A DNA stretch of 64,000 bases from Inhella proteolytica (lineage in GTDB: Bacteria > Pseudomonadota > Gammaproteobacteria > Burkholderiales > Burkholderiaceae_C). The stretch lies in assembly GCF_016093275.1 (NCBI RefSeq), contig NZ_JAEDAK010000001.1, positions 186,001-250,000 of the forward strand, given 5' to 3'. Each line of letters begins with the position of its first letter. Position 1 is the first letter of the stretch. The notes under the pieces were generated by a model. It was not told the origin of the DNA. It made no database searches and was given only the letters and a program-made list of their open reading frames with translations. Shown here piece after piece: positions 1-64,000 of this stretch. The translations under genes and the position numbers were made by a program.

Positions 1-68
1 TAGCTCAGCGGTAGAGCACTGCCTTCACACGGCAGGGGTCGCAGGTTCGAACCCTGCACCGCCCACCA
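1..68 (+). tRNA. tRNA-Val (anticodon CAC), 5' end cut by window edge
   Basis: The window opens at tRNA position 8, so the seven 5' acceptor bases are missing. The D arm (GCTC/GAGC), the anticodon arm CTGCC-TTCACAC-GGCAG with anticodon CAC, and the T arm GCAGG-TTCGAAC-CCTGC are all intact. The 3' acceptor strand ACCGCCC is followed by discriminator A and an encoded CCA (66-68). CAC reads the valine codon GUG. Confidence 0.93.
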
Positions 69-74
69 AAACAA

Positions 75-109
75 AACGCGACCCCTGGTCTTCCAGCGGT
101 CGCGTTTTT
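75..109 (+). terminator. Rho-independent terminator of the tRNA
   Basis: The arms AACGCGACC (75-83) and GGTCGCGTT (98-106) pair perfectly, an inner CTGG/CCAG extends the hairpin, and a run of T follows at once. It lies directly downstream of the tRNA and should end its transcript before the cysB-like gene. Confidence 0.85.
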
Positions 110-217
110 GTTTGCTGCGCTTCATTCCTGTGCTGCATAAGCAATGCCGGGAAACTTCGTTGGCCTGCGCAAGCGGCTTGCGCACACTGCGCGGCTCAGC
201 GCAACTCCGTGGCTCCC

Positions 218-1165
218 ATGAACTTCCAGCAACTGCGCTCCGTCCGCGAGACGGTCCGCCAAGGCTTCAACCTGACCCAGGTGGCCGAGGCCTTGCACAC
301 CTCGCAGCCCGGCGTGAGCCGCCAGATCAAGGAACTGGAGGACGAGCTGGCCGCCGAGCTGTTCGTGCGCGCGGGCCGGCGTTTCCTGGGTCTGACCGCC
401 ACCGGAGAGCTGGCCCTGCCCATCATCGAGCGCCTGCTGCAGGAGGCCGAGAACCTGCGCCGCGTGGCGGCGGATTTCGTGCAGTCCGACAGCGGCATGC
501 TGACGGTTGCGGCGACCCACACCCAGGCCCGCTATGTGCTGCCCGGCGCGGTGCGCGACTTCCGCGCCAGCCACCCGCGCGTCTCGCTGCATCTGCAGCA
601 GGGCTCGCCGCGGCAAATTGCCGAGCTCGTAGCCAGCGGCGCGGCCGACCTCGGCATCGCCACCGAGGCGCTGGCGGACTACCCCGATCTGGTGACCCTG
701 CCCTGCTACCGCTGGAGCCACGTCGTCGTCGTGCCGCGCGGCCACGAACTGGCCCACTTGCAGCAACCGCTGACGCTGGAGCAGCTGGCGCAGTTCCCGC
801 TGGTCACCTACGAGCCTGGCTACACCGGTCGCCGCCACATCGACGAGGCCTTCGAGCGCGCCGGGCTGGACATCGACGTGGTGCTCTCCGCCATGGATGC
901 CGACGTCATCAAGACCTATGTGGACCTGGGCATTGGGGTGGGCATCGTGGCCTCGGTCGCCTTTGATGAGGCGCGCGACGACCATCTGGTGGCCTTGGAC
1001 GCGCGCCATCTGTTCGCCCTCAACACCACGCGCGTCGCGATCAAGCGCGGTGCGGTGCTACGCAGCTTCGTGCTGGAGTTCATCCAGACCTTTGCCCCTA
1101 CGCTGACGCGCGAGGTGGTGGCCAGCGCCCTGGCGGCCAAGCCGGCTGAAGACCCCGAGGGCTGA
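218..1165 (+). CDS. cysB: CysB-family LysR-type transcriptional regulator
   Basis: A 315-residue LysR-type regulator whose start MNFQQLRSV is the hallmark of CysB/Cbl. The N-terminal winged HTH (about residues 1-60, with SQPGVSRQIKELE as recognition region) precedes a substrate-binding-like effector domain. CysB proteins activate sulfate uptake and cysteine synthesis genes and respond to N-acetylserine or O-acetylserine. An in-frame GTG lies three codons upstream, but the ATG at 218 matches the family start. The sulfate importer lies 1.2 kb away on the opposite strand, which fits the role. CysB and Cbl cannot be told apart here. The gene ends 3 bp from the convergent membrane-protein gene. 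Confidence 0.88.
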   Translation: MNFQQLRSVRETVRQGFNLTQVAEALHTSQPGVSRQIKELEDELAAELFVRAGRRFLGLTATGELALPIIERLLQEAENLRRVAADFVQSDSGMLTVAATHTQARYVLPGAVRDFRASHPRVSLHLQQGSPRQIAELVASGAADLGIATEALADYPDLVTLPCYRWSHVVVVPRGHELAHLQQPLTLEQLAQFPLVTYEPGYTGRRHIDEAFERAGLDIDVVLSAMDADVIKTYVDLGIGVGIVASVAFDEARDDHLVALDARHLFALNTTRVAIKRGAVLRSFVLEFIQTFAPTLTREVVASALAAKPAEDPEG

Positions 1166-1168
1166 GCC

Positions 1169-2290
1169 TCAGCCCCAGACCAGGAAGCCGGCGAAGCGCT
1201 CGGCGGCCAGCGAGGCCGCGAAGAGCGTGATGCCCATGATGAAGCTGCCGCGCAGGAAGCCGCTGCGCCAGCACAGATGACCCAGCCACTCCAGCGCCAG
1301 CAGCACGCCGAAGACCGAGAGGATGCTGCCGATGACCTTGAAGTCGGCCAGGTGGTAGGCCGCCAGCGCGGCCCCCAGCACCAGCAGGAACAGCGCCAGG
1401 TAGCTGAGCCGGCGCGGCATGAAGCGGAAGGGCGAGGCGCCGATCAGGAAGCCCGTGCCCATGGCGATGGTGCAGTAGTACTGCAGGCCGGTGTCGAACA
1501 CCCGGGCCACCGGGGGCCAGTGGCCGCTGAGACGGGCGGCGCTGTAGGCCAGCAGCACCAGCAGGTGGCCGAGCACCACCGCCGCCAGCGCCTTGTCGCG
1601 CACGTGCAGGGTCAGCAGGCCGGGGCTGTAGCTCATGCCAAAGCACAGCATCGAGGAGAGGCTGACCGCGGCGAAGAAGCCGAACACCTGTGATTCGTAG
1701 GCCAGCGCCAGCGCGCCGAAGTACAGCAGGGCCAGCGTGGACGACAGCGCGGTGGCCAGCAGGCCGGTGCCGAACCAGCGCTGCAGCGCCTCGCGCAGGG
1801 CGGCGTGGCTCTCGATGATCCAGCCGAGCACCATCAGGTTGCCGAAGGCGCCGAACAGGGCCAGGTAGAAAGCCTGGCTGGGCCAGATCGAGTCCGGCCG
1901 GATCGTCAACACCAGGCCCAGCAGCAGGAAACTGGCCTGGTAGACCTCCTTGGGCAGCAGGGCCACCACGTACCAGAGCCCGGCCGCAAAGCGCCTGAGC
2001 ATGCCGCGCGCCCAGATCAGCAGCAGGATGACGGCGAGCAGCTTGAAGAAATTCGCCAGGGTGACGAAGCGCTGCACGAGGCCGGGTTCGTTGCTGCTGC
2101 GGGCCTGGCTGGCCTGCGGCCCCAGGTACTTCTGCCGCACTTCCTGGGCCTGGGTGGGGCTCAGATAGCCGTCGCGCTCCAGCTGGTCGATCAGCTCCTG
2201 CCGCGCCTGCTCGGGCGCCGCCTCGGTGGCGTGGGCGGCAGCGCCGATCAGCAGCAGGCACAGGGCCAGGACGCGCAGCAGAATATTCAT
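1169..2290 (-). CDS. Polytopic membrane protein of unknown function with signal peptide
   Basis: I do not recognise the family. The 373-residue product has a cleavable-looking signal peptide (residues 1-22, ending AHA), a charged segment of about 70 residues containing GYLSPTQAQEVRQKYLG, then roughly nine to ten hydrophobic helices to the C terminus. The charged segment resembles a short helical domain outside the membrane. It lies between the cysB-like gene (convergent) and the 3' end of cysA (73 bp upstream, same strand), so it may be transcribed with the sulfate importer, but nothing in the protein points to sulfur. Coding is supported by length and membrane periodicity. Confidence 0.7.
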   Translation of the reverse strand: MNILLRVLALCLLLIGAAAHATEAAPEQARQELIDQLERDGYLSPTQAQEVRQKYLGPQASQARSSNEPGLVQRFVTLANFFKLLAVILLLIWARGMLRRFAAGLWYVVALLPKEVYQASFLLLGLVLTIRPDSIWPSQAFYLALFGAFGNLMVLGWIIESHAALREALQRWFGTGLLATALSSTLALLYFGALALAYESQVFGFFAAVSLSSMLCFGMSYSPGLLTLHVRDKALAAVVLGHLLVLLAYSAARLSGHWPPVARVFDTGLQYYCTIAMGTGFLIGASPFRFMPRRLSYLALFLLVLGAALAAYHLADFKVIGSILSVFGVLLALEWLGHLCWRSGFLRGSFIMGITLFAASLAAERFAGFLVWG

Positions 2291-2363
2291 GGGCCTCCGA
2301 GGCAGGCAGTGCCCCGAAGGGCGGCCGGCGATTGTTGCGGCCGCTGTGCCAACCGCTCACCCG

Positions 2364-3395
2364 TCAGGCGGCGTGCCCCTCAAACCGGGTGATGCGCCGC
2401 GCCCGCAGCCAGACCTTGCTGCCCCGCGTCAGCGTCAGCCGCTCGCGCAGGGCGCTGAACTCGGCGCGCGGCAGTTCCACGTCCAGGTAGCCGCCTTCGC
2501 TCATGCCGTCACTTTCGCGCTGGAACTCGATGCGCGTCTGCGCCCCTACGGTGAGCGTCTGGGAGAGCGTGGCCGGCCAGGCCCCCTCAGCCGGCTCGGC
2601 CAGGATCTCCAGCTCGTGCGGGCGCACGTACACCACCTCGCCCGACGCATGCACGCTGCGGCCGTGGAACAGGTTCACATCACCCAGAAACTGCAGCACG
2701 AAGGGCGAGGCCGGGTGGTCGTAGACCTCGTCCGGCGTGCCCACCTGCTCGATGCGGCCCTCGTTCATCACGACGATGCGGTCGGCCACTTCCATCGCCT
2801 CTTCCTGATCGTGGGTGACGAACACCGAGGTCACATGCACTTCATCGTGCAGGCGGCGCAGCCAGCGGCGCAGCTCCTTGCGCACCTTGGCGTCCAGCGC
2901 GCCGAAGGGTTCGTCAAGCAGCAGCACCTTGGGCTCCACCGCCAGCGCGCGGGCCAGGGCGATGCGCTGGCGCTGCCCGCCGCTGAGCTGGTGCGGGTAG
3001 CGCTCGGCCAGCCAGTCCAGCTGCACCAGCTTCAGGAGCTGCATGACCTTGGATTTGATCTCGGCTTCCTTGGGGCGCTGGTCCTTGGGCTTGACGCGCA
3101 GACCGAAGGCGACGTTCTCGAAGATCGTCATGTGGTTGAACAGCGCGTAGTGCTGGAATACGAAGCCCACATGGCGCTCGCGCACGTCCGTGCCCGTGGT
3201 GTCTTCACCGTTGAAGTGCACCGAGCCGGCGTCCGGCATCTCAAGCCCGGCCAGGATGCGCAGCAGCGTCGTCTTGCCCGAACCCGAGGGCCCCAGCAGG
3301 GCCACCAGCTCGCCCGAGGGAATGTCCAGGTTGAGGTGGTCGCAGACGACGGTGAGGCCAAAGGCCTTCTGCAGATTGCGGACTTCAATGCTCAT
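2364..3395 (-). CDS. cysA: Sulfate/thiosulfate ABC transporter ATP-binding protein CysA
   Basis: This 343-residue ATPase powers sulfate and thiosulfate import with CysT and CysW on the inner face of the membrane. It has Walker [10 protein letters not shown] (residues 35-43), signature [15 protein letters not shown], Walker [12 protein letters not shown] and the switch histidine in [11 protein letters not shown]-terminal TOBE-like regulatory region follows (about 240-343). The start [13 protein letters not shown] is typical of CysA. It is the last gene of cysP-cysT-cysW-cysA, and its start overlaps the cysW stop by 11 nt, which indicates translational coupling. Confidence 0.97.
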
Positions 3396-4284
3396 GGACG
3401 GACCTCAATTCCTTCTTCACGCGTTGCTCCACCAGGTACTTCAGCACCAGGGTCACCAAGGCCAGCGCGGCCAGCAGCGAGGCCACGGCAAAGGCGGCGG
3501 CGAACTGGTACTCGTTGTAAACAATCTCGATGTGCAGAGGCATCGTGTTGGTCTGGCCGCGGATATGGCCGCTGACCACCGACACCGCGCCGAACTCGCC
3601 CATCGCGCGGGCGTTGCACAAGATGACGCCGTACAACAGCGCCCACTTCACGTTCGGCAGGGTGACGCGGCGGAAGATCTGCCAGCCACTGGCCCCCAGC
3701 ACGCGCGCGGCTTCCTCCTGCTCGATCCCCTGCGCCTGCATCAGCGGAATCAGCTCCCGCGCTACGAAGGGGAAGGTCACGAAGACGGTCGCCAGCACGA
3801 TGCCGGGCAGCGCAAAGATGACCTTCAGGTTGTGGTCGCGCAGCCACTCGCCAAACCAGCCCTGCAGGCCGAACACCAGCACATAGATCAGGCCGGCGAT
3901 CACCGGGCTGACCGAGAAGGGCAGGTCGATGAGCGTGAGCAGGATGTTCTTGCCGCGGAACTCGAACTTGGCGATCGACCAGGCCGCCGCGATGCCGAAC
4001 ACCAGGTTCAGCGGCACGCTGATGGCGGCGGCCAGCAGGGTGAGCTGGATGGCCGAGAGCGCGTCCGGGTCCACCAGGGCCGCCACATAGACATCCCAGC
4101 CCTTCTTGAAGGCCTCGAAGAACACCGTGCCCAGGGGCACGAAGAGGAATAGGGTCATGAAGGCCAGCGCCAGGCTGATCAGCGTGCGGCGCACCCAGGG
4201 GGCTTCGGTGGTGGCTTCGCGCAGCCGCCGCGGGTTTGCGGCGGCAGATGTCTGGCTCGGTGCAGGCAGGGCGACGGTGTTCAT
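3385..4284 (-). CDS. cysW: Sulfate ABC transporter permease CysW
   Basis: One of the two inner-membrane permease subunits of the sulfate/thiosulfate importer, 299 residues. Six or so transmembrane helices follow a charged N terminus of about 30 residues. The ABC-binding EAA loop reads [21 protein letters not shown]. The ATG at 4284 (MNTVALP) is chosen over upstream in-frame starts because it overlaps the cysT stop in ATGA, the usual coupling arrangement. It pairs with CysT and is energised by CysA. Confidence 0.96.
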
Positions 4285-5120
4285 GCAATGCCTCCTTGGC
4301 GGCGGCGCGCCCAGGCCTGCAGCAGGTTGATGGTGAGCAGCATCGCGAAGCTCGCCACCAGCATCACCACGGCGATGGCGGTGGCGCCGGCGTAGTCGTA
4401 CTGCTCCAGCTTGGTGATGATGAGCAGGGGCGTGATCTCGCTGACCAGGGGCATGTTGCCGGCGATGAAGATGACGGAGCCGTACTCGCCCAGCGCGCGG
4501 GCGAAAGCCAGCGCAAAGCCGGTCAGCAGGGCCGGCATCAGGATGGGCAGCACCACCAAGCGCACTGTCTGCCAGCGGCTGGCCCCGAGGGTGGCGGCAG
4601 CTTCTTCCAGTTCGCGGCTCAGGTCTTCCAGCACCGGTTGCACCGTGCGCACCACAAAGGGCAGGCCGATGAAGACCAGCGCCACCCACACCCCCAGCGG
4701 CGTGTAGCTGACCTTGAAGGGCAGGTATTGCCCCAGGCTGCCGTTCTGGGCCCAGATGGCGGTGAGCGCAATGCCGGCCACCGCGGTGGGCAGGGCGAAG
4801 GGCAGATCCACCAGCGCGTCCACCAGGCGCTGGCCCGGAAAACGGTAGCGCACCAGCACCCAGGCCACGATCATCCCGAACACCACGTTCAGCAGCGCGG
4901 CCATGAAGGAGGCCCCGAAGGTCAGCCGGTAGGAGGCGAGCACGCGCGGCGTGCTGACGGCCTCGACGAACTGCGGCCAGGTGAGCGTGAAGGTTTTGAG
5001 GAAGGCCGCCGAGAGCGGCACCAGCACGATCAGGCTGAGGTAGAGGATGCTCAGGCCCAGCGCCAGGTCAAAGCCCGGCAGCACGGTGTGGCGCTTGAGC
5101 AGAGTGCGCGTGAACAGCAT
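4281..5120 (-). CDS. cysT: Sulfate ABC transporter permease CysT (CysU)
   Basis: The second permease of the sulfate importer, 279 residues, with a normal family length. The EAA loop [22 protein letters not shown] lies before the last two helices, and [18 protein letters not shown] forms the first helix, as in CysT. It starts 6 bp after the binding-protein gene stops and ends overlapping cysW by 4 nt, so the four cys genes form one operon read leftward. Confidence 0.96.
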
Positions 5121-5126
5121 CGCCGC

Positions 5127-6137
5127 TCAGCGCCGGGTGTAGATCTGGTCAAACACCCCGCCGTCATTGAAGTGCTCCTTCTGGGCTTTCGTCCAGCCGC
5201 CGAACACCTCATCGATGGTGAAGAGGTTGATCTTCGGGAAGTGCTTGGCGTAGGCCGCCGCCACCTTGGGGTCGATCGGGCGATAAAAGTGCTTGGCCAC
5301 GATCTCCTGGCCCTCCGGCGAGTACAAGTGCTCCAGGTAGGCCTGGGCGGCGGCGCGGGTGCCCTTCTTGTCGACGTTCTTGTCCACCACGGCCACGGGC
5401 GGCTCGGCCAGGATGCTGATGGGCGGGTAGACGATGTCGAACTTGTCGGTGCCGAATTCCTTCAAGGCCAGATGGGCCTCGTTCTCCCAGGCCAGCAGCA
5501 CGTCGCCGATGCCGCGCTCTGCAAACGTCACCGTGGAGCCGCGTGCGCCGCTGTCCAGCACCGGCACGTTCTGGAACAGCTTGGTCACGAAGTCCTTGGC
5601 CCTGGCTTCGTTACCGCCGGGTTGCTTCAAGGCAAAGCCATAGGCGGCCAAGTAGCCCCAGCGCGCGCCGCCCGAGGTCTTGGGGTTGGCAGTGATGACC
5701 GAGACGCCGGGCTTGACCAGGTCGTCCCAGTTCTTGATCCCTTTGGGGTTGCCCTTGCGCACCAGGAAGAGGTAGGTGCTGGTGTAGGGGGAGCTGTTGT
5801 GTTTCAGGCGCTTCTGCCAGTCGGCCGGGATCAGCTTGGCCTTGGCGGCCAGTTCGTCCACGTCATAGGCCAGGGCGAGCGTCACGACATCGGCGTCCAG
5901 ACCGTCGATGACGGAGCGGGCCTGCTTGCCCGAGCCGCCGTGGCTCTGTTTGACGGTGACGACATCGCCCGTCTTGGCCTTGTAGTGGACGGCGAAGGCC
6001 TTGTTGAACTCGACGTACAGCTCACGGGTCGGGTCGTAGCTGACGTTGAGCAGGGTGATGTCCTTGGCCCAGGCGGCGGAGGTCAGCAGGGTGGCGGCGG
6101 CCAGGGTGAGCAGGCGGCGGGGCAGGGAGGCGGGCAT
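5127..6137 (-). CDS. cysP: Periplasmic sulfate-binding protein
   Basis: The 336-residue product has a signal peptide (residues 1-24, ending AWA) and family signatures: [16 protein letters not shown] near the N terminus and the anion loop [16 protein letters not shown]. It captures sulfate or thiosulfate in the periplasm and delivers it to CysTW. It is the first gene of the cys operon, and the operon promoter should lie in the 117 bp upstream. Sbp and CysP are close homologues and the choice between them is not secure. Confidence 0.93.
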
Positions 6138-6254
6138 GGTGTGGTGGGCAGTGATGAACTGACCGCCACTGTGAAAGCGAAGGCGCTTGCGGGGAACGAA
6201 GGAATTCGCAGCAGCTGATGCGCCGGCCGCACGGGCCCGCAGGCGGGCGTGGCC

Positions 6255-6971
6255 TTAGCCGCGCTGCCAGCTGCCGTTGCGCAGCACCTCGTGGGGCTGG
6301 AAGCGCGACTTGTAGGCCATCTTGGGGCTGGCCTCGATCCAGTAGCCCAGGTAGAGGTTGGGCAGCTTGAGCTGCCGCGCCTGCTCGATCTGCCAGAGCA
6401 CGTTGTAGGTGCCGTAGCTGGTATCCGGCTCGGGCTCGTAGAAGGTGTACACGGCCGAAAGGCCGTCGGTCAGCATGTCCAGGATGGACACCATCTTCAA
6501 CGCGCCCTGTTCGCGGAACTCGATCAGGCGGGAGTTCACCCGGCTTTGCAGCAGGAACTGCGAGTACTGGTCGACGCTGTCGTGGTCCATGCCGCCGCCG
6601 CTGTGGCGCGCGGCCTGGTAGCGCAGGTAGAGCTCGTAATGCTCGCCGCTATAGCCCAGGCGCATCACGCGCGCCTGCAGATTGCGGTGCTGCTTCCAGG
6701 CGCGGCGCTGGCTGCGGCTGGGCTGGAAGCTGGCCACCGGAATGCGCAGCGGCACGCAGGCCTGGCATTGCTCGCACTGCGGGCGGTAGGTGAACAGGCC
6801 GGAGCGCCGGAAGCCCTGGGTGACGAGCTGGGAGTAGGCGTCGGCGTGGATCAGATGACTGGGCGTGGCCACCTGCGAGCGCGCCATCTTGTTTTCAAGA
6901 TAGCTGCAGGCATAGGGTGCAGTGGCATAGAACTGCACTTGGGTGAAGGGCAAGTCCTTGAGTTGCGTCAC
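6255..6971 (-). CDS. bpt: Aspartate/glutamate leucyltransferase (Bpt, bacterial ATE-like)
   Basis: The 238-residue product attaches leucine from Leu-tRNA to proteins with N-terminal Asp or Glu, feeding the ClpS-ClpAP N-degron pathway. Family motifs are clear: [14 protein letters not shown], the [14 protein letters not shown] cysteine cluster, YRPQCEQC, and the C-terminal [17 protein letters not shown] region. Its ATG overlaps the stop of aat by 4 nt, so both N-degron transferases are co-translated. Confidence 0.94.
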
Positions 6972-7708
6972 GGCCGCTCAAACAGGTGGGTCCAGGCCTC
7001 GGAATCATAGGTCCAGGGTGGCAGCGCCGGCTGGTCCACGGTCGCGCTCAGGTGCGCCAGAAAGCCGTTCAGCGGAACCTCGGCTGCGCCCAGGCTGGCC
7101 AGGTGGCGGGTGTTCTGCTGGCAGTCGATCCAGCTGATGCCATCGCGCCGGCACAGGGCCACCAGCTGGCACAGGGCCAGCTTGGAGGCATCCGGCCGGT
7201 GGGCGAACATCGATTCGCCGAAGAACATGCGCCCCAGGCGCAGGCCGTACAGCCCACCCACCAGCTGCCCGTCGACCCAGGTCTCGACCGACTGCACGAT
7301 GCCCCGCCGGGCCAGTTCGGCATAGGCCTGCTGCATCTCGGGCACGATCCAGGTGCCGCTCTGGCCCTCGCGCGGCGTGCTGGCGCAGGCGTGGATCACG
7401 GCCTCGGGGGCGTGGTTGACGCGGACTTCGCAGCCCGGCGTGCGCAGGAAGCGCCTCAGGGTCTTGCGCAGCGAGGGGTGGAGCTTGAAGTCGGCCGTCT
7501 TGAGCACCATGCGCGGCGACAGGCACCACCACAGGATGGGCTGGCCCGGCCCGAACCAGGGAAAGATGCCGTGGCGATAGGCCTCGACCAGGCGCTCCGG
7601 GCGCAAATCGCCCCCCACGGCCAGCAGGCCGGGCGCGTCGCTGTCGGGCCCAAGGGCCTGGTGCGGGTCAGGGAACTGCAGGGAATGGGGGTGCAGACGG
7701 AGAATCAC
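6968..7708 (-). CDS. aat: Leucyl/phenylalanyl-tRNA--protein transferase
   Basis: Aat transfers Leu or Phe from tRNA onto N-terminal Arg or Lys, making substrates for ClpS. The 246-residue product shows [21 protein letters not shown], the FPWF motif, [10 protein letters not shown] and the catalytic-region [16 protein letters not shown] and [19 protein letters not shown]. It starts with GTG at 7708, preceded by GAGG. The start is only 23 bp from the divergent gene at 7732, so the promoters must overlap or lie inside neighbouring coding sequence. Confidence 0.95.
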
Positions 7709-7731
7709 CGCCTCATTCTCTCGGCTCCCCC

Positions 7732-8088
7732 ATGCAGCTCTACGGCATTCCCAATTGCGACACGGTCAAGAAGGCCCGCGCCTGGCTGGACCAGGCCGGT
7801 CGCCCGCACGAATTCGTCGACTTCAAGAAGACCCCGCCCACCGTGCCTCAGCTCAAGGCCTGGGCGGCCCAGCTGGGCTGGGAGAAGCTGCTGAACCGCG
7901 CCGGCACCACCTGGCGCAAGCTCGATGAAGCCACTCAGGCCCTGGCGGTGGACGAGGCTGGCGCCCTGGCTCTGATGGCCACCCAGCCCAGCCTGATCAA
8001 GCGCCCGGTGGTGGACTGGGGCGATGGCCGCCTGAGCGTCGGCTTCAAGCCCGAGCAGTTCGAGGCTCTGGCAGGCGGGGGGCGCTGA
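7732..8088 (+). CDS. Spx/MgsR/YffB-family ArsC-like protein
   Basis: A 118-residue thioredoxin-fold protein of the ArsC/Spx group. The N terminus MQLYGIPNCDTVKKARAWL places a single cysteine (Cys10) where arsenate reductases have theirs, but the CxxC of Spx is absent (CDTV). PSLIKRPVVDW is the family signature near the C terminus. YffB-type proteins are annotated as putative thiol reductases with no firm substrate. There is no arsenic gene nearby. Its stop overlaps the start of riboflavin synthase by 1 nt (TGATG), so the two are co-transcribed. Confidence 0.85.
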   Translation: MQLYGIPNCDTVKKARAWLDQAGRPHEFVDFKKTPPTVPQLKAWAAQLGWEKLLNRAGTTWRKLDEATQALAVDEAGALALMATQPSLIKRPVVDWGDGRLSVGFKPEQFEALAGGGR

Positions 8089-8786
8089 TGTTCACCGGCA
8101 TCGTCCAAGGCGTGGCCACGGTGCTCGCCATCGAAGTCAAGCCCGGCCTGCACACGCTCACCCTGCAGCTGCCGTCCGGCTTCGATGCCGAACTGGCGAT
8201 CGGCGCCTCGGTGGCCTGCGACGGCGTATGCCTGAGCGTGACCGAACGCCCGGCACCTGATCAGGCCTGCTTCGATGTCATGGCCCAAACCCTGAGCCTG
8301 ACGACGCTGGGCAACTTGGGAGTCGGTTCGCAGCTGAATGTGGAGCGCGCCGCCAAGGAAGGCGCCGAAGTGGGCGGCCATCCGCTCTCCGGCCATGTGG
8401 ACATCAGCGGTCACATCACCGAGCTGCGCCGGCCCGAGAACAACCATGTGCTGCGCGTGACCCTGCCGGCGCCCTGGATGCGCTACGTGTTCGCCAAGGG
8501 CTATGTCGGCGTCAACGGCTGCAGCCTCACCGTGGCCGAATGCCACCGCGCGGCCGATGGCTCGGGCTGGTTCGAGGTCTGGCTGATCCCCGAAACCCTG
8601 CGCATGACCACCTTCGGCGCCAAGCAGGTGGGCGATGCGCTGCACATCGAGATCGACCGCAGCACCCAGGTGGTGGTGGACACGGTGCGCGAGGCGGTGG
8701 CCGAGAAGCTCGGGCCCCTGCTGCCACTGCTGGAAGAGCTGGCGCGCGAGCGCGGCATCGCCTGGGAGGCCGGGCTGCTGAAATGA
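8088..8786 (+). CDS. ribE: Riboflavin synthase, alpha subunit
   Basis: The enzyme dismutates two 6,7-dimethyl-8-ribityllumazines to riboflavin and a pyrimidine. The 232-residue product contains the two lumazine-binding barrels: MFTGIVQGVATV with GASVACDGVCLSVTE, then GGHPLSGHVDISG with GYVGVNGCSLTV and LIPETLRMTTFG. It is about 20 residues longer than the E. coli enzyme at the C terminus. No other rib genes adjoin it. The stop overlaps the following unknown gene (ATGA). Confidence 0.93.
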   Translation: MFTGIVQGVATVLAIEVKPGLHTLTLQLPSGFDAELAIGASVACDGVCLSVTERPAPDQACFDVMAQTLSLTTLGNLGVGSQLNVERAAKEGAEVGGHPLSGHVDISGHITELRRPENNHVLRVTLPAPWMRYVFAKGYVGVNGCSLTVAECHRAADGSGWFEVWLIPETLRMTTFGAKQVGDALHIEIDRSTQVVVDTVREAVAEKLGPLLPLLEELARERGIAWEAGLLK

Positions 8787-9715
8787 ACGAGCTCCGTGTC
8801 CTCCCCGGCGTGGCCACGGTGATCCGTGACCCGCTGCGCTTCAAGGCCCGGCTGGCCATCGGCGAAGACGCCTATGCCGAGCTGCGCACCACCAGGTCCT
8901 TGCGCCAGTGGTGGGACGTCCTGGGTGCGGCCGGCACCGGTGCGGCGCTCACCAAGGGCGCGCTGGCAGCCGCCGTGGGTGCCAGCCCGATCGGCTGGGT
9001 GATGCTGGGCGCGCTGGCCAGCGGCGGCGCCTGGTACGGGCTGCACCGCCACCTGGCCGGTCAGCAGGCCGAGCGCGTGACGGTGATCCCCAACTGCATC
9101 CAGACTCCGCTGGACCTGCTGGGCCTGATGCTGTTCGACCTGGTGGCCCCGCTGAGCCTGAAGCTGGCCGCGCTGGACCGCCAGCTGGATACCGACACGC
9201 GCCAGCGCCTGAGCGACTGGCTGGTGGAGGGCTGGGGCTACGAGCCCGCCTTCGTGGCGCAGGGCCTGGCCCTGCTGGAGCCGCAACTGCAGCAGGTGCA
9301 GATCCGCGACCTGGCGCAGGCCTTGGCGCAGCTGCTGCACGGCAACCCCGACTGCCAACCCGAGGCCATGGCCAAGGAGCTGCTGCGCTTCCAGCGCGAA
9401 CTGCTGGGCCCCACGCCCACGGAGATGCAGGAGCTGGCGCTGGCCCATGTCGAACAGGTGCTGCGGGCGCCGCCGGCGGGCAGCCTGGGTGCGGCGCTCA
9501 GCCAGGCCGGGCAGGGCCTGGGGCAGGCGGCGCGCATCGGCGCCCAGGAGGTGAGCGAGCTGGCCCGCCAAGGCCTGCAGGCCGTGCGCGAGCGCGCGCC
9601 CGGCAAGGAGGAGCTGCGCGAGCTGGCGCAGCGCGGCCTGCAGCAGGCCCAGCGCCTGGGGGACCGGCTCGGCACTCAGGCGCGGCAGCGCCTCAAGCGC
9701 CTGCGCGATCGCTGA
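8783..9715 (+). CDS. Conserved-looking hypothetical protein, 310 aa, TerB-like region possible
   Basis: The family is not recognised. The start ATG at 8783 overlaps the ribE stop by 4 nt. A glycine/alanine-rich hydrophobic stretch (about residues 45-85) could insert in a membrane. The middle, WLVEGWGYEPAFVAQGLALLEPQL, has the helical rhythm of a TerB-like domain, but this is weak. The last 90 residues are Ala/Gln/Arg-rich amphipathic helix with repeated LARQGLQ/ELAQRGLQ units. The gene converges on the diguanylate cyclase gene with a 23-bp overlap of coding ends. Confidence 0.6.
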   Translation: MNELRVLPGVATVIRDPLRFKARLAIGEDAYAELRTTRSLRQWWDVLGAAGTGAALTKGALAAAVGASPIGWVMLGALASGGAWYGLHRHLAGQQAERVTVIPNCIQTPLDLLGLMLFDLVAPLSLKLAALDRQLDTDTRQRLSDWLVEGWGYEPAFVAQGLALLEPQLQQVQIRDLAQALAQLLHGNPDCQPEAMAKELLRFQRELLGPTPTEMQELALAHVEQVLRAPPAGSLGAALSQAGQGLGQAARIGAQEVSELARQGLQAVRERAPGKEELRELAQRGLQQAQRLGDRLGTQARQRLKRLRDR

Positions 9716-12668
9716 GCAGGCGGGGCGTGAGCTCGGCGGCCGGCAGCGGCCGGCCCACCAGATAGCCCTGCACCTCGTCCACGCCCATGGCGCGCAGCTG
9801 GGCCAGCTGGTCCTCGCTCTCCACGCCTTCGGCGTTGACGCGCAGGCCCAGGCTGTGGCCCATCTGGATGACGGCGGCGGCGATGGCGCGGTCGTCGGGG
9901 TCGCTGATGAGGTCGCGCACAAAGCTCTGGTCGATCTTGAGCTTGCCGATCGGGAAGCGCTTCAGGTAGGCGAGGCTGGAGTAGCCGGTGCCGAAGTCGT
10001 CCACCGCCAGGCGCACACCCAGCGCGTGGATGGCGGACAGGCTGGCATTGACCTGCTCGACGTTCTCGGCCAGCAGGCTCTCGGTCAGTTCCAGCTCCAG
10101 CAGGCTCGGGTCCAGGCCGGTCTGGGCCAGCAGCTCGCGCACGCGCTCGTGCAAGGCCTGCTTCATCAGTTGCCGGGCCGAGACGTTCACGGCCACGCGC
10201 AGGCCTTCGATGCCCTGGTCCGCCCAGGCCTTGGCCTGGCGCATGGCCTGCTCCAAGCCCCAATCGCCCAGCGCGGCAATGAAGCCGGTCTGCTCGGCCA
10301 CCGGAATGAACTTGGCGGGCGAGACGTTGCCCAGATGCGGGTGGCGCCAGCGCATCAGCGCCTCCACGCCGCGAATCTGGCCGTCGGGCATGCGCATCAG
10401 CGGCTGGTAGTGCAGCTCGAACTGGCCGGCCGGCAGCCCCAGGCGCATCTCGTGGTCCAGCAGCGCGCGCTCCTGCACGGCCTGGTCCATCTCGGGCGTG
10501 AAGAAGCTCAGCTGGTTGCGTCCGCCTTCCTTGCTGCGGTAGAGCGCGGTGTCGGCCGCCTTCAGCAGCTCGGGGTAGCTGCTGCCATCGCTGGGGAAGA
10601 GGGCGATGCCGATGCTGGCCGTGAGCGTGAACTGGGCGTTGTCCACCTGCAGGCGTTCGGCCAGCGCGGTCTGCACGCGCTGCACCAGGGCGGCCAGGGC
10701 GCCGGCTTCATTGGTGCGCAGCAGCACCAGGAACTCGTCGCCGCCCAGGCGGCCCACCAATTCGTCGGCCCGCACCAGCGCACGCAGGCGCTGGGCCACG
10801 CCCTGCAGCACGCGGTCGCCCATGGCGTGGCCGAGCGAGTCGTTGATGTGCTTGAAGTGGTCCAGGTCCAGGAACATCAGGCCAAACTGGCCCTGGCCGC
10901 GGCGCGCCTCGGCCAGCAGGGCTTCGGCGCGTTCCTGCAGCTGGGTGCGGTTGGGCAGCTCGGTCAGCGGGTCGAAGTAGGCCAGGCGGCGGATCTGCGC
11001 GGCGGCCTGCTGCTCCAGCGTGATGTCCTCCAGCAGGGCCACCAGGTTCAGCACCTGCTCGGCCGCGCCGCGCACGGCCAGCAGGGTCATGCGGGCGGGG
11101 TAGGGCGCCTCGCCCTGGCGCCGCACCCAGACTTCGCCCTTCCAATAGCCCTGGCGCTGCACTGCCTCCCAGCGGCCGGACCAATCGACGCGCGTGCCCG
11201 CCGGTGCGGCCTCCAGGCCTTCCAGTGCCTGGCCCAGCAGCTCGGCCTCGCGCAGGCCGGTGCTGTGCTCGAAGGCGGGGTTGACGCGCAGGATGCCGCC
11301 CTCGGGCGCGGCGATGACGATGGCCTCGTGGCTGACTTCGAACACCGAGGCGGCCAGGCGCTGCTCGGCCTCGCCCTGCTTGAGCGGGCCGATGTCGGTC
11401 AGCGTGCCCAGCAGGCGCAGGGGCCGGCCGTCGGCGTCGCGCTCGACCAGCCGGCCTTGGGCCAGGGTCCAGGTCCAGCCGCCTTCGGGCTTGCCGAGGC
11501 GGAACTCGGCACGGAAGCCCTCGGCCTCGCCCCGCAGATGGGCCTTGAGCGCGGCCCAGGTGGGCTCGCGGTCGTCGGGGTGGATCTGCTCCAGCCAGCG
11601 CTGGCGCAGGCCCGCGCCGCTCCAGTGCGGGCGAAGGCCGTCGCTGAGCCATTGCGCGTCCAGGCGCGGTTGGCCGTTCACCCATTCCAGCCCCCAGGTG
11701 CCGGTCTGGCTGCCCTCGATGGCCAGGCGCCAGCGCAGATCCTGGCGGCGCATCTCGGCCGTGCGCACGCTCACGAACCAGCTGGTGATGTAGAGCCCGA
11801 TGATGAACAGGCAGGTCTGCAGCGTCGTGGCCGGGTTGTCCAGCCCTACCAGCATGGGGCTGCCCTGGGCGGCTGCCAGCACGGCCAGCCAGGCGGTGAC
11901 GAACAGGCTCAGCGAAAGCAGGCGCTGGCTGGCGCGCAGGGCCAGCCAGACATGCAGCAGCAGGGGCGCAAACAGCAGGGTGTGCGGCCAGCCGCGCGTC
12001 AGCGGGGAGAGCAGCAGGAAGGCGCTGCCACCCACGCACAGCAGCGCCAGCGGCAGGCTGCGCAGCGTGGAGACGGGCTGCGCGCCGCGCGCGCTGGCGG
12101 GCTTGGCAAAGGCCAAGAGCACGGGCGCCACCACCATCACGCCCAGCGCATCGCCCAGCCACCACACCAGGCCGGCGCCCAGGGCGCTGTGGCCGTCCAG
12201 CTGGTGGTGCAGCATCAGCTGGGTCGCGCCATTCACCGCGCTGATGAGCGAGCCGCCCAGGCAGCCCACCAGCAGGAACAGCAGCAGGTCGCGCGCCGAG
12301 GCCAGGGGTTCGTGGATACCCAGGCGCTGCAGGCTGCGCGCCGCCATCCAGGGCCCGAGGGTATTGCCCAGCGCAATGCCCAGCACCAGCTCGGGTTGCG
12401 GGTTCACGGTGCTGTTTACCGCCGCCGAGGCGGCAAAGATCGCCACCGCCTGCAGCGGGCCCCAGCGCAACAGGGCCGCCAGGGCGATGCCGGTGGGCGG
12501 CCAGATCAGCGCGACATGCTGGCCCAGGTAAGGATTGCCCAGCGCCAGATAGCCCGCGCCGAAGTAGGCCAGGCCCACCAGCAGCCAGCGCAGCAGCAGG
12601 CGCAACGGGTCGCTCGCTGCCTGGCCCAGGGGGCGGCGCAGCAGGTCGGGCAGATCGAGGGCGGGCAT
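9693..12668 (-). CDS. MASE1-PAS-PAS-GGDEF-EAL cyclic-di-GMP protein
   Basis: A 991-residue inner-membrane protein. Residues about 20-310 are a MASE1 sensor (GYLALGNPYLGQHVALIWPP and further helices). A PAS_3 and a PAS domain follow (about 315-550). The GGDEF domain keeps GRLGGDEFLVLL but its inhibitory RxxD site reads RADE. The EAL domain has EALMRWRHP, ELTES, DDFGTG and KLKIDQSF, the residues needed for catalysis. Both synthesis and hydrolysis of cyclic-di-GMP are therefore possible. Its start is 90 bp downstream of the PAS kinase gene, and the two may share a transcript. Confidence 0.94.
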   Translation of the reverse strand: MPALDLPDLLRRPLGQAASDPLRLLLRWLLVGLAYFGAGYLALGNPYLGQHVALIWPPTGIALAALLRWGPLQAVAIFAASAAVNSTVNPQPELVLGIALGNTLGPWMAARSLQRLGIHEPLASARDLLLFLLVGCLGGSLISAVNGATQLMLHHQLDGHSALGAGLVWWLGDALGVMVVAPVLLAFAKPASARGAQPVSTLRSLPLALLCVGGSAFLLLSPLTRGWPHTLLFAPLLLHVWLALRASQRLLSLSLFVTAWLAVLAAAQGSPMLVGLDNPATTLQTCLFIIGLYITSWFVSVRTAEMRRQDLRWRLAIEGSQTGTWGLEWVNGQPRLDAQWLSDGLRPHWSGAGLRQRWLEQIHPDDREPTWAALKAHLRGEAEGFRAEFRLGKPEGGWTWTLAQGRLVERDADGRPLRLLGTLTDIGPLKQGEAEQRLAASVFEVSHEAIVIAAPEGGILRVNPAFEHSTGLREAELLGQALEGLEAAPAGTRVDWSGRWEAVQRQGYWKGEVWVRRQGEAPYPARMTLLAVRGAAEQVLNLVALLEDITLEQQAAAQIRRLAYFDPLTELPNRTQLQERAEALLAEARRGQGQFGLMFLDLDHFKHINDSLGHAMGDRVLQGVAQRLRALVRADELVGRLGGDEFLVLLRTNEAGALAALVQRVQTALAERLQVDNAQFTLTASIGIALFPSDGSSYPELLKAADTALYRSKEGGRNQLSFFTPEMDQAVQERALLDHEMRLGLPAGQFELHYQPLMRMPDGQIRGVEALMRWRHPHLGNVSPAKFIPVAEQTGFIAALGDWGLEQAMRQAKAWADQGIEGLRVAVNVSARQLMKQALHERVRELLAQTGLDPSLLELELTESLLAENVEQVNASLSAIHALGVRLAVDDFGTGYSSLAYLKRFPIGKLKIDQSFVRDLISDPDDRAIAAAVIQMGHSLGLRVNAEGVESEDQLAQLRAMGVDEVQGYLVGRPLPAAELTPRLLSDRAGA

Positions 12669-12758
12669 GCCTTCAGAAGCTCCTGACGCGCAAGGGCGCG
12701 AAGGGCGACATTCTGGTGGCGCCCGGGCCCGTGGTCCGGGGGCGCGGCGCGAACAATG

Positions 12759-14456
<1,698 letters not shown>

Positions 14457-14551
14457 GGGCCGGCCGAGTGTGACCCTGCCCCTGGGGCCTCACAAGCCAG
14501 CGAAACCCCAGTGCGGGCCGGGTGGGCGGTCAGATGCCACGCCGGAACAAG

Positions 14552-14577
14552 AAAAAAGGCGCCCGAAGGCGCCTTTT
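14552..14577 (-). terminator. Bidirectional-looking terminator after acnA
   Basis: A perfect GGCGCC/GGCGCC stem with loop CGAA, flanked by A6 on the left and T4 on the right. Read leftward (the direction of acnA, which ends 100 bp away) the hairpin is followed by six T. It also faces the divergent PAS kinase promoter region. Confidence 0.75.
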
Positions 14578-14676
14578 GGATGCTTGCGAGACCGATCAGG
14601 CGGCCAGCAGCAGACGGAAAACCCCGCCGCGCGGTCAGCGCGGCGGTCCTGTTCCGGCAGGCCCTGCCTGCAGTGC

Positions 14677-17397
14677 TCAGGCAGCGAGGAGCTGACGGAG
14701 CACGAAAGGCAGGATGCCGCCGTGGAAGTAGTAATCCACCTCGATGGCGGTGTCGATGCGCAGCTTCAGGCTGACTTCCTTCTTGCTGCCGTCGGCGCGG
14801 GTGATCACCATCTTGGCGTCGCCCTGGGGCTTGATCTCCTTGGCCAGCTCGATGTCGATGGTCTCGTCACCCTTCAGGCCCAGGCTCTCCCAGCTGTCGC
14901 TGCCCTTGAACTGCAGGGGCAGCACGCCCATGCCGATCAGGTTGGAGCGGTGGATGCGCTCGAAGCTCTTGGCCACCACGGCCTTGATGCCCAGCAGCTG
15001 GGTGCCCTTGGCGGCCCAGTCGCGGCTCGAACCCGTGCCGTACTCCTCGCCGGCGAAGATCACGGTGGGCGTGCCTTCGGCGATGTACTCCATGGCGGCG
15101 TCGTAGATGGCCTTCTTCTCGCCGTTCTTCAGCGTGTAGCCACCCTCTTCGCGGCTGCCATCGGCCTTGGCCGGCAGCATCAGGTTCTTGACGCGCACGT
15201 TGGCGAAGGTGCCGCGCATCATCACGTCGTGGTTGCCGCGGCGCGCGCCGTAGCTGTTGAAGTCGGCCTTCTGCACGCCGTTCTCGATCAGGAACTTGCC
15301 CGCGGGCGTGGTTTCCTTGAACGAGCCGGCCGGGCTGATGTGGTCGGTGGTGATGGAGTCACCGAACAGCGCCATCACCTTGGCGCCTTGCACGCCGGTC
15401 GTCACGGCCTTGGGCTCCATCTCGAAGTCGCCGAAGAAGGGCGGCTGGGCGATGTAGGTGCTCTTGGGCCAGTTGTAGACCTGGCCCTTGACGCCCTTGA
15501 TGGCATCCCACAGCTTGCCGGGCTTGTTCTTGACCTTGTCGTAGTTCTCCTTGAACGCCTTGGCGTTCATGGCGTGCTTCATCAGCTTGTAGACCTCGTC
15601 GCTGGTCGGCCAGATGTCTCCCAGGAAGACGTCCTTGCCGCCCTTGCCCTTGCCCACGGGCTGGGTCATCAGGTCCTTGGTGACGTTGCCGGCAATGGCG
15701 TAGGCCACCACCAGCGGCGGGCTGGCCAGGAAGTTGGCCTTCAGGTTCGGGTGGATGCGGGCCTCGAAGTTGCGGTTGCCCGAGAGCACGGCCGCGCAGA
15801 CCAGGTCGTTGTCCTGGATGACCTTGTTCAGCTCCGGCGTCAGGTCGCCGGCGTTGCCGATGCAGGTCGTGCAGCCGTAGGCGGCGACGTTGAAGCCGAG
15901 CTTTTCCAGGTAGGGCAACAGGCCGGCCTTTTCCAGGTACTCGGTGACGATGCGCGAGCCCGGGGCCAGCGAGGTCTTGATGTGCGGGGCCACCTTCAGG
16001 CCGGCTTCGACGGCCTTCTTGGCCAGCAGGCCGGCGGCCAGCAGCACGCCCGGATTGCTGGTGTTGGTGCAGCTGGTGATGGCGGCGATCAGCACGTCGC
16101 CGTTCTTCACGTCGATGCCGTTGTCGGCCTTGAAGGTCTGGGCCAGCTTCTCGGCCGGCTGGTTGAAGCCGTTCTCGGCGGTGGGCTTGCTGAACAGCTC
16201 GCCGAACTTCGAGCTCAGATGGGTGATCTCGATGCGGTCCTGCGGGCGCTTGGGGCCGGCCAGGCTCGGGGCCACGGTGCTCAGGTCCAGCTTGACGACG
16301 CTGGTGTAGTCGATCTCGCCGGCCTTGGGCACGCCGAACATCTTCTGCGCCTTCCAGTAGGCCTCGAAGGCTTCGATCTCGGCCTTGCTGCGGCCGGTGC
16401 CCTTGAAGTACTCGACGGTCTTCTCGTCGACCGGGAAGAAGCCCATGGTGGCGCCGTACTCGGGGGCCATATTGGCGATGGTGGCGCGGTCCGGCAGGGC
16501 CAGGGTGCGGGTGCCTTCGCCGAAGAACTCGACGAACTTGCCCACCACCTTGTGCTTGCGCAGGATCTCGGTGACGGTCAGCACCAGGTCGGTGGCGGTC
16601 ACGCCTTCGCGAAGCTGCCCGGTCAGCTCGAAGCCCACGACGTCGGGGGTCAGGAAGTAGACCGGCTGGCCCAGCATGCCGGCCTCGGCCTCGATGCCGC
16701 CCACGCCCCAGCCGACCACGCCAATGCCGTTGATCATGGTGGTGTGGCTGTCGGTGCCGACCAGGCTATCCGGGTAGTACACGCCGGCCTTGGTCTTGTG
16801 CACGCCGCGCGCCAGGTACTCCAGGTTCACCTGGTGCACGATGCCGAAGCCCGGGGGCACGACGCCGAAGGTGTCGAAGGCCTGCATGCCCCACTTCATG
16901 AATTCGTAGCGCTCGCGGTTGCGCTCGAACTCCAGCTTCATGTTCAGGTCCAGCGCCTTCTTGTTGCCGAAGTGGTCGATCATGACGCTGTGGTCGACGA
17001 CCAGGTCCACTGGCACCAGCGGCTCGATGGCCTTGGGGTTCTTGCCCATCTTGGCGGCGACGTTGCGCATCGCGGCCAGGTCGGCCAGCAGGGGCACGCC
17101 GGTGAAGTCCTGCAGCACCACGCGGGCGACGACGAAGGGGATCTCATCGCTGCGCTCGGCGGTCGGCTTCCAGTTGGCGAGCTGCTCGACGTGCTCCTTG
17201 GTCACCTTCTTGCCGTCGCAGTTGCGCAGCACCGACTCCAGCACGATGCGCATCGAAACGGGCATGCGGCTCACGTTCGGGAACTGCTTGGCCAGCTTGG
17301 GCAGGCTGAACAGCTGACCTTCCTTGCCGGAAGCGGTCTTGAAGCTGGCCTGGGTCTTGGCGAAGGGGTGCGAGGGCGCGCGGGTGGGCTTGGCCAT
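14677..17397 (-). CDS. acnA: Aconitate hydratase (AcnA/IRP1 type)
   Basis: Aconitase interconverts citrate and isocitrate in the TCA cycle using a [4Fe-4S] cluster. The 906-residue length fits AcnA/IRP1, not AcnB. Cluster cysteines lie in [12 protein letters not shown] and [12 protein letters not shown]. Other signatures are [21 protein letters not shown] and the C-terminal swivel motif [17 protein letters not shown] with [18 protein letters not shown]. It is monocistronic, with a terminator downstream and about 150 bp to the divergent sensor operon upstream. Confidence 0.98.
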
Positions 17398-17551
17398 GGG
17401 GTGTTGTCCTAGGGAAAAAACGGCGGCCGAGACGATACCGCGTTTATCCCAACGCCCAGCTGACAGCGCCTAGAGGCTGTGGTGAAAACGCGAGGTTTGG
17501 CCCTCAGGGCGCTGCATATAGTGGCCCGACCCACCCCCAGCCTTCGCGAGG

Positions 17552-18588
17552 ATGCGCCTGCCCTTCGTGTTGCATGTTGCGCTTGTTGCTTCATCGTCCG
17601 CCTGGGCGCAGCCCGCGGCAGTCGGCGCGGCCGCAGCCTGGGCCGCGCCCCTGCTGTTTGGCCTGGCCCTGCTGCTGGCAGTGGCCTGGGGCCTGCGCAG
17701 CGCCCGGCGGGCGCGCAGCCTGAGTGATGCATTGGCCCAGGCGCAGGCCCGGCTGGGCCAGCATGAGGCGCAGGCCCTGCGCCGCCAGCAAGCGCAGGAG
17801 ATCGCGGCCCATATGCAGCAGGCCGATTCGCCGCAGGGCCTGGGCGAGCGCCTGCTGGCAGGCCTGGCACCCATCCTGGGCCTGGGCGCGGGCCTGGTGG
17901 CGCGCTGGGACGCCGAGCAGCAGCAGCTGCAAGCGCTGGCGCGCTGGGCCGGTGCGGGGGCCGATCTGCAGGCCGCCAGCGCGTCCAGCCTGGGGCTGAT
18001 GAGCGATTGCGCGCGCCGCGGCGAGCCCTTGGTGCTGGGGGCGCAGGAGGCGGGCGGGCTGCGCATCCAGTCCGGCCTGGGCGGCATGCCAGCACGCACC
18101 CTGGTGCTGCAGCCCGTGCGCCAGGGCGGCCGGGTGCATGCCGTGTTGGAGCTGGCTTCCACGCGCGAGTGGACTGAGGGCGATCACCAGCTGCTGGCCG
18201 ACCTGGAACCCCTGATCGCGCTCAGCCTGGCGCTGCAGGCGCGCGCCCAGCGCGGCCTGGTGGGCGGCGAGGACCAGAAGGACCAATGGCTGCTCGATGC
18301 CCCGAGCGCGTTCACCGCGCAGGACGCCGCCGGGGCGCTGCACTACGCCAACCGCGCGTTCGCGCAGCTCATCGGCCTGGAGCCGCAACAGCCGCTGCCC
18401 GGCCATCTGCGCTCCACCTGGGCCGATGTGGAGCAGCTGAACGATTTCCTGCACAAGGCGGCCGAACAGCCCGAGCTGCGCGGCTTTGCGGCGCAGCTGC
18501 TGCGCCAGGACGGGCGCCGCCTGCAGGTGCTGATTGACGCCCGCTGGTCCCATCACGAGGGCCGGCGCAGCCTGCTCGCCGTCTACCG

Positions 18589-18598
<10 letters not shown>
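17552..18598 (+). CDS. Membrane-anchored GAF-PAS sensor protein without output domain
   Basis: A 348-residue product with a signal-peptide-like N terminus (ending WAQ), one transmembrane helix (about residues 28-50) and a short coiled coil. A GAF domain (about 75-225) carries [10 protein letters not shown] and VLELAST, and a C-terminal PAS-like region follows (about 245-345, [13 protein letters not shown]). No histidine kinase, cyclase or phosphodiesterase domain is present. It overlaps the following hybrid kinase by 10 nt and shares its GAF subtype, which suggests an accessory sensor or an evolutionary fragment of the same architecture. It heads a four-gene operon. Confidence 0.8.
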
Positions 18599-22874
<4,276 letters not shown>

Positions 22875-22878
<4 letters not shown>

Positions 22879-24476
22879 GCCGGCGCGGCGCTGCCGATCT
22901 GCTGCAGTCGCACCGGGCCTGGCTGCGCGTGGGCGTGGTGCTGGCCGCGCTGCTGGTGGGCCTGCTGGCGGCCGCGCTGGCCTGGGAATGGGAGGCGCGC
23001 AAGGCTGTGGCGCAGCTGGCGGTGCAGACCCAGCGCGAGGCCGATGCGCTGCAGGCGCGCACCCTGGGCGGCCGGGCGATGGGCGCGGTGCTCATCGCCG
23101 GCCAGCTGGATGTCACCGTGCAGGAGGCGGCGCGCTCGCGCGAGGTCCTGCGCGGCCTGGCCAGCGAACGCCTGCGCGAGGTGCTCGAAACCCTGGCGCG
23201 CGGGGTGGAGGCCGATGGCGCCTTCGTCGTCAACGACGAGGGCCGCGTCGTCGGCCAATGGGACAACGGCGTGCGCTCGCTGCTGGGGCAGGATTTGCGC
23301 CAGCAGCCCTATGTGCAGATGGCGCGCGAGCGCGTCGAGAACATCTATGCCGCCGTCTCTGCCAGCGGCGCCGAGCGCTTCATCATGCTGGCCGCGCCCA
23401 TCTACGCCGAACAGGGCAACCACGGCGAGGTGCGCGGCGTGCTGGTGCTGCGCCTGCTGATGGGGCAGATCGACCGCGCGCTCGCCGTCAGCGCCGATGA
23501 AGCGCTGCTGCTTTCACCGCAGGGCGTCGTCTATTCGGCCAGCCGGGCCGACTGGCTGTTCGCGCTCAGGCCCGGTGGGCCGCGCCAGGAGCGCCTGCAG
23601 GCCTTGGCGCGCAGCGGCCAGTACGGCCGCCTGTTCGAGGGCGGGCGCGAGGTGCCCGAGCTCGGCTTCCTGGCCCAGGGCGAGCGTGTGTGGGTCGATG
23701 GCCGCCCCATGCTGCGGGGCCAGGCGCCGGTGCAATGGAACGATGTGGACGGCGACTGGCAGGTGCTGCTGCTGCGCAGCGCCGGCCTGCCCTGGCCCGC
23801 CATGCTGGCCGCCGGCGTGCTGGGCGCGGCGCTCACGGCCCTGCTGCTGGCCGCGCTGTGGCGCGCCGCCGCTCACGAACGGGCACGCCGCCGCGTGGTG
23901 GAAGAACAGGCCGCCACGGCCGCCCGCATGGCCGAGCAGGCCGAGTGGCAGACCCGCGTGGCCGCACTGGGGGCCAGCCTGCAGCTGACGCGCGACGTGC
24001 CCACGCTGGCGCAGCGCTTCTTCGACGGCCTGGCCACCCTGATGCCCGTGCACCAGGCCACGCTCTACGCCGGCGGCGCGCCCCTGCGCCTGCTGGCTGA
24101 ATACGGGGCCAGCGGCGCGCCCCAGACCATTGAACTGGGCAGCGGCCTGGTGGGCGCCTGCGCGCGCGACCGCGCCCCGCTCTGGCTCGATCGCCCGCCC
24201 GAAGGCTTCTGGCGCGTGCGCACCGGCCTGGCCGAAGGCCCGGCCCAGGCCCTGGTGCTGCTGCCCGTGCTGCGCAGTGACACCCTGGTGGCCGTGCTCG
24301 AACTCGCCAGCCTGCAGCAGACCCTGCTGGAGCAGCGCAGCACGCTGGAAGCCCTGCTGCCCGTGCTGGCCCTGAACCTGGAAGCCGCGCTGAATCAGAC
24401 GCCCCACCCAGCCGAGTCGCAATCAACCGAGGGAGGACCGGATGCTGCCCAAGCCCACCGTGCTCGTGGTCGATGA
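22875..24476 (+). CDS. Cache-like/GAF membrane sensor protein without output domain
   Basis: A 533-residue protein starting at the ATG that overlaps the kinase stop (ATGA). Helix 1 (about 18-40) and helix 2 (about 305-330) bracket a periplasmic region of some 260 residues that looks like a double Cache domain ([27 protein letters not shown]). After a coiled coil comes a GAF domain (about 370-520) with [14 protein letters not shown] and VLELASL, the same subtype as in the two genes upstream. No catalytic domain follows. Its last 35 nt overlap the next gene. Confidence 0.82.
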
Positions 24477-25521
24477 CACCCCGGACAACCTCAGCCTGAT
24501 GAGCGCGCTCTTGCGCGACGAATACCGCGTCAAGGTCGCCAACCATGGCGAGAAGGCCTTGCGCATCGTGCAAGACGACCCGCCCGACCTGATCCTGCTC
24601 GACGTCATGATGCCGGACCTCGACGGCTACGAGGTCTGCCGCCGCCTCAAGGCCATGCCCCAGGCGCGCGAGCTGCCGGTGATCTTCCTCACCGCCAAAA
24701 GCGAGGTGGCCGACGAGACCCTCGGCTTTTCGCTCGGCGCGGTGGACTACATCACCAAGCCCATCAGCCCGCCCATCGTGCTGGCGCGTGTGCGCACGCA
24801 CTTGCTGCTCAAGCAGAGCCAGGATTTCCTGCGCGACAAGGCCGAGTACCTGGAGGCTGAGGTGGCGCGCCGCGGCGCTGAACTTGCTGCCATCCAGGAC
24901 GTCACCATCCTGGCCATGGCCAGCCTGGCCGAGACGCGCGACAACGACACCGGCAACCACATCCGCCGCACCCAGCACTACGTGCGCGCGCTCGCCCTGC
25001 ACCTGCGCCAGGACCCGCGCTTCGCGCCCCAGCTCAGCGATGCCGCCATCGAGCTGCTCTACAAGTCCGCGCCCCTGCACGACATCGGCAAGGTCGGCAT
25101 TCCCGACCAGATCCTGCTCAAGCCTGCGCCCTACGACCCGGCCGAGTTCGAGGTGATGAAGCAGCACCCGCGCCTGGGCCGCGCGGCCATCGAGGCCGCC
25201 GAACGCCAGCTCGGCCGCGCCGTCCCCTTCCTGTCGGTGGCCAAGGAGATCGCCTACAGCCACCAGGAGAAGTGGGACGGCAGCGGCTACCCCGAAGGCC
25301 TGAAGGGTGAAGCCATCCCTCTGAGCGCGCGGCTGATGGCGCTGGCCGACGTGTACGACGCCCTCATCAGCGAGCGCGTCTACAAACCCGCCTTCAGCCA
25401 CGCCGAGGCAAAAGCCATCATCCGCGGCGGCAGTGGCAGCCACTTCGACCCGGCGGTGGTGGAGGCCTTCGAGGCGATCGAGGCGGAGTTTGTGGGGATT
25501 GCGGGGCGGTATCGGGATTGA
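24442..25521 (+). CDS. REC-HD-GYP response regulator (cyclic-di-GMP phosphodiesterase type)
   Basis: A 359-residue two-domain regulator. The receiver domain (about 5-120) has phosphoacceptor Asp in LLDVMMPDLDGY. The HD-GYP domain (about 150-345) has HDIGKVGIPD and HQEKWDGSGYPEGL with the later ADVYDAL motif. The family hydrolyses cyclic-di-GMP to GMP. The start at 24442 is inside the previous gene and has a strong GGGAGGA site at 24431-24437. It is the only output protein of the operon, so it probably receives phosphate from the hybrid kinase HPt. Confidence 0.93.
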   Translation: MLPKPTVLVVDDTPDNLSLMSALLRDEYRVKVANHGEKALRIVQDDPPDLILLDVMMPDLDGYEVCRRLKAMPQARELPVIFLTAKSEVADETLGFSLGAVDYITKPISPPIVLARVRTHLLLKQSQDFLRDKAEYLEAEVARRGAELAAIQDVTILAMASLAETRDNDTGNHIRRTQHYVRALALHLRQDPRFAPQLSDAAIELLYKSAPLHDIGKVGIPDQILLKPAPYDPAEFEVMKQHPRLGRAAIEAAERQLGRAVPFLSVAKEIAYSHQEKWDGSGYPEGLKGEAIPLSARLMALADVYDALISERVYKPAFSHAEAKAIIRGGSGSHFDPAVVEAFEAIEAEFVGIAGRYRD

Positions 25522-25589
25522 GTGGATCGACGGCGCGGAGGCCAGGTCGCGGGAGCACTAGTCCGGACGCTTCGGCATGATGTTCCAGA

Positions 25590-25913
25590 TCAGCGCGTGG
25601 ACAAGTCGAAGGCAATCGTCAGGCCGAGCCAAGAACCTGCGGCCGCCAAGGCCAGCGCACCGCGGGCTCGGTTGCTCAGCGTGTGGGGTGATTCGGTGCC
25701 CGAAGGATCCTCTTCAAGTCGGTAGGACTCCGAGTACTTTCCTGGGCCCAACAGCGGAAAAGCCACGAACGCCAGGCCGATTGCGACCAGGGTGGCCAGA
25801 TCCACCAGTTCACGGGCAGTGGCGATGTGTCTGTACCAAGCCAGGCCGGCGGTGAGGACAGCGCTTCCACAGAGGGCCAAGAGGTAGAAGCGAATGGCGG
25901 TGCGCGGGATCAT
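25590..25913 (-). CDS. Small three-helix membrane protein, hypothetical
   Basis: The ATG at 25913 gives 107 residues with three hydrophobic helices (about 7-28, 36-56 and 83-102). A longer form from 26030 would add 39 polar residues without membrane character, so the inner start is preferred although its ribosome site is weak. The region 25520-26080 looks lower in G+C than its neighbours, a hint of separate origin. No family is recognised. Confidence 0.5.
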   Translation of the reverse strand: MIPRTAIRFYLLALCGSAVLTAGLAWYRHIATARELVDLATLVAIGLAFVAFPLLGPGKYSESYRLEEDPSGTESPHTLSNRARGALALAAAGSWLGLTIAFDLSTR

Positions 25914-26078
25914 GAGGAACTGCCCATCGGGCGGGCTGTAGGTGGAGCAATGCGCGACGGTGGTCTGGCTGGGCTGCGAGCGCCCCTGGCGGCCGCGCCT
26001 GGAATAGCTTCTCGCGTTGCTCAGAGCCATTCCAGGCGCGACGGTGGCAGGCTTGAATTGCCGCCGGTTCGGTTTCCT

Positions 26079-26549
26079 TCAACCGCTCTTTTTGAGGAAC
26101 CGCTCCAGATTCCCCCGCGCCTGTTTGCGCACCTTCTGCCGCAAGAAGCCGCTCCACCCCAGCAACAGTCCCGGCGCGCCCAGTGCCTGGCGTGACCAGG
26201 CCCAGAAGTCGAAGCGGTCGCGCTGCTTGCGGATCAGGCCCTGGGCGTTGAACTCGAACTGGCTGTCGATCTTGTTGTGCACCATGCGGCCGGTGGCCGA
26301 GAAGCGGTAGATCGGCTCCCAGTGCGCGGTGTTCGGGCCTATGGGGCCGACGCGCAGCTCCCAGTCCTTGGCGCCCTGCGCCTTGACGGCGCTGCAGAGC
26401 ATGGCCCACATGCCGGCGACCTCGCGCTTGCCGCGCAGGCTGAAGGCTTCGTCGTCAAACTCGGCGTCTTCGGCATAGCAGGCCGCCATGGCATCGGCGT
26501 CCAGGCGGTTGAAGGCGGCGTACAGGGCTTCGAGGGTGGCTTGGCTCAT
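26079..26549 (-). CDS. Nuclear transport factor 2-like (SnoaL-fold) protein
   Basis: A 156-residue protein whose opening LEALYAAFNRLDADAMAACYAEDAEFDDEAF-type pattern (short helix, FNRLDADAMAACYAEDAEF) is the NTF2/SnoaL cone-fold signature. The middle has FSATGRMVHNKIDSQFEF. Such proteins are small-molecule enzymes or binding domains and the fold does not reveal the substrate. It may be the last gene of the lexA transcript, 66 bp downstream of the small HhH protein. Confidence 0.75.
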   Translation of the reverse strand: MSQATLEALYAAFNRLDADAMAACYAEDAEFDDEAFSLRGKREVAGMWAMLCSAVKAQGAKDWELRVGPIGPNTAHWEPIYRFSATGRMVHNKIDSQFEFNAQGLIRKQRDRFDFWAWSRQALGAPGLLLGWSGFLRQKVRKQARGNLERFLKKSG

Positions 26550-26615
26550 GGCGGCGATTGTGGGCTGCGGGTGCCAAGGGGCGCCTGCGTGCTTCCAGGG
26601 GGGCGGCCCGGTGCC

Positions 26616-26906
26616 TCAGAGGTCCGGAAACCGCCGCTTGCGCTCCGCCGTGAAGGCCCACCAGGCCTTGGCCGGCCCGCCTTGCATGAATTCCACCGCC
26701 GCCATGTAGGTGTCCAGCACGCACGGGTCCTGGCGCTGGCCGCTCAGGCGGCACATGCGCTGGTAGTGCGCCAGCGGATCCTGGCCGGCCAGCTCGCGCG
26801 GGTGCACGAAGCCGAGCTGGCGGAAGTCTTCCGCCATGGCCTTGCCGATGTTGGGGATCTGCTCGAAGCGCTCGCACTCGGCGGCGCTGGCGGCCTTGGT
26901 GGCCAT
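26616..26906 (-). CDS. Helix-hairpin-helix small protein (pathogenicity-locus Cdd1 type)
   Basis: A 96-residue protein. FEQIPNIGKAMAEDFRQLG is a helix-hairpin-helix, and the following DPLAHYQRMCRLSGQRQDPCVLDTY region is typical of the family annotated as pathogenicity locus (Cdd1), of unknown function. It starts 4 bp after the lexA stop on the same strand, so it is very likely co-transcribed with lexA and may be SOS-controlled. Confidence 0.78.
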   Translation of the reverse strand: MATKAASAAECERFEQIPNIGKAMAEDFRQLGFVHPRELAGQDPLAHYQRMCRLSGQRQDPCVLDTYMAAVEFMQGGPAKAWWAFTAERKRRFPDL

Positions 26907-26910
26907 GGCT

Positions 26911-27594
26911 TCAGTGCAAATCGCCGCGAAGCAGGCCCACCGCCAGGCCTTCGAGCGCGAAGGGCTCTTCGGGGTTCACGCGGATGGGTTGGAAATCGGG
27001 GTTCTCGGGCAGCAGCCAGAGGCCGTCGGCGTCCTGTTTCCAGCGCTTCACCGTGACCTCATCGCCGATGCGGGCGACGACGATCTGGCCGTTGCGGGCC
27101 TCGCTGGCCTTGCGCACGGCCAGTAGGTCGCCGTCGAGGATGCCGGCGTCGCGCATGCTCAGGCCCTTGACGCGCAGCAGGTAGTCGGGCGTCTGGCGGA
27201 ACAGCTCGGGGCTGACGGCCATCTGGGCTTCCACATGCTCCTGCGCCAGGATGGGGTGGCCGGCGGCCACGCGGCCCACCAGGGGGAGCATCAGCTGCGC
27301 CAGGCCGGGGATGGGCAGGCTGAGCTGGCCTTCCGGGGCCGGCTTGCCGCGGCGCAGGCTGCGCAGCTCACTGCTCTTGAGCCGGATGCCGCGTGAGGTG
27401 CCGCTGACGAGTTCGATGACGCCCTTGCGCGCCAGCGCTTGCAGATGTTCCTCGGCGGCGTTCGGCGATTTGAAACCCAGGGTTTGCGCAATTTCGGCCC
27501 GGGTGGGCGGCGCACCGGTGCGCTCGATGGAGCGACGCACCAGGTCGTAGATTTCCTGCTGGCGGGGGGTCAGGGCGATCTTGGTGTTGCTCAC
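26911..27594 (-). CDS. lexA: LexA SOS repressor
   Basis: LexA represses DNA-damage genes and cleaves itself on activation by RecA. The 227-residue product has the winged HTH (about 1-72, [12 protein letters not shown] and [22 protein letters not shown]). The cleavage bond Ala111-Gly112 lies in VAAGHP. The catalytic dyad is Ser146 (GLSMRDAGI) and Lys183 (EVTVKRW). It starts with GTG at 27594. Two 16-bp palindromes of LexA-box geometry lie 34-68 bp upstream, consistent with autorepression. Confidence 0.96.
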
Positions 27595-27627
27595 GGGGCC
27601 TCGCTCACAATGGCTGGATTGGGATGG

Positions 27628-27643
27628 CTGGATGGGTATCCAG
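27628..27643. promoter_or_regulatory. Candidate LexA box 1
   Basis: CTGG-ATGGGTAT-CCAG is a near-perfect palindrome with the 4-8-4 geometry of LexA boxes (consensus CTGT-N8-ACAG). It lies in the lexA/ansA intergenic region. The fourth and thirteenth bases differ from the classical box in a symmetric way. A second copy follows with 19 bp centre-to-centre spacing. Confidence 0.55.
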
Positions 27644-27646
27644 CCC

Positions 27647-27662
27647 CTGCATTTTTATCCAG
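27647..27662. promoter_or_regulatory. Candidate LexA box 2
   Basis: CTGC-ATTTTTAT-CCAG has the same outer bases, the same 4-8-4 spacing and an AT-rich core. Its right half overlaps the AGGAG ribosome site of the asparaginase gene (27661-27665), so a bound repressor would sit on the 5' end of that gene. Confidence 0.5.
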
Positions 27663-27673
27663 GAGTTCAAGGA

Positions 27674-28609
27674 ATGCCAAGCCAGGTCTTCATCGTCGGC
27701 ACCGGAGGCACGATTGCCGGCAGCGCGGCCAGCAGCACCGACCATGTGGGCTACCGCGCCGGCGCGGTGGGCATCGACCAGCTGGTGGCGGCCGTGCCGG
27801 CCCTGCAGGGGGTGCCGCTGGCCTTCGAGCAACTGGCCCAGCTGGACAGCAAGGACATGGACTTCGGCACCTGGGCGCGGCTGGCGCGGCGCGTGCAGGC
27901 GCTGCTGGACGACCCGGCGGTGCAGGGCGTCGTCATCACCCATGGCACGGACACGCTGGAAGAGACGGCTTACCTGCTGCACCGGGTGCTCAAGCCCGCC
28001 AAGCCGGTGGTCTTCACCGCCGCCATGCGCCCGGCCACGGCCCTGAGTGCCGATGGCCCGCAGAACCTGCTGGACGCCGTGAACGTGGCGCGCACGCCCG
28101 GTGTGCAGGGCGTGCTGGTGGTGTTTGGCGGCGCGGTGCACCGGGCGGACCGGGTGCGCAAGGTGCACAGCTACCAGGTGCAGGCCTTTGCCTCGCCCGA
28201 TGGTGGGCCGGTGGCGCTGGTGGAAAGCGGCAGCCTGCGCGCGCTGGCGCCCTGGCCGGCGGGCGATGGCCTGGGGGCCGAGCGCCTGCCGCTGGAGCCC
28301 GCCGCCTGGCCGCGCGTGGAGCTGCTGTGGAACGCGGCGGGTGTGGATGGCGCCCAGGTGCCCCTGTTGACGGAACTGGCGCGGCGCGAGGGCCGGCGCC
28401 TGGGCCTGGTGGTGGCGGGCACGGGCAATGGCACCCTGGCGAACCCATTGGAAGCCGCCTTGCGCGAGGCGCAGGAGCAGGGCGTGGCGGTGCTGCGCAG
28501 CACGCGCTGCGCGGCCGGGCCGGTGATTGGCGGCGAGCTGCCAAGTGCCGGCGCGCTGAGTGCGCCGCAGGCGCGCGTGGAGTTGCTGCTGCAGCTCTTG
28601 ATGAAGTAG
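27674..28609 (+). CDS. L-asparaginase (type I/II fold)
   Basis: A 311-residue asparaginase that hydrolyses L-asparagine to aspartate and ammonia. Catalytic threonines lie in VGTGGTIAGSA (first Thr) and THGTDTLEETAY (Thr-Asp pair), and GTGNGTLA with RSTRCAAGPV completes the site. There is no signal peptide, so it is cytoplasmic. ATG 27674 is chosen because AGGAG stands 8 nt before it. The product is otherwise the normal length. Its 5' region is shared with divergent lexA. Confidence 0.9.
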   Translation: MPSQVFIVGTGGTIAGSAASSTDHVGYRAGAVGIDQLVAAVPALQGVPLAFEQLAQLDSKDMDFGTWARLARRVQALLDDPAVQGVVITHGTDTLEETAYLLHRVLKPAKPVVFTAAMRPATALSADGPQNLLDAVNVARTPGVQGVLVVFGGAVHRADRVRKVHSYQVQAFASPDGGPVALVESGSLRALAPWPAGDGLGAERLPLEPAAWPRVELLWNAAGVDGAQVPLLTELARREGRRLGLVVAGTGNGTLANPLEAALREAQEQGVAVLRSTRCAAGPVIGGELPSAGALSAPQARVELLLQLLMK

Positions 28610-28627
28610 CAGCCCGAGGAGCGCGCC

Positions 28628-29383
28628 ATGCAAAGCAGCCGGCCCGTGGTCATCGTCACCGGTGCGAGCAAGGGCATCGGCGCGCACACCGCGCAGCGCT
28701 TCGCGCGCGCCGGCTACGCCGTGGTGGCGACGTATCACCACGATGCGGCGGGTGCCGCGCAGCTGGCGGAAGCGATCCGCGCCGAAGGTGGCGAATGCCT
28801 GACGGTGCCGGTCGATGTGGGCCAGGAGCCCGAGGTGCTGGCCCTGTTCGACGCCTGCCAGCTGGCCTTCGGCCCGCCCACGGTGCTGGTGAACAACGCC
28901 GGCATCCTGATGACGCAGGCGCGGCTGGAGGACCAGTCGGTCGAGCGCATGCGGTCGGTGCTGCAGACGAATGTGATCGGCACCCTGTTGTGCTGCCGCG
29001 AGGCGGTGCGGCGCATGTCCACGCGGCGCGGCGGCAGCGGTGGGGTGATCGTCAACCTCTCGTCGGTCGCGGCGCGCAGCGGCTCGCCCGGCGAGTACAT
29101 CGACTACGCCTGCAGCAAGGGCGCCATCGACACGCTCACGAAGGGCCTGGCCGCCGAGGTGGCGGAGGAGGGCATCCGCGTCAACGCGGTGCGCCCGGGC
29201 TTCATCCACACCGGCATCCACGCCCTGGGCGGCGAGCCCGGCCGCGTGGAGCGCCTGGCGCCGCGCGTGCCGATGAAGCGCGGCGGCCAGCCGCAGGAGG
29301 TGGCCGAGGCGATCCTCTGGCTGGCCTCGGATGCGGCCTCTTACGTCACCGGCTCGGTGCTGGACGTGACCGGTGGGGTCTGA
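28628..29383 (+). CDS. SDR-family oxidoreductase (YgfF-like)
   Basis: A 251-residue classical short-chain dehydrogenase. It has the NAD(P) loop TGASKGIGAHTA, NNAG in VLVNNAGIL, the catalytic Ser (NLSSVAARSGSPG) and Tyr-x3-Lys (YACSKGA). The segments CCREAVRRM, SPGEYIDYACSKGAIDTLT and GGEPGRVERL match E. coli YgfF closely. The substrate is unknown; this group is often called glucose-1-dehydrogenase-like. It lies 18 bp after the asparaginase gene with a GAGGAG site, so it is probably co-transcribed. It overlaps the convergent lipoprotein gene by 43 bp. Confidence 0.88.
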   Translation: MQSSRPVVIVTGASKGIGAHTAQRFARAGYAVVATYHHDAAGAAQLAEAIRAEGGECLTVPVDVGQEPEVLALFDACQLAFGPPTVLVNNAGILMTQARLEDQSVERMRSVLQTNVIGTLLCCREAVRRMSTRRGGSGGVIVNLSSVAARSGSPGEYIDYACSKGAIDTLTKGLAAEVAEEGIRVNAVRPGFIHTGIHALGGEPGRVERLAPRVPMKRGGQPQEVAEAILWLASDAASYVTGSVLDVTGGV

Positions 29384-30189
29384 GGCAGGGGTTCTTGCTC
29401 CAAGCGCTGCAGCAGCGCTTCCATGAAGCGACGTTTGGCGTCCAACGCTGCGTCTTGCGCGCTCCAGGCCAGCACGCGCTCGCGGTAGCCCGGTGTCAGC
29501 AGCCAGCCGAACAGCTCGGCCTTGTCTTCCTCCGGGCCGTAGAGCGCGTAGCGGCTGACGAAGCCGGCCTGCGGGTGGCCCAGGTTCTGGAAATTCTTGC
29601 CATAGGCCGTGGCGCCACCGGCGCCGTACGGCGCGCCGGCCGGATTCAGGGCCTGCCAGGCCGGATCGCGCGGGTAGTAGTGGCCGAACAGGCGGTGGTC
29701 GATGAAGTGGTAGAGCTCGTGGTGGGCGCGCAGCTCGATACCGGCCGGGCAGGCGGGCGGGCCGCCGACATCGGCATACACCACGCTGTCGCGTTCGGCG
29801 GCCGGCATGGCGCGGCGCAGCTGGCCGGCCACGCTGAGGTTCTTGACGAACTCCAGGCGCTTGAGGCCGATGTGGCGCAGCAGGGCGGGGCGGTAGCGCT
29901 CGTAGGCGGGGATGACGATGGCCAGCAGGCTGCGCAGGCGCTCGCGGTCTTCATCGCTGTCGGTGAAGGGCTGGCCTTCGGGCGCCTGCCACTGGGCTTG
30001 CAGGCCGATGGCTTGGAGGCGTTGTTCGGCTCGCTTTTTCAGGTCGGCGAGGGTGTCGGACTCGGTGCCGAACGGGGCGTACTGGACTTCATGCGGGCAT
30101 TCGGCGGCCAGGCTGTCGTTGGGGATGGGCGGGGTTGGCGCGGCGCAGGCGGCGAGGAGCAGCGGGGTGAGGGCGAGCAGTGCTTTCAT
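29341..30189 (-). CDS. Lipoprotein with HExxH motif, putative zinc metallopeptidase
   Basis: The ATG at 30189 gives 282 residues beginning with a lipoprotein signal whose lipobox LLAAC places the lipidated cysteine at residue 15. HELYH at residues 157-161, inside RAHHELYHFIDH, is an HExxH zinc site. A glutamate about 60 residues on (EDKAELFGWLL) could be the third ligand. The layout fits the Peptidase_Mx1-like group of putative zinc peptidases. No active-site proof is possible from sequence. Coding ends overlap the SDR gene. The upstream 580 bp are non-coding. Confidence 0.72.
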   Translation of the reverse strand: MKALLALTPLLLAACAAPTPPIPNDSLAAECPHEVQYAPFGTESDTLADLKKRAEQRLQAIGLQAQWQAPEGQPFTDSDEDRERLRSLLAIVIPAYERYRPALLRHIGLKRLEFVKNLSVAGQLRRAMPAAERDSVVYADVGGPPACPAGIELRAHHELYHFIDHRLFGHYYPRDPAWQALNPAGAPYGAGGATAYGKNFQNLGHPQAGFVSRYALYGPEEDKAELFGWLLTPGYRERVLAWSAQDAALDAKRRFMEALLQRLEQEPLPQTPPVTSSTEPVT

Positions 30190-30228
30190 GGTTTGGAGTG
30201 TCTTGTTGTATGGGTGAAGGCTGATCGT

Positions 30229-30755
30229 GAAAGCCCTCGGGGGCTTCACCCCCGAACCCCGACCCGCATTTCTTTGTCTTGCCAAAGAAACGCGGGGCAA
30301 AGAAAGGCGCTCAAGAACACAGTCGCCCTAGGGGCGAACTGTGATGGCGGTGCTTGGGCTCACACTGACACGAGCCCTCATCTGACTGCGCCGGTCAGGA
30401 CGACGAAGGCGCCCGGGGTACCGGTCGTCCCGGGCAGCCAGGACCATGGCCTCCGAGCGACGAAGAACTGAGCCCCAACCAGCGCCAAACCAAGCCAAAA
30501 GGCTCGTTGGGGCTCCATTCATCGCAGAGAGCCCGCGATGGTTTGCGGTGGTCTAGTCGGCCGGTACTCCGGCCAGCTTAGCGGGCAGGTTTTCGCAGTC
30601 CCAGGAGGGCTGTGGGAGCCATGTGAACCAGCCGTGCAGTCGCGGCCGACCCTAGGTCGGCTGCGTGTATTCAGCGCCTTTCTTTTCCCCCCTTTTCTTT
30701 GGCGCAGCAAAGAAAAGGGGGTCGGGTGCTGGGGTGAAGCCCCTGCGGGCTCCTA
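30229..30755. repeat. 527-bp non-coding element with about 90-bp imperfect inverted ends
   Basis: The left end (30229-30320) and the reverse complement of the right end (30664-30755) align almost throughout: GGGGCTTCACCCC, CCCGACCC, TTTCTTTG-loop-CAAAGAAA and AAGAAAGGCGCT occur in the same order in both. Inside are further hairpins, including GAGCCCCAAC/GTTGGGGCTC (about 30471-30516) and GCCGACC-CTA-GGTCGGC (about 30644-30660). I see no convincing gene inside. It looks like a miniature inverted-repeat element or a pair of intergenic repeats. The terminal hairpins could stop transcription from either side. Confidence 0.7.
30687..30721 (-). terminator. Strong hairpin downstream of the TonB receptor gene
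   Basis: CCCCCTTTTCTTTG and CAAAGAAAAGGGGG pair over 14 bp around loop GCGCAG. It lies about 55 bp beyond the receptor stop in the direction of transcription. There is no clean T-run, so termination is a guess; the hairpin is also the right end of the inverted-repeat element. Confidence 0.45.
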
Positions 30756-30773
30756 CTCAGAAGAACAAGCCGA

Positions 30774-33479
30774 TCACCAGAACTTGTACTTCACAGACAA
30801 CTGAAAGTACCGCCCCAACTGGTTGTGATACGCCGGGTTGAAGCCCTGCAGATACGCAATCCGGTCCGCATCAAACGGCGCCTCGGCGTCGTCCACATTG
30901 CGCACCGAAAGCCCGACCTCCAGGTCCTTCACTCCACGCCAGCCCAGATAGGCATCCGCCGTCAGCCAGGACTTGACGCGGCAGTAGTCCGGCCGCGGCG
31001 TGGCCTGGCTGGCGTAGCTGCAGTTCACGCTCGAATCGGACGCCAGCTGGTAGGCCCCGGTGTGGTTCCAGTTCAGGCTGAACTGCCACACGCCGCGGTC
31101 CCAGGCCAGGCCGAAGCGGTTGCGTTCCTTGGGGCGCAGGTAATAGCCGACGGTGTCTTCCAGCGGCGAATCCGGCGCATTGGCCTGGGCGTAGCGGGAG
31201 AGCCGGTTGTGCGTGAACTGCAGATTCATGCGCCCCAGGCTATCCGGCAGCATGAACTGGAAGCGGGCCTCGGCGTCCAGGCCGCGCACTTCGGTCATGG
31301 CCAGGTTGGTGGCGGTCAGGTAGATCTTGTCGATCTGGCCCGAGGCCGCGCCGCGCACCACCTTGCCCGGGAACTCGGCCTCGTGGTCGAGCAGGTAGCT
31401 GGTGCTCATCGAGGCCACTTCGCCCTGGCGCTTGATCTCATAGGCGTCCAGCGCCAGGCTGATGTTGCGCGTGGGCTGGAGCACCAGGCCGAGCGAGCGG
31501 CTGCGCGAGGTCTCGGCGCGCAGGTCGCCGGCATTGCCGTAGACGCCCACCACATAGCGGTCGCAGTCGGGGTTGGCGGTGTCGAACTGCGGGCAGCGCT
31601 TGGGGTCGCGCACCTTGATGTAGTAGGTCTGCACGCCCATGTGCTGCTCGGGCAGGGTGGGGGCGCGGAAGCCCTCGGCCCAGGTGCCGCGCAGCAGCAC
31701 TTGCTGCAGCGGTTGCCACTTCAGGCCGAGCTTGGGCGTGCTGGAGCGGCCGAAGTCGCTGTTCTCGTCCCAGCGCGTGGCGGCCGAGAGTTCCAGGCCT
31801 TTGCGCAGCGGGGCAATGGCCTCGGCGTAGGCGGCGCTCACTTTGCGGCTGCCGCTGGCGCCCTGGATGTTCCAGAGCGAGATGGCGCCCTCGGAGAACA
31901 GGCGGTCGGGCACCGAATCCACCTTCTCGCGGCGGTACTCGGCACCCAGGGCCACGGCCAGCGCGCCGCCGGGCAGCTGCAGCAGCTCGCGGCTGGCGCG
32001 CACATCGAAGGAATCGGTGGCGGTGCGGCCGATGTTGAGCATGCGCGGGTACAGCCGCGCCATCAGCTCGGGCGGGTTGGCGGCGGCGTTGCCGAGCGTG
32101 AAGCCGGGGCGTACCTTGCCGTTGGCGTCCAGCACCTCTTCCAGCAGCACCTTGTCCTGCAAGAAGCCCTGCACCGAGCTCTCGGTGCGGGCGCGCGAGA
32201 GCATCAGCGCGCTCTCCCAGTCCCAGCCGACCGTGCTGCCGCGCAGGCCCAGGGTGTAGCGCTGGTTCAGGGTGTCGCTGCCCATGGCGGCGGGCACATC
32301 GTTGAAGAGGTAGCGCACACCCACCTCGGCATTGGGCAGCGGGTTCTGGCGGTGGCCCACGGGCAGGATCAGGTAGGTGATCTGCGCGCCGGGGGCGTTG
32401 CCGTACTGGCCCAGCTTGTCCACCAGGTCGTAGGTGTAGTAGCCGTAGGAATCGGTGGCGTAGCTGAAGCTGCGGGTGTTGTAGGTGGTGCGGGTGAGCG
32501 CGGCGTCTGCAAAGGCCTCCAGGCCGCCGGGCAGGGCCAGCACGCCGGCGCTGTACAGGCTGTCGCTATCCCAGCCCGCCACCAGGTTCACGGCCTGGGT
32601 GTTGTCGTTCACGCAGCGGCCGTTCAGCGCGGGCGTGCTGCCGCTCACCGGGGTGCAGGGCTGGTCCAGGCCGGTCAGCGGGCCGATGAAGTTGGCGGGG
32701 TCGGTGTTGTAGGTGCCGGACGTGGGCGTGAGCTTGTAGACATTGCGGTAGAAGCTGGAGCGCCGATCCGCCAGGTTGAAGCGGCGGAAGTCGGCGTTCT
32801 GGGTGCGCCAGCGGTCGGCGGCGCGCACCGGGTCCTGCTCGCGGTGGGCAGCGGTGACGAAGAGGTTGTAGCCCTGGCTGGCCAGATTGCCCTGACCCCA
32901 GCTCAGGCTCAGCGAGGCCGAGCGGCCGTCGCTGCGCGAGCTCTGGCCCGCGCCGGCCGTGGCCACCAGGCCTTCGAAACCTTTGCGCAGGATGATGTTG
33001 ACGACGCCGCCGATGGCGTCGGCGCCATAGATGGCGGAGGCGCCGTCCAGCAGGGTTTCGATGCGCTCGATCGCGTCCACCGGGATCGAGTTCGTGTCGA
33101 CGAAGGAGGCGGTGCCGAAGCCAAAGGGCGCCACACGCCGGCCATTCACCAGCACCAGGGTGGAGCCCACGCCCAGGCCGCGCAGCGAGATGCCGGCGCT
33201 GCCGAAGGTCGAATCCACCGGGCCATCGGTGGCAATGCCGCCGACATTGCCGGCCGGCAGGTTGCGCAGCAGATCGCTGAGGTTGAGCGCGCCCGAGCGC
33301 ACGATGTCCTGGCGGCTCAGCACCTGCACGGCCGAGGCGGTTTCGGCTTCCAGGCGCTTGATGCGCGAGCCGGTGACTTCCACGCGTTCCAGCGTGCTGG
33401 GAGATTCCTGGGCCAGGCAGGGCAGCGCGCAGCACAGCGCCAGGGCCAGGGGATGAAGACGGGGCAGGGGGTTGGGCAT
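30774..33479 (-). CDS. TonB-dependent outer-membrane receptor
   Basis: A 901-residue receptor. The signal peptide (residues 1-23, ending CLAQ) is followed by the plug domain, with VEVTGSRIKR, a TonB-box-like start, GISLRGLGVGSTLVLVNGRR and YGADAIGGVVNIILRKGF. A long beta-barrel ends in the aromatic YFQLSVKYKFW expected for BAM insertion. The start at 33479 is preferred over a codon 27 residues upstream because it begins the signal peptide. The substrate is unknown. An AraC regulator is encoded 138 bp upstream on the same strand, which may control it. Confidence 0.93.
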   Translation of the reverse strand: MPNPLPRLHPLALALCCALPCLAQESPSTLERVEVTGSRIKRLEAETASAVQVLSRQDIVRSGALNLSDLLRNLPAGNVGGIATDGPVDSTFGSAGISLRGLGVGSTLVLVNGRRVAPFGFGTASFVDTNSIPVDAIERIETLLDGASAIYGADAIGGVVNIILRKGFEGLVATAGAGQSSRSDGRSASLSLSWGQGNLASQGYNLFVTAAHREQDPVRAADRWRTQNADFRRFNLADRRSSFYRNVYKLTPTSGTYNTDPANFIGPLTGLDQPCTPVSGSTPALNGRCVNDNTQAVNLVAGWDSDSLYSAGVLALPGGLEAFADAALTRTTYNTRSFSYATDSYGYYTYDLVDKLGQYGNAPGAQITYLILPVGHRQNPLPNAEVGVRYLFNDVPAAMGSDTLNQRYTLGLRGSTVGWDWESALMLSRARTESSVQGFLQDKVLLEEVLDANGKVRPGFTLGNAAANPPELMARLYPRMLNIGRTATDSFDVRASRELLQLPGGALAVALGAEYRREKVDSVPDRLFSEGAISLWNIQGASGSRKVSAAYAEAIAPLRKGLELSAATRWDENSDFGRSSTPKLGLKWQPLQQVLLRGTWAEGFRAPTLPEQHMGVQTYYIKVRDPKRCPQFDTANPDCDRYVVGVYGNAGDLRAETSRSRSLGLVLQPTRNISLALDAYEIKRQGEVASMSTSYLLDHEAEFPGKVVRGAASGQIDKIYLTATNLAMTEVRGLDAEARFQFMLPDSLGRMNLQFTHNRLSRYAQANAPDSPLEDTVGYYLRPKERNRFGLAWDRGVWQFSLNWNHTGAYQLASDSSVNCSYASQATPRPDYCRVKSWLTADAYLGWRGVKDLEVGLSVRNVDDAEAPFDADRIAYLQGFNPAYHNQLGRYFQLSVKYKFW

Positions 33480-33617
33480 GGGCCGGCAGAAGGAGGGGGT
33501 GGTGGGCGGGTGATCAGGCGGCGCGATTCTTCGCAGCCCCCCGCCGCCCTGCGCGCCCATTCCTGCCCGACCGATACAAAGCTGCTGCGGCCGCAGCCCG
33601 CTGCGGGAAGACCCCGA

Positions 33618-34538
33618 TCAGTGCGGCGCCTCTCCGCGCCCCTGTTCACGCCGGTAGCGCGCCGGCGGCAGCCCATAGCGCGCCGCAAAGCAGCGCGCGA
33701 AATGGCTGGGGCTGCTGAAACCCAGGTCCAGCGCGATCTGCGTGACCGGCGCATCGCCCTCGCGCAGCGCCTGGCTGGCGCGCTCCAGGCGCAGCTTCAG
33801 CAGGTACTGGTGCGGCGGCAGGCCCATGGCGGCGTGGAAGGCGCGCGAGAAATGCGATTCGCTCATGCCGCAGTGCCGCGCCATCTCGGCAATCGGGATC
33901 TCGCGCGCCAGCTCGGCTTCCAGAAAGGCCAGCAGTGCGCGCAGCCGGCTGCCGCCCAGGCCGGCCGGCGTGGCGCCGCCGCTTTCGGTCTTGCCATAGC
34001 GCTCCAGCAGGTAGCAGAGCAGGGCGTTCACCAGGCCGTCGCAATACTGCGGCGCCAAGGTGCCGGCCAGGGTCGGGGCGTCGAGCATCTTGCCCACCAG
34101 GTCCAGCACCAGGCGGTCGGGCGCGAACAGGGTGGCGGCCAGCTGCGGGCCGGCCGGCAGGCCGCCATGCTCGGCCAGGGCCTGCACGGTGCTCACGGGG
34201 ATGAAGAGGTTGACGATGTCGCAGCCGCTCAGCTGGCGCCAGCGGCTGGGCGTGCCGGGCGGGCAGATGCGGAAGCGGTGCGCGCCGATCACCCCGCCCC
34301 ACACCGCGCGCTCACCCACCCAGATCTGCGATTCCAGGGGTTTCAGCATCAACGCGATGCGGTAGCTGTCCGGGTGCGGTTGCACCGCCTGGATGCGCGG
34401 GTCCGGCTCGGCGCGCGCCCAGCGCGCGATCGATGCGCCCGTCTGCGGCAGCGGCCCCATGCAGGCCGCCAGCGGCGCGCGCACGCCGCTGCGCTGGAAC
34501 CATTGCTGCAGGGCTTGGGTGCTGTCGATGGCGGGCAT
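33618..34538 (-). CDS. AraC-family transcriptional regulator
   Basis: A 306-residue regulator with an N-terminal cupin-like ligand region (about 40-180) and a C-terminal double HTH. The first helix-turn-helix reads IPIAEMARHCGMSESHFSRAF, slightly modified for length here as AEMARHCGMSESHFSR. The second has VTQIALDLGFSSPSHFARCF and ends in YGLPPARYRRE. It lies between the TonB receptor gene and a divergent SDR gene (144 bp apart), either of which could be its target. Confidence 0.9.
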   Translation of the reverse strand: MPAIDSTQALQQWFQRSGVRAPLAACMGPLPQTGASIARWARAEPDPRIQAVQPHPDSYRIALMLKPLESQIWVGERAVWGGVIGAHRFRICPPGTPSRWRQLSGCDIVNLFIPVSTVQALAEHGGLPAGPQLAATLFAPDRLVLDLVGKMLDAPTLAGTLAPQYCDGLVNALLCYLLERYGKTESGGATPAGLGGSRLRALLAFLEAELAREIPIAEMARHCGMSESHFSRAFHAAMGLPPHQYLLKLRLERASQALREGDAPVTQIALDLGFSSPSHFARCFAARYGLPPARYRREQGRGEAPH

Positions 34539-34682
34539 GCAGGCCGCCAGTGTGGCGCCGCCCTGGCGCGGCGGCTTTCGTCAGCAGCCAACGCGCGCTC
34601 CGTGCCGGCATGGGGGATGCCAGCTTGCGCGCGGCCGGGCCGGTGCGCAGACTTGGCGCCACTGGCAGCCCTGGGAGGCCCC

Positions 34683-35693
34683 ATGCATGCACTCGTCACC
34701 GGTGGCAACGGCCACCTCGGCATCAACCTGGTGGACGAACTGCTGGCGCATGGGCACCGCGTGCGCGCCAGCGTGCGCGCGCTGGCCGATGGCGCCAAGA
34801 CCGCGCCGCTGCGGGCCCTGGGCGCGGTGGAGCTGTGCCAGGCCGATGTGCGCGAGCCCGCCGCCATGCGCGCCGCCCTGCAGGGCGTGGACCAACTCTT
34901 CCATGTGGCGGCGGTCTACTCGATCACCCAGCGCGGGCGCGAGGCCGAGATGCTGGACACCGCGCTCAGGGGCACGGAGACGGTGCTGCGCGCAGCGGCC
35001 GAAGCCGGGGTGAAGCGGGTGGTGATGACCTCGTCCGTCGTCACCCTGCCGCTGACCGAACCCGGCGCCGCGCCGGTCACCGAGGCCGACTGGAACCCCG
35101 ACCTGCGCGTGCCCTACTTCCGCGCCAAGTGCGAATCCGAGCAGCTGGCCTGGCGGCTGGCGCAGGAGCTCGGCCTGCAGCTCGCCACCATCCTGCCGGC
35201 CGGCATCATCGGCCCCGGCTTTGCGCAATCCACGCCCACCATCGACCTGATCCAGGCCTGCCGCAAGGGCGCCTTCCGGCTCGGTGCGCCGCAGGGCAAT
35301 TTCGGTTTCGTCGATGCACGCGATGTGGCGACGGCGCATCGCCTGGCGGCCGAGCGCGGCGCCGGCGGCCGCTTCATCGTGGCCTACGAGCCCGCGCCCA
35401 GCTTTGCCGAGCTGGTGCGTGCGCTGGGCCGCGTCGACGCGCGCATCAAGGCGCCGCTGATGGAACTGCCGCGCTTGGCCGCGCCGCTGCTGCCGTGGGT
35501 GGACCGGCTCAACCACCATCTGCTCGGCTGCCCGCGCATTGCCACACCGGAGGTGATTGCCACCAGCGTCAGCGGGCGGATCTTCAACTTCAGCAGCCAG
35601 CGGGCGCGCCAGCAGCTCGGCTGGGCGCCGCGGGTGCCCTTCGAGCAGAGTCTGCGCGAGACCCTGGAGACGCTGAAAGCTCAGACCGGGTGA
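34683..35693 (+). CDS. Extended SDR, NAD(P)-dependent epimerase/reductase
   Basis: A 336-residue Rossmann enzyme. The cofactor loop is TGGNGHLGINLVDELL, the catalytic Ser lies in MTSSVVTLPL and YxxxK is YFRAK. FHVAAVYSI, LPAGIIGPG and FVDARDVATAH fit the dihydroflavonol-reductase-like/hopanoid-associated epimerase group. The substrate is unknown. It is divergent from the AraC gene and its last 13 bp overlap the convergent transketolase gene. Confidence 0.85.
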   Translation: MHALVTGGNGHLGINLVDELLAHGHRVRASVRALADGAKTAPLRALGAVELCQADVREPAAMRAALQGVDQLFHVAAVYSITQRGREAEMLDTALRGTETVLRAAAEAGVKRVVMTSSVVTLPLTEPGAAPVTEADWNPDLRVPYFRAKCESEQLAWRLAQELGLQLATILPAGIIGPGFAQSTPTIDLIQACRKGAFRLGAPQGNFGFVDARDVATAHRLAAERGAGGRFIVAYEPAPSFAELVRALGRVDARIKAPLMELPRLAAPLLPWVDRLNHHLLGCPRIATPEVIATSVSGRIFNFSSQRARQQLGWAPRVPFEQSLRETLETLKAQTG

Positions 35694-36409
35694 ACGCGCC
35701 CGCCCAGGCCGGCGTCGGCCGCCACGCGCAGCATCCAGTCGGCCAGGCCGTCCTCGCGGGTGACGAACAGCTCATCGAAGCGGGCGATCTGTTCGGCCTG
35801 GAAGGGGGCGGCGGGCTCGCCCCAGAGCGGCAAGCTGAAATGCGTGGCCTGGGGCGCGAGCGGACGGGTGCGCGCCAGGCCGGTGCCGCTGCCCAGCAGC
35901 GCCGTGCGCGCCGGCGCGGCTTCAGCGCGCAGCGGCACCCACTGGCCCAGCTGCACCGTGGGTGAGGCGCCGCGCAGGGGCTGGGTGCCATCGGGGCCGA
36001 GGCGCAGCCAGCTGGGTTCGCCACGCGCCAGCAGCTGGCGCAGGCTGGCCAACAGTTCCTGCGGACAGGCCGGTGTGGCCAGCAGCCAACCGGGCAGCTG
36101 GTGCGGCAGGGGCTCGTTGCTGTCGGTCTCCACCACGATGACGGACTGCCCGGGCAGCAGCTCGCGCAAGGCGGGGAGCAGGCGCGCGCCCTGGCGGCCG
36201 GCGTGCAGCACCACGCGCTGGCCCTCGCTGGCCAGGCCGGCGGCCACGCCGGCCAGGGCCTGATCGGCCAGGCCCAGGCTGATGAAGCGCGTGGGGTGCG
36301 CCATCTCGAAGGATTCGACCAGGCCATAGCCCTGGTCGCCGGTGAGCAGCAGCAGCTCGGGGCGCTGCGTGGCCACCTGGTTCAGCAGGTGCATCCAGCT
36401 CTTACGCAT
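35681..36409 (-). CDS. Divergent transketolase C-terminal-half protein
   Basis: A 242-residue protein matching the pyrimidine-binding half of transketolase: ELLLLTGDQGYGLVESF, then RFISLGLADQALAGVAAGLA. In thiamine-diphosphate enzymes of this type the last motif is normally GIAEQ, whose Glu activates the cofactor; here it is Asp49 (GLADQ). The protein is some 60 residues shorter than usual split transketolase C-halves. It overlaps the N-half gene by 8 nt. Activity may be altered or lost. Confidence 0.75.
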   Translation of the reverse strand: MRKSWMHLLNQVATQRPELLLLTGDQGYGLVESFEMAHPTRFISLGLADQALAGVAAGLASEGQRVVLHAGRQGARLLPALRELLPGQSVIVVETDSNEPLPHQLPGWLLATPACPQELLASLRQLLARGEPSWLRLGPDGTQPLRGASPTVQLGQWVPLRAEAAPARTALLGSGTGLARTRPLAPQATHFSLPLWGEPAAPFQAEQIARFDELFVTREDGLADWMLRVAADAGLGGRVHPV

Positions 36410-37178
36410 CGCCGCCCTCCAGTTCGGCCAATGCCTGCGCCAGCTGCTCGGCGTTGGGCGCGCGGTGGTGCCAGCTCACGCTGTCTTCCATGAAACTCAC
36501 GCCCTTGCCCTTGGTGGTGCGGGCGATCAGCACCAGCGGTTGGTTGGGGTGGGCGTGGTCCAGTGCCGCGCGCAGGCGGGCCGGGTGGTGGCCATCCACC
36601 TCCAGCACCGCCACGCCAAAGCTGCGCAGCTTGGCGTCCAGCGGGTCCAGGCGCACGGCGCCATCCAAGGGCCCCAGGCCCTGCAGGCCGTTGGCATCGA
36701 TCACGATCGTCAGCCCCTCAAGGCTGTGCTGGGCGGCGCAGAGCAGGGCCTCCCAGGCAGCACCGCACTGCCACTCGCCGTCGCCGCACAGCACCACGGT
36801 GCGCCAGTAGGCGCCGCTGCGCTTGGCGGCCAGCGCCTTGCCCACCGCGAGCGGCAGCGCCAGGGCGGGCCCGCAGGGTGGGCACTCCAGCCCCGGTGGC
36901 TGTGCGCGCCGGCCGAGTTCCTGCACCGGGAAGAAGCCGCGCTCGGCCAGCGCGGCTTGCAGCGCCAGGCCGGCGTGCGCCTTGGAGAGCAGGAAGCGGT
37001 CGCGCGAGGGGTCGCGCGGCCGTGCCGGGTCGAGCCGCAGCCAGCCGCCCTCCGGGGCGTAGAGCACGGCCAGCAGATCAGCGATGGAAAGCGCCGAGCC
37101 GATGCCCGGCGCCTGCAGTTGGTGCGCCAGGCGCACGCTGTGCTGGCGAATGCGGCGGGCGAACTCGCTGGCCCTCAC
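36402..37178 (-). CDS. Divergent transketolase N-terminal-half protein (TPP domain)
   Basis: A 258-residue protein starting at GTG 37178, which overlaps the upstream stop in GTGA. The magnesium/TPP motif is intact: GDGEWQ (132-137) and Asn163 in IDANGLQGLG. FLLSKAHAGLALQAAL replaces the usual SKGHA, and the usual GSLGQG phosphate loop is replaced by PCGPAL (101-106). The C-terminal TKGKGVSFMED with WHHRAPN is typical. With the C-half gene it forms a split transketolase of unknown substrate. Confidence 0.82.
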   Translation of the reverse strand: MRASEFARRIRQHSVRLAHQLQAPGIGSALSIADLLAVLYAPEGGWLRLDPARPRDPSRDRFLLSKAHAGLALQAALAERGFFPVQELGRRAQPPGLECPPCGPALALPLAVGKALAAKRSGAYWRTVVLCGDGEWQCGAAWEALLCAAQHSLEGLTIVIDANGLQGLGPLDGAVRLDPLDAKLRSFGVAVLEVDGHHPARLRAALDHAHPNQPLVLIARTTKGKGVSFMEDSVSWHHRAPNAEQLAQALAELEGGDA

Positions 37179-38002
37179 TGCGCCTCCTCGGTTTCGAGGG
37201 CCTCGATGGCTTCGGCGTGCGCCTCGGGGTGCAGGAAGACCGCGAAGCGGCAGCCAGCGCCGTCTTCTTCCGCTTCCATGCGCCGCGGGCCGTACTCGCC
37301 CAGCGCCCAGCCGGCATAGCCCTGGGCGGCGAACAGCGCGTGCACCTGCGGCTCGGGCAGGCGGGTGAACACGCGCGGGCGCTGCTCGGCCAGCAGCGCC
37401 TGGGCGCCCTGGAACACCGCCAGCGCAGCCGGTGCGGCGCAGCGGATGAAATCCGGCCGCTGGCCGCCCGCGCGCGCCCAGGCGTCCAGGGTCTGGCTGG
37501 GTCCGGTCTGGGTCGCATCGGCCACCAGCGCCAGGTTGTGGCAGCGCACGCGCTCGGCCAGCGCGTTCAGCGCCAGGTTGCGCCACAGCAGCTCGAAGCG
37601 CGCGGCATCCGGTTCGAACGCATGCACGATGACCAGGGGCTCGCGCTGCGCCAGGCGCAGCGCGTGGTAGCCCAGGCCGGCGCCCACCTCCACCGCGCAG
37701 CGGGCGCCTTCGGCCAGCCGGTTGATGACGCGGCTCTCGTCGGCCTGGTAGGCGCCGAAGTTCAGCGCCTCCAGCGGCGCGGCGCGCGGGTCGTCGGGAG
37801 GGCACCACAGGGCCACGGCCTCGTCGCCCATCACGAAGCGCAGGCCCTCGCCGTCGATCAGGATCTGGTGCACCTCGCTCTTCACCAGCGGCGGCACCAG
37901 GGCGGCCAGCAGCCGGTGCAAGTCATGGGCCTGGGCCACGAAGCCGGCTTCGTCCAGGCGGCCGGCTTCCCAGTCGGCCTGCAGTTCGCTCAGGGTGCGC
38001 AT
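37175..38002 (-). CDS. FkbM-like SAM-dependent methyltransferase
   Basis: A 275-residue protein. An N-terminal helical region leads to a Rossmann methyltransferase core with motif I VEVGAGLGYHALRLA (about 105-120) and acidic motif II in HAFEPDAARFELLWRN, like FkbM O-methyltransferases. It is the first gene of an operon with the two transketolase halves, overlapping by 4 nt, so the three likely act in one pathway, perhaps on a sugar or glycan. The substrate is not evident. Confidence 0.72.
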   Translation of the reverse strand: MRTLSELQADWEAGRLDEAGFVAQAHDLHRLLAALVPPLVKSEVHQILIDGEGLRFVMGDEAVALWCPPDDPRAAPLEALNFGAYQADESRVINRLAEGARCAVEVGAGLGYHALRLAQREPLVIVHAFEPDAARFELLWRNLALNALAERVRCHNLALVADATQTGPSQTLDAWARAGGQRPDFIRCAAPAALAVFQGAQALLAEQRPRVFTRLPEPQVHALFAAQGYAGWALGEYGPRRMEAEEDGAGCRFAVFLHPEAHAEAIEALETEEAQ

Positions 38003-38084
38003 CAGGAAGCGTTCGGTGGTGGGGCCGGGATGGTAGGGCCTGGCTCGGGGCTCGCTGGGGTCTGACAGCGGCTATCGTCGGCCC

Positions 38085-38696
38085 ATGGAACCCACCACCT
38101 GGCTGCTCTACCTCCTGGCGTCCATCGGCCTGTCGGCCTCGCCCGGCCCCAACGGCCTGCTGGCGTTGACCCATGGCGCGCTGCATGGGCGCCGACGTGC
38201 GCTCAACACCATCCTGGGCGGGGCCCTGGGCTTCGTGGTGCTGATCGCGCTGTCGATGTTCGGCATCGGCGCGCTGCTGCAGGCCTCGGCCCAGGCGCTC
38301 ACGGTGCTGAAGTGGGCCGGCGGCGCCTACCTGGTGTTCCTGGGCGTCCAGGTGTGGCGCTCACCGCCCATCGAGCTGGAACTGGGCGGCGACGCCCGCC
38401 CTTTGAGCGGGTTGGCAATGTTCCGCCAGGGCCTGCTCTCGGCGCTGACCAACCCCAAGGCCCTGCTGTTCTTCGCCGCCTTCCTGCCGCAGTTCATCGA
38501 CCCCGCACGCAGCCTGGCGCTGCAATTCGCCCTGATGGCCGGCACCTTCGCGGTGGTGGAGATCGTCACCGAGTTCCTGCTCGCCAGCCTGGCGCAGCGC
38601 CTGCGCCCCTGGCTGAAGCGGGTGGGGCGGCGCTTCAACCAGGCGTGCGGCGGGGCCTTCATGGCGATCGGCATCGCCCTGCCGCTGCGCGGTTAA
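38085..38696 (+). CDS. LysE/RhtB-family amino-acid exporter
   Basis: A 203-residue inner-membrane protein with about six helices. The family signature near the N terminus is SASPGPNGLLALTHGALHGRR, here seen as ASPGPNGLLALTHG. Later motifs are GGAYLVFLGVQVWR and GLLSALTNPKALLFFAAFLPQF. RhtB-type proteins export homoserine, threonine or leucine; the substrate is unknown here. It reads away from the methyltransferase operon, with 82 bp between starts. Confidence 0.9.
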   Translation: MEPTTWLLYLLASIGLSASPGPNGLLALTHGALHGRRRALNTILGGALGFVVLIALSMFGIGALLQASAQALTVLKWAGGAYLVFLGVQVWRSPPIELELGGDARPLSGLAMFRQGLLSALTNPKALLFFAAFLPQFIDPARSLALQFALMAGTFAVVEIVTEFLLASLAQRLRPWLKRVGRRFNQACGGAFMAIGIALPLRG

Positions 38697-38704
38697 GAGC
38701 CGCG

Positions 38705-39262
38705 ATGGAATTCCGCCTCATCTACGAAGGCCCGTTGCACGGGCAGGGGGCCAAGTCGGCGCACAAATGGGCCATCCGCCGCGCCCTGCACCCGCAGCTG
38801 GAGCGGCTCTGGCAGTCCTCGCCGCTGCGCGAGGCGGCACCCAGCCTGCTGGCGCACCCGGCGCGGCCGGGGGCGGTGTCGGTGGTGGTCGAAAAGGGCG
38901 GGTTGCTGTTCGCACCCCTGGTGACGCAGCGGCTCAAGCTCTATGCCGAGGTCTCGGTGCTGCTGTTCCGCCGCCAGGCGCGCGGGGCCCTGATCACCGA
39001 CGGCGGCGACCTCGACAACCGCCTCAAGACCTTGCTCGATGGCCTGCGTGTGCCGCATGGCTCGCTCGAAGGCCGCGTCGAGTTGCCGAGCGAGCCCGAT
39101 CCCTCGCCGATGTTCTGCCTGCTGGAAGACGACTCGCTCGTCACCAAGGTCACCGTCGAATCCGAACAGCTGCTGCGCCCGGCGCAGCCGGATGAGGTGG
39201 TCGCCATCATCGGCGTGCACGTCAAGCGCACCGTGCTGACGCCGGACAACCTGGCACTTTGA
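38705..39262 (+). CDS. RusA-like endonuclease-fold protein, hypothetical
   Basis: A 185-residue protein not tied to a phage region. GDLDNRLKTLLDGL (101-114) followed by EDDSLVTKVTVE (141-152) reproduces the RusA pattern DLDNxxKxxxDAL and LDDxxV, in which the aspartates bind magnesium and Lys supports Holliday-junction cleavage. The protein is longer than RusA (about 120 residues) at both ends. It sits between two exporter genes with no recombination neighbours. The function is inferred from motifs only. Confidence 0.55.
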   Translation: MEFRLIYEGPLHGQGAKSAHKWAIRRALHPQLERLWQSSPLREAAPSLLAHPARPGAVSVVVEKGGLLFAPLVTQRLKLYAEVSVLLFRRQARGALITDGGDLDNRLKTLLDGLRVPHGSLEGRVELPSEPDPSPMFCLLEDDSLVTKVTVESEQLLRPAQPDEVVAIIGVHVKRTVLTPDNLAL

Positions 39263-39277
39263 GGAGGCTTGGCACGC

Positions 39278-39601
39278 ATGCAGTGGTTGCTTCTGTTCCT
39301 GGCTGGCCTGCTGGAGGTGGTGTGGGCCATCGGCCTGAAGTACACCGAGGGCTTCACGCGCCCCTGGCCCACCGCCATCACCTTGGTGGCGATGGGCCTG
39401 AGCGTGGGCCTGCTGGGCCTGGCCATGCGCGGCCTGCCGGTGGGTACGGCCTACGCGGTGTGGGTGGGCGTGGGCGCGGTGGGCACGGCCATCCTGGGCA
39501 TCTACCTGTTCAATGAACCCGCCACGCCGGGGCGGCTGATCAGCCTGGGGCTGATCGTGGCCGGCATCGTCGGCCTGAAGCTGGCCAGTGGAGACGCTTG
39601 A
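39278..39601 (+). CDS. gdx: Guanidinium exporter Gdx (SugE), small multidrug resistance family
   Basis: A 107-residue, four-helix transporter. [18 protein letters not shown] and [19 protein letters not shown] are the SugE/Gdx signatures, distinct from the drug exporter EmrE; the membrane Glu in LLEVVWA couples protons to export. Gdx proteins expel guanidinium. The ATG at 39278 is preferred to a TTG at 39269 because GAGGAGG (39261-39267) then has normal spacing. No guanidine riboswitch is visible; the upstream DNA is coding. The next gene starts directly after its stop. Confidence 0.88.
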
Positions 39602-40162
39602 ATGGATCTGACGCATCTGCCCGACGAAGCCGCCGCCGTGCTGCGCTTCTGGTTTGAGGAATGCCAGCCCGCGCAGTGGTGGAAGGTGGACGCTGGCTTT
39701 GACGCCGTGATTGCCTGCCGCTTCGGCGCCCTGCACGAGCGGGCCAGTGCCGGCGAGCTTTGGGCCTGGCGCGCCAAGCCGGCCGGGCGGCTGGCGGAGA
39801 TCCTGGTGCTGGACCAGTTCTCGCGCAATCTGTACCGCGGCCAGGCGCGCGCCTTCGCGCAGGACGCCATGGCCCTGGTGCTGGCCCAGGAGGCCGTGGC
39901 CGCCGGGGCGGCCGAGGCCCTGGCGCCCGAACCGCGCCGCTTTCTGCTGATGCCCTATATGCACAGCGAATCCGTCGCCATCCATGCCGAGGCTGAAGCC
40001 CTGTTCGCCCGCCACGGCCCGCCGGATGCGCTGGACTTCGAGCGCCGGCACGCCGAGATCGTGCGACGCTTCGGCCGCTACCCGCACCGCAACGAGGTGC
40101 TGGGCCGGCCCTCCACGCCCGAAGAGCTGGCCTTCCTGCAACAGCCCGGTTCTCGGTTCTGA
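39602..40162 (+). CDS. DUF924-family protein
   Basis: A 186-residue helical protein. VLRFWFEECQPAQWWKVDAGFD, here VLRFWFEE and QWWKVD, with LDQFSRNLYRGQARAFAQD and LMPYMHSES are the DUF924 signatures. It is related to tetratricopeptide-like folds and has no assigned function. It begins at the base after the gdx stop, so it is co-transcribed with the exporter. Confidence 0.88.
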   Translation: MDLTHLPDEAAAVLRFWFEECQPAQWWKVDAGFDAVIACRFGALHERASAGELWAWRAKPAGRLAEILVLDQFSRNLYRGQARAFAQDAMALVLAQEAVAAGAAEALAPEPRRFLLMPYMHSESVAIHAEAEALFARHGPPDALDFERRHAEIVRRFGRYPHRNEVLGRPSTPEELAFLQQPGSRF

Positions 40163-40203
40163 AGGGTGTACCGTTCGGCCGTTCTGCGATTCCCGTGACT
40201 GCC

Positions 40204-40641
40204 ATGCTGAAGCGTTCCCTGCCCCTGTGGGCCGCCCTTGTGTTGACCCCGGCCCTGGCCGACAGCTTCACCTCCTCGGTCGCCAGCTCGGCGTCCAAGT
40301 CGGTCGGCAGCCTGTCGGATTCAATCGGCAAGAGCAGCGAGAGCTCCAGCGGCGAGACGCAGGTGCAGGCCGGGCCCTATCAGGTGCTGGCCTTGGCGCC
40401 TGCACCTGAGCGCCCGGGGCGGGTGCGCCTGAGCCTGCAGGGCCAAGCCCCGCTGGATGCGCAGCAGACCCTGTGGCTGGAGCTGCCGGCCACGCTGGTG
40501 GCCGCCGAGCAACTGCAGGCCGGCGCGCAGCTGCGCCTGAGCCCGCGTAGCTACGGCCTGGCGGTGGCGCGCGAAGGCGCGGCCGAGCCCTTCTTCCTGG
40601 CGCTGCGCGACCCGCGCGACCTGGCCACGCACAAGCTGTGA
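40204..40641 (+). CDS. Secreted hypothetical protein
   Basis: A 145-residue protein with a signal peptide (residues 1-19, ending ALA) and a serine-rich low-complexity stretch (about 20-50). Then comes a compact domain of alternating strands (VRLSLQGQAPLDAQQTLWLEL). The ATG at 40204 is chosen over a GTG three codons upstream. The stop overlaps the next gene start (GTGA), and both products are exported, so they may act together. No family is recognised. Confidence 0.65.
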   Translation: MLKRSLPLWAALVLTPALADSFTSSVASSASKSVGSLSDSIGKSSESSSGETQVQAGPYQVLALAPAPERPGRVRLSLQGQAPLDAQQTLWLELPATLVAAEQLQAGAQLRLSPRSYGLAVAREGAAEPFFLALRDPRDLATHKL

Positions 40642-41600
40642 GCCGGGGCGGGGCCCTGGCGGCGCTGCTGCTATGCGGCGGCGCGCAGGCCGGCTCCTGG
40701 CCGCAGCTGTGCAACAACGGTGCCGAACTCAGCGCCGCCCAGCACGACCGCCTGCTGCAGCTGAGCGACCACATCCGCGCCGATCTCGACCGCCGCGGCG
40801 TGCAGGCCGCGCTGGTGGCCCGCTCGGGCACCAATCTGCGCCGCTTCGGCCTGCGCTACAGCCACGCCGCCCTGGCCCTGCGTGAGCACCCGCAAGGCCG
40901 CTGGGCGGTGCGCCAGCTCTACCTGGCCTGCGACGAAGGCGTGCCGCGCGTGTTCGACCAAGGCCTGGCCGCCTTCCTGATGGGCACCGACGACCCCGAC
41001 CAGGGCTTCGTGGCCGTGCTGCCGCTGGCAGGCGAGGCGGGCGCGCGCCTGGCACAGCGCGCCTTGGTGCGCGAGGCCGCGCTGGCCGTGCTGGCGCCGC
41101 GCTACCAGGCCAATGCCCAGCCCTTTGATCTGCAGGCCCAGAACTGCAACCAGTGGCTGGCCGAGCTGCTGGCCCAGGCCTGGGCGCCTGAACCCCTGGC
41201 GGGCCGCGCCGAGGCCCAGGCCTGGCTGCGTGTCCAGGGCTATGCCCCCGCCGCGCTGCCCCTGCGCAACCCGTTGTGGTTCCTGGCCATGGCCTTCGTG
41301 CCCTGGGTCAGCCTGGCCGGCCACGCGCCGGAAGACGGCCGCGCCGGCTGGCACCGCACCACCTTGCCTCAGCACCTGGAGACCTGGCTGCACCAGCGGC
41401 AGCCGGGCTTGCAGCGCGTCGAGTGGTGCCACCGGCGCGGCCAGGCGCTGAAGGGGGAGGGTTGGGCCCAACAGCTGCCCGAGGACTGCCGCCCCGCCCC
41501 GGGTTTCACGGCCCTGGCCTTGGATGAGCTGCCGCCAAACGGTATATTGGATCCAATAACGCCCGTCTCACCGAACACTCAAGCGCAGGAGCCCCCATGA
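40638..41600 (+). CDS. DUF2145-family secreted protein
   Basis: A 320-residue protein with a GTG start and a signal peptide (residues 1-18, ending AQA). [22 protein letters not shown] and [14 protein letters not shown] contain a His and an Asn/Cys arranged as in DUF2145 proteins, which resemble NlpC-type folds; the function is unknown. Its last 80 bp contain a promoter and operator for the next gene, and its stop overlaps that gene's ATG. The final 20 residues are therefore probably shaped by regulation as much as by protein function. Confidence 0.78.
41520..41548 (+). promoter_or_regulatory. Candidate sigma-70 promoter of the hydroxyproline epimerase gene
   Basis: TTGGAT (41520-41525) and TATATT (41543-41548) stand 17 bp apart. 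The predicted start lies about 40 nt before the ATG at 41597. The promoter is inside the 3' end of the DUF2145 gene and its -10 box overlaps the palindromic operator. Confidence 0.55.
41545..41558. promoter_or_regulatory. GntR-type operator TATTGGATCCAATA
   Basis: A perfect 14-bp palindrome whose core ATTGGATCCAAT recurs at 51433-51444 beside the gntR gene. It overlaps the -10 box of the epimerase promoter, so binding would block transcription. The form (short AT-rich palindrome) fits FadR-subfamily GntR repressors. Confidence 0.75.
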
Positions 41601-42547
41601 CCGCAGTCGCCCGCATCATCGATTCCCACACTGGCGGCGAGCCGACCCGGGTGCTGGTGTCCGGCGGGCCGGACCTGGGCACGGGCCCCATGGCCGAGCG
41701 CCTCGCCCGGCTGCGCAGCGAGCACGAGGCCTGGCGCCGCGCCCTGATCCTGGAGCCGCGCGGCTCCGAGGTGTTGGTGGGCGCCTGGCTGTGCCCGCCG
41801 CAGCAGCCCGGTGGCAACTGGGGGGTGATCTTCTTCAACAACGTGGGGTATCTCGGCATGTGCGGGCACGGCACCATCGGCGTGGTGGCCACGCTGGCGC
41901 ACCTGGGGCACATCGGCCCCGGCACCGTGAGCCTGGACACGCCGGTCGGCACCGTGCAGGCCACTTTGCACGAGGACGGTTCGGTGACCGTGGCCAATGT
42001 GCCCGCCTACCGCCTGGCTCGCCAGATTGCGGTGCAACTGGACGACGGCCAGACCGTGCACGGCGACGTGGCCTGGGGCGGCAACTGGTTCTTCCTCTGC
42101 AGCGACCACGGCCAGGCCCTGCTGCCGCGCCACACCGCTGCGCTGACCCAGTACGCGCTGCGCGTGCGCGCGGCGCTGGAGCGCGCGGGCATCACCGGGG
42201 CGGATGGCGCCGAGATCGACCACATCGAACTGCTCGGCCCGGCCGCCGACCCCGCCAACCACGGCCGCAATTTCGTGCTCTGCCCGGGCGCCGCCTACGA
42301 CCGCTCGCCCTGCGGCACCGGCACCAGCGCCAAGCTGGCCTGCCTGGCCGCCGATGGCGACCTGGCACCCGGCCTGGAGTGGCGGCAGGAGTCCGTCATC
42401 GGTTCGGTGTTCCGTGCGCATTACCAGGCCGGGGAGGGCGGGGCGGTTCACCCCTTCATCCGCGGCCGCGCCCACCTGACGCTGGACGCGCAGCTGCTGA
42501 TCGACCCGGACGACGCAATGGCCTGGGGCTTCGCCACCCAGCCCTGA
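41597..42547 (+). CDS. 4-hydroxyproline 2-epimerase (proline racemase family)
   Basis: A 316-residue enzyme that inverts C2 of trans-4-hydroxy-L-proline to cis-4-hydroxy-D-proline, the first catabolic step. Both catalytic cysteines are present: Cys89 in [10 protein letters not shown] and Cys239 in [12 protein letters not shown] Cys/Cys pair fits racemases and epimerases, not the Thr-containing dehydratases. AGGAG lies 5 nt before the ATG. The rest of the pathway and the likely regulator are 9 kb downstream with the same operator. Confidence 0.88.
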
Positions 42548-42605
42548 GTGGCGGAGAGGGGGCGCCTAAAGGCTCCAAAAGGCTCCTGACGGCGCCCCAA
42601 GGCGC

Positions 42606-44324
42606 CTAAAAGCTCGTCCACTCGTCGTCGGTGCCCGTGCGGGCCCCGGCGGGCTGGGGGCTGGCGGCGCGCAGGCCGAACGCGGGGCGCACCACATTGG
42701 TGGCGCGCTGTGGGCTGCGGCGCTCGGGGTTGGCGGCGGCGGTGGCGGAGCGGGGCGAGCCCGAGCTCGCTTCGGTCCGCAGGCTTGGCAGCTTGAACCG
42801 CTGCACCGCCGCCAGCAGGCCCTGGGCGCGTGAGCTCAGGCTCTCCGCCGCGGCCGAGCTTTGTTCCACCAGGGCCGCGTTCTGTTGCGTCACCTGGTCC
42901 ATCTGGCTGACGGCTTCGCCGATCTGCCGCACGCCCTCGCTCTGCTGGTGGCTGGCGTTGCTGATCTCGCTGATCAATGTGCGCACCTCTTCAATGGTGC
43001 GCACCACCTCGGCCATGGTGTGGCCGGCCTCCTCGGCGCGGCGCACGCCGGCTTCGGCGCGCCCGGTGCTGTCGGCAATCAGGCCGCGCACTTCCTTGGC
43101 GGCGCTGGCAGAGCGCTGGGCGAGGCTGCGCACCTCACTGGCCACCACGGCAAAGCCGCGGCCCTGGTCACCGGCCCGTGCAGCTTCCACGGCGGCGTTC
43201 AAGGCCAGGATGTTGGTCTGGAAGGCGATGCCGTCGATCACGCTGAGGATCTCGGCGATGCGCTGGGCACTGTGCTGGATGCCGTGCATGTCCTCCACCA
43301 GCTGCTGGACGGCGCCACCTCCCGCATGGACCACCTCGGTGGCGCGCTCGCTGCGCTGGCGGGCCAAGGCGGCGTTGTCGGCGTTGTGCTGCACGGTGCT
43401 GCCCAGCTCTTCCATCGAGGCGGCGGTCTGTTGCAGGGCCGAGGCCTGTTCCTCGGTGCGCTGGCTCAGGTCCTGGTTGCCGGCGGCGATCTGGAAGGAG
43501 GCGGTGGCCACGCTGTCGGCGTCATCGCGCACGGCCTGCACGGCTTGGCGCAGTGCGTCGCGCATCTGCACCAGGGCGGCCATCATGCTGTCGCGGTCCC
43601 CGTTCCGCAGCGGGATGTCCACGCAAAGATCTCCGGCGGCCACGGCGCGGGCCACCTCGGCGGCCTGGGCCGGCTCGCCCCCGAGCTGACGCGTGAGGCT
43701 GCGCACGACCCAGGTACCCGCGCCGACGCTGAATGCCAGCCCGACAACGAGGGCCAGGCTGCCCCAGAAGCTCAGTGATTCGAAGCGGGCCACGGCGCTG
43801 CCGTATTCGGCCTTTGCCACCCGGGTCTGCAGTTCCATCAGGGCTTCGAACTTCTCGTCCACCGGTGCAAACAGCGGCCCTGTGGCTTGCCGCAGCCGTT
43901 CGCGCGCGGCATCGGGCTGGTTGGCCTGCAAGGCCTGCACCACGCCGTCCATGGCTGCGCTGTAGGGGCCCAGGGCCGTTTGCAGTTCACGCACCAGCGC
44001 CTGTTCTTCGGGCGTGAGGTAGGTCGCCAAGTAAGCCTTCCAGAGAGCGGCCAGCCGGAGCTGCTCGCGCTGCAGTTCGCCCAGGGTCTCGGCCAGGCCG
44101 AGCTCGCCGGCAACGGTGCGTTGCAGGGCCTTCTGGCGCAGCAGCTCCCGGTGCTGCATGTCCCCAAGCTGTTCCATGGGCACCAGCCGGTCGGCGTACA
44201 CGGTGTGCAGCGTGGCGTCGGTGCGCCAGACACCCCACATGCCGGCGCTGGTCAGCGCCACCATCAGGGCGCACAGCAGGCCGAGCAGCAGGGTCAAACG
44301 GGTGGAAACCTTCATCGCGTGCAT
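42606..44324 (-). CDS. Methyl-accepting chemotaxis protein with CheR/CheB tether
   Basis: A 572-residue receptor. Helix 1 (about 10-32), a four-helix-bundle periplasmic domain (about 33-210), helix 2 (about 212-235) and HAMP lead to the signalling domain, whose tip is [30 protein letters not shown], seen here as [16 protein letters not shown]. The last five residues, EWTSF, fit the xWxxF pentapeptide that tethers CheR and CheB. The start at 44324 has GGAGAG before it. It is 16 bp downstream of cheW. Confidence 0.93.
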
Positions 44325-44340
44325 GGTGCTCTCCGGTGGT

Positions 44341-44805
44341 TCAGTGCAGGGCGGCGTCGCTGGCCAGGGCCATCGGGTCCAGCAACTGCAGCGGTTGGCG
44401 TCCGGTCTGGTACAGGCCCAGCAGGTGCGCGGCACGGCCCTGGGGGAACGGTGGTGGGCGCAGGTCGCCGGCGTCCAGCTCGCGCACGTCCTGCACGGCG
44501 TCGACCAGCAAGCCCAGCAGGCCGCGCGGCAACTGCACCACCACCACGGCGCCGCTGCCCTGCGTGGGGGCGGCTTGCTGCAACTGGGTGCGAAGACACA
44601 GCAGCGGCACCATGTCACCCCGCAGATTGGTCACGCCCAGCACGGCCGGGGGCTGGCCGGGCAGCGGCGTGGGCGTTTCGGGGGTGCGGATCTCGCGCAC
44701 CCAGCGCAGGTCCAGGGCGTAGTCGGCCCCGGCCAAGGAAAAAGTCAGCACCCGGCGCGGGTCGTCGGGCAGGGTGTCGGTCTCAGGGACGGCGGACGAA
44801 AACAT
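44341..44805 (-). CDS. cheW: CheW-like coupling protein
   Basis: A 154-residue CheW-domain protein with [38 protein letters not shown] and [13 protein letters not shown]. CheW couples receptors to the kinase CheA. No cheA is in the window, so this receptor-CheW pair must plug into an array encoded elsewhere. The 110 bp upstream are AT-rich and should hold the promoter of the cheW-mcp operon. Confidence 0.92.
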
Positions 44806-44861
44806 GCGTGCGGCTCACAAAGGACTGTGATCCGCATATTTGCTCGAAATGATAGTTTTGG

Positions 44862-44875
44862 CAATTGGCAAATTG
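44862..44875. promoter_or_regulatory. Inverted repeat CAATT-GGCA-AATTG upstream of cheW
   Basis: A perfect 5-bp inverted repeat with a 4-nt spacer in the AT-rich 110-bp gap between cheW and the HPt gene, nested in a larger TTGGC...GCCAA repeat (44859-44882). It could be an operator or part of a promoter; nothing identifies the binding protein. Confidence 0.4.
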
Positions 44876-44915
44876 AAGCCAATGCGCGCGGTGTGGCAAA
44901 CCGCACGCCCTGCGT

Positions 44916-45305
44916 TCAGGCGCCGGGCTCCTGCGGGTGGGAGGCCAGCACTTGCTGCAGGCCGGCTGCCAGCGCCGCCCAGGCACGGCGGCTCGCCGCC
45001 GCATCCGCGGCGCGGGCACTCAGTTCCAGCTGCCGCGCCCAGTCGGCCAAGGGCTCGTCACCAATCAGGCGCAGCACCGTTTTGAGGCTGTGCCCGAGAT
45101 GCATGAGGCCATCCAGCTGCTCCTGCTGGGCACTACGCTCGCCCTCGGCCAGGTCGATCACAAACTGCTGCAGACAGTCCTGGCGGAAGCGGCGGAAGAA
45201 GACGAGGTTGCCGCGAAAGTAGGCATCCGCCACCGCCTGCTCGTGCGCGATCGCGGCTGCCGATGGGGGGGCAGGTGTAGGGGCCGGTGGGGGGGCAGGG
45301 CTCAT
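44916..45305 (-). CDS. Stand-alone histidine phosphotransfer (HPt) protein
   Basis: A 129-residue protein. After a Pro/Ala-rich N terminus, a helical bundle carries HLGHSLKTVLRLIGDEPLADW, where His in GHSLKT matches the HPt consensus HxLKG. HPt proteins shuttle phosphate between receiver domains. Neighbouring receivers are the HTH-REC protein (43 bp upstream, same strand) and the divergent single-domain REC. Confidence 0.8.
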   Translation of the reverse strand: MSPAPPPAPTPAPPSAAAIAHEQAVADAYFRGNLVFFRRFRQDCLQQFVIDLAEGERSAQQEQLDGLMHLGHSLKTVLRLIGDEPLADWARQLELSARAADAAASRRAWAALAAGLQQVLASHPQEPGA

Positions 45306-45348
45306 GCCGCGCGCAGCTGGGGTGGGACTGACGCGCGCCGCCCGACGC

Positions 45349-46026
45349 TCAGGACGCCAGCGCTGCGCCGGACGCTTGCAGCAACGGCTCCAGCAGCGGG
45401 GGCAGCTCGACCATCAGGCGCGCCTTGTGGATGACGGGCACCCCCTGCAGCGCGTGCTGGAAGGGCCGGCGCTCCTCTTCATCCAGCGAGGTCACCACCA
45501 CCACGTGGCTGTGAGTGAAGAAGGGCAGCTTGCGCAGGCTGGCGATGAGCATGGCGCCATCCATGCCGGGCAGCAGGATGTCGACCAGCAGCACATCGGG
45601 TTCCAACCGCCCGGCCAGCGCCAGACCGGCATAACCGTCGTCGGCGGCGTGGAACTCGGCGTGGGGGAACTGCTGCTCCATCAGCAGGCGGATCAGGTTC
45701 TGGTAGTGGCGTGAGTCTTCGATCAGCAGCACGCGCGGCGCGCGCCCGGCGGCAGCCGCCCGTGCGGCAGCGGGGAGGGCGGAAGGCCCTGCGGCATCGG
45801 CGGGGGTTGAGGGTGCGAGTGCCGGCGTGCCCGCCATGCGCCGCGCCAGCCAGTCTTCCACCGAGCGCCGCGAGACCCGCCGGTGTCCCCCCGGCGTCTT
45901 CCAGGCTTGCAGCTCGCCGCGGTCCACCATCAGTTGCACCGAGCGCACCGCCAAGCCAAGGCGACGCGCGACCTCGGCCGTGGTGCATTCGTCGTCGCGA
46001 TCGGGAAGGAGGGGTGCGGAATTCAC
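45349..46026 (-). CDS. Response regulator with N-terminal excisionase/MerR-like HTH
   Basis: A 225-residue protein with a GTG start. Residues 13-62 (TTAEVARRLGLAVRSVQLMVDRG, KTPGGHRRVSRRSVEDWL) form a MerR/excisionase-like winged HTH. After an Ala/Pro linker, a receiver domain (about 95-215) has phosphoacceptor Asp in LLVDILLPGMDG. The HTH-then-REC order is the reverse of ordinary response regulators. It probably regulates its own divergent promoter region, which contains an inverted repeat. Confidence 0.85.
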   Translation of the reverse strand: MNSAPLLPDRDDECTTAEVARRLGLAVRSVQLMVDRGELQAWKTPGGHRRVSRRSVEDWLARRMAGTPALAPSTPADAAGPSALPAAARAAAAGRAPRVLLIEDSRHYQNLIRLLMEQQFPHAEFHAADDGYAGLALAGRLEPDVLLVDILLPGMDGAMLIASLRKLPFFTHSHVVVVTSLDEEERRPFQHALQGVPVIHKARLMVELPPLLEPLLQASGAALAS

Positions 46027-46063
46027 GTTCGACCCAGGCGTGGTGACTGCTTCATCTCAAAAA

Positions 46064-46079
46064 TATCAAAAAACTGATA
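46064..46079. promoter_or_regulatory. Inverted repeat TATCA-N6-TGATA in a divergent promoter region
   Basis: The 93-bp gap between the HTH-REC gene and the divergent REC gene is unusually AT-rich. TATCA (46064-46068) and TGATA (46075-46079) face each other across 6 bp of mostly A. It is a plausible operator for the HTH-REC protein and is shared by both operons. Confidence 0.5.
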
Positions 46080-46119
46080 CCTTTGCGAAACGTCGCGAAT
46101 TCTACCCGGAGCTGCCCTG

Positions 46120-46518
46120 ATGAAGATCCTGCTTGTTGAAGATCACGCGGACATCCGGCGCCTGGTGCGCATGACCCTGGAGTACGAGCCCTGCGAGATC
46201 CGCGAGGCCAGTCATGTGGAGGAAGCCGAGGCGGTGCTGCGCGACTTCCGGCCGGAGCTGATCTTGTTGGACGTGATGATGCCGGGCGCGCGCAACGGCC
46301 TGGACCTGTGCCGCAGCCTGCGGGCCGACCCGCGCAACGATGCGGTGCGCATCGTGATGCTCTCGGCCCTGGACGGCTTGGACGACCAGATGGCGGGCTT
46401 GGCGGCCGGCGCGAACGACTACCTCGTCAAGCCCTTCAGCCCGCTGCAGCTGCTGGAGACCCTGTGCAAGCGCCCCACGCCGCCCGCCGCCGCCCGCAAG
46501 CAGGGGGCCTGGGCGTGA
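46120..46518 (+). CDS. Single-domain response regulator
   Basis: A 132-residue receiver domain: acidic pair EDHAD, phosphoacceptor in LLDVMMPGARNG, Ser in MLSALDG and Lys in LVKPFSP. There is no output domain beyond a short tail. It starts a five-way coupled operon with HD-GYP, binding-protein and kinase genes, and its stop overlaps the HD-GYP start (GTGA). It may be a phosphate sink or act with the stand-alone HPt protein. Confidence 0.92.
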   Translation: MKILLVEDHADIRRLVRMTLEYEPCEIREASHVEEAEAVLRDFRPELILLDVMMPGARNGLDLCRSLRADPRNDAVRIVMLSALDGLDDQMAGLAAGANDYLVKPFSPLQLLETLCKRPTPPAAARKQGAWA

Positions 46519-47300
46519 GCGATCCCGTCGTGGATGCCTTCAGCGACGCCGCCGCCGCCCAGATGGAGCGCTTGGTGGCCGATTTCGGGCGCATGTACCG
46601 CGAGCGCAATGAAGCCCTGGAAGAGGTGACCCGCGCGCACCACGATGCCTTGCTGCGGCTCTCCCGTGCGGCCGAGTTCCGCGACGACGACACCGGGGTG
46701 CACATCGTGCGCATCGGCTTCCTGGCCAGCGCCCTGGCCCTGCGGCTGGGCGAGCCCGAGAGCTGGGCGTTGCTGCTGCGTCAGGCGGCGCCCATGCACG
46801 ACATCGGCAAGATCGGCGTGCCCGATCAGGTCTTGAAGAAGCCCGGCCCGCTGACGGCCGAGGAGCGTGTCGTGATGAACGGGCATGCCCGCATCGGCGC
46901 TGAGATCCTGGGGCGCTCCCGCATCCCTTTGTTCCAGCTTGCCGCGGAGGTGGCGCTGTCGCACCACGAGCGCTGGGACGGCAGCGGCTACCCCGATGGC
47001 CTGCGGGCCGAGGAGATCCCGCTCTGTGGTCGCATCGTCGCGGTGGTGGACTTTTTCGACGCTCTGACGATGGACCGTTGCTACCGCCCGGCCCTCGGGG
47101 TCGAGGAGGCCGCGCGCATGCTGCACGCGCAAAGCGGCAGGGCGTTCGATCCGCGCGTGGTGCGCGCCTTCCTGAGTGACTTGCCCCGCTTTGACGCGCT
47201 GCGCGCGCAGGTGGACCGGGAGGGCTGGGGCTTCGAGGCCCTCTCGGCCCAGGGCCCGAGTCTGGCCGAATTCAAGCTGGTGGCCGGGGCGTTGGTATGA
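46515..47300 (+). CDS. HD-GYP domain protein (cyclic-di-GMP phosphodiesterase type)
   Basis: A 261-residue protein with a GTG start in the GTGA overlap. A coiled-coil N terminus of about 50 residues leads into HD-GYP: MHDIGKIGVPDQVL, HHERWDGSGYPDGL and VVDFFDALTMDR. Unlike the HD-GYP protein at 24442 it has no receiver; the adjacent gene encodes a separate REC, so the pair looks like a split REC-HD-GYP. It overlaps the next gene by 4 nt. Confidence 0.92.
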   Translation: MSDPVVDAFSDAAAAQMERLVADFGRMYRERNEALEEVTRAHHDALLRLSRAAEFRDDDTGVHIVRIGFLASALALRLGEPESWALLLRQAAPMHDIGKIGVPDQVLKKPGPLTAEERVVMNGHARIGAEILGRSRIPLFQLAAEVALSHHERWDGSGYPDGLRAEEIPLCGRIVAVVDFFDALTMDRCYRPALGVEEAARMLHAQSGRAFDPRVVRAFLSDLPRFDALRAQVDREGWGFEALSAQGPSLAEFKLVAGALV

Positions 47301-48208
47301 GTGGGCCGGCTCTGGGCCGGGTGGCCGTGCGCTGGCGCGCGGGCGCCGGGTGCGATGCGGCGCCGCTGCGGGCCACGTGGTGGAGGGTGTTGGGGGGTGC
47401 TGCGGGCGTGGCTGCGGGAGTGGCTGCGAGATTGGCGCTGGCGGCTGCCGTGCTGGCGCTGGGGGGGGCCGGCCCTGCCACGGCGGGAACGCTGGAGACC
47501 GTGCGCAGCCGCGGCAGTGTGCGGGTGTGCGTGTGGCCGGAGTACTACGGCATCAGCCTGCGTCACCCCCGCACGCAGGCCTGGGAGGGCTTGGACATTG
47601 ACCTGTCACGCGAGCTGGGGCGGGACCTCGGGGTGGCGGTGGAGTACGTCGATTCCTCCTTTGCCACGCTGGTGCGCGATGTGCTCGGCCGGCGCTGCGA
47701 TGTCGCCATGTTCGCGGTCGCCATGCTGCCGGCCCGGCAGGAGCAACTGCGCTTCACGCGGGCCTACCTCCAGAGCGACATCTATGCCGTCACCTTGCGC
47801 GGCAGCCGTGTGGTGGCACGCTGGGAGGACATCGACCGCCCCGGTGTGGTGGTGGGCGTGCAGGCCGGAACCTTCATGGAGCCGGTGATGGCCGCGCGAC
47901 TGCAGCAGGCGCGCCTGGTGCGGGTGCAGGCCCCGCACACGCGCGAGCGCGAGCTGGAGAGCGGGCGCATTGACGTGTTCATGACCGATTACCCCTACAG
48001 CCGCCGCTTGTTGGACAACGCGGATTGGGCGGTGCTCATCAGCCCGCCCCAGCCCTTCCAGGTGATGCCTTACGGCTACGCCGTGCATCCGCACGACGCC
48101 GTCTGGTGGTCCGAGCTGGATGGGTTCGTGGCGCGCATCCAGCGCGACGGACGCCTGCGTGCCGCGGCGCAGCGGCACCGGCTGCTGCCGATTGCCCAAT
48201 TGCCATGA
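47297..48208 (+). CDS. Orphan periplasmic solute-binding protein, family 3
   Basis: A 303-residue protein. A long N terminus precedes a signal helix (about 40-62, ending TAG), and the mature part has the SBP_bac_3 fold: GSVRVCVWPEYYGIS, LDIDLSRELGRDLGV, RCDVAMFAVAMLPARQEQLRFT and GRIDVFMTDYPYS. No permease or ATPase gene is nearby. Instead it is coupled (4-nt overlaps) to an HD-GYP gene and a membrane histidine kinase gene, so it may present ligand to the kinase. The ligand is unknown; an amino acid is typical for the family. Confidence 0.85.
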   Translation: MSGPALGRVAVRWRAGAGCDAAPLRATWWRVLGGAAGVAAGVAARLALAAAVLALGGAGPATAGTLETVRSRGSVRVCVWPEYYGISLRHPRTQAWEGLDIDLSRELGRDLGVAVEYVDSSFATLVRDVLGRRCDVAMFAVAMLPARQEQLRFTRAYLQSDIYAVTLRGSRVVARWEDIDRPGVVVGVQAGTFMEPVMAARLQQARLVRVQAPHTRERELESGRIDVFMTDYPYSRRLLDNADWAVLISPPQPFQVMPYGYAVHPHDAVWWSELDGFVARIQRDGRLRAAAQRHRLLPIAQLP

Positions 48209-50688
48209 CGAGCCCTCAGAGCGCCAGTGCTCGCTCGGTCGGACTCGTGGTGGCCGGCGTGGTGCTGAGCATCTCCGTGGTGCTGGGCCTGGCCCTGCTG
48301 TGGGTCTACGAGCGGCAGGAGCACACGGATCGCGAGCTTGCGCGCAACGAGTTGATGAGCGCCCTGTTTGCCGATGCGCTGGGGCGCCAGATCGACGGCG
48401 TCGCCCTGGCCTTGGATGGGCTGGAGGATTGGGTTCGGGCCGGCGCGGCGGGCGGGGCGGATTTCCAGAGCCTGCCGCCCCTGCTCTTGCAGACCGAGCG
48501 CCATCTGCCCTTCCTGCGGGGCTTGCTGCTGGTGGATGCGCAGGGCCAGGTGCGGGCCAGCGCGCAGCCGCGCGACGCGGGGCGGCACGTCAACCTGGCA
48601 CGCCTGGGGCCTTTGCCAGCGCCGGGTGTGACGGCCTTGCTGGCCTTTCAGCCCGGGCGCGACTTGTTCAGCTCGGCCAGTGCCGGGATGCCAGAGCTGG
48701 GCTTCATGCCCTTGGTGCGCAGCGTGCCGGCCGGCGATGCGGGCCCGCACTACCTGGTGGCGCTCGTGCAGCTGGCCTCGCTCACTGCCATGCAGCACGC
48801 CAGCGTGCGCGATGAACGCACCAGTGCCCTGGTGGTCGGCTTGGATGGACGGCTGCTGGCGGCCCCGCGCGACGCCGGGCGCCGCCTGGGCGACAGCCTG
48901 CTGCAATCGGTGCCTTTCCAGCGCGACCTGCCGGCACGCGAGCAGGGCAGTTGGACGGGACCGGGTGTGCGGGAGGGCGATCAGATCGCGGCATTTCGCC
49001 TGCTGCGCAATTGGCCCCTGATGGTGTGGGTGGAGTCCGACAAGGAGGCCGTGCACGCGCAATGGGCCGACACCGCCCGGTGGTTGATGGGCGCCGGCGG
49101 GCTGGCCCTGCTTTTTCTGGCGTGGACCACGCGCGGTGCCGTGCGCAGCCTGCAAGACAGCCTGCGCGCCCAGCGCGAGCGCGATGCCGCCCAGGCCCGC
49201 GCCCTGGCGCGCGAACAGGAGCTGGACCAGACCCTGCGCAGCTTGCAGGAACTGGTGTTCCGCACCGATGCGGCCGGCCACGTCACCTTGGCGAACCAGC
49301 ACCTGGGTGAGTGGCGGATCGAGGGTCCGAAAGGCGGACGGCGCAGCCCCAGCATCTGGGACTACTTCGACGACAGCAGCAAGCAGCGCCTGCAGGCCTA
49401 CTTCGCTGCGCCACCCGTGGCCCCCATCAAAGGCCTGGGGCTCAGCCGCCGCGACGCCGCCGGCCAGGAACGGCTGTTCGAGGCGCATCTGCAGGCCCTG
49501 TGGCGCGATGGGCATTTCATCGGCATGGCCGGCAGCGCGGTGGATGTGACCGAACGGACCCACATGCAGCAGCGCCTGCAGGCGCAGCTGGAGTTCAGCC
49601 GGCAGCTGATGGAGGTGAGCCCGCTGCCGAAGTCTGTGTACGACCAGGCGCGGCGCTACCGGGTGGTGAACCGCGCCTGGGAGCAGTTCACCGGCCGTCC
49701 GGCAGCGGCGGTTGTGGGCCAGGCGGTGTGCAGCGCCGCACCAGCCGAGCAACGTGAGCTGCATCAGCAGAAGGACCAGGAGCTGCTGCGGACGGGGCAG
49801 CCCGTGCGGTATGAGATGCAGGTTCAGCGCGCCGACGGCTCTTTGCGCGATGTGGTGATCAACAAGCTGCTGGTACCCGCGGCCGGGGGCGAGGAGCCGC
49901 TGATCATGGCGGTCTTGCTCGACGTGACCGAGTTCCGTGAGGCCGAACGCGCCATTGCCCAGGCACGCGATGCCGCGGAGCAGACCCTGCGCGCGCGCAC
50001 GGCCTTCGTGGCCAACATCACCCACGAGCTGCGCACGCCGCTGCAATCCATCCTGGGCTTTTCTGAACTGGGCAGCGCCCGCGCCGGAGACCAGGGGCGC
50101 CTGGGGCAGATGTTCGAAGCCATCCAGGATGCCGGTCAGCGCATGCTCAGGCTGGTGTGCGACCTGCTCGACCTGGCCAAGGCCGAGCGCGGCGAGGTGC
50201 TGGGGCCACGCTGCGCGGTGGACCTGCGCAAGCTGGTGGACGCTGCACTGCGCGAGCTGGAACCCCTGGCCCAGCGCCGCGCGGTGCACGTGCGCTGGCT
50301 GGCGCCGGCACAAGCCCTGCGCGTGGAGGGCGACCCGGAGCGCCTGCTGCAGGTGCTGCGCAATGTGCTGGCCAACGCGCTGCGCCTGGCGCCGCCCGAC
50401 TCCTGCGTGGAGCTGGACGCGCAGTGCGAAGCCGGAACGCTGCGCCTGTGCGTGGCCGACCGCGGCCCGGGCATTCCCGAGGCCGAACTGGAGCGCATCT
50501 TTGAACCCTTTGTGCAGTCCAGCCGCACGCGCACGGGCGCCGGCGGCACTGGGCTGGGCCTGGCCATCGCCCGCGAGATCATGGCCGCCCACGCGGGCTC
50601 CATCCATGCCCGCAACCGGGCGGGCGGCGGCTCGGTGTTCGAAATCAGGCTGCCGCTGGACGTCGACGCGGTTTGCCCGGCGCCGTAG
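48205..50688 (+). CDS. Membrane sensor histidine kinase with PAS domains
   Basis: An 827-residue kinase. Helix 1 (about 12-34) and helix 2 (about 290-310) enclose a large periplasmic domain of Cache type (LLLVDAQGQVRASAQ, LVVGLDGRLLAAPRD). Two PAS domains follow, then H-box FVANITHELRTPLQSILG, N-box NVLANALRLA and G-boxes DRGPGIPEAEL and [13 protein letters not shown]. No receiver is attached; phosphate could pass to the REC, HPt and HTH-REC proteins of the island. The coding end overlaps the convergent gntR gene by 44 bp. Confidence 0.92.
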   Translation: MTSPQSASARSVGLVVAGVVLSISVVLGLALLWVYERQEHTDRELARNELMSALFADALGRQIDGVALALDGLEDWVRAGAAGGADFQSLPPLLLQTERHLPFLRGLLLVDAQGQVRASAQPRDAGRHVNLARLGPLPAPGVTALLAFQPGRDLFSSASAGMPELGFMPLVRSVPAGDAGPHYLVALVQLASLTAMQHASVRDERTSALVVGLDGRLLAAPRDAGRRLGDSLLQSVPFQRDLPAREQGSWTGPGVREGDQIAAFRLLRNWPLMVWVESDKEAVHAQWADTARWLMGAGGLALLFLAWTTRGAVRSLQDSLRAQRERDAAQARALAREQELDQTLRSLQELVFRTDAAGHVTLANQHLGEWRIEGPKGGRRSPSIWDYFDDSSKQRLQAYFAAPPVAPIKGLGLSRRDAAGQERLFEAHLQALWRDGHFIGMAGSAVDVTERTHMQQRLQAQLEFSRQLMEVSPLPKSVYDQARRYRVVNRAWEQFTGRPAAAVVGQAVCSAAPAEQRELHQQKDQELLRTGQPVRYEMQVQRADGSLRDVVINKLLVPAAGGEEPLIMAVLLDVTEFREAERAIAQARDAAEQTLRARTAFVANITHELRTPLQSILGFSELGSARAGDQGRLGQMFEAIQDAGQRMLRLVCDLLDLAKAERGEVLGPRCAVDLRKLVDAALRELEPLAQRRAVHVRWLAPAQALRVEGDPERLLQVLRNVLANALRLAPPDSCVELDAQCEAGTLRLCVADRGPGIPEAELERIFEPFVQSSRTRTGAGGTGLGLAIAREIMAAHAGSIHARNRAGGGSVFEIRLPLDVDAVCPAP

Positions 50689-51355
50689 CCTGAGCGCTGG
50701 CCTGCATGAAGGCCACGAAGCGCTCGCACGCGCCCAGGATGTGCTGGCGCGTGAGCTTGGCGGCGGTCTTGGCGTCGCCCGCCACGCAGGCCTCCAGGAT
50801 CGCCAGGTGCTCGGCGCGCGCCTGTGCGCGTCCATCGGTCAGCTGCAACTGATCCACCAGGTAGCGCTCGGTCTTGTCCAGCGCGGCCACCACGGCCTGC
50901 AGGTGGTAGGGCAGCTCGGCTTGCTCATAGAGGGCGCAGTGGAAGTCGCGGTTCAGCGCGCCCCAGCGCACCGCGTCGCTTTCCTTGGCGAAGGCCTGGC
51001 AGCGCTTCTTGGCCTCGGCCAGCACCGGGCCGGAGAGGCGTGGCACCGCGTGCAAGATCAATTCGCCTTCCAACAGGGCGCGGAAATTGCAGATCTCCAC
51101 CACCTCGGCCTGGCTCAAGCCGCTGACGGTGTAGCCGTGGTAGCGCTTGATCTGCACCAGGCCGTGCTGTTCCAGGCGGGTCAGGGCTTCGCGCACCGGG
51201 ATGCGGCTGGTCTGGAACTGGCGCGCCAGCTCCTCCTGCCGCAGCGGTTCGCCGTCCTTCAGCTGGCCGCTGATGATGGCGCGGTGCAGGGCCTCGTACA
51301 CCTGATCGGTGGCAGACGGGGCGATCGTGGTCGGGGTCAGCTGAGGCAGGGCCAT
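50645..51355 (-). CDS. GntR-family (FadR subfamily) regulator, probable hydroxyproline repressor
   Basis: A 236-residue regulator. The winged HTH (about 15-80) has GEPLRQEELARQFQTSRIPVREAL, seen here as EELARQFQTSRIPVREAL. The C-terminal FCD domain keeps metal-site histidines in LNRDFHCALYEQA and ARAEHLAILEACVAGD. It is divergent from the hydroxyproline genes with 144 bp between starts, and the palindrome ATTGGATCCAAT lies between. A role as their repressor is inferred from context. Confidence 0.88.
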   Translation of the reverse strand: MALPQLTPTTIAPSATDQVYEALHRAIISGQLKDGEPLRQEELARQFQTSRIPVREALTRLEQHGLVQIKRYHGYTVSGLSQAEVVEICNFRALLEGELILHAVPRLSGPVLAEAKKRCQAFAKESDAVRWGALNRDFHCALYEQAELPYHLQAVVAALDKTERYLVDQLQLTDGRAQARAEHLAILEACVAGDAKTAAKLTRQHILGACERFVAFMQASAQATAPGKPRRRPAAA

Positions 51356-51426
51356 GGGTGGCGCGCAAGAGGCATGATGCGGCGAAGCCCTGATTGTGGC
51401 CGCGCGTAGGGATGCGGATCCTTTGC

Positions 51427-51456
51427 TTGAACATTGGATCCAATATGCAATATGCT
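51427..51456 (+). promoter_or_regulatory. Candidate promoter of the hydroxyproline operon
   Basis: TTGAAC (51427-51432) and TATGCT (51451-51456) stand 18 bp apart, with the operator palindrome filling the spacer. The arrangement fits repression by occlusion. CAATATG occurs twice in tandem here, so the exact -10 is uncertain. Confidence 0.45.
51433..51444. promoter_or_regulatory. GntR-type operator ATTGGATCCAAT
   Basis: A perfect 12-bp palindrome between gntR and the deaminase gene, identical to the core of the palindrome at 41545-41558. It would let one regulator control itself, this operon and the distant epimerase gene. Confidence 0.78.
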
Positions 51457-51499
51457 TCGGCCATCAACCCGCGCATCCTGCGCCAACCGGAGTCCGACC

Positions 51500-52393
51500 A
51501 TGTGGCAAGGCGTCATCCCAGCAGTCACCACCAAGTTCACCCCTGAAGGCCGGCTCGACGCCGCCGAGATGCAGCGCTGCTTCCAGCTGCAGATGGAGGC
51601 CGGCTGCGACGGCTTGATCGCCTGCGGCTCGCTGGGCGAGGGCCCGATGCTGAGCCACGAGGAGCGCCTCCAGGTGCTCAAGCTCACCAAGGAAGTGACG
51701 GGGCCCAAGCCCGCGCTGCTGACCGTGGCCGAGGCCGGCACCCGCGAGGCCTGCCAGCTGGCCGAGGCCGCTGCCAAGGCTGGCGCCGACGGCCTGATGG
51801 TGGTGCCCAGCACCATCTATCACACCGACGCCCGCGAGACCGCCGCCAACCTGCGCGCCATTGCCGCTGCCGCCGACCTGCCGGTGATGATTTACTCGAA
51901 CCGCATCGCCTACCGCGTCGACGTGACGACCGACCTGCTGGAAGAGCTGGCCGACGACCAGCGCTTCGTGGCGGTGAAGGAAAGCAGCGACGACATCCGC
52001 CGCTGCACCGAGATCCTGACCCGCTTGGGCGACCGCTACGACGTGCTGACCGGCGTGGACAACCTGGCCTTCGAGGCCCTGTGCGCCGGCGCGCATGGCT
52101 GGGTGGCCGGCCTGGTGGTGGCCTTCCCGGCCGAGACGGTGGCGATCTACCGCCTGGTCAAGGCCGGCCGCATCGACGAAGCGCGCAGCATCTACCGCTG
52201 GTTTCGCCCGCTGCTGGATCTGGACGTCTCCACCTACCTGGTGCAGAACATCAAGCTGGTTGAGGCGCTGGCCATTGGCTCGAATGACCGCTGCCGCGCC
52301 CCGCGCCTGCCGCTGGCGGGTGAGCGCCGCGCCCAGGTGGAGGCCGTGGTTCGCAAGGCGCTGGAAACCCGCCCGGCCCTGCCGAAAGTCTGA
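51500..52393 (+). CDS. Probable 1-pyrroline-4-hydroxy-2-carboxylate deaminase (DHDPS family)
   Basis: A 297-residue TIM-barrel lyase of the dihydrodipicolinate synthase family. Schiff-base Lys160 lies in FVAVKESSDD and Tyr132 in MIYSNRIAY; GSLGEGPMLSHEER replaces the usual GTTGE loop. Between a hydroxyproline dehydrogenase and a semialdehyde dehydrogenase gene, it should convert pyrroline-4-hydroxy-2-carboxylate to 2-oxoglutarate semialdehyde with loss of ammonia. ATG 51500 has GGAG upstream; a TTG within the operator is rejected. Confidence 0.85.
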   Translation: MWQGVIPAVTTKFTPEGRLDAAEMQRCFQLQMEAGCDGLIACGSLGEGPMLSHEERLQVLKLTKEVTGPKPALLTVAEAGTREACQLAEAAAKAGADGLMVVPSTIYHTDARETAANLRAIAAAADLPVMIYSNRIAYRVDVTTDLLEELADDQRFVAVKESSDDIRRCTEILTRLGDRYDVLTGVDNLAFEALCAGAHGWVAGLVVAFPAETVAIYRLVKAGRIDEARSIYRWFRPLLDLDVSTYLVQNIKLVEALAIGSNDRCRAPRLPLAGERRAQVEAVVRKALETRPALPKV

Positions 52394-52396
52394 ACG

Positions 52397-53830
52397 ATGC
52401 AGTTCCGCAGCCTGATCGGCGGCCGCTGGTGGGAAGGCGGCCGCGCCACCGTGAATGAGAACCCCTCGGATCTGGACGATCCGGTGGGCACCGCCTATGA
52501 GGCCGACGCCGAGGCCGTGCATGCCGCCGTGAACGCCGCCGCGGCGGCCGCGCCGGCCTGGGGCCTGAGCGGCCCGCAGCAACGCTTTGATGTGCTGGAC
52601 CGCGTGGGCAGCGAAATCCTGGCCCGCCGCGAGGAACTGGGCCGGCTGCTGGCGCGCGAGGAGGGCAAGACCCTGCCCGAGGCCATCGGCGAGGTGGGCC
52701 GCGCCGGCCAGATCTTCAAGTTCTTCGCCGGCGAGGCGCTGCGCCAGGGCGGCCAGGTGCTGGATTCCGTGCGCCCCGGCGTGGGCGTCGAGGTGCGGCG
52801 CGAGCCGCTCGGCGTGGTGGGCCTGATCACGCCCTGGAACTTCCCGATCGCCATCCCGGCCTGGAAGGTGGCCCCCGCGCTGGCCTTCGGCAACGCAGTG
52901 GTGCTGAAACCCGCCGAACGCGTGCCGGGCAGCGCCTGGGCGCTGGCCGACATCCTGCACCGCAGCGGCCTGCCCGAGGGCGTGTTCAACCTCGTGCTGG
53001 CGCGCGGTTCGGTGGTCGGGCCCATCCTGGTGGAGCGGCCCGAGGTGGCGGCGATCAGCTTCACCGGCTCGGAAGGCGTGGGCCGGCGCCTGGCGGCGGA
53101 CTGCGGGCTGCGGCTGAAGAAGCTGCAGCTGGAGATGGGCGGCAAGAACCCGCTGCTGGTGCTGGACGACGCCGATCTGGACCAGGCCGTGAACTGCGCC
53201 ATCCAGGGCGCCTTCTATTCCACCGGCCAGCGCTGCACGGCGTCGAGCCGGATCATCGTCACGGCTGGCATCGCCGAGCGCTTTGCCGCCGCGCTGCGCG
53301 CCGCCACCGAAAAGCTGGTGGTGGGACATGCGCTGGAGGCCGGCACGCAGATCGGCCCGGTGGTGGATGGCGTGCAACTCGAATCCGTGGAGCGCGAGCT
53401 GGAACTGGCGCGCCAGGACGGCGCCAGGCTCATTTGCGGCGGCCAGCGCGTGGCGCGCGCCACGCAGGGCCACTTCCTGCAGCCCGCGCTGCTGGAGGTG
53501 ACACGCCCCGGCACGCGCGCCGACCGCGTCGAGGTCTTCGGCCCGGTGGCCACGCTGGCGGTGGTGAAGGACTACGAGGCCGGCCTGGCCCTGGCCAACG
53601 ACACCGAGTTCGGCTTGGCCGCCGGCATCTGCACCACCTCGCTCAAGCACGCCCAGCACTTCAAGCGCCACGCCCAGGCCGGCATGGTGATGGTCAACCT
53701 GCCCACCGCGGGCGTGGACTATCACGTGCCCTTTGGCGGCCGCAAGGGCAGCAGCTTTGGCCCGCGCGAGCAGGGTGCGGCGGCGGCGGAGTTCTACACG
53801 ACGGTCAAGACCGCCTACCAATGCGCGTGA
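52397..53830 (+). CDS. 2-oxoglutarate semialdehyde dehydrogenase (aldehyde dehydrogenase family)
   Basis: A 477-residue NAD(P)-dependent aldehyde dehydrogenase. Catalytic Cys280 lies in STGQRCTASSR, Glu246 in LQLEMGGKNP, Asn148 in TPWNFP and Lys171 in VVLKPAE. By operon context it oxidises 2-oxoglutarate (2,5-dioxopentanoate) semialdehyde to 2-oxoglutarate, the last step of hydroxyproline breakdown. The same enzyme serves sugar-acid pathways, but no such genes adjoin. It starts 3 bp after the deaminase stop. Confidence 0.88.
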   Translation: MQFRSLIGGRWWEGGRATVNENPSDLDDPVGTAYEADAEAVHAAVNAAAAAAPAWGLSGPQQRFDVLDRVGSEILARREELGRLLAREEGKTLPEAIGEVGRAGQIFKFFAGEALRQGGQVLDSVRPGVGVEVRREPLGVVGLITPWNFPIAIPAWKVAPALAFGNAVVLKPAERVPGSAWALADILHRSGLPEGVFNLVLARGSVVGPILVERPEVAAISFTGSEGVGRRLAADCGLRLKKLQLEMGGKNPLLVLDDADLDQAVNCAIQGAFYSTGQRCTASSRIIVTAGIAERFAAALRAATEKLVVGHALEAGTQIGPVVDGVQLESVERELELARQDGARLICGGQRVARATQGHFLQPALLEVTRPGTRADRVEVFGPVATLAVVKDYEAGLALANDTEFGLAAGICTTSLKHAQHFKRHAQAGMVMVNLPTAGVDYHVPFGGRKGSSFGPREQGAAAAEFYTTVKTAYQCA

Positions 53831-53840
53831 AAGTGCTGGC

Positions 53841-55139
53841 ATGAACGCGCGCGACCTGGACTTCCTGCCGCCGCTGCAGGCCGAGGCCGCGCGCTCGGTG
53901 CAGACCCTGGTGCTGGGCGCCGGCATCGTCGGCCTGGCCTGCGCGCTGCGCCTGCAGTCGGCCGGCCTGCAGGTGACGGTGCTGGACCGCAGCGGCGTGG
54001 CCGCCGGGGCCAGCCGGGGCAATGCCGGCGCACTGGCCTATTCGGACGTGCTGCCGCTGGCCTCGCCCGGCATCCTGCGCCAGGCACCGCGCTGGCTGCT
54101 CGACCCGCTCGGGCCACTGAGCCTGCGCCCCAGCTACGCGCCGGCCATGCTGCCCTGGCTGTGGAAGTTCTGGCGCGCCAGCACGCACAAGCAGGTGGCG
54201 CTGAGCGCGCGTTCGCAAGCGGCGCTGCTGGCCCTTTCGGCCGCCGAATGGCCGGCCCTGCTGGCCCTGGCGGGTGCCGAGAAGCAGCTGCGCAAGGGCG
54301 GCAACCTGCATCTGTACGAAAGCGAGGCGCAGTGGCGCGCCGCGGCGCCCGGCTGGGCCCAGCGCATGGCCCTGGGCGTGGGCTACGAGCTGCTGCAGGG
54401 CGCGGACGCGATTGCCGACCTGCAGCCCGGCGTGGACAAGCAGTTCCAGTACGGCTGCTTCGTGCCCCACTGGCACACCGTGGACGACCCGCTGCGCCTG
54501 AGCCATGCGCTGGCCCAGGCCTTCATCGCCCGCGGCGGCGTGCTGGCGCGCGCCCATGCGCTGCGCCTGCACCCCGATGCGCGCGGCCTGCTGGTGGAGC
54601 TGGAGCAGGGCCCGCCGCTGCTGGCGCAGCGCCTGCTGGTCTGCGCCGGCGCCTGGTCGCACCAGCTCGCCGAGACCCTGGGCGAGCGCTACCCGCTCGA
54701 AACCGAACGCGGCTACAACACCACGCTGCCGCCCGGCGCCTTCAACCTGCGCCGCCAGCTCACCTTCCCCAACCACGGCTTCGTGGTGACGCCGATTGCC
54801 GGCGGGGTGCGCGTGGGTGGCGCCGTCGAGTTCGCCGGCCTGCAGGCCCCGCCCAACTTCGCCCGTGCCGATGCGCTGCTGGCCAAGGCCAAACGCTTCC
54901 TGCCCGAGCTGCGCACCGAGGGCGGCACGCAATGGATGGGCTGCCGCCCCTCCATGCCCGACTCACTCCCCGTCATCGGCCCGGCCCCCGCCGACGCCCG
55001 CGTGTTCTACGCCTTCGGCCATGGCCATCTGGGGCTGACGCAGGCAGCGGCGACGGCCAAGCTGGCGGCGGACTGGGCGCTGGAGCGCAAGCCGGGGCTG
55101 GCAGATCTGGCGGCGTTCCGGCCGGGGCGGTTTCTCTAG
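53841..55139 (+). CDS. Probable D-hydroxyproline dehydrogenase (FAD, DadA/DAO family)
   Basis: A 432-residue flavoprotein. The FAD loop is VLGAGIVGLACALRLQSAG, here VLGAGIVGLACALRL (about 22-36), and the C-terminal FAD motif is VIGPAP...FYAFGHGHLGLTQAAAT. It belongs to the DadA-like D-amino-acid dehydrogenase group. In this operon it should oxidise cis-4-hydroxy-D-proline to pyrroline-4-hydroxy-2-carboxylate, feeding electrons to the respiratory chain. ATG 53841 is 10 bp after the upstream stop. The end overlaps the convergent EamA gene by 4 bp. Confidence 0.87.
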   Translation: MNARDLDFLPPLQAEAARSVQTLVLGAGIVGLACALRLQSAGLQVTVLDRSGVAAGASRGNAGALAYSDVLPLASPGILRQAPRWLLDPLGPLSLRPSYAPAMLPWLWKFWRASTHKQVALSARSQAALLALSAAEWPALLALAGAEKQLRKGGNLHLYESEAQWRAAAPGWAQRMALGVGYELLQGADAIADLQPGVDKQFQYGCFVPHWHTVDDPLRLSHALAQAFIARGGVLARAHALRLHPDARGLLVELEQGPPLLAQRLLVCAGAWSHQLAETLGERYPLETERGYNTTLPPGAFNLRRQLTFPNHGFVVTPIAGGVRVGGAVEFAGLQAPPNFARADALLAKAKRFLPELRTEGGTQWMGCRPSMPDSLPVIGPAPADARVFYAFGHGHLGLTQAAATAKLAADWALERKPGLADLAAFRPGRFL

Positions 55140-55996
55140 CGGCGCGTGGCGAGCACGATGCCCAGCAAGGCCAGGCCCAAGGCTGCGAGGTGGATCAGGC
55201 CCGCGTGTTCGCCCAGGAACAGGATGCCCACCCCCGCGCTCGCCACCGGAATCAACACTGCAAATACTCCAGCCTTGTTCGCCGGGTAGCCCTGCAGGCC
55301 GCGCATCCACAGCCACACCGACACCACGCTGGCGGCCAGCGCGTAAAAGACCAGCAAAGCGGCGTCCTGAACGCGCACGCTGCTCCATTCGAATCCCCAG
55401 CCCTGCCAGAGCGCCAGCGGCGCCATCAGGGCCAGGCCCCAGAGGTTGATGAGGGCCGAGATGCGGCGCGGACCGAGCTTGGTGCCCAGGCGCTTGCCCA
55501 CCACCACGTAGGCGGCCTCGCAGAACACCGCGCCGAGCAGCAGCAGGTGGCCGAGCAGGGAACCACCGCCTTCGCCACCGCGTGCCCATGCCAACAGCGC
55601 GATGCCGGCGCCCGCGCAGACGATCGCCAGCAGGATGCGCGGGCTCACACGTTCGTGCAGCCACAGCGCGCTCAGCAGCGCCACGGCGGCCGGAATCAGG
55701 GCCATCACCACGCCGGCCGACAGCGCCGAGGTGGCCTGCACGCCCAGCAGCATGCAGATCGAGAAACCGAAATTGCCCAAAAAGCTGCCGAGGAACAGCC
55801 AGCCTTTGTCGGCGCGATCCAGCGGCGTTTCATCCGCCGGCCGGCGCAGCCAGCCGGCCATGGCGACGGCCGCGATGCCGAAGCGCAGCCCGGCCAGCAG
55901 GAAGACCGGAAACACGGCCACCAGGGCCTTCGAGAGACCCACATAGCTGCCCACCAGCGCCATGCTGGTGGCGAGGAAGACCCAGGCCGGAATCAA
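55136..55996 (-). CDS. EamA/DMT-family transporter, second of a pair
   Basis: A 286-residue, ten-helix drug/metabolite transporter with two EamA repeats (AGLRFGIAAVAMAGWLRR and the C-half AGVFAVLIPVASAGVGILFLGE). The start is taken as TTG 55996 because it overlaps the upstream stop in TTGA and gives the normal family length; an ATG at 55963 would shorten helix 1. The substrate is unknown. The paired genes may encode a heteromer or two exporters. Confidence 0.82.
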   Translation of the reverse strand: MIPAWVFLATSMALVGSYVGLSKALVAVFPVFLLAGLRFGIAAVAMAGWLRRPADETPLDRADKGWLFLGSFLGNFGFSICMLLGVQATSALSAGVVMALIPAAVALLSALWLHERVSPRILLAIVCAGAGIALLAWARGGEGGGSLLGHLLLLGAVFCEAAYVVVGKRLGTKLGPRRISALINLWGLALMAPLALWQGWGFEWSSVRVQDAALLVFYALAASVVSVWLWMRGLQGYPANKAGVFAVLIPVASAGVGILFLGEHAGLIHLAALGLALLGIVLATRR

Positions 55997-56904
55997 GCGG
56001 CGTGACTGCGTTTGAAGGATGGGTGCAGCAGCGGCAGCAACTGCACCGCCAGCAGCGCGAACAGGATCAGGCCGCAGCCCAGCAGGCCCTGGGTGCTGAG
56101 GCGCTCGTCCAGCAGCCAGTAGCCGAACAGCGCGGCGAACAGGGTTTCGCTGCTGAGGATGATGGCCGCATCGCTGGCCTGGGCGTGGCGCTGCGCCACC
56201 ACCTGGGCGGTGAAGGCCAGGCCGACGCTGCAGATGCCTGTGAAGGCCACCGCCGGCCAGACCTGGAGCACCTGGGCCAGCGTGAAGGGCTCGGCCATTG
56301 CGGCATAGGCCAGCGCCAGCACGCCCACCACCGCGAACTGGCCGCAGGCCACGCTGAAGGGGGCATCGAAACGGTCCGCCAGGCGGCCCACCCACAGCAC
56401 ATGGGCGGCCCAGGGCAGGGTGGAGGCCAGCACCCACAGGTCGCCGGTGTTGAAGCTCAGGGTGTGCGCGCCGCTGAGCAGGAAGGCGCCGGCCACGCAG
56501 GCCAGGGCGCAGGGCCACACGCTCCAGTGCGGCGATTCCTTCAGCACCAGGGCGGCCAGCAAAGGCACCAGGGGCACGTAGAGCGCGGTCAGGAAGCCGG
56601 CGTTGGTGACGGTGGTGGTCTGGATGCCGATCTGTTGGAAGCCCGCGCCGGTGAGCATCAGGGCGCCCAGAACCAGCACCGCCGGCGTCATCGGTTTGGC
56701 CCGCGACGCGGCCTTGCGGCGCGGTTGTTCCCACAGCGCCAGCGGCAGCACCACCAGGGCGCCCAGCAGGAAGCGCACGCCGGTGAAGGCCATCGGGCCG
56801 AGTGCCGCCATGCCCTGGGCCTGAAACACGAAGGCCGAGCCCCAGATGATGGCCACGACGGTGAGCAGCAGGTCGGCTTGGAGACGAGTCATTCCACGGG
56901 TCAT
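55993..56904 (-). CDS. EamA/DMT-family transporter, first of a pair
   Basis: A 303-residue transporter with about ten helices. VVAIIWGSAFVFQAQGM and FTGVRFLLGALVVLPLALWE open the first EamA repeat, and SETLFAALFGYWLLDERLS closes the second. Substrates of this family range from amino acids to metabolites and cannot be read from sequence. It overlaps the DUF455 gene upstream by 4 nt and the second EamA gene downstream by 4 nt. Confidence 0.88.
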   Translation of the reverse strand: MTRGMTRLQADLLLTVVAIIWGSAFVFQAQGMAALGPMAFTGVRFLLGALVVLPLALWEQPRRKAASRAKPMTPAVLVLGALMLTGAGFQQIGIQTTTVTNAGFLTALYVPLVPLLAALVLKESPHWSVWPCALACVAGAFLLSGAHTLSFNTGDLWVLASTLPWAAHVLWVGRLADRFDAPFSVACGQFAVVGVLALAYAAMAEPFTLAQVLQVWPAVAFTGICSVGLAFTAQVVAQRHAQASDAAIILSSETLFAALFGYWLLDERLSTQGLLGCGLILFALLAVQLLPLLHPSFKRSHAA

Positions 56905-57707
56905 AGAGCAGTCAATTCAAGAGCGGCCAACTCTTCGGGCGTGAAGCCGGCCAGGGCGCGAGCGCCCAGGTTCAGGGGTTTGCGCGGGCGCGGCGCCTGG
57001 TACTGGGCGCACAGGGCGGGGAAGTCCGTTTCCGGGTCCACGCCCTCGTGTTCGCAGGCCCAGCGGTACCAGCGGTTGCCGATGGCGACATGGCCGACTT
57101 CGTCGCGCAGGATCACGTCGAGGATCTCGACCGCGCGTGGGTCCCCCGCGGCGGCCAGCTTCTTCTGCAGCGGCGGGGTGGCGTCCAGACCGCGCGCCTC
57201 CAGCGTGCGCGGCACCAGGGCCATGCGGGCGCGGAAATCGTGCGCGGTGCGCTCGCACATGGTCCACAGGCCGTCGTGGGCGTCGAAGTCGCCATAGCGG
57301 TGGCCCAGCGTGCCCAGGTGCTCGCACAGCAGCTCGAAGTGCAGAGCCTCTTCGGCCGCCACCTGCAGCCAGTCGGCATAGAAGGCGGGCGGCAGGCCGG
57401 CAAAGCGCTGCACGGCGTCCAGCGCCAGGTTGATGGCGTTGAACTCGATGTGCGCGATGGCGTGCAGCAGCGCGGCCCGGCCTTCGGGTGTGTGCGGGCT
57501 GCGGCTGCGCACTGCCAGGTGCTCGACCAGGCGCGGCTGCGCCGGCCGACCGGGCAGGGGGGCGTTGGTTTGGGGCGTGGCCTGCGGGTCCAGCGGCACG
57601 GCACCGGCCTGCCAATCGCGCCACAGCGCGCGTACGCCGTCTTGCTTGGTCTTTGGGTCGGGCTCGCCGAGCAGGCTCAGCGCCTGGTGGCGGAGCTCGA
57701 CAATCAT
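56901..57707 (-). CDS. DUF455 ferritin-like protein
   Basis: A 268-residue helical protein. HAIAHIEFNAINLALDA, VAAEEALHFELLCEHL and ILRDEVGHVAIGNRW supply the Glu and His pattern of a ferritin-like di-iron four-helix bundle. DUF455 proteins resemble MiaE-type hydroxylases, but no substrate is established. It begins an operon with two EamA transporters and is divergent from the carbonic-anhydrase-like gene (56 bp apart). Confidence 0.88.
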   Translation of the reverse strand: MIVELRHQALSLLGEPDPKTKQDGVRALWRDWQAGAVPLDPQATPQTNAPLPGRPAQPRLVEHLAVRSRSPHTPEGRAALLHAIAHIEFNAINLALDAVQRFAGLPPAFYADWLQVAAEEALHFELLCEHLGTLGHRYGDFDAHDGLWTMCERTAHDFRARMALVPRTLEARGLDATPPLQKKLAAAGDPRAVEILDVILRDEVGHVAIGNRWYRWACEHEGVDPETDFPALCAQYQAPRPRKPLNLGARALAGFTPEELAALELTAL

Positions 57708-57763
57708 GGGTCGCGATTATCCTTTCGCGTTTTCCCCAATCCCTTCGCAGTGAGGCGACAAGC

Positions 57764-58288
57764 ATGAGCATTTACCGCCTGGGTGAGCATGAGCCCGAGG
57801 TTCCCGCCAGCTGTTGGGTGGCACCCAGCGCCACCGTGGTGGGGCGCGTCCGCCTGGGTGAGCAATGCTCGGTCTGGTTCGGCGCCGTGGCGCGAGGCGA
57901 TTCCGACCAGCTCACGCTGGGCGATCGCGTGAACGTGCAGGACAACGCCGTGCTGCATGCCGACACCGGCTTTCCGCTCGTGATCGAGGACGACGTCACC
58001 ATCGGCCACCAGGCCATGGTGCATGGCTGTCATGTGGAGAAGGGCTGCCTGGTGGGCATCCAGGCGGTCATCCTGAACGGCGCGCGCATCGGCGCCGGCA
58101 GCCTGGTGGGCGCGGGCGCCCTGGTGACGGAAGGCAAGGCCTTCCCGCCGCGCAGCCTGATCGTCGGCAGCCCGGCCAAGCTGCTGCGCGAGCTGACCGA
58201 GGAGGAAAGCGCGCGCCTGCTGCAATCCGCCGCGCATTACGCGCGCAATGGCGCCCGTTACGGCGCTGAACTGGAAAAGATGGAATGA
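57764..58288 (+). CDS. Gamma-carbonic-anhydrase-like hexapeptide protein (YrdA type)
   Basis: A 174-residue left-handed beta-helix protein. Hexapeptide repeats run through residues 15-135. The three zinc histidines lie in VLHADTG and GHQAMVHGC, as in gamma carbonic anhydrases and YrdA. Catalytic activity of the YrdA group is uncertain. It is followed by a 106-bp gap with a CCCCAAG hairpin and then the Hsp33 gene. Confidence 0.92.
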   Translation: MSIYRLGEHEPEVPASCWVAPSATVVGRVRLGEQCSVWFGAVARGDSDQLTLGDRVNVQDNAVLHADTGFPLVIEDDVTIGHQAMVHGCHVEKGCLVGIQAVILNGARIGAGSLVGAGALVTEGKAFPPRSLIVGSPAKLLRELTEEESARLLQSAAHYARNGARYGAELEKME

Positions 58289-58326
58289 GCGAGATGAATA
58301 TCGAAGCGCGGCCGGCCGAGCGCCGG

Positions 58327-58366
58327 GCCGCCCCAAGCCGGACGGCCATCCCCTTGGGGGATCGGC
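58327..58366. repeat. Intergenic CCCCAAG/CTTGGGG hairpin
   Basis: CCCCAAG (58331-58337) and CTTGGGG (58353-58359) pair, flanked by GCCG/CGGC, in the 106-bp gap between the YrdA-like and Hsp33 genes. Hairpins of this type are widespread between genes in Burkholderiales genomes. No T-run follows, so a terminator is not claimed. Confidence 0.55.
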
Positions 58367-58394
58367 TGGCGTACTCGCCGGGCGAGGGGCTGGC

Positions 58395-59363
58395 ATGAGC
58401 GAGTTTCAGAAGTTCATGTTTGAGGGGCTGCCGGTGCGCGGTGTGGTGGTGCGCCTGACCGATTCCTGGCAGGAGCTGCAGTCGCGCCGCCAGGAGCCGC
58501 TGCCGGACGCCGTGATGGCGCTGCTGGGCGAGATGAGCGCCTGCGCCCTGCTGCTGCAGGGCAATCTGAAATTCCAGGGCGCCTTGGTGATGCAGATGTC
58601 GGGCGATGGCCCGGTCAAGCTGGCGGTGGCCGAAGCGCGTACCGACCTGAGCTACCGCGCCACGGCCAACGTCACGGGGGCGGTGCCACGGTTGGATTCA
58701 AAAGGGCAGTTCGATCTGGCCGACCTGCTGAACGTGCATGGCGGCGGGCGCTGCGCCATCACCCTGGATGCGGACGACCGCCCGCCCGGCGTGCACCCCT
58801 ACCAGGGCGTGGTGCCGCTGAACGACGAGCATGCGGCACGCTTCTCGCGCCTGGCCCAGGCGGTGGAGCAGTACATGAAGCTCTCCGAGCAGTTGGACAC
58901 CAAGATCGTGCTGGCGGCCGACGCACACAGCGCGGCCGGCATGCTGATCCAGCGCATGCCGCTGGAGGGCGAGGCCAATCTGGAAGGCCGGGTGGGTGCG
59001 GAACAGGCGGCCGAGCTGCTGGACGCCTTTCCGCGCATCGCCATGAAGGTGGCCACGCTCCAGCCCGAGGAGCTGCTGCGCCTGCCGATGGACGAGCTGC
59101 TGCACCGCCTGTTCTGGGAGGAGCCGCTGCGCCGCTTCGAGCCTGCCACGCCGCGCTTCGCCTGCACCTGCTCGCGCGAGCGTGTGGGCCGCATGCTGGT
59201 GGGCCTGGGCCGCGAGGAGATCGAGTCCATCCTGGCCGAGCGCCCAGACGTCGAGGTGGCCTGCAACTTCTGCGGCGCGCCCTACCGCTTTGACGCGGTG
59301 GATTGCGCCCAGCTCTTCCAGGCGGCGGGCAGCGTGGCGCCGCCGCAGGGTTCGGTGCAGTAG
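58395..59363 (+). CDS. hslO: Redox-regulated chaperone Hsp33
   Basis: A 322-residue holdase activated by oxidation and unfolding. The N-terminal chaperone domain starts FMFEGLPVRGVVVRL. The C-terminal zinc switch has the four cysteines in ACTCSRERV (CxC) and CNFCGAPY (CxxC). Length and motifs are normal for the family. The ATG at 58395 follows GAGG. It converges on the nucleotidase gene with 4 bp between stops. Confidence 0.96.
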   Translation: MSEFQKFMFEGLPVRGVVVRLTDSWQELQSRRQEPLPDAVMALLGEMSACALLLQGNLKFQGALVMQMSGDGPVKLAVAEARTDLSYRATANVTGAVPRLDSKGQFDLADLLNVHGGGRCAITLDADDRPPGVHPYQGVVPLNDEHAARFSRLAQAVEQYMKLSEQLDTKIVLAADAHSAAGMLIQRMPLEGEANLEGRVGAEQAAELLDAFPRIAMKVATLQPEELLRLPMDELLHRLFWEEPLRRFEPATPRFACTCSRERVGRMLVGLGREEIESILAERPDVEVACNFCGAPYRFDAVDCAQLFQAAGSVAPPQGSVQ

Positions 59364-59367
59364 GGCT

Positions 59368-61050
59368 TCAGTTGAGGCGCTGGATGCGGTCCATCGTCGC
59401 CGGCGGCTGCAGCATCGGCAGGCTGCGCACATAGGCTTCCAGCGCGTCGATGTCCTGCACGCCCAGGCGCGAGTCGCGGCCCTTCTTCAACGCCGGGTAG
59501 CCATCGCCGCCCGAGGCGATGAAGCTGTTGACGGTGAAGCGGTAGTCGCGTGCGGGGTTGAGCGGCTCGCCCTGCACCAGCACCGAGCCCGGCACCACGC
59601 GCTGGCCGCGTGGGCGTTGGGCGTCCCAGCGGTAGCTGAAGCCCTGCGAGGGCTGCAGCGGGTAGTACTGGCCGTCTTCCCGCCACTGCTGCTCCAGCAG
59701 TTCCAGCAGCTCGGCGCCACTCAGGGTCAGCGTGACGAGCTGGTTGTTGAAGGGCTGGGCGGTGAAGAGGTCGCCGAAATTGAGGCGGCCGCCATCCTTG
59801 AAGCTCAGGCCGGCGCGTACGCCGCCGGTGTTGGTCAGGGCAAACAGCGCGCCGCCGTGCTCGGGTGAACGGGTGGCGGCGAGGTGCGCGTCGGCCACGA
59901 TGTAGCCCATCGGCCAGTTGCCGGCTTCGTCCACCTTGCCATGCGGCACCTCCTTGGACAGGCGGCCGACGGCGCGCTCAATCAGCGGGCGCGCCTTCTC
60001 TTGGTAGGCCGCCAGCAGCTGGGTCTGCTCGGGGTCCTTGCCGTACTGGTCCAGGCGCACCAGATGGTTGAGCGCCTTGGCTTCCAGCACATCGCGGCTG
60101 CCGCGGTCCAGGCTCAGTTCGATTTCGGTGACCATGGAGCCGAACTTGTCGCCGCTGGTGACGAGCTTGCCGTCCAGGCGGCAGTTGTAGGCGCGGTGCG
60201 TGTGGCCGGTGACGACCACGTCCACCGCCGGGTGCATGCGCTTGACGATGTCGACGATGGGCCCGCTGATGCCCGGGCATTCGTTGTGGCCGCCGCTGGG
60301 GTAGCCGCCCTCGTGGATCAGCACCACGATGGCCTGCACGCCTTGCGCTTGCAGTTCGGGCACCAAGCGGTTGATGGTCTCGGCCTCGTCGTCAAAGCGC
60401 AGGCCGGCTACGGCCTCGGGCATCACCAGCCCGGGCGTGCCCTTGAGCGTGAGCCCGATGAAGCCCACTGGCACGCCTTCGAACTGCTGCACGTGGTACG
60501 CCGGCAGCAGGGTCTGGCCGGTGCGGCTGTCCACCGTGCTGGCGGCCAGGTACTTGAAGCCGACACCCTTGTAGGGCTGCGGACCGCGGCAGCCCTCCTT
60601 GGGCGCACAGCCGCCGCGGATGCGGCGCAGCAATTCGTCCGCCCCGCGGTCGAACTCGTGATTGCCCACGGCCGACACATGCAGGCCCATGGTGGTCAGC
60701 GATTCCAGCGTCGGTTCATCGAAGAACAGTGCCGAGAGCAGGGGCGTGCCACCGATCAGGTCGCCCGCCGCCACGAAGATGTGGTTGGCCTTGTCCTTGC
60801 GCAGTTGCTTCACCGCCGTGGCCAGGGCTTCCGAGCCCCCCACCGGCACCTGCACCTGCTGGCCGGGGTTGGCCGGGTCGGGCATGCGGAAGGGCGCGGG
60901 TGGCAGCAGATTGCCGTGGAAATCGTTGATGGCCAGCACCTGGACCTTCACCGGGCCGGCCGGCGCGGTGGGGTGTGGCGGCGCGATGCTGCTGCAGGCG
61001 GCCAGACACAGGGCGGCGGCCAGGGCCAGTGGGCGGGTGAGAAGGCGCAT
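59368..61050 (-). CDS. 5'-nucleotidase/UshA-family lipoprotein
   Basis: A 560-residue exported metallophosphatase. The ATG at 61050 begins a lipoprotein signal with lipobox CLAAC (about residue 19). The metal-binding motifs are INDFHGNLLP, GDLIGGTP, GNHEFDRG and VVTGHTHRAYN. The C-terminal nucleotide-binding domain has TNTGGVRAGL and SFIASGGDGYP. Such enzymes dephosphorylate nucleotides, including NMN, in the periplasm. The next genes encode a nucleoside-type kinase and PnuC, so nicotinamide riboside production is a reasonable role. Confidence 0.92.
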   Translation of the reverse strand: MRLLTRPLALAAALCLAACSSIAPPHPTAPAGPVKVQVLAINDFHGNLLPPAPFRMPDPANPGQQVQVPVGGSEALATAVKQLRKDKANHIFVAAGDLIGGTPLLSALFFDEPTLESLTTMGLHVSAVGNHEFDRGADELLRRIRGGCAPKEGCRGPQPYKGVGFKYLAASTVDSRTGQTLLPAYHVQQFEGVPVGFIGLTLKGTPGLVMPEAVAGLRFDDEAETINRLVPELQAQGVQAIVVLIHEGGYPSGGHNECPGISGPIVDIVKRMHPAVDVVVTGHTHRAYNCRLDGKLVTSGDKFGSMVTEIELSLDRGSRDVLEAKALNHLVRLDQYGKDPEQTQLLAAYQEKARPLIERAVGRLSKEVPHGKVDEAGNWPMGYIVADAHLAATRSPEHGGALFALTNTGGVRAGLSFKDGGRLNFGDLFTAQPFNNQLVTLTLSGAELLELLEQQWREDGQYYPLQPSQGFSYRWDAQRPRGQRVVPGSVLVQGEPLNPARDYRFTVNSFIASGGDGYPALKKGRDSRLGVQDIDALEAYVRSLPMLQPPATMDRIQRLN

Positions 61051-61094
61051 GGTGGGCTTGGACGGTACGGGGGGCAATTGTCGGTGCGCGGCCA

Positions 61095-61673
61095 TCAGCC
61101 GCGCGCGCGCTCAGCCGCCCAGGCCGGGTGGGGGCGGCGCAGCGTGGGCAGGGATCGGATCAGCATCTCGGCCAAGGCGGCGCGCTCATCCAGCGGGCCA
61201 CTCAGCACGGTGAAGGGCAGGCCCTGGGCCTGCAGCAGGGCCACCAGGGCTTCGTGCGCCTGGCGGCGCACGGCCGGCGATTCGCGCAGCCAGCCATCGG
61301 CCTGCCAGGGGATGCCTTCTGGGCAGCACAACAGGGTCAGGTCGAAGGCCTGCTGCGCGCGCACCGCATCGGGCAGGGCGGTGGCGTCCTCGAAGTAGTG
61401 GATCGAGTACAGCGCCGTCATCAACGCGGTGGTGTCCGCCACGACGAGACGGTGGTTCTGGGCGGCTGCCGCAATTCGGCGCGACTGCTCCGCCGCAATG
61501 GGCGCCTGCTCTTCGCGCCGTGGCGTGCGCCCGCTGGCCAGGCACCATTCGCGCAGGTATTCGCCCACCGTGGCCACATCCAGGTCGGCCAGGCGCAGGC
61601 CCAGCAGCGTGGTCAGGCTGCTCTTGCCGGTGCATTCCGCGCCCAGCAGGGCCACCTTGCAGGGTGTCTTCAT
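61095..61673 (-). CDS. NadR-like ATPase, probable ribosylnicotinamide kinase
   Basis: A 192-residue P-loop kinase with ALLGAECTGKSSLTTLLGLRL and VGEYLREWC, typical of the kinase half of NadR, which phosphorylates nicotinamide riboside to NMN. The regulatory HTH and NMN adenylyltransferase parts of full-length NadR are missing. It overlaps pnuC by 4 nt, so uptake and phosphorylation are coupled. Confidence 0.88.
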   Translation of the reverse strand: MKTPCKVALLGAECTGKSSLTTLLGLRLADLDVATVGEYLREWCLASGRTPRREEQAPIAAEQSRRIAAAAQNHRLVVADTTALMTALYSIHYFEDATALPDAVRAQQAFDLTLLCCPEGIPWQADGWLRESPAVRRQAHEALVALLQAQGLPFTVLSGPLDERAALAEMLIRSLPTLRRPHPAWAAERARG

Positions 61674-62284
61674 GCGGCGCGCACGCCCCGCTCGGCATGC
61701 GCCCACTCGCGCCAGCCCCATAGGGCCAGCGGAATGAAAGCGGCGTAGAGCAGCACCGTCAGCCAATAGGCCTTGAGCGCGAACAGCACCACCGAGACGG
61801 CGTTGACGGCCACCCAGAAGCCCCAGTTCTCGATGAACTTGCGCCCCAGTTGCACGGTGGCCACCACGGAGGCGACGGTGGGCAGCGCGTCCCAATAGGG
61901 CAGGGGGGAGTCGGTGTGGCGGCTCAGCCACCAGCCCAGCAGCGGCCAGCCCAGGGCGATGGCGCCCAGGCTCCAGCCCCAGGCCTGCAGCGGCATGCGA
62001 CGCACGGTGAGCGCACTTTGAGAGCGCCCGCGCCACCACTGCGCAAAGCCCCAGGCCGCCATGCCCACGAAGAAGAGCTGCAGGGCGGCTTCGCCGTACA
62101 GCTTGCCCTCCCAGAACAGCAGGGCGTAGAGCAGCGAGGCCGCGGCGGCCAGCGGCCAAGCCGCCAGCCACTGCCGCATATTGCCCAGCACCATGGCCAC
62201 GGAGAGGGCAAAGGCCAGGATCTCCAGCCAGGTGAAGGGGCTCCCCCAGGCCGTGAAGGCGGCCGCCAGCAACCAGTCCTTCAC
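61670..62284 (-). CDS. pnuC: Nicotinamide riboside transporter PnuC
   Basis: A 204-residue membrane protein with about seven helices and a GTG start in a GTGA overlap with ftsB. SPFTWLEILAFALSVAMVLGN, here WLEILAFALSVAMVLGN, the central LYGEAALQLFFVGMAAWGFAQWWRG and NWGFWVAVNAVSVVLFALKAYW are PnuC signatures. It imports nicotinamide riboside by facilitated diffusion, trapped by the downstream kinase. Confidence 0.93.
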   Translation of the reverse strand: MKDWLLAAAFTAWGSPFTWLEILAFALSVAMVLGNMRQWLAAWPLAAAASLLYALLFWEGKLYGEAALQLFFVGMAAWGFAQWWRGRSQSALTVRRMPLQAWGWSLGAIALGWPLLGWWLSRHTDSPLPYWDALPTVASVVATVQLGRKFIENWGFWVAVNAVSVVLFALKAYWLTVLLYAAFIPLALWGWREWAHAERGVRAA

Positions 62285-62586
62285 GGGCGCGAAGGGGCGG
62301 AGGCCGGCGGGGACGGCTGGCCATCCAGCTTCACGAAGATCTCGTCGGGCTTGACCATGCCGAGCTCCAGACGGGCCTTCTCTTCCACCATCTCCAGGCC
62401 TTCGCGCAGGTCCTTCAGTTCGGCGCGTGCCCGCGTCTGCGCCTCGCGCGCCTTGGTGTTGGCGGCTTCCTGATCCTGCAGTTGCTGCTGCAGTTCGGTG
62501 ACCCGCGCAGCCGAGCGCTGGCCGAACCAGGTCTGGGCCTGCACCCAGAGCAGGCCCGCAGCCAGCAGCACGGCAATGAAGCGCAA
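62281..62586 (-). CDS. ftsB: Cell division protein FtsB
   Basis: A 101-residue bitopic protein: one helix at residues 3-18, then a coiled coil (VTELQQQLQDQEAANTKAREA) and the EMVEEKARLELGMVKPDEIFVK motif of FtsB. It forms the FtsQBL divisome complex. The start codon is TTG at 62586, 4 bp after the enolase stop, an order (eno-ftsB) common in proteobacteria. Confidence 0.94.
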   Translation of the reverse strand: MRFIAVLLAAGLLWVQAQTWFGQRSAARVTELQQQLQDQEAANTKAREAQTRARAELKDLREGLEMVEEKARLELGMVKPDEIFVKLDGQPSPPASAPSRP

Positions 62587-62590
62587 GGGC

Positions 62591-63913
<1,323 letters not shown>

Positions 63914-63935
63914 CTAGGTTGGTAACCCGCCGTAT

Positions 63936-64000
63936 TCAGGCCGGCAGGTAGCCTTCAACCAGCGTCATATCGAAATACTCGGTTGCGCCCTGGCGCAGCG
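63936..64000 (-). CDS. 3' end of a DUF1330-like gene (cut by window edge)
   Basis: Only the last 20 codons are inside the window, ending in LRQGATEYFDMTLVEGYLPA then TGA. The final VEGY-type strand resembles DUF1330 proteins, which are often found between kdsA and eno in Burkholderiales. Identity is tentative because so little is visible. It lies 58 bp upstream of eno on the same strand. Confidence 0.45.
   Translation of the reverse strand, partial: LRQGATEYFDMTLVEGYLPA

Follow-up and report, generated by a model that had tools for sequence, protein, structure and literature searches.

A split-transketolase and methyltransferase operon of Inhella proteolytica with multiple active-site losses: a possible pseudoenzyme offshoot of a surface-sugar module

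The split-gene transketolase of Carboxydothermus hydrogenoformans is represented by an active alpha2beta2 structure (6YAK) and an inactive beta4 structure (6YAJ). The split transketolases of miharamycin and amipurimycin biosynthesis have been proposed to be ketone-acceptor enzymes that place a hydroxyacetyl branch onto a keto sugar, and PMC12247030 counts 13 putative sequences of this kind, all from Streptomycetes and none characterised in vitro. The same source describes YerE from the yersiniose A pathway, a decarboxylase-type thiamine diphosphate (ThDP) enzyme that branches CDP-4-keto-3,6-dideoxyglucose (PMC12247030). Among the titles and abstract openings listed in literature searches, none showed split transketolases in CDP-dideoxyhexose clusters.

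Here we analyse a three-gene operon in a 64,000-nucleotide stretch of the Inhella proteolytica genome (the window), which encodes the two halves of a split transketolase, TktN and TktC, and a methyltransferase (MT). The locus has the two-gene organisation of the C. hydrogenoformans enzyme. Its intact relatives resemble the miharamycin and amipurimycin systems in their proposed keto-sugar branching and YerE in their proposed CDP-sugar acceptor, but they lie beside CDP-sugar genes in groups other than the Streptomycetes, their enzyme is a transketolase, and the window copy is disarmed (comparisons based on PMC12247030).

The operon and its relatives

The operon and its flanks are composed as follows, G003 being the same-genus genome that holds the nearest sequence relative.

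34683–35693, plus strand: SDR-type gene, HpnA-like (score below the cut-off), convergent to TktC with a 13-nt overlap
35681–36409, minus strand: TktC, C-terminal half of the split transketolase, 242 amino acids
36402–37178, minus strand: TktN, N-terminal half of the split transketolase, 258 amino acids, GTG start
37175–38002, minus strand: MT, degenerate FkbM-like methyltransferase, 275 amino acids
37800–37894, minus strand: patch of the MT gene, about 95 nt and about 94% identical to G003 (limits and identity by eye from the alignment)
38085–38696, plus strand: LysE-type translocator, divergent from the operon

MT and TktN overlap by 4 nt (37175–37178) and TktN and TktC by 8 nt (36402–36409), exactly the 4–8 nt given in an initial annotation made from the sequence alone. 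The operon is isolated in an accessory region, away from the CDP-sugar pathway. The CDP genes of this genome are located on another contig (C33), where RmlC and SDR genes accompany them and Epi-MT-TktN-TktC is absent. The SDR-type gene has no match at E<=1e-30 in the five other genomes of the genus, and the LysE-type translocator has matches of 33–38% identity in four of these five and none in the fifth. A second genomic copy was ruled out, no further specific TktN, MT or TktC being present in the genome. That the operon is an assembly or sequencing artefact is scarcely conceivable, given its clean frames and its position within a contig of 580 kb, in a genome whose completeness is rated at 99.99% and contamination at 0.07%.

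A search for homologous three-gene sets and their neighbours, as the initial annotation had recommended, recovered MT-TktN-TktC in the same order and with the same close spacing in two genomes of the genus, G003 (locus L050) and G001 (L051), where, unlike in the window, the motifs are intact and the genes belong to a CDP-3,6-dideoxyhexose cluster and have an SDR gene upstream. Relatives with intact motifs also occur in G004, which has no specific TktC, and no specific TktN, MT or TktC was found in G002 or G005. Identity to G003 is 58% for TktN, 40% for TktC and 58% for MT. Nothing closer emerged from a TktN search of 399 family genomes; an MT search of 399 order genomes, a sample evidently without G001, G003 and G004, returned the window only, and a scan of genome contigs gave nothing closer than 47% among the matches listed. 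The degenerate operon is known from one genome only, and CDP-sugar genes are carried by 15 of the 102 split-transketolase loci examined. Fourfold-site identity to G003, 0.66–0.71 in the three genes but 0.86 in aconitase, ruled out that the triple simply descended vertically from the common ancestor with G003; hence it diverged earlier or moved by transfer. Outside the patch listed above, the 25-codon blocks of the MT gene are 40–68% identical to G003 at third positions.

Based on gene content, the intact relatives probably add a two-carbon branch to a CDP-keto-sugar and process it: TktN and TktC would form a ThDP enzyme that moves a two-carbon ketol to C4 of a CDP-4-keto-3,6-dideoxyhexose, the SDR would then reduce the branch, and the FkbM protein would methylate it. 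The unusual, perhaps methylated, sugar envisaged in the initial annotation thus suits the relatives in G003 and G001 with their CDP-3,6-dideoxyhexose clusters, but the window copy is separated from that pathway.

Loss of catalytic elements in all three proteins

Homology and the predicted fold of both halves, together with the adjacency of their genes, indicate descent from a split transketolase. AlphaFold2 models of TktN (pLDDT 95.5) and TktC (pLDDT 84.3) resemble 6YAK (TM 0.94) and 6YAJ (TM 0.81), respectively, the predictions being built on alignments of intact relatives and leaning toward the family fold. Although the best Foldseek matches of the TktC fold are DXS structures, identity with DXS was rejected, as there are two genes instead of one fused protein and TktN and TktC score only 23.6 and 13.9 bits against the DXS model (cut-off 466).

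The N-terminal half had been described as keeping GDG...N while carrying PCGPAL in place of the usual GSLGQG, and the alignment of the window with 59 relatives (57 of 97 N-half references, with L051 and L052 adding one apiece) confirmed this. Where same-genus relatives have EFSTGSLGHAL, TktN has ECPPCGPALAL, and each GSLG glycine is conserved in 59 of 60 rows, missing only in the window. The protein also lacks His25 and the MNH His, and 12 residues are deleted. It retains the Asp and Asn that bind Mg and ThDP (GDGE, DANG), which it shares with the C. hydrogenoformans enzyme, along with KGKG, the KGH His and the WH His. Seven of 47 columns conserved at >=95% are lost, against at most four in any other row.

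The corresponding C-half alignment, in which the window is set against 57 relatives (56 of 89 C-half references and one from L051), upheld the replacement of the family Glu by Asp49, TktC reading GLADQ where relatives read GVAEQ: 57 of 58 rows have Glu at position 49, the window alone having Asp, so that homologues with the same Asp, the refuting observation named at the outset, number 0 among the 57 aligned relatives. TktC is indeed short, with 242 residues compared to 291–308 in seven aligned relatives and 341 in the C. hydrogenoformans PDB chain, and a 25-residue C-terminal tail is missing. The conserved Phe is absent, as is the SHH His loop, deleted in this one row of 58; the LRL Arg is retained. 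Of 24 columns conserved at >=95%, 10 are lost, versus at most three in each other row. TktC should not activate ThDP normally, since Glu, Phe and His loop are all gone.

In MT, the SAM site (VGAGLGYH and HAFEP) is retained, and this SAM-binding half is common to the FkbM family. The DVEGAE motif, in contrast, is replaced by CAAPAA, loops of 26 and 10 residues are deleted, the NCBIfam fkbM (TIGR01444) score of 36.2 bits lies just under the cut-off of 37.7 (G003 homologue, 105.7), and there is no PF05050 match (the homologue, 73 bits). By these scores and the missing motif, MT falls outside the FkbM methyltransferases. The losses of the Phe and SHH His of TktC, the His25 and MNH His of TktN and the FkbM motif of MT went unmentioned in the initial annotation.

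Compared to the C. hydrogenoformans transketolase, the operon therefore lacks the activating Glu, the GSLG(Q/H)G loop, the active-site histidines and the conserved Phe, and ordinary catalysis by its products is very unlikely. That it encodes an ordinary split transketolase in which the odd residues are harmless natural variation would agree with the Transketolase_N and Transket_pyr matches above Pfam's cut-offs, but Asp49 in one of 58 rows, the GSLG glycines lost in one of 60 and the His loop deleted in one of 58 leave this reading with very little credibility. An enzyme neofunctionalised for altered ThDP or diphosphate chemistry, its active site remodelled and bearing Asp49, is an improbable but more serious candidate. 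An Asp could in principle take over from Glu as activating acid, the changes are numerous and in frame, and TktN still has its metal-ligand Asp and Asn, KGKG and the WH His, as TktC has its LRL Arg; yet GSLG, His25, the MNH His, the SHH His and the conserved Phe have disappeared together and MT was disarmed simultaneously. With catalytic elements missing from MT and from each half of the transketolase, the altered reaction first suggested for this operon is the weaker reading.

Selection or decay

Two readings of the disarmed operon carry most weight. In the one that we tentatively prefer, it is a pseudoenzyme operon, derived from a surface-sugar module and now disarmed: catalytic residues are lost, and the fold is kept, by prediction. 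The other, a real though less probable contender, holds that the module, having been deprived of its pathway, is now an unconstrained, decaying relic, whose frames survive as the loss is fairly recent. Decay would fit the stranding of the operon in an accessory region outside the CDP cluster, the loss of the module within the genus (all three genes in G002 and G005, TktC in G004) and the long window branches (0.77 for TktN, 1.9 for TktC and 0.69 for MT, against 0.14, 0.15 and 0.10 for G003). It would also fit the substitution losses, which are not clearly clustered in a weak block test restricted to substitutions (p 0.03 for TktN, 0.13 for TktC and 0.47 for MT).

Against decay, the three genes contain no stop codon in 775 codons. 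The chance of zero stops in all three under simulated neutral drift was 0.003 and 0.0005 when starting from the G003 genes and 0.007 and 0.0001 when starting from the window genes, rising to at most 0.02 under the most lenient setting. Visible indels comprise whole codons, and a compensated frameshift was ruled out by the end-to-end alignment of each gene in a single frame and by high GC3 throughout. GC3 of the three genes is normal (0.90, 0.92 and 0.92, compared to a mean of 0.904 for 55 called window genes, the calls at 34581–35519, 38693–40141 and 25590–26030 being excluded as antisense or doubtful). The G003 genes, the starting point of a first GC3 test, are already under the window values (0.88, 0.83 and 0.86). 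Drift from the window genes would bring TktC down to about 0.82. Under conservative drift from the window genes, 53 of 200 runs for TktN, 184 of 200 for MT and 1 of 200 for TktC stayed within normal GC3, so this evidence is informative mainly for TktC. Widely conserved columns were spared relative to those conserved only in close relatives (six per protein), with p 0.0002–0.0024 for TktN and 0.016–0.048 for TktC.

Codon models run on 7/10, 6/8 and 6/6 rows of the close-relative alignments, in which dS is saturated, some branch lengths sit at the bound and functional and post-loss time are mixed, rejected omega=1 on the window branch (2dlnL 32.8 for TktN, 20.4 for TktC and 56.5 for MT) and gave relaxation relative to background branches for TktN (6.1) and TktC (19.3), but not for MT (1.9). 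TktN and TktC clearly evolve under relaxed constraint, a point in favour of decay. Taken together, and with the predicted folds intact, neutral decay fits less well than pseudoenzymes. The initial proposals of maintenance as a unit and of a non-catalytic role are supported but not proven. As to purifying selection after the losses, the absent stops, whole-codon indels, spared conserved sites and normal GC3 speak for it; the codon models, the block test and the GC3 simulations started from the window genes are weak or contrary, and all of this comes from a single genome.

The window copy lies outside the CDP cluster, and TktN, TktC and MT have each lost catalytic parts. In the pseudoenzyme reading, the frames of this copy, and probably its folds, would then have been held under some protein-level constraint, most likely as a pseudoenzyme hetero-oligomer. 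Judging from its retained Asp and Asn, TktN may remain able to bind Mg and a diphosphate, in which case the complex would engage a ligand or a partner without catalysis. It is conceivable, with somewhat less assurance, that the whole module was turned into pseudoenzymes in parallel and that its genes continue to be expressed and selected together, their products perhaps forming a complex that senses diphosphates or nucleotide sugars.

Should these proteins indeed be retained, the operon would exemplify a pathway in which several enzymes lost catalysis together under continued selection. Its intact relatives suggest that branched CDP sugars are also made by way of split transketolases outside the Streptomycetes, and are clear test enzymes for an activity described in PMC12247030 as uncharacterised in vitro.

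Conserved positions altered in a split transketolase

Three tightly packed genes make up the set, and their two overlaps are 4 nt and 8 nt long, in line with the 4-8 nt of the initial annotation.

38002 to 35681, minus strand: MT-TktN-TktC triple
MT, minus strand: FkbM-like methyltransferase, 275 aa
TktN, minus strand: N-terminal half of the split transketolase, GTG start, 258 aa
TktC, minus strand: C-terminal half of the split transketolase, 242 aa

In Pfam, TktN matches Transketolase_N (52.5 bits, cut-off 22) and TktC matches Transket_pyr (27.2 bits, cut-off 27); MT has weak profile matches only (Pfam and NCBIfam). By sequence, the closest solved structure for both halves is the Carboxydothermus split transketolase (6YAK/6YAJ). 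AlphaFold2 models, which draw on intact relatives, adopt the family folds (mean pLDDT 95.5 for TktN and 84.3 for TktC); predicted TktN is likest 6YAK (TM 0.94), whereas predicted TktC ranks closer to DXS structures (TM ~0.8) than to 6YAJ (rank 19, TM 0.81). Judged from these similarities, the triple descends from the two halves of a split transketolase and from an FkbM methyltransferase.

Judging each aligned row against all others, we found that 10 of 24 TktC columns and 7 of 47 TktN columns conserved at 95% or more are gone in the window, compared with at most 3 and 4, respectively, in any other row. As the initial annotation had read, the Glu of 57/58 aligned TktC rows is Asp49 in the window, and the GSLG motif of TktN is lost, with Cys and Ala in place of two glycines (Gly in 59/60 rows each). 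TktC further carries Arg for a Phe and lacks the first His of SHH (both conserved in 57/58 rows), and TktN has Gly for His25 (His in 59/60 rows) and a deletion of the MNH His (57/60). Transketolase enzymology assigns catalytic roles to these residues. The Asp and Asn metal ligands of GDG...N persist in TktN, as had been claimed, together with the KGH and WH histidines and the LRL Arg of TktC. Columns invariant in close relatives were gone in 46/137 (TktN), 89/148 (TktC) and 58/120 (MT) cases; close relatives left out in turn lost 1-7, 2-21 and 6-18, and distant rows lost 28 and 33 (TktN) and 53 (TktC). Branch lengths of the window compared with G003, another genome of the genus, were 0.77 vs 0.14 (TktN), 1.9 vs 0.15 (TktC) and 0.69 vs 0.10 (MT). 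By the tested residues, TktN and TktC are predicted to form no working transketolase and MT no typical FkbM enzyme; altered catalysis, one of the roles first proposed, ranks third among our readings and seems improbable.

Constraint and decay

We tentatively prefer to regard the triple as a pseudoenzyme set under protein-level constraint. Its main rival, a relic caught early, is in our view less likely: the 775 codons hold no stop, each gene occupies one frame with GC3 of 0.82-1.00 in all 40-codon windows, and indels are whole codons in a codon-based alignment that could hide a compensated pair, although a frame/GC3 scan of the three genes revealed no such frameshift pair. Also against a relic, broadly conserved columns were spared compared with those conserved among close relatives only (Fisher, p 0.0002-0.0024 for TktN and 0.016-0.048 for TktC), and omega=1 on the window branch was rejected for all three genes. 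Stop-free outcomes of simulated neutral drift were as follows.

Neutral drift runs with zero stops (200 per gene; 60 in the most lenient simulation)
Start and targets: TktN, TktC, MT; product
G003 genes, conservative: 56, 8, 56; 0.003
G003 genes, branch-length: 22, 12, 14; 0.0005
Window genes, conservative: 61, 14, 66; 0.007
Window genes, longer drift: 11, 5, 21; 0.0001
Most lenient: 27, 7, 28; 0.02

Observed-level GC3 was reached in 0/200 runs per gene from the G003 genes, whose lower starting values (TktN 0.88, TktC 0.83, MT 0.86) weaken the comparison with the window. Drift from the window genes left GC3 normal in 53 (TktN), 1 (TktC) and 184 (MT) of 200 conservative runs and in 3, 0 and 11 longer ones. 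The GC3 argument therefore speaks chiefly through TktC; this last simulation shifted the odds of the two leading readings slightly.

A relic would fit the omega above background on the window branch in TktN (2dlnL 6.1) and TktC (19.3), but not in MT (1.9), in a test that averages over an earlier functional period, with saturated dS and some branch lengths at bound. Further points against constraint are substitution losses clustered weakly, if at all, along the proteins (p 0.03 for TktN, 0.13 for TktC, 0.47 for MT), the bias of the structural models towards intact relatives, and occurrence in one genome: a TktN search of 399 family genomes found nothing closer than G003, and an MT search of 399 order genomes, evidently drawn without G001, G003 and G004, returned the window only.

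Intact relatives and the surroundings of the triple

Specific TktN and MT homologues occur in 3/5 other same-genus genomes (G003, G001, G004) and specific TktC in two (G003, G001). Undamaged in these relatives are SHI(G/A)S, KGH, MNH, STGSLGHAL, DGE and DANG (TktN), VAEQN, ANFP and GYSHH (TktC), and the DVEGAE motif and the NGTNAS and KWSAPFGYHPND loops (MT). No specific TktC was found in G004 (top match 33%, within a 642-aa frame), and none lies downstream of its TktN (L052:884-6010, contig C119). The neighbouring genes look planctomycete-like, we presume, so the missing TktC is a true deletion or the contig is chimeric. The window genome yielded no second specific TktN (one self match and three weak ones, 2e-9 or worse).

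Aconitase of the window genome is 96.9% identical to that of G003, with 4-fold site identity of 0.86 vs 0.69 (MT), 0.71 (TktN) and 0.66 (TktC) in the triple, a level comparable to G003 against G001 (0.66, 0.74 and 0.63). Hence, either the window triple and that of G003 diverged before the two species did, or the former was acquired by transfer. A patch of MT (~37800-37894, ~95 nt) is ~94% identical to G003 in a gene otherwise near saturation, which suggests later recombination, or may reflect local constraint.

The window genome's own CDP-sugar cluster lies elsewhere (L197, contig C33:128000-147000; 3-dehydratase 75% and cytidylyltransferase 73% identical to G003) and, at the place of G003's Epi-MT-TktN-TktC, carries an RmlC-type epimerase and a different SDR, an exchange that resembles a sugar switch; the window triple is therefore separated from its pathway. 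None of the 5 other same-genus genomes had a match to the triple's convergent SDR neighbour at E<=1e-30; to the divergent LysE gene, four of them had matches of 33-38% only and the fifth had none. The surroundings therefore look like an accessory region. Elsewhere in the window, by translation, 41597-42547 is presumably a proline-racemase-type gene and 51500-55139 a DapA-type, aldehyde-dehydrogenase and FAD-oxidase set, together perhaps for hydroxyproline catabolism. Large repeat proteins of the type 'ALTTDQIAALST', possibly a glycosylated surface protein, adjoin sugar clusters in five same-genus genomes (L197:71-3934, L199:17284-18975, L200:13802-17968, L201:5134-12549, L202:5050-13962).

Split transketolases in CDP-sugar clusters

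In G003 and G001 the genes are surrounded by glucose-1-phosphate cytidylyltransferase (TIGR02623, 470 bits in G003), CDP-glucose 4,6-dehydratase (TIGR02622), an RfbH-type 3-dehydratase, an Fd/FAD reductase and SDRs; G004 has its CDP genes on the same contig as TktN, ~13 kb away. Among 102 split-transketolase loci, all selected by likeness to TktN, 15 have a cytidylyltransferase or 3-dehydratase, 9 the complete set of three CDP genes and 5 MT.

Full three-gene CDP set: L050 (G003), L051 (G001), L054, L092 (Actinobacteria MAG), L100 (Janthinobacterium sp. CG3), L172-L175
Partial set: L053, L095, L096, L099, L104, L176

CDP-3,6-dideoxyhexose clusters with split transketolases thus span several phyla. 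We take the product of the gene set to be CDP-4-keto-3,6-dideoxyglucose, following the established pathway. According to PMC12247030, this sugar is the acceptor branched by YerE for yersiniose A. A split transketolase in YerE's place would add a two-carbon ketol to the CDP-keto-sugar; by gene content, the proposed acceptor is the same, and YerE is a decarboxylase-type ThDP enzyme, not a transketolase. On transketolases, the review gives the same chemistry as proposed for miharamycin and counts 13 candidates; all of these belong to Streptomycetes, and no in vitro characterisation exists for any of them (PMC12247030). The clusters offer a candidate pathway by which bacteria other than Streptomycetes could make two-carbon-branched CDP sugars.
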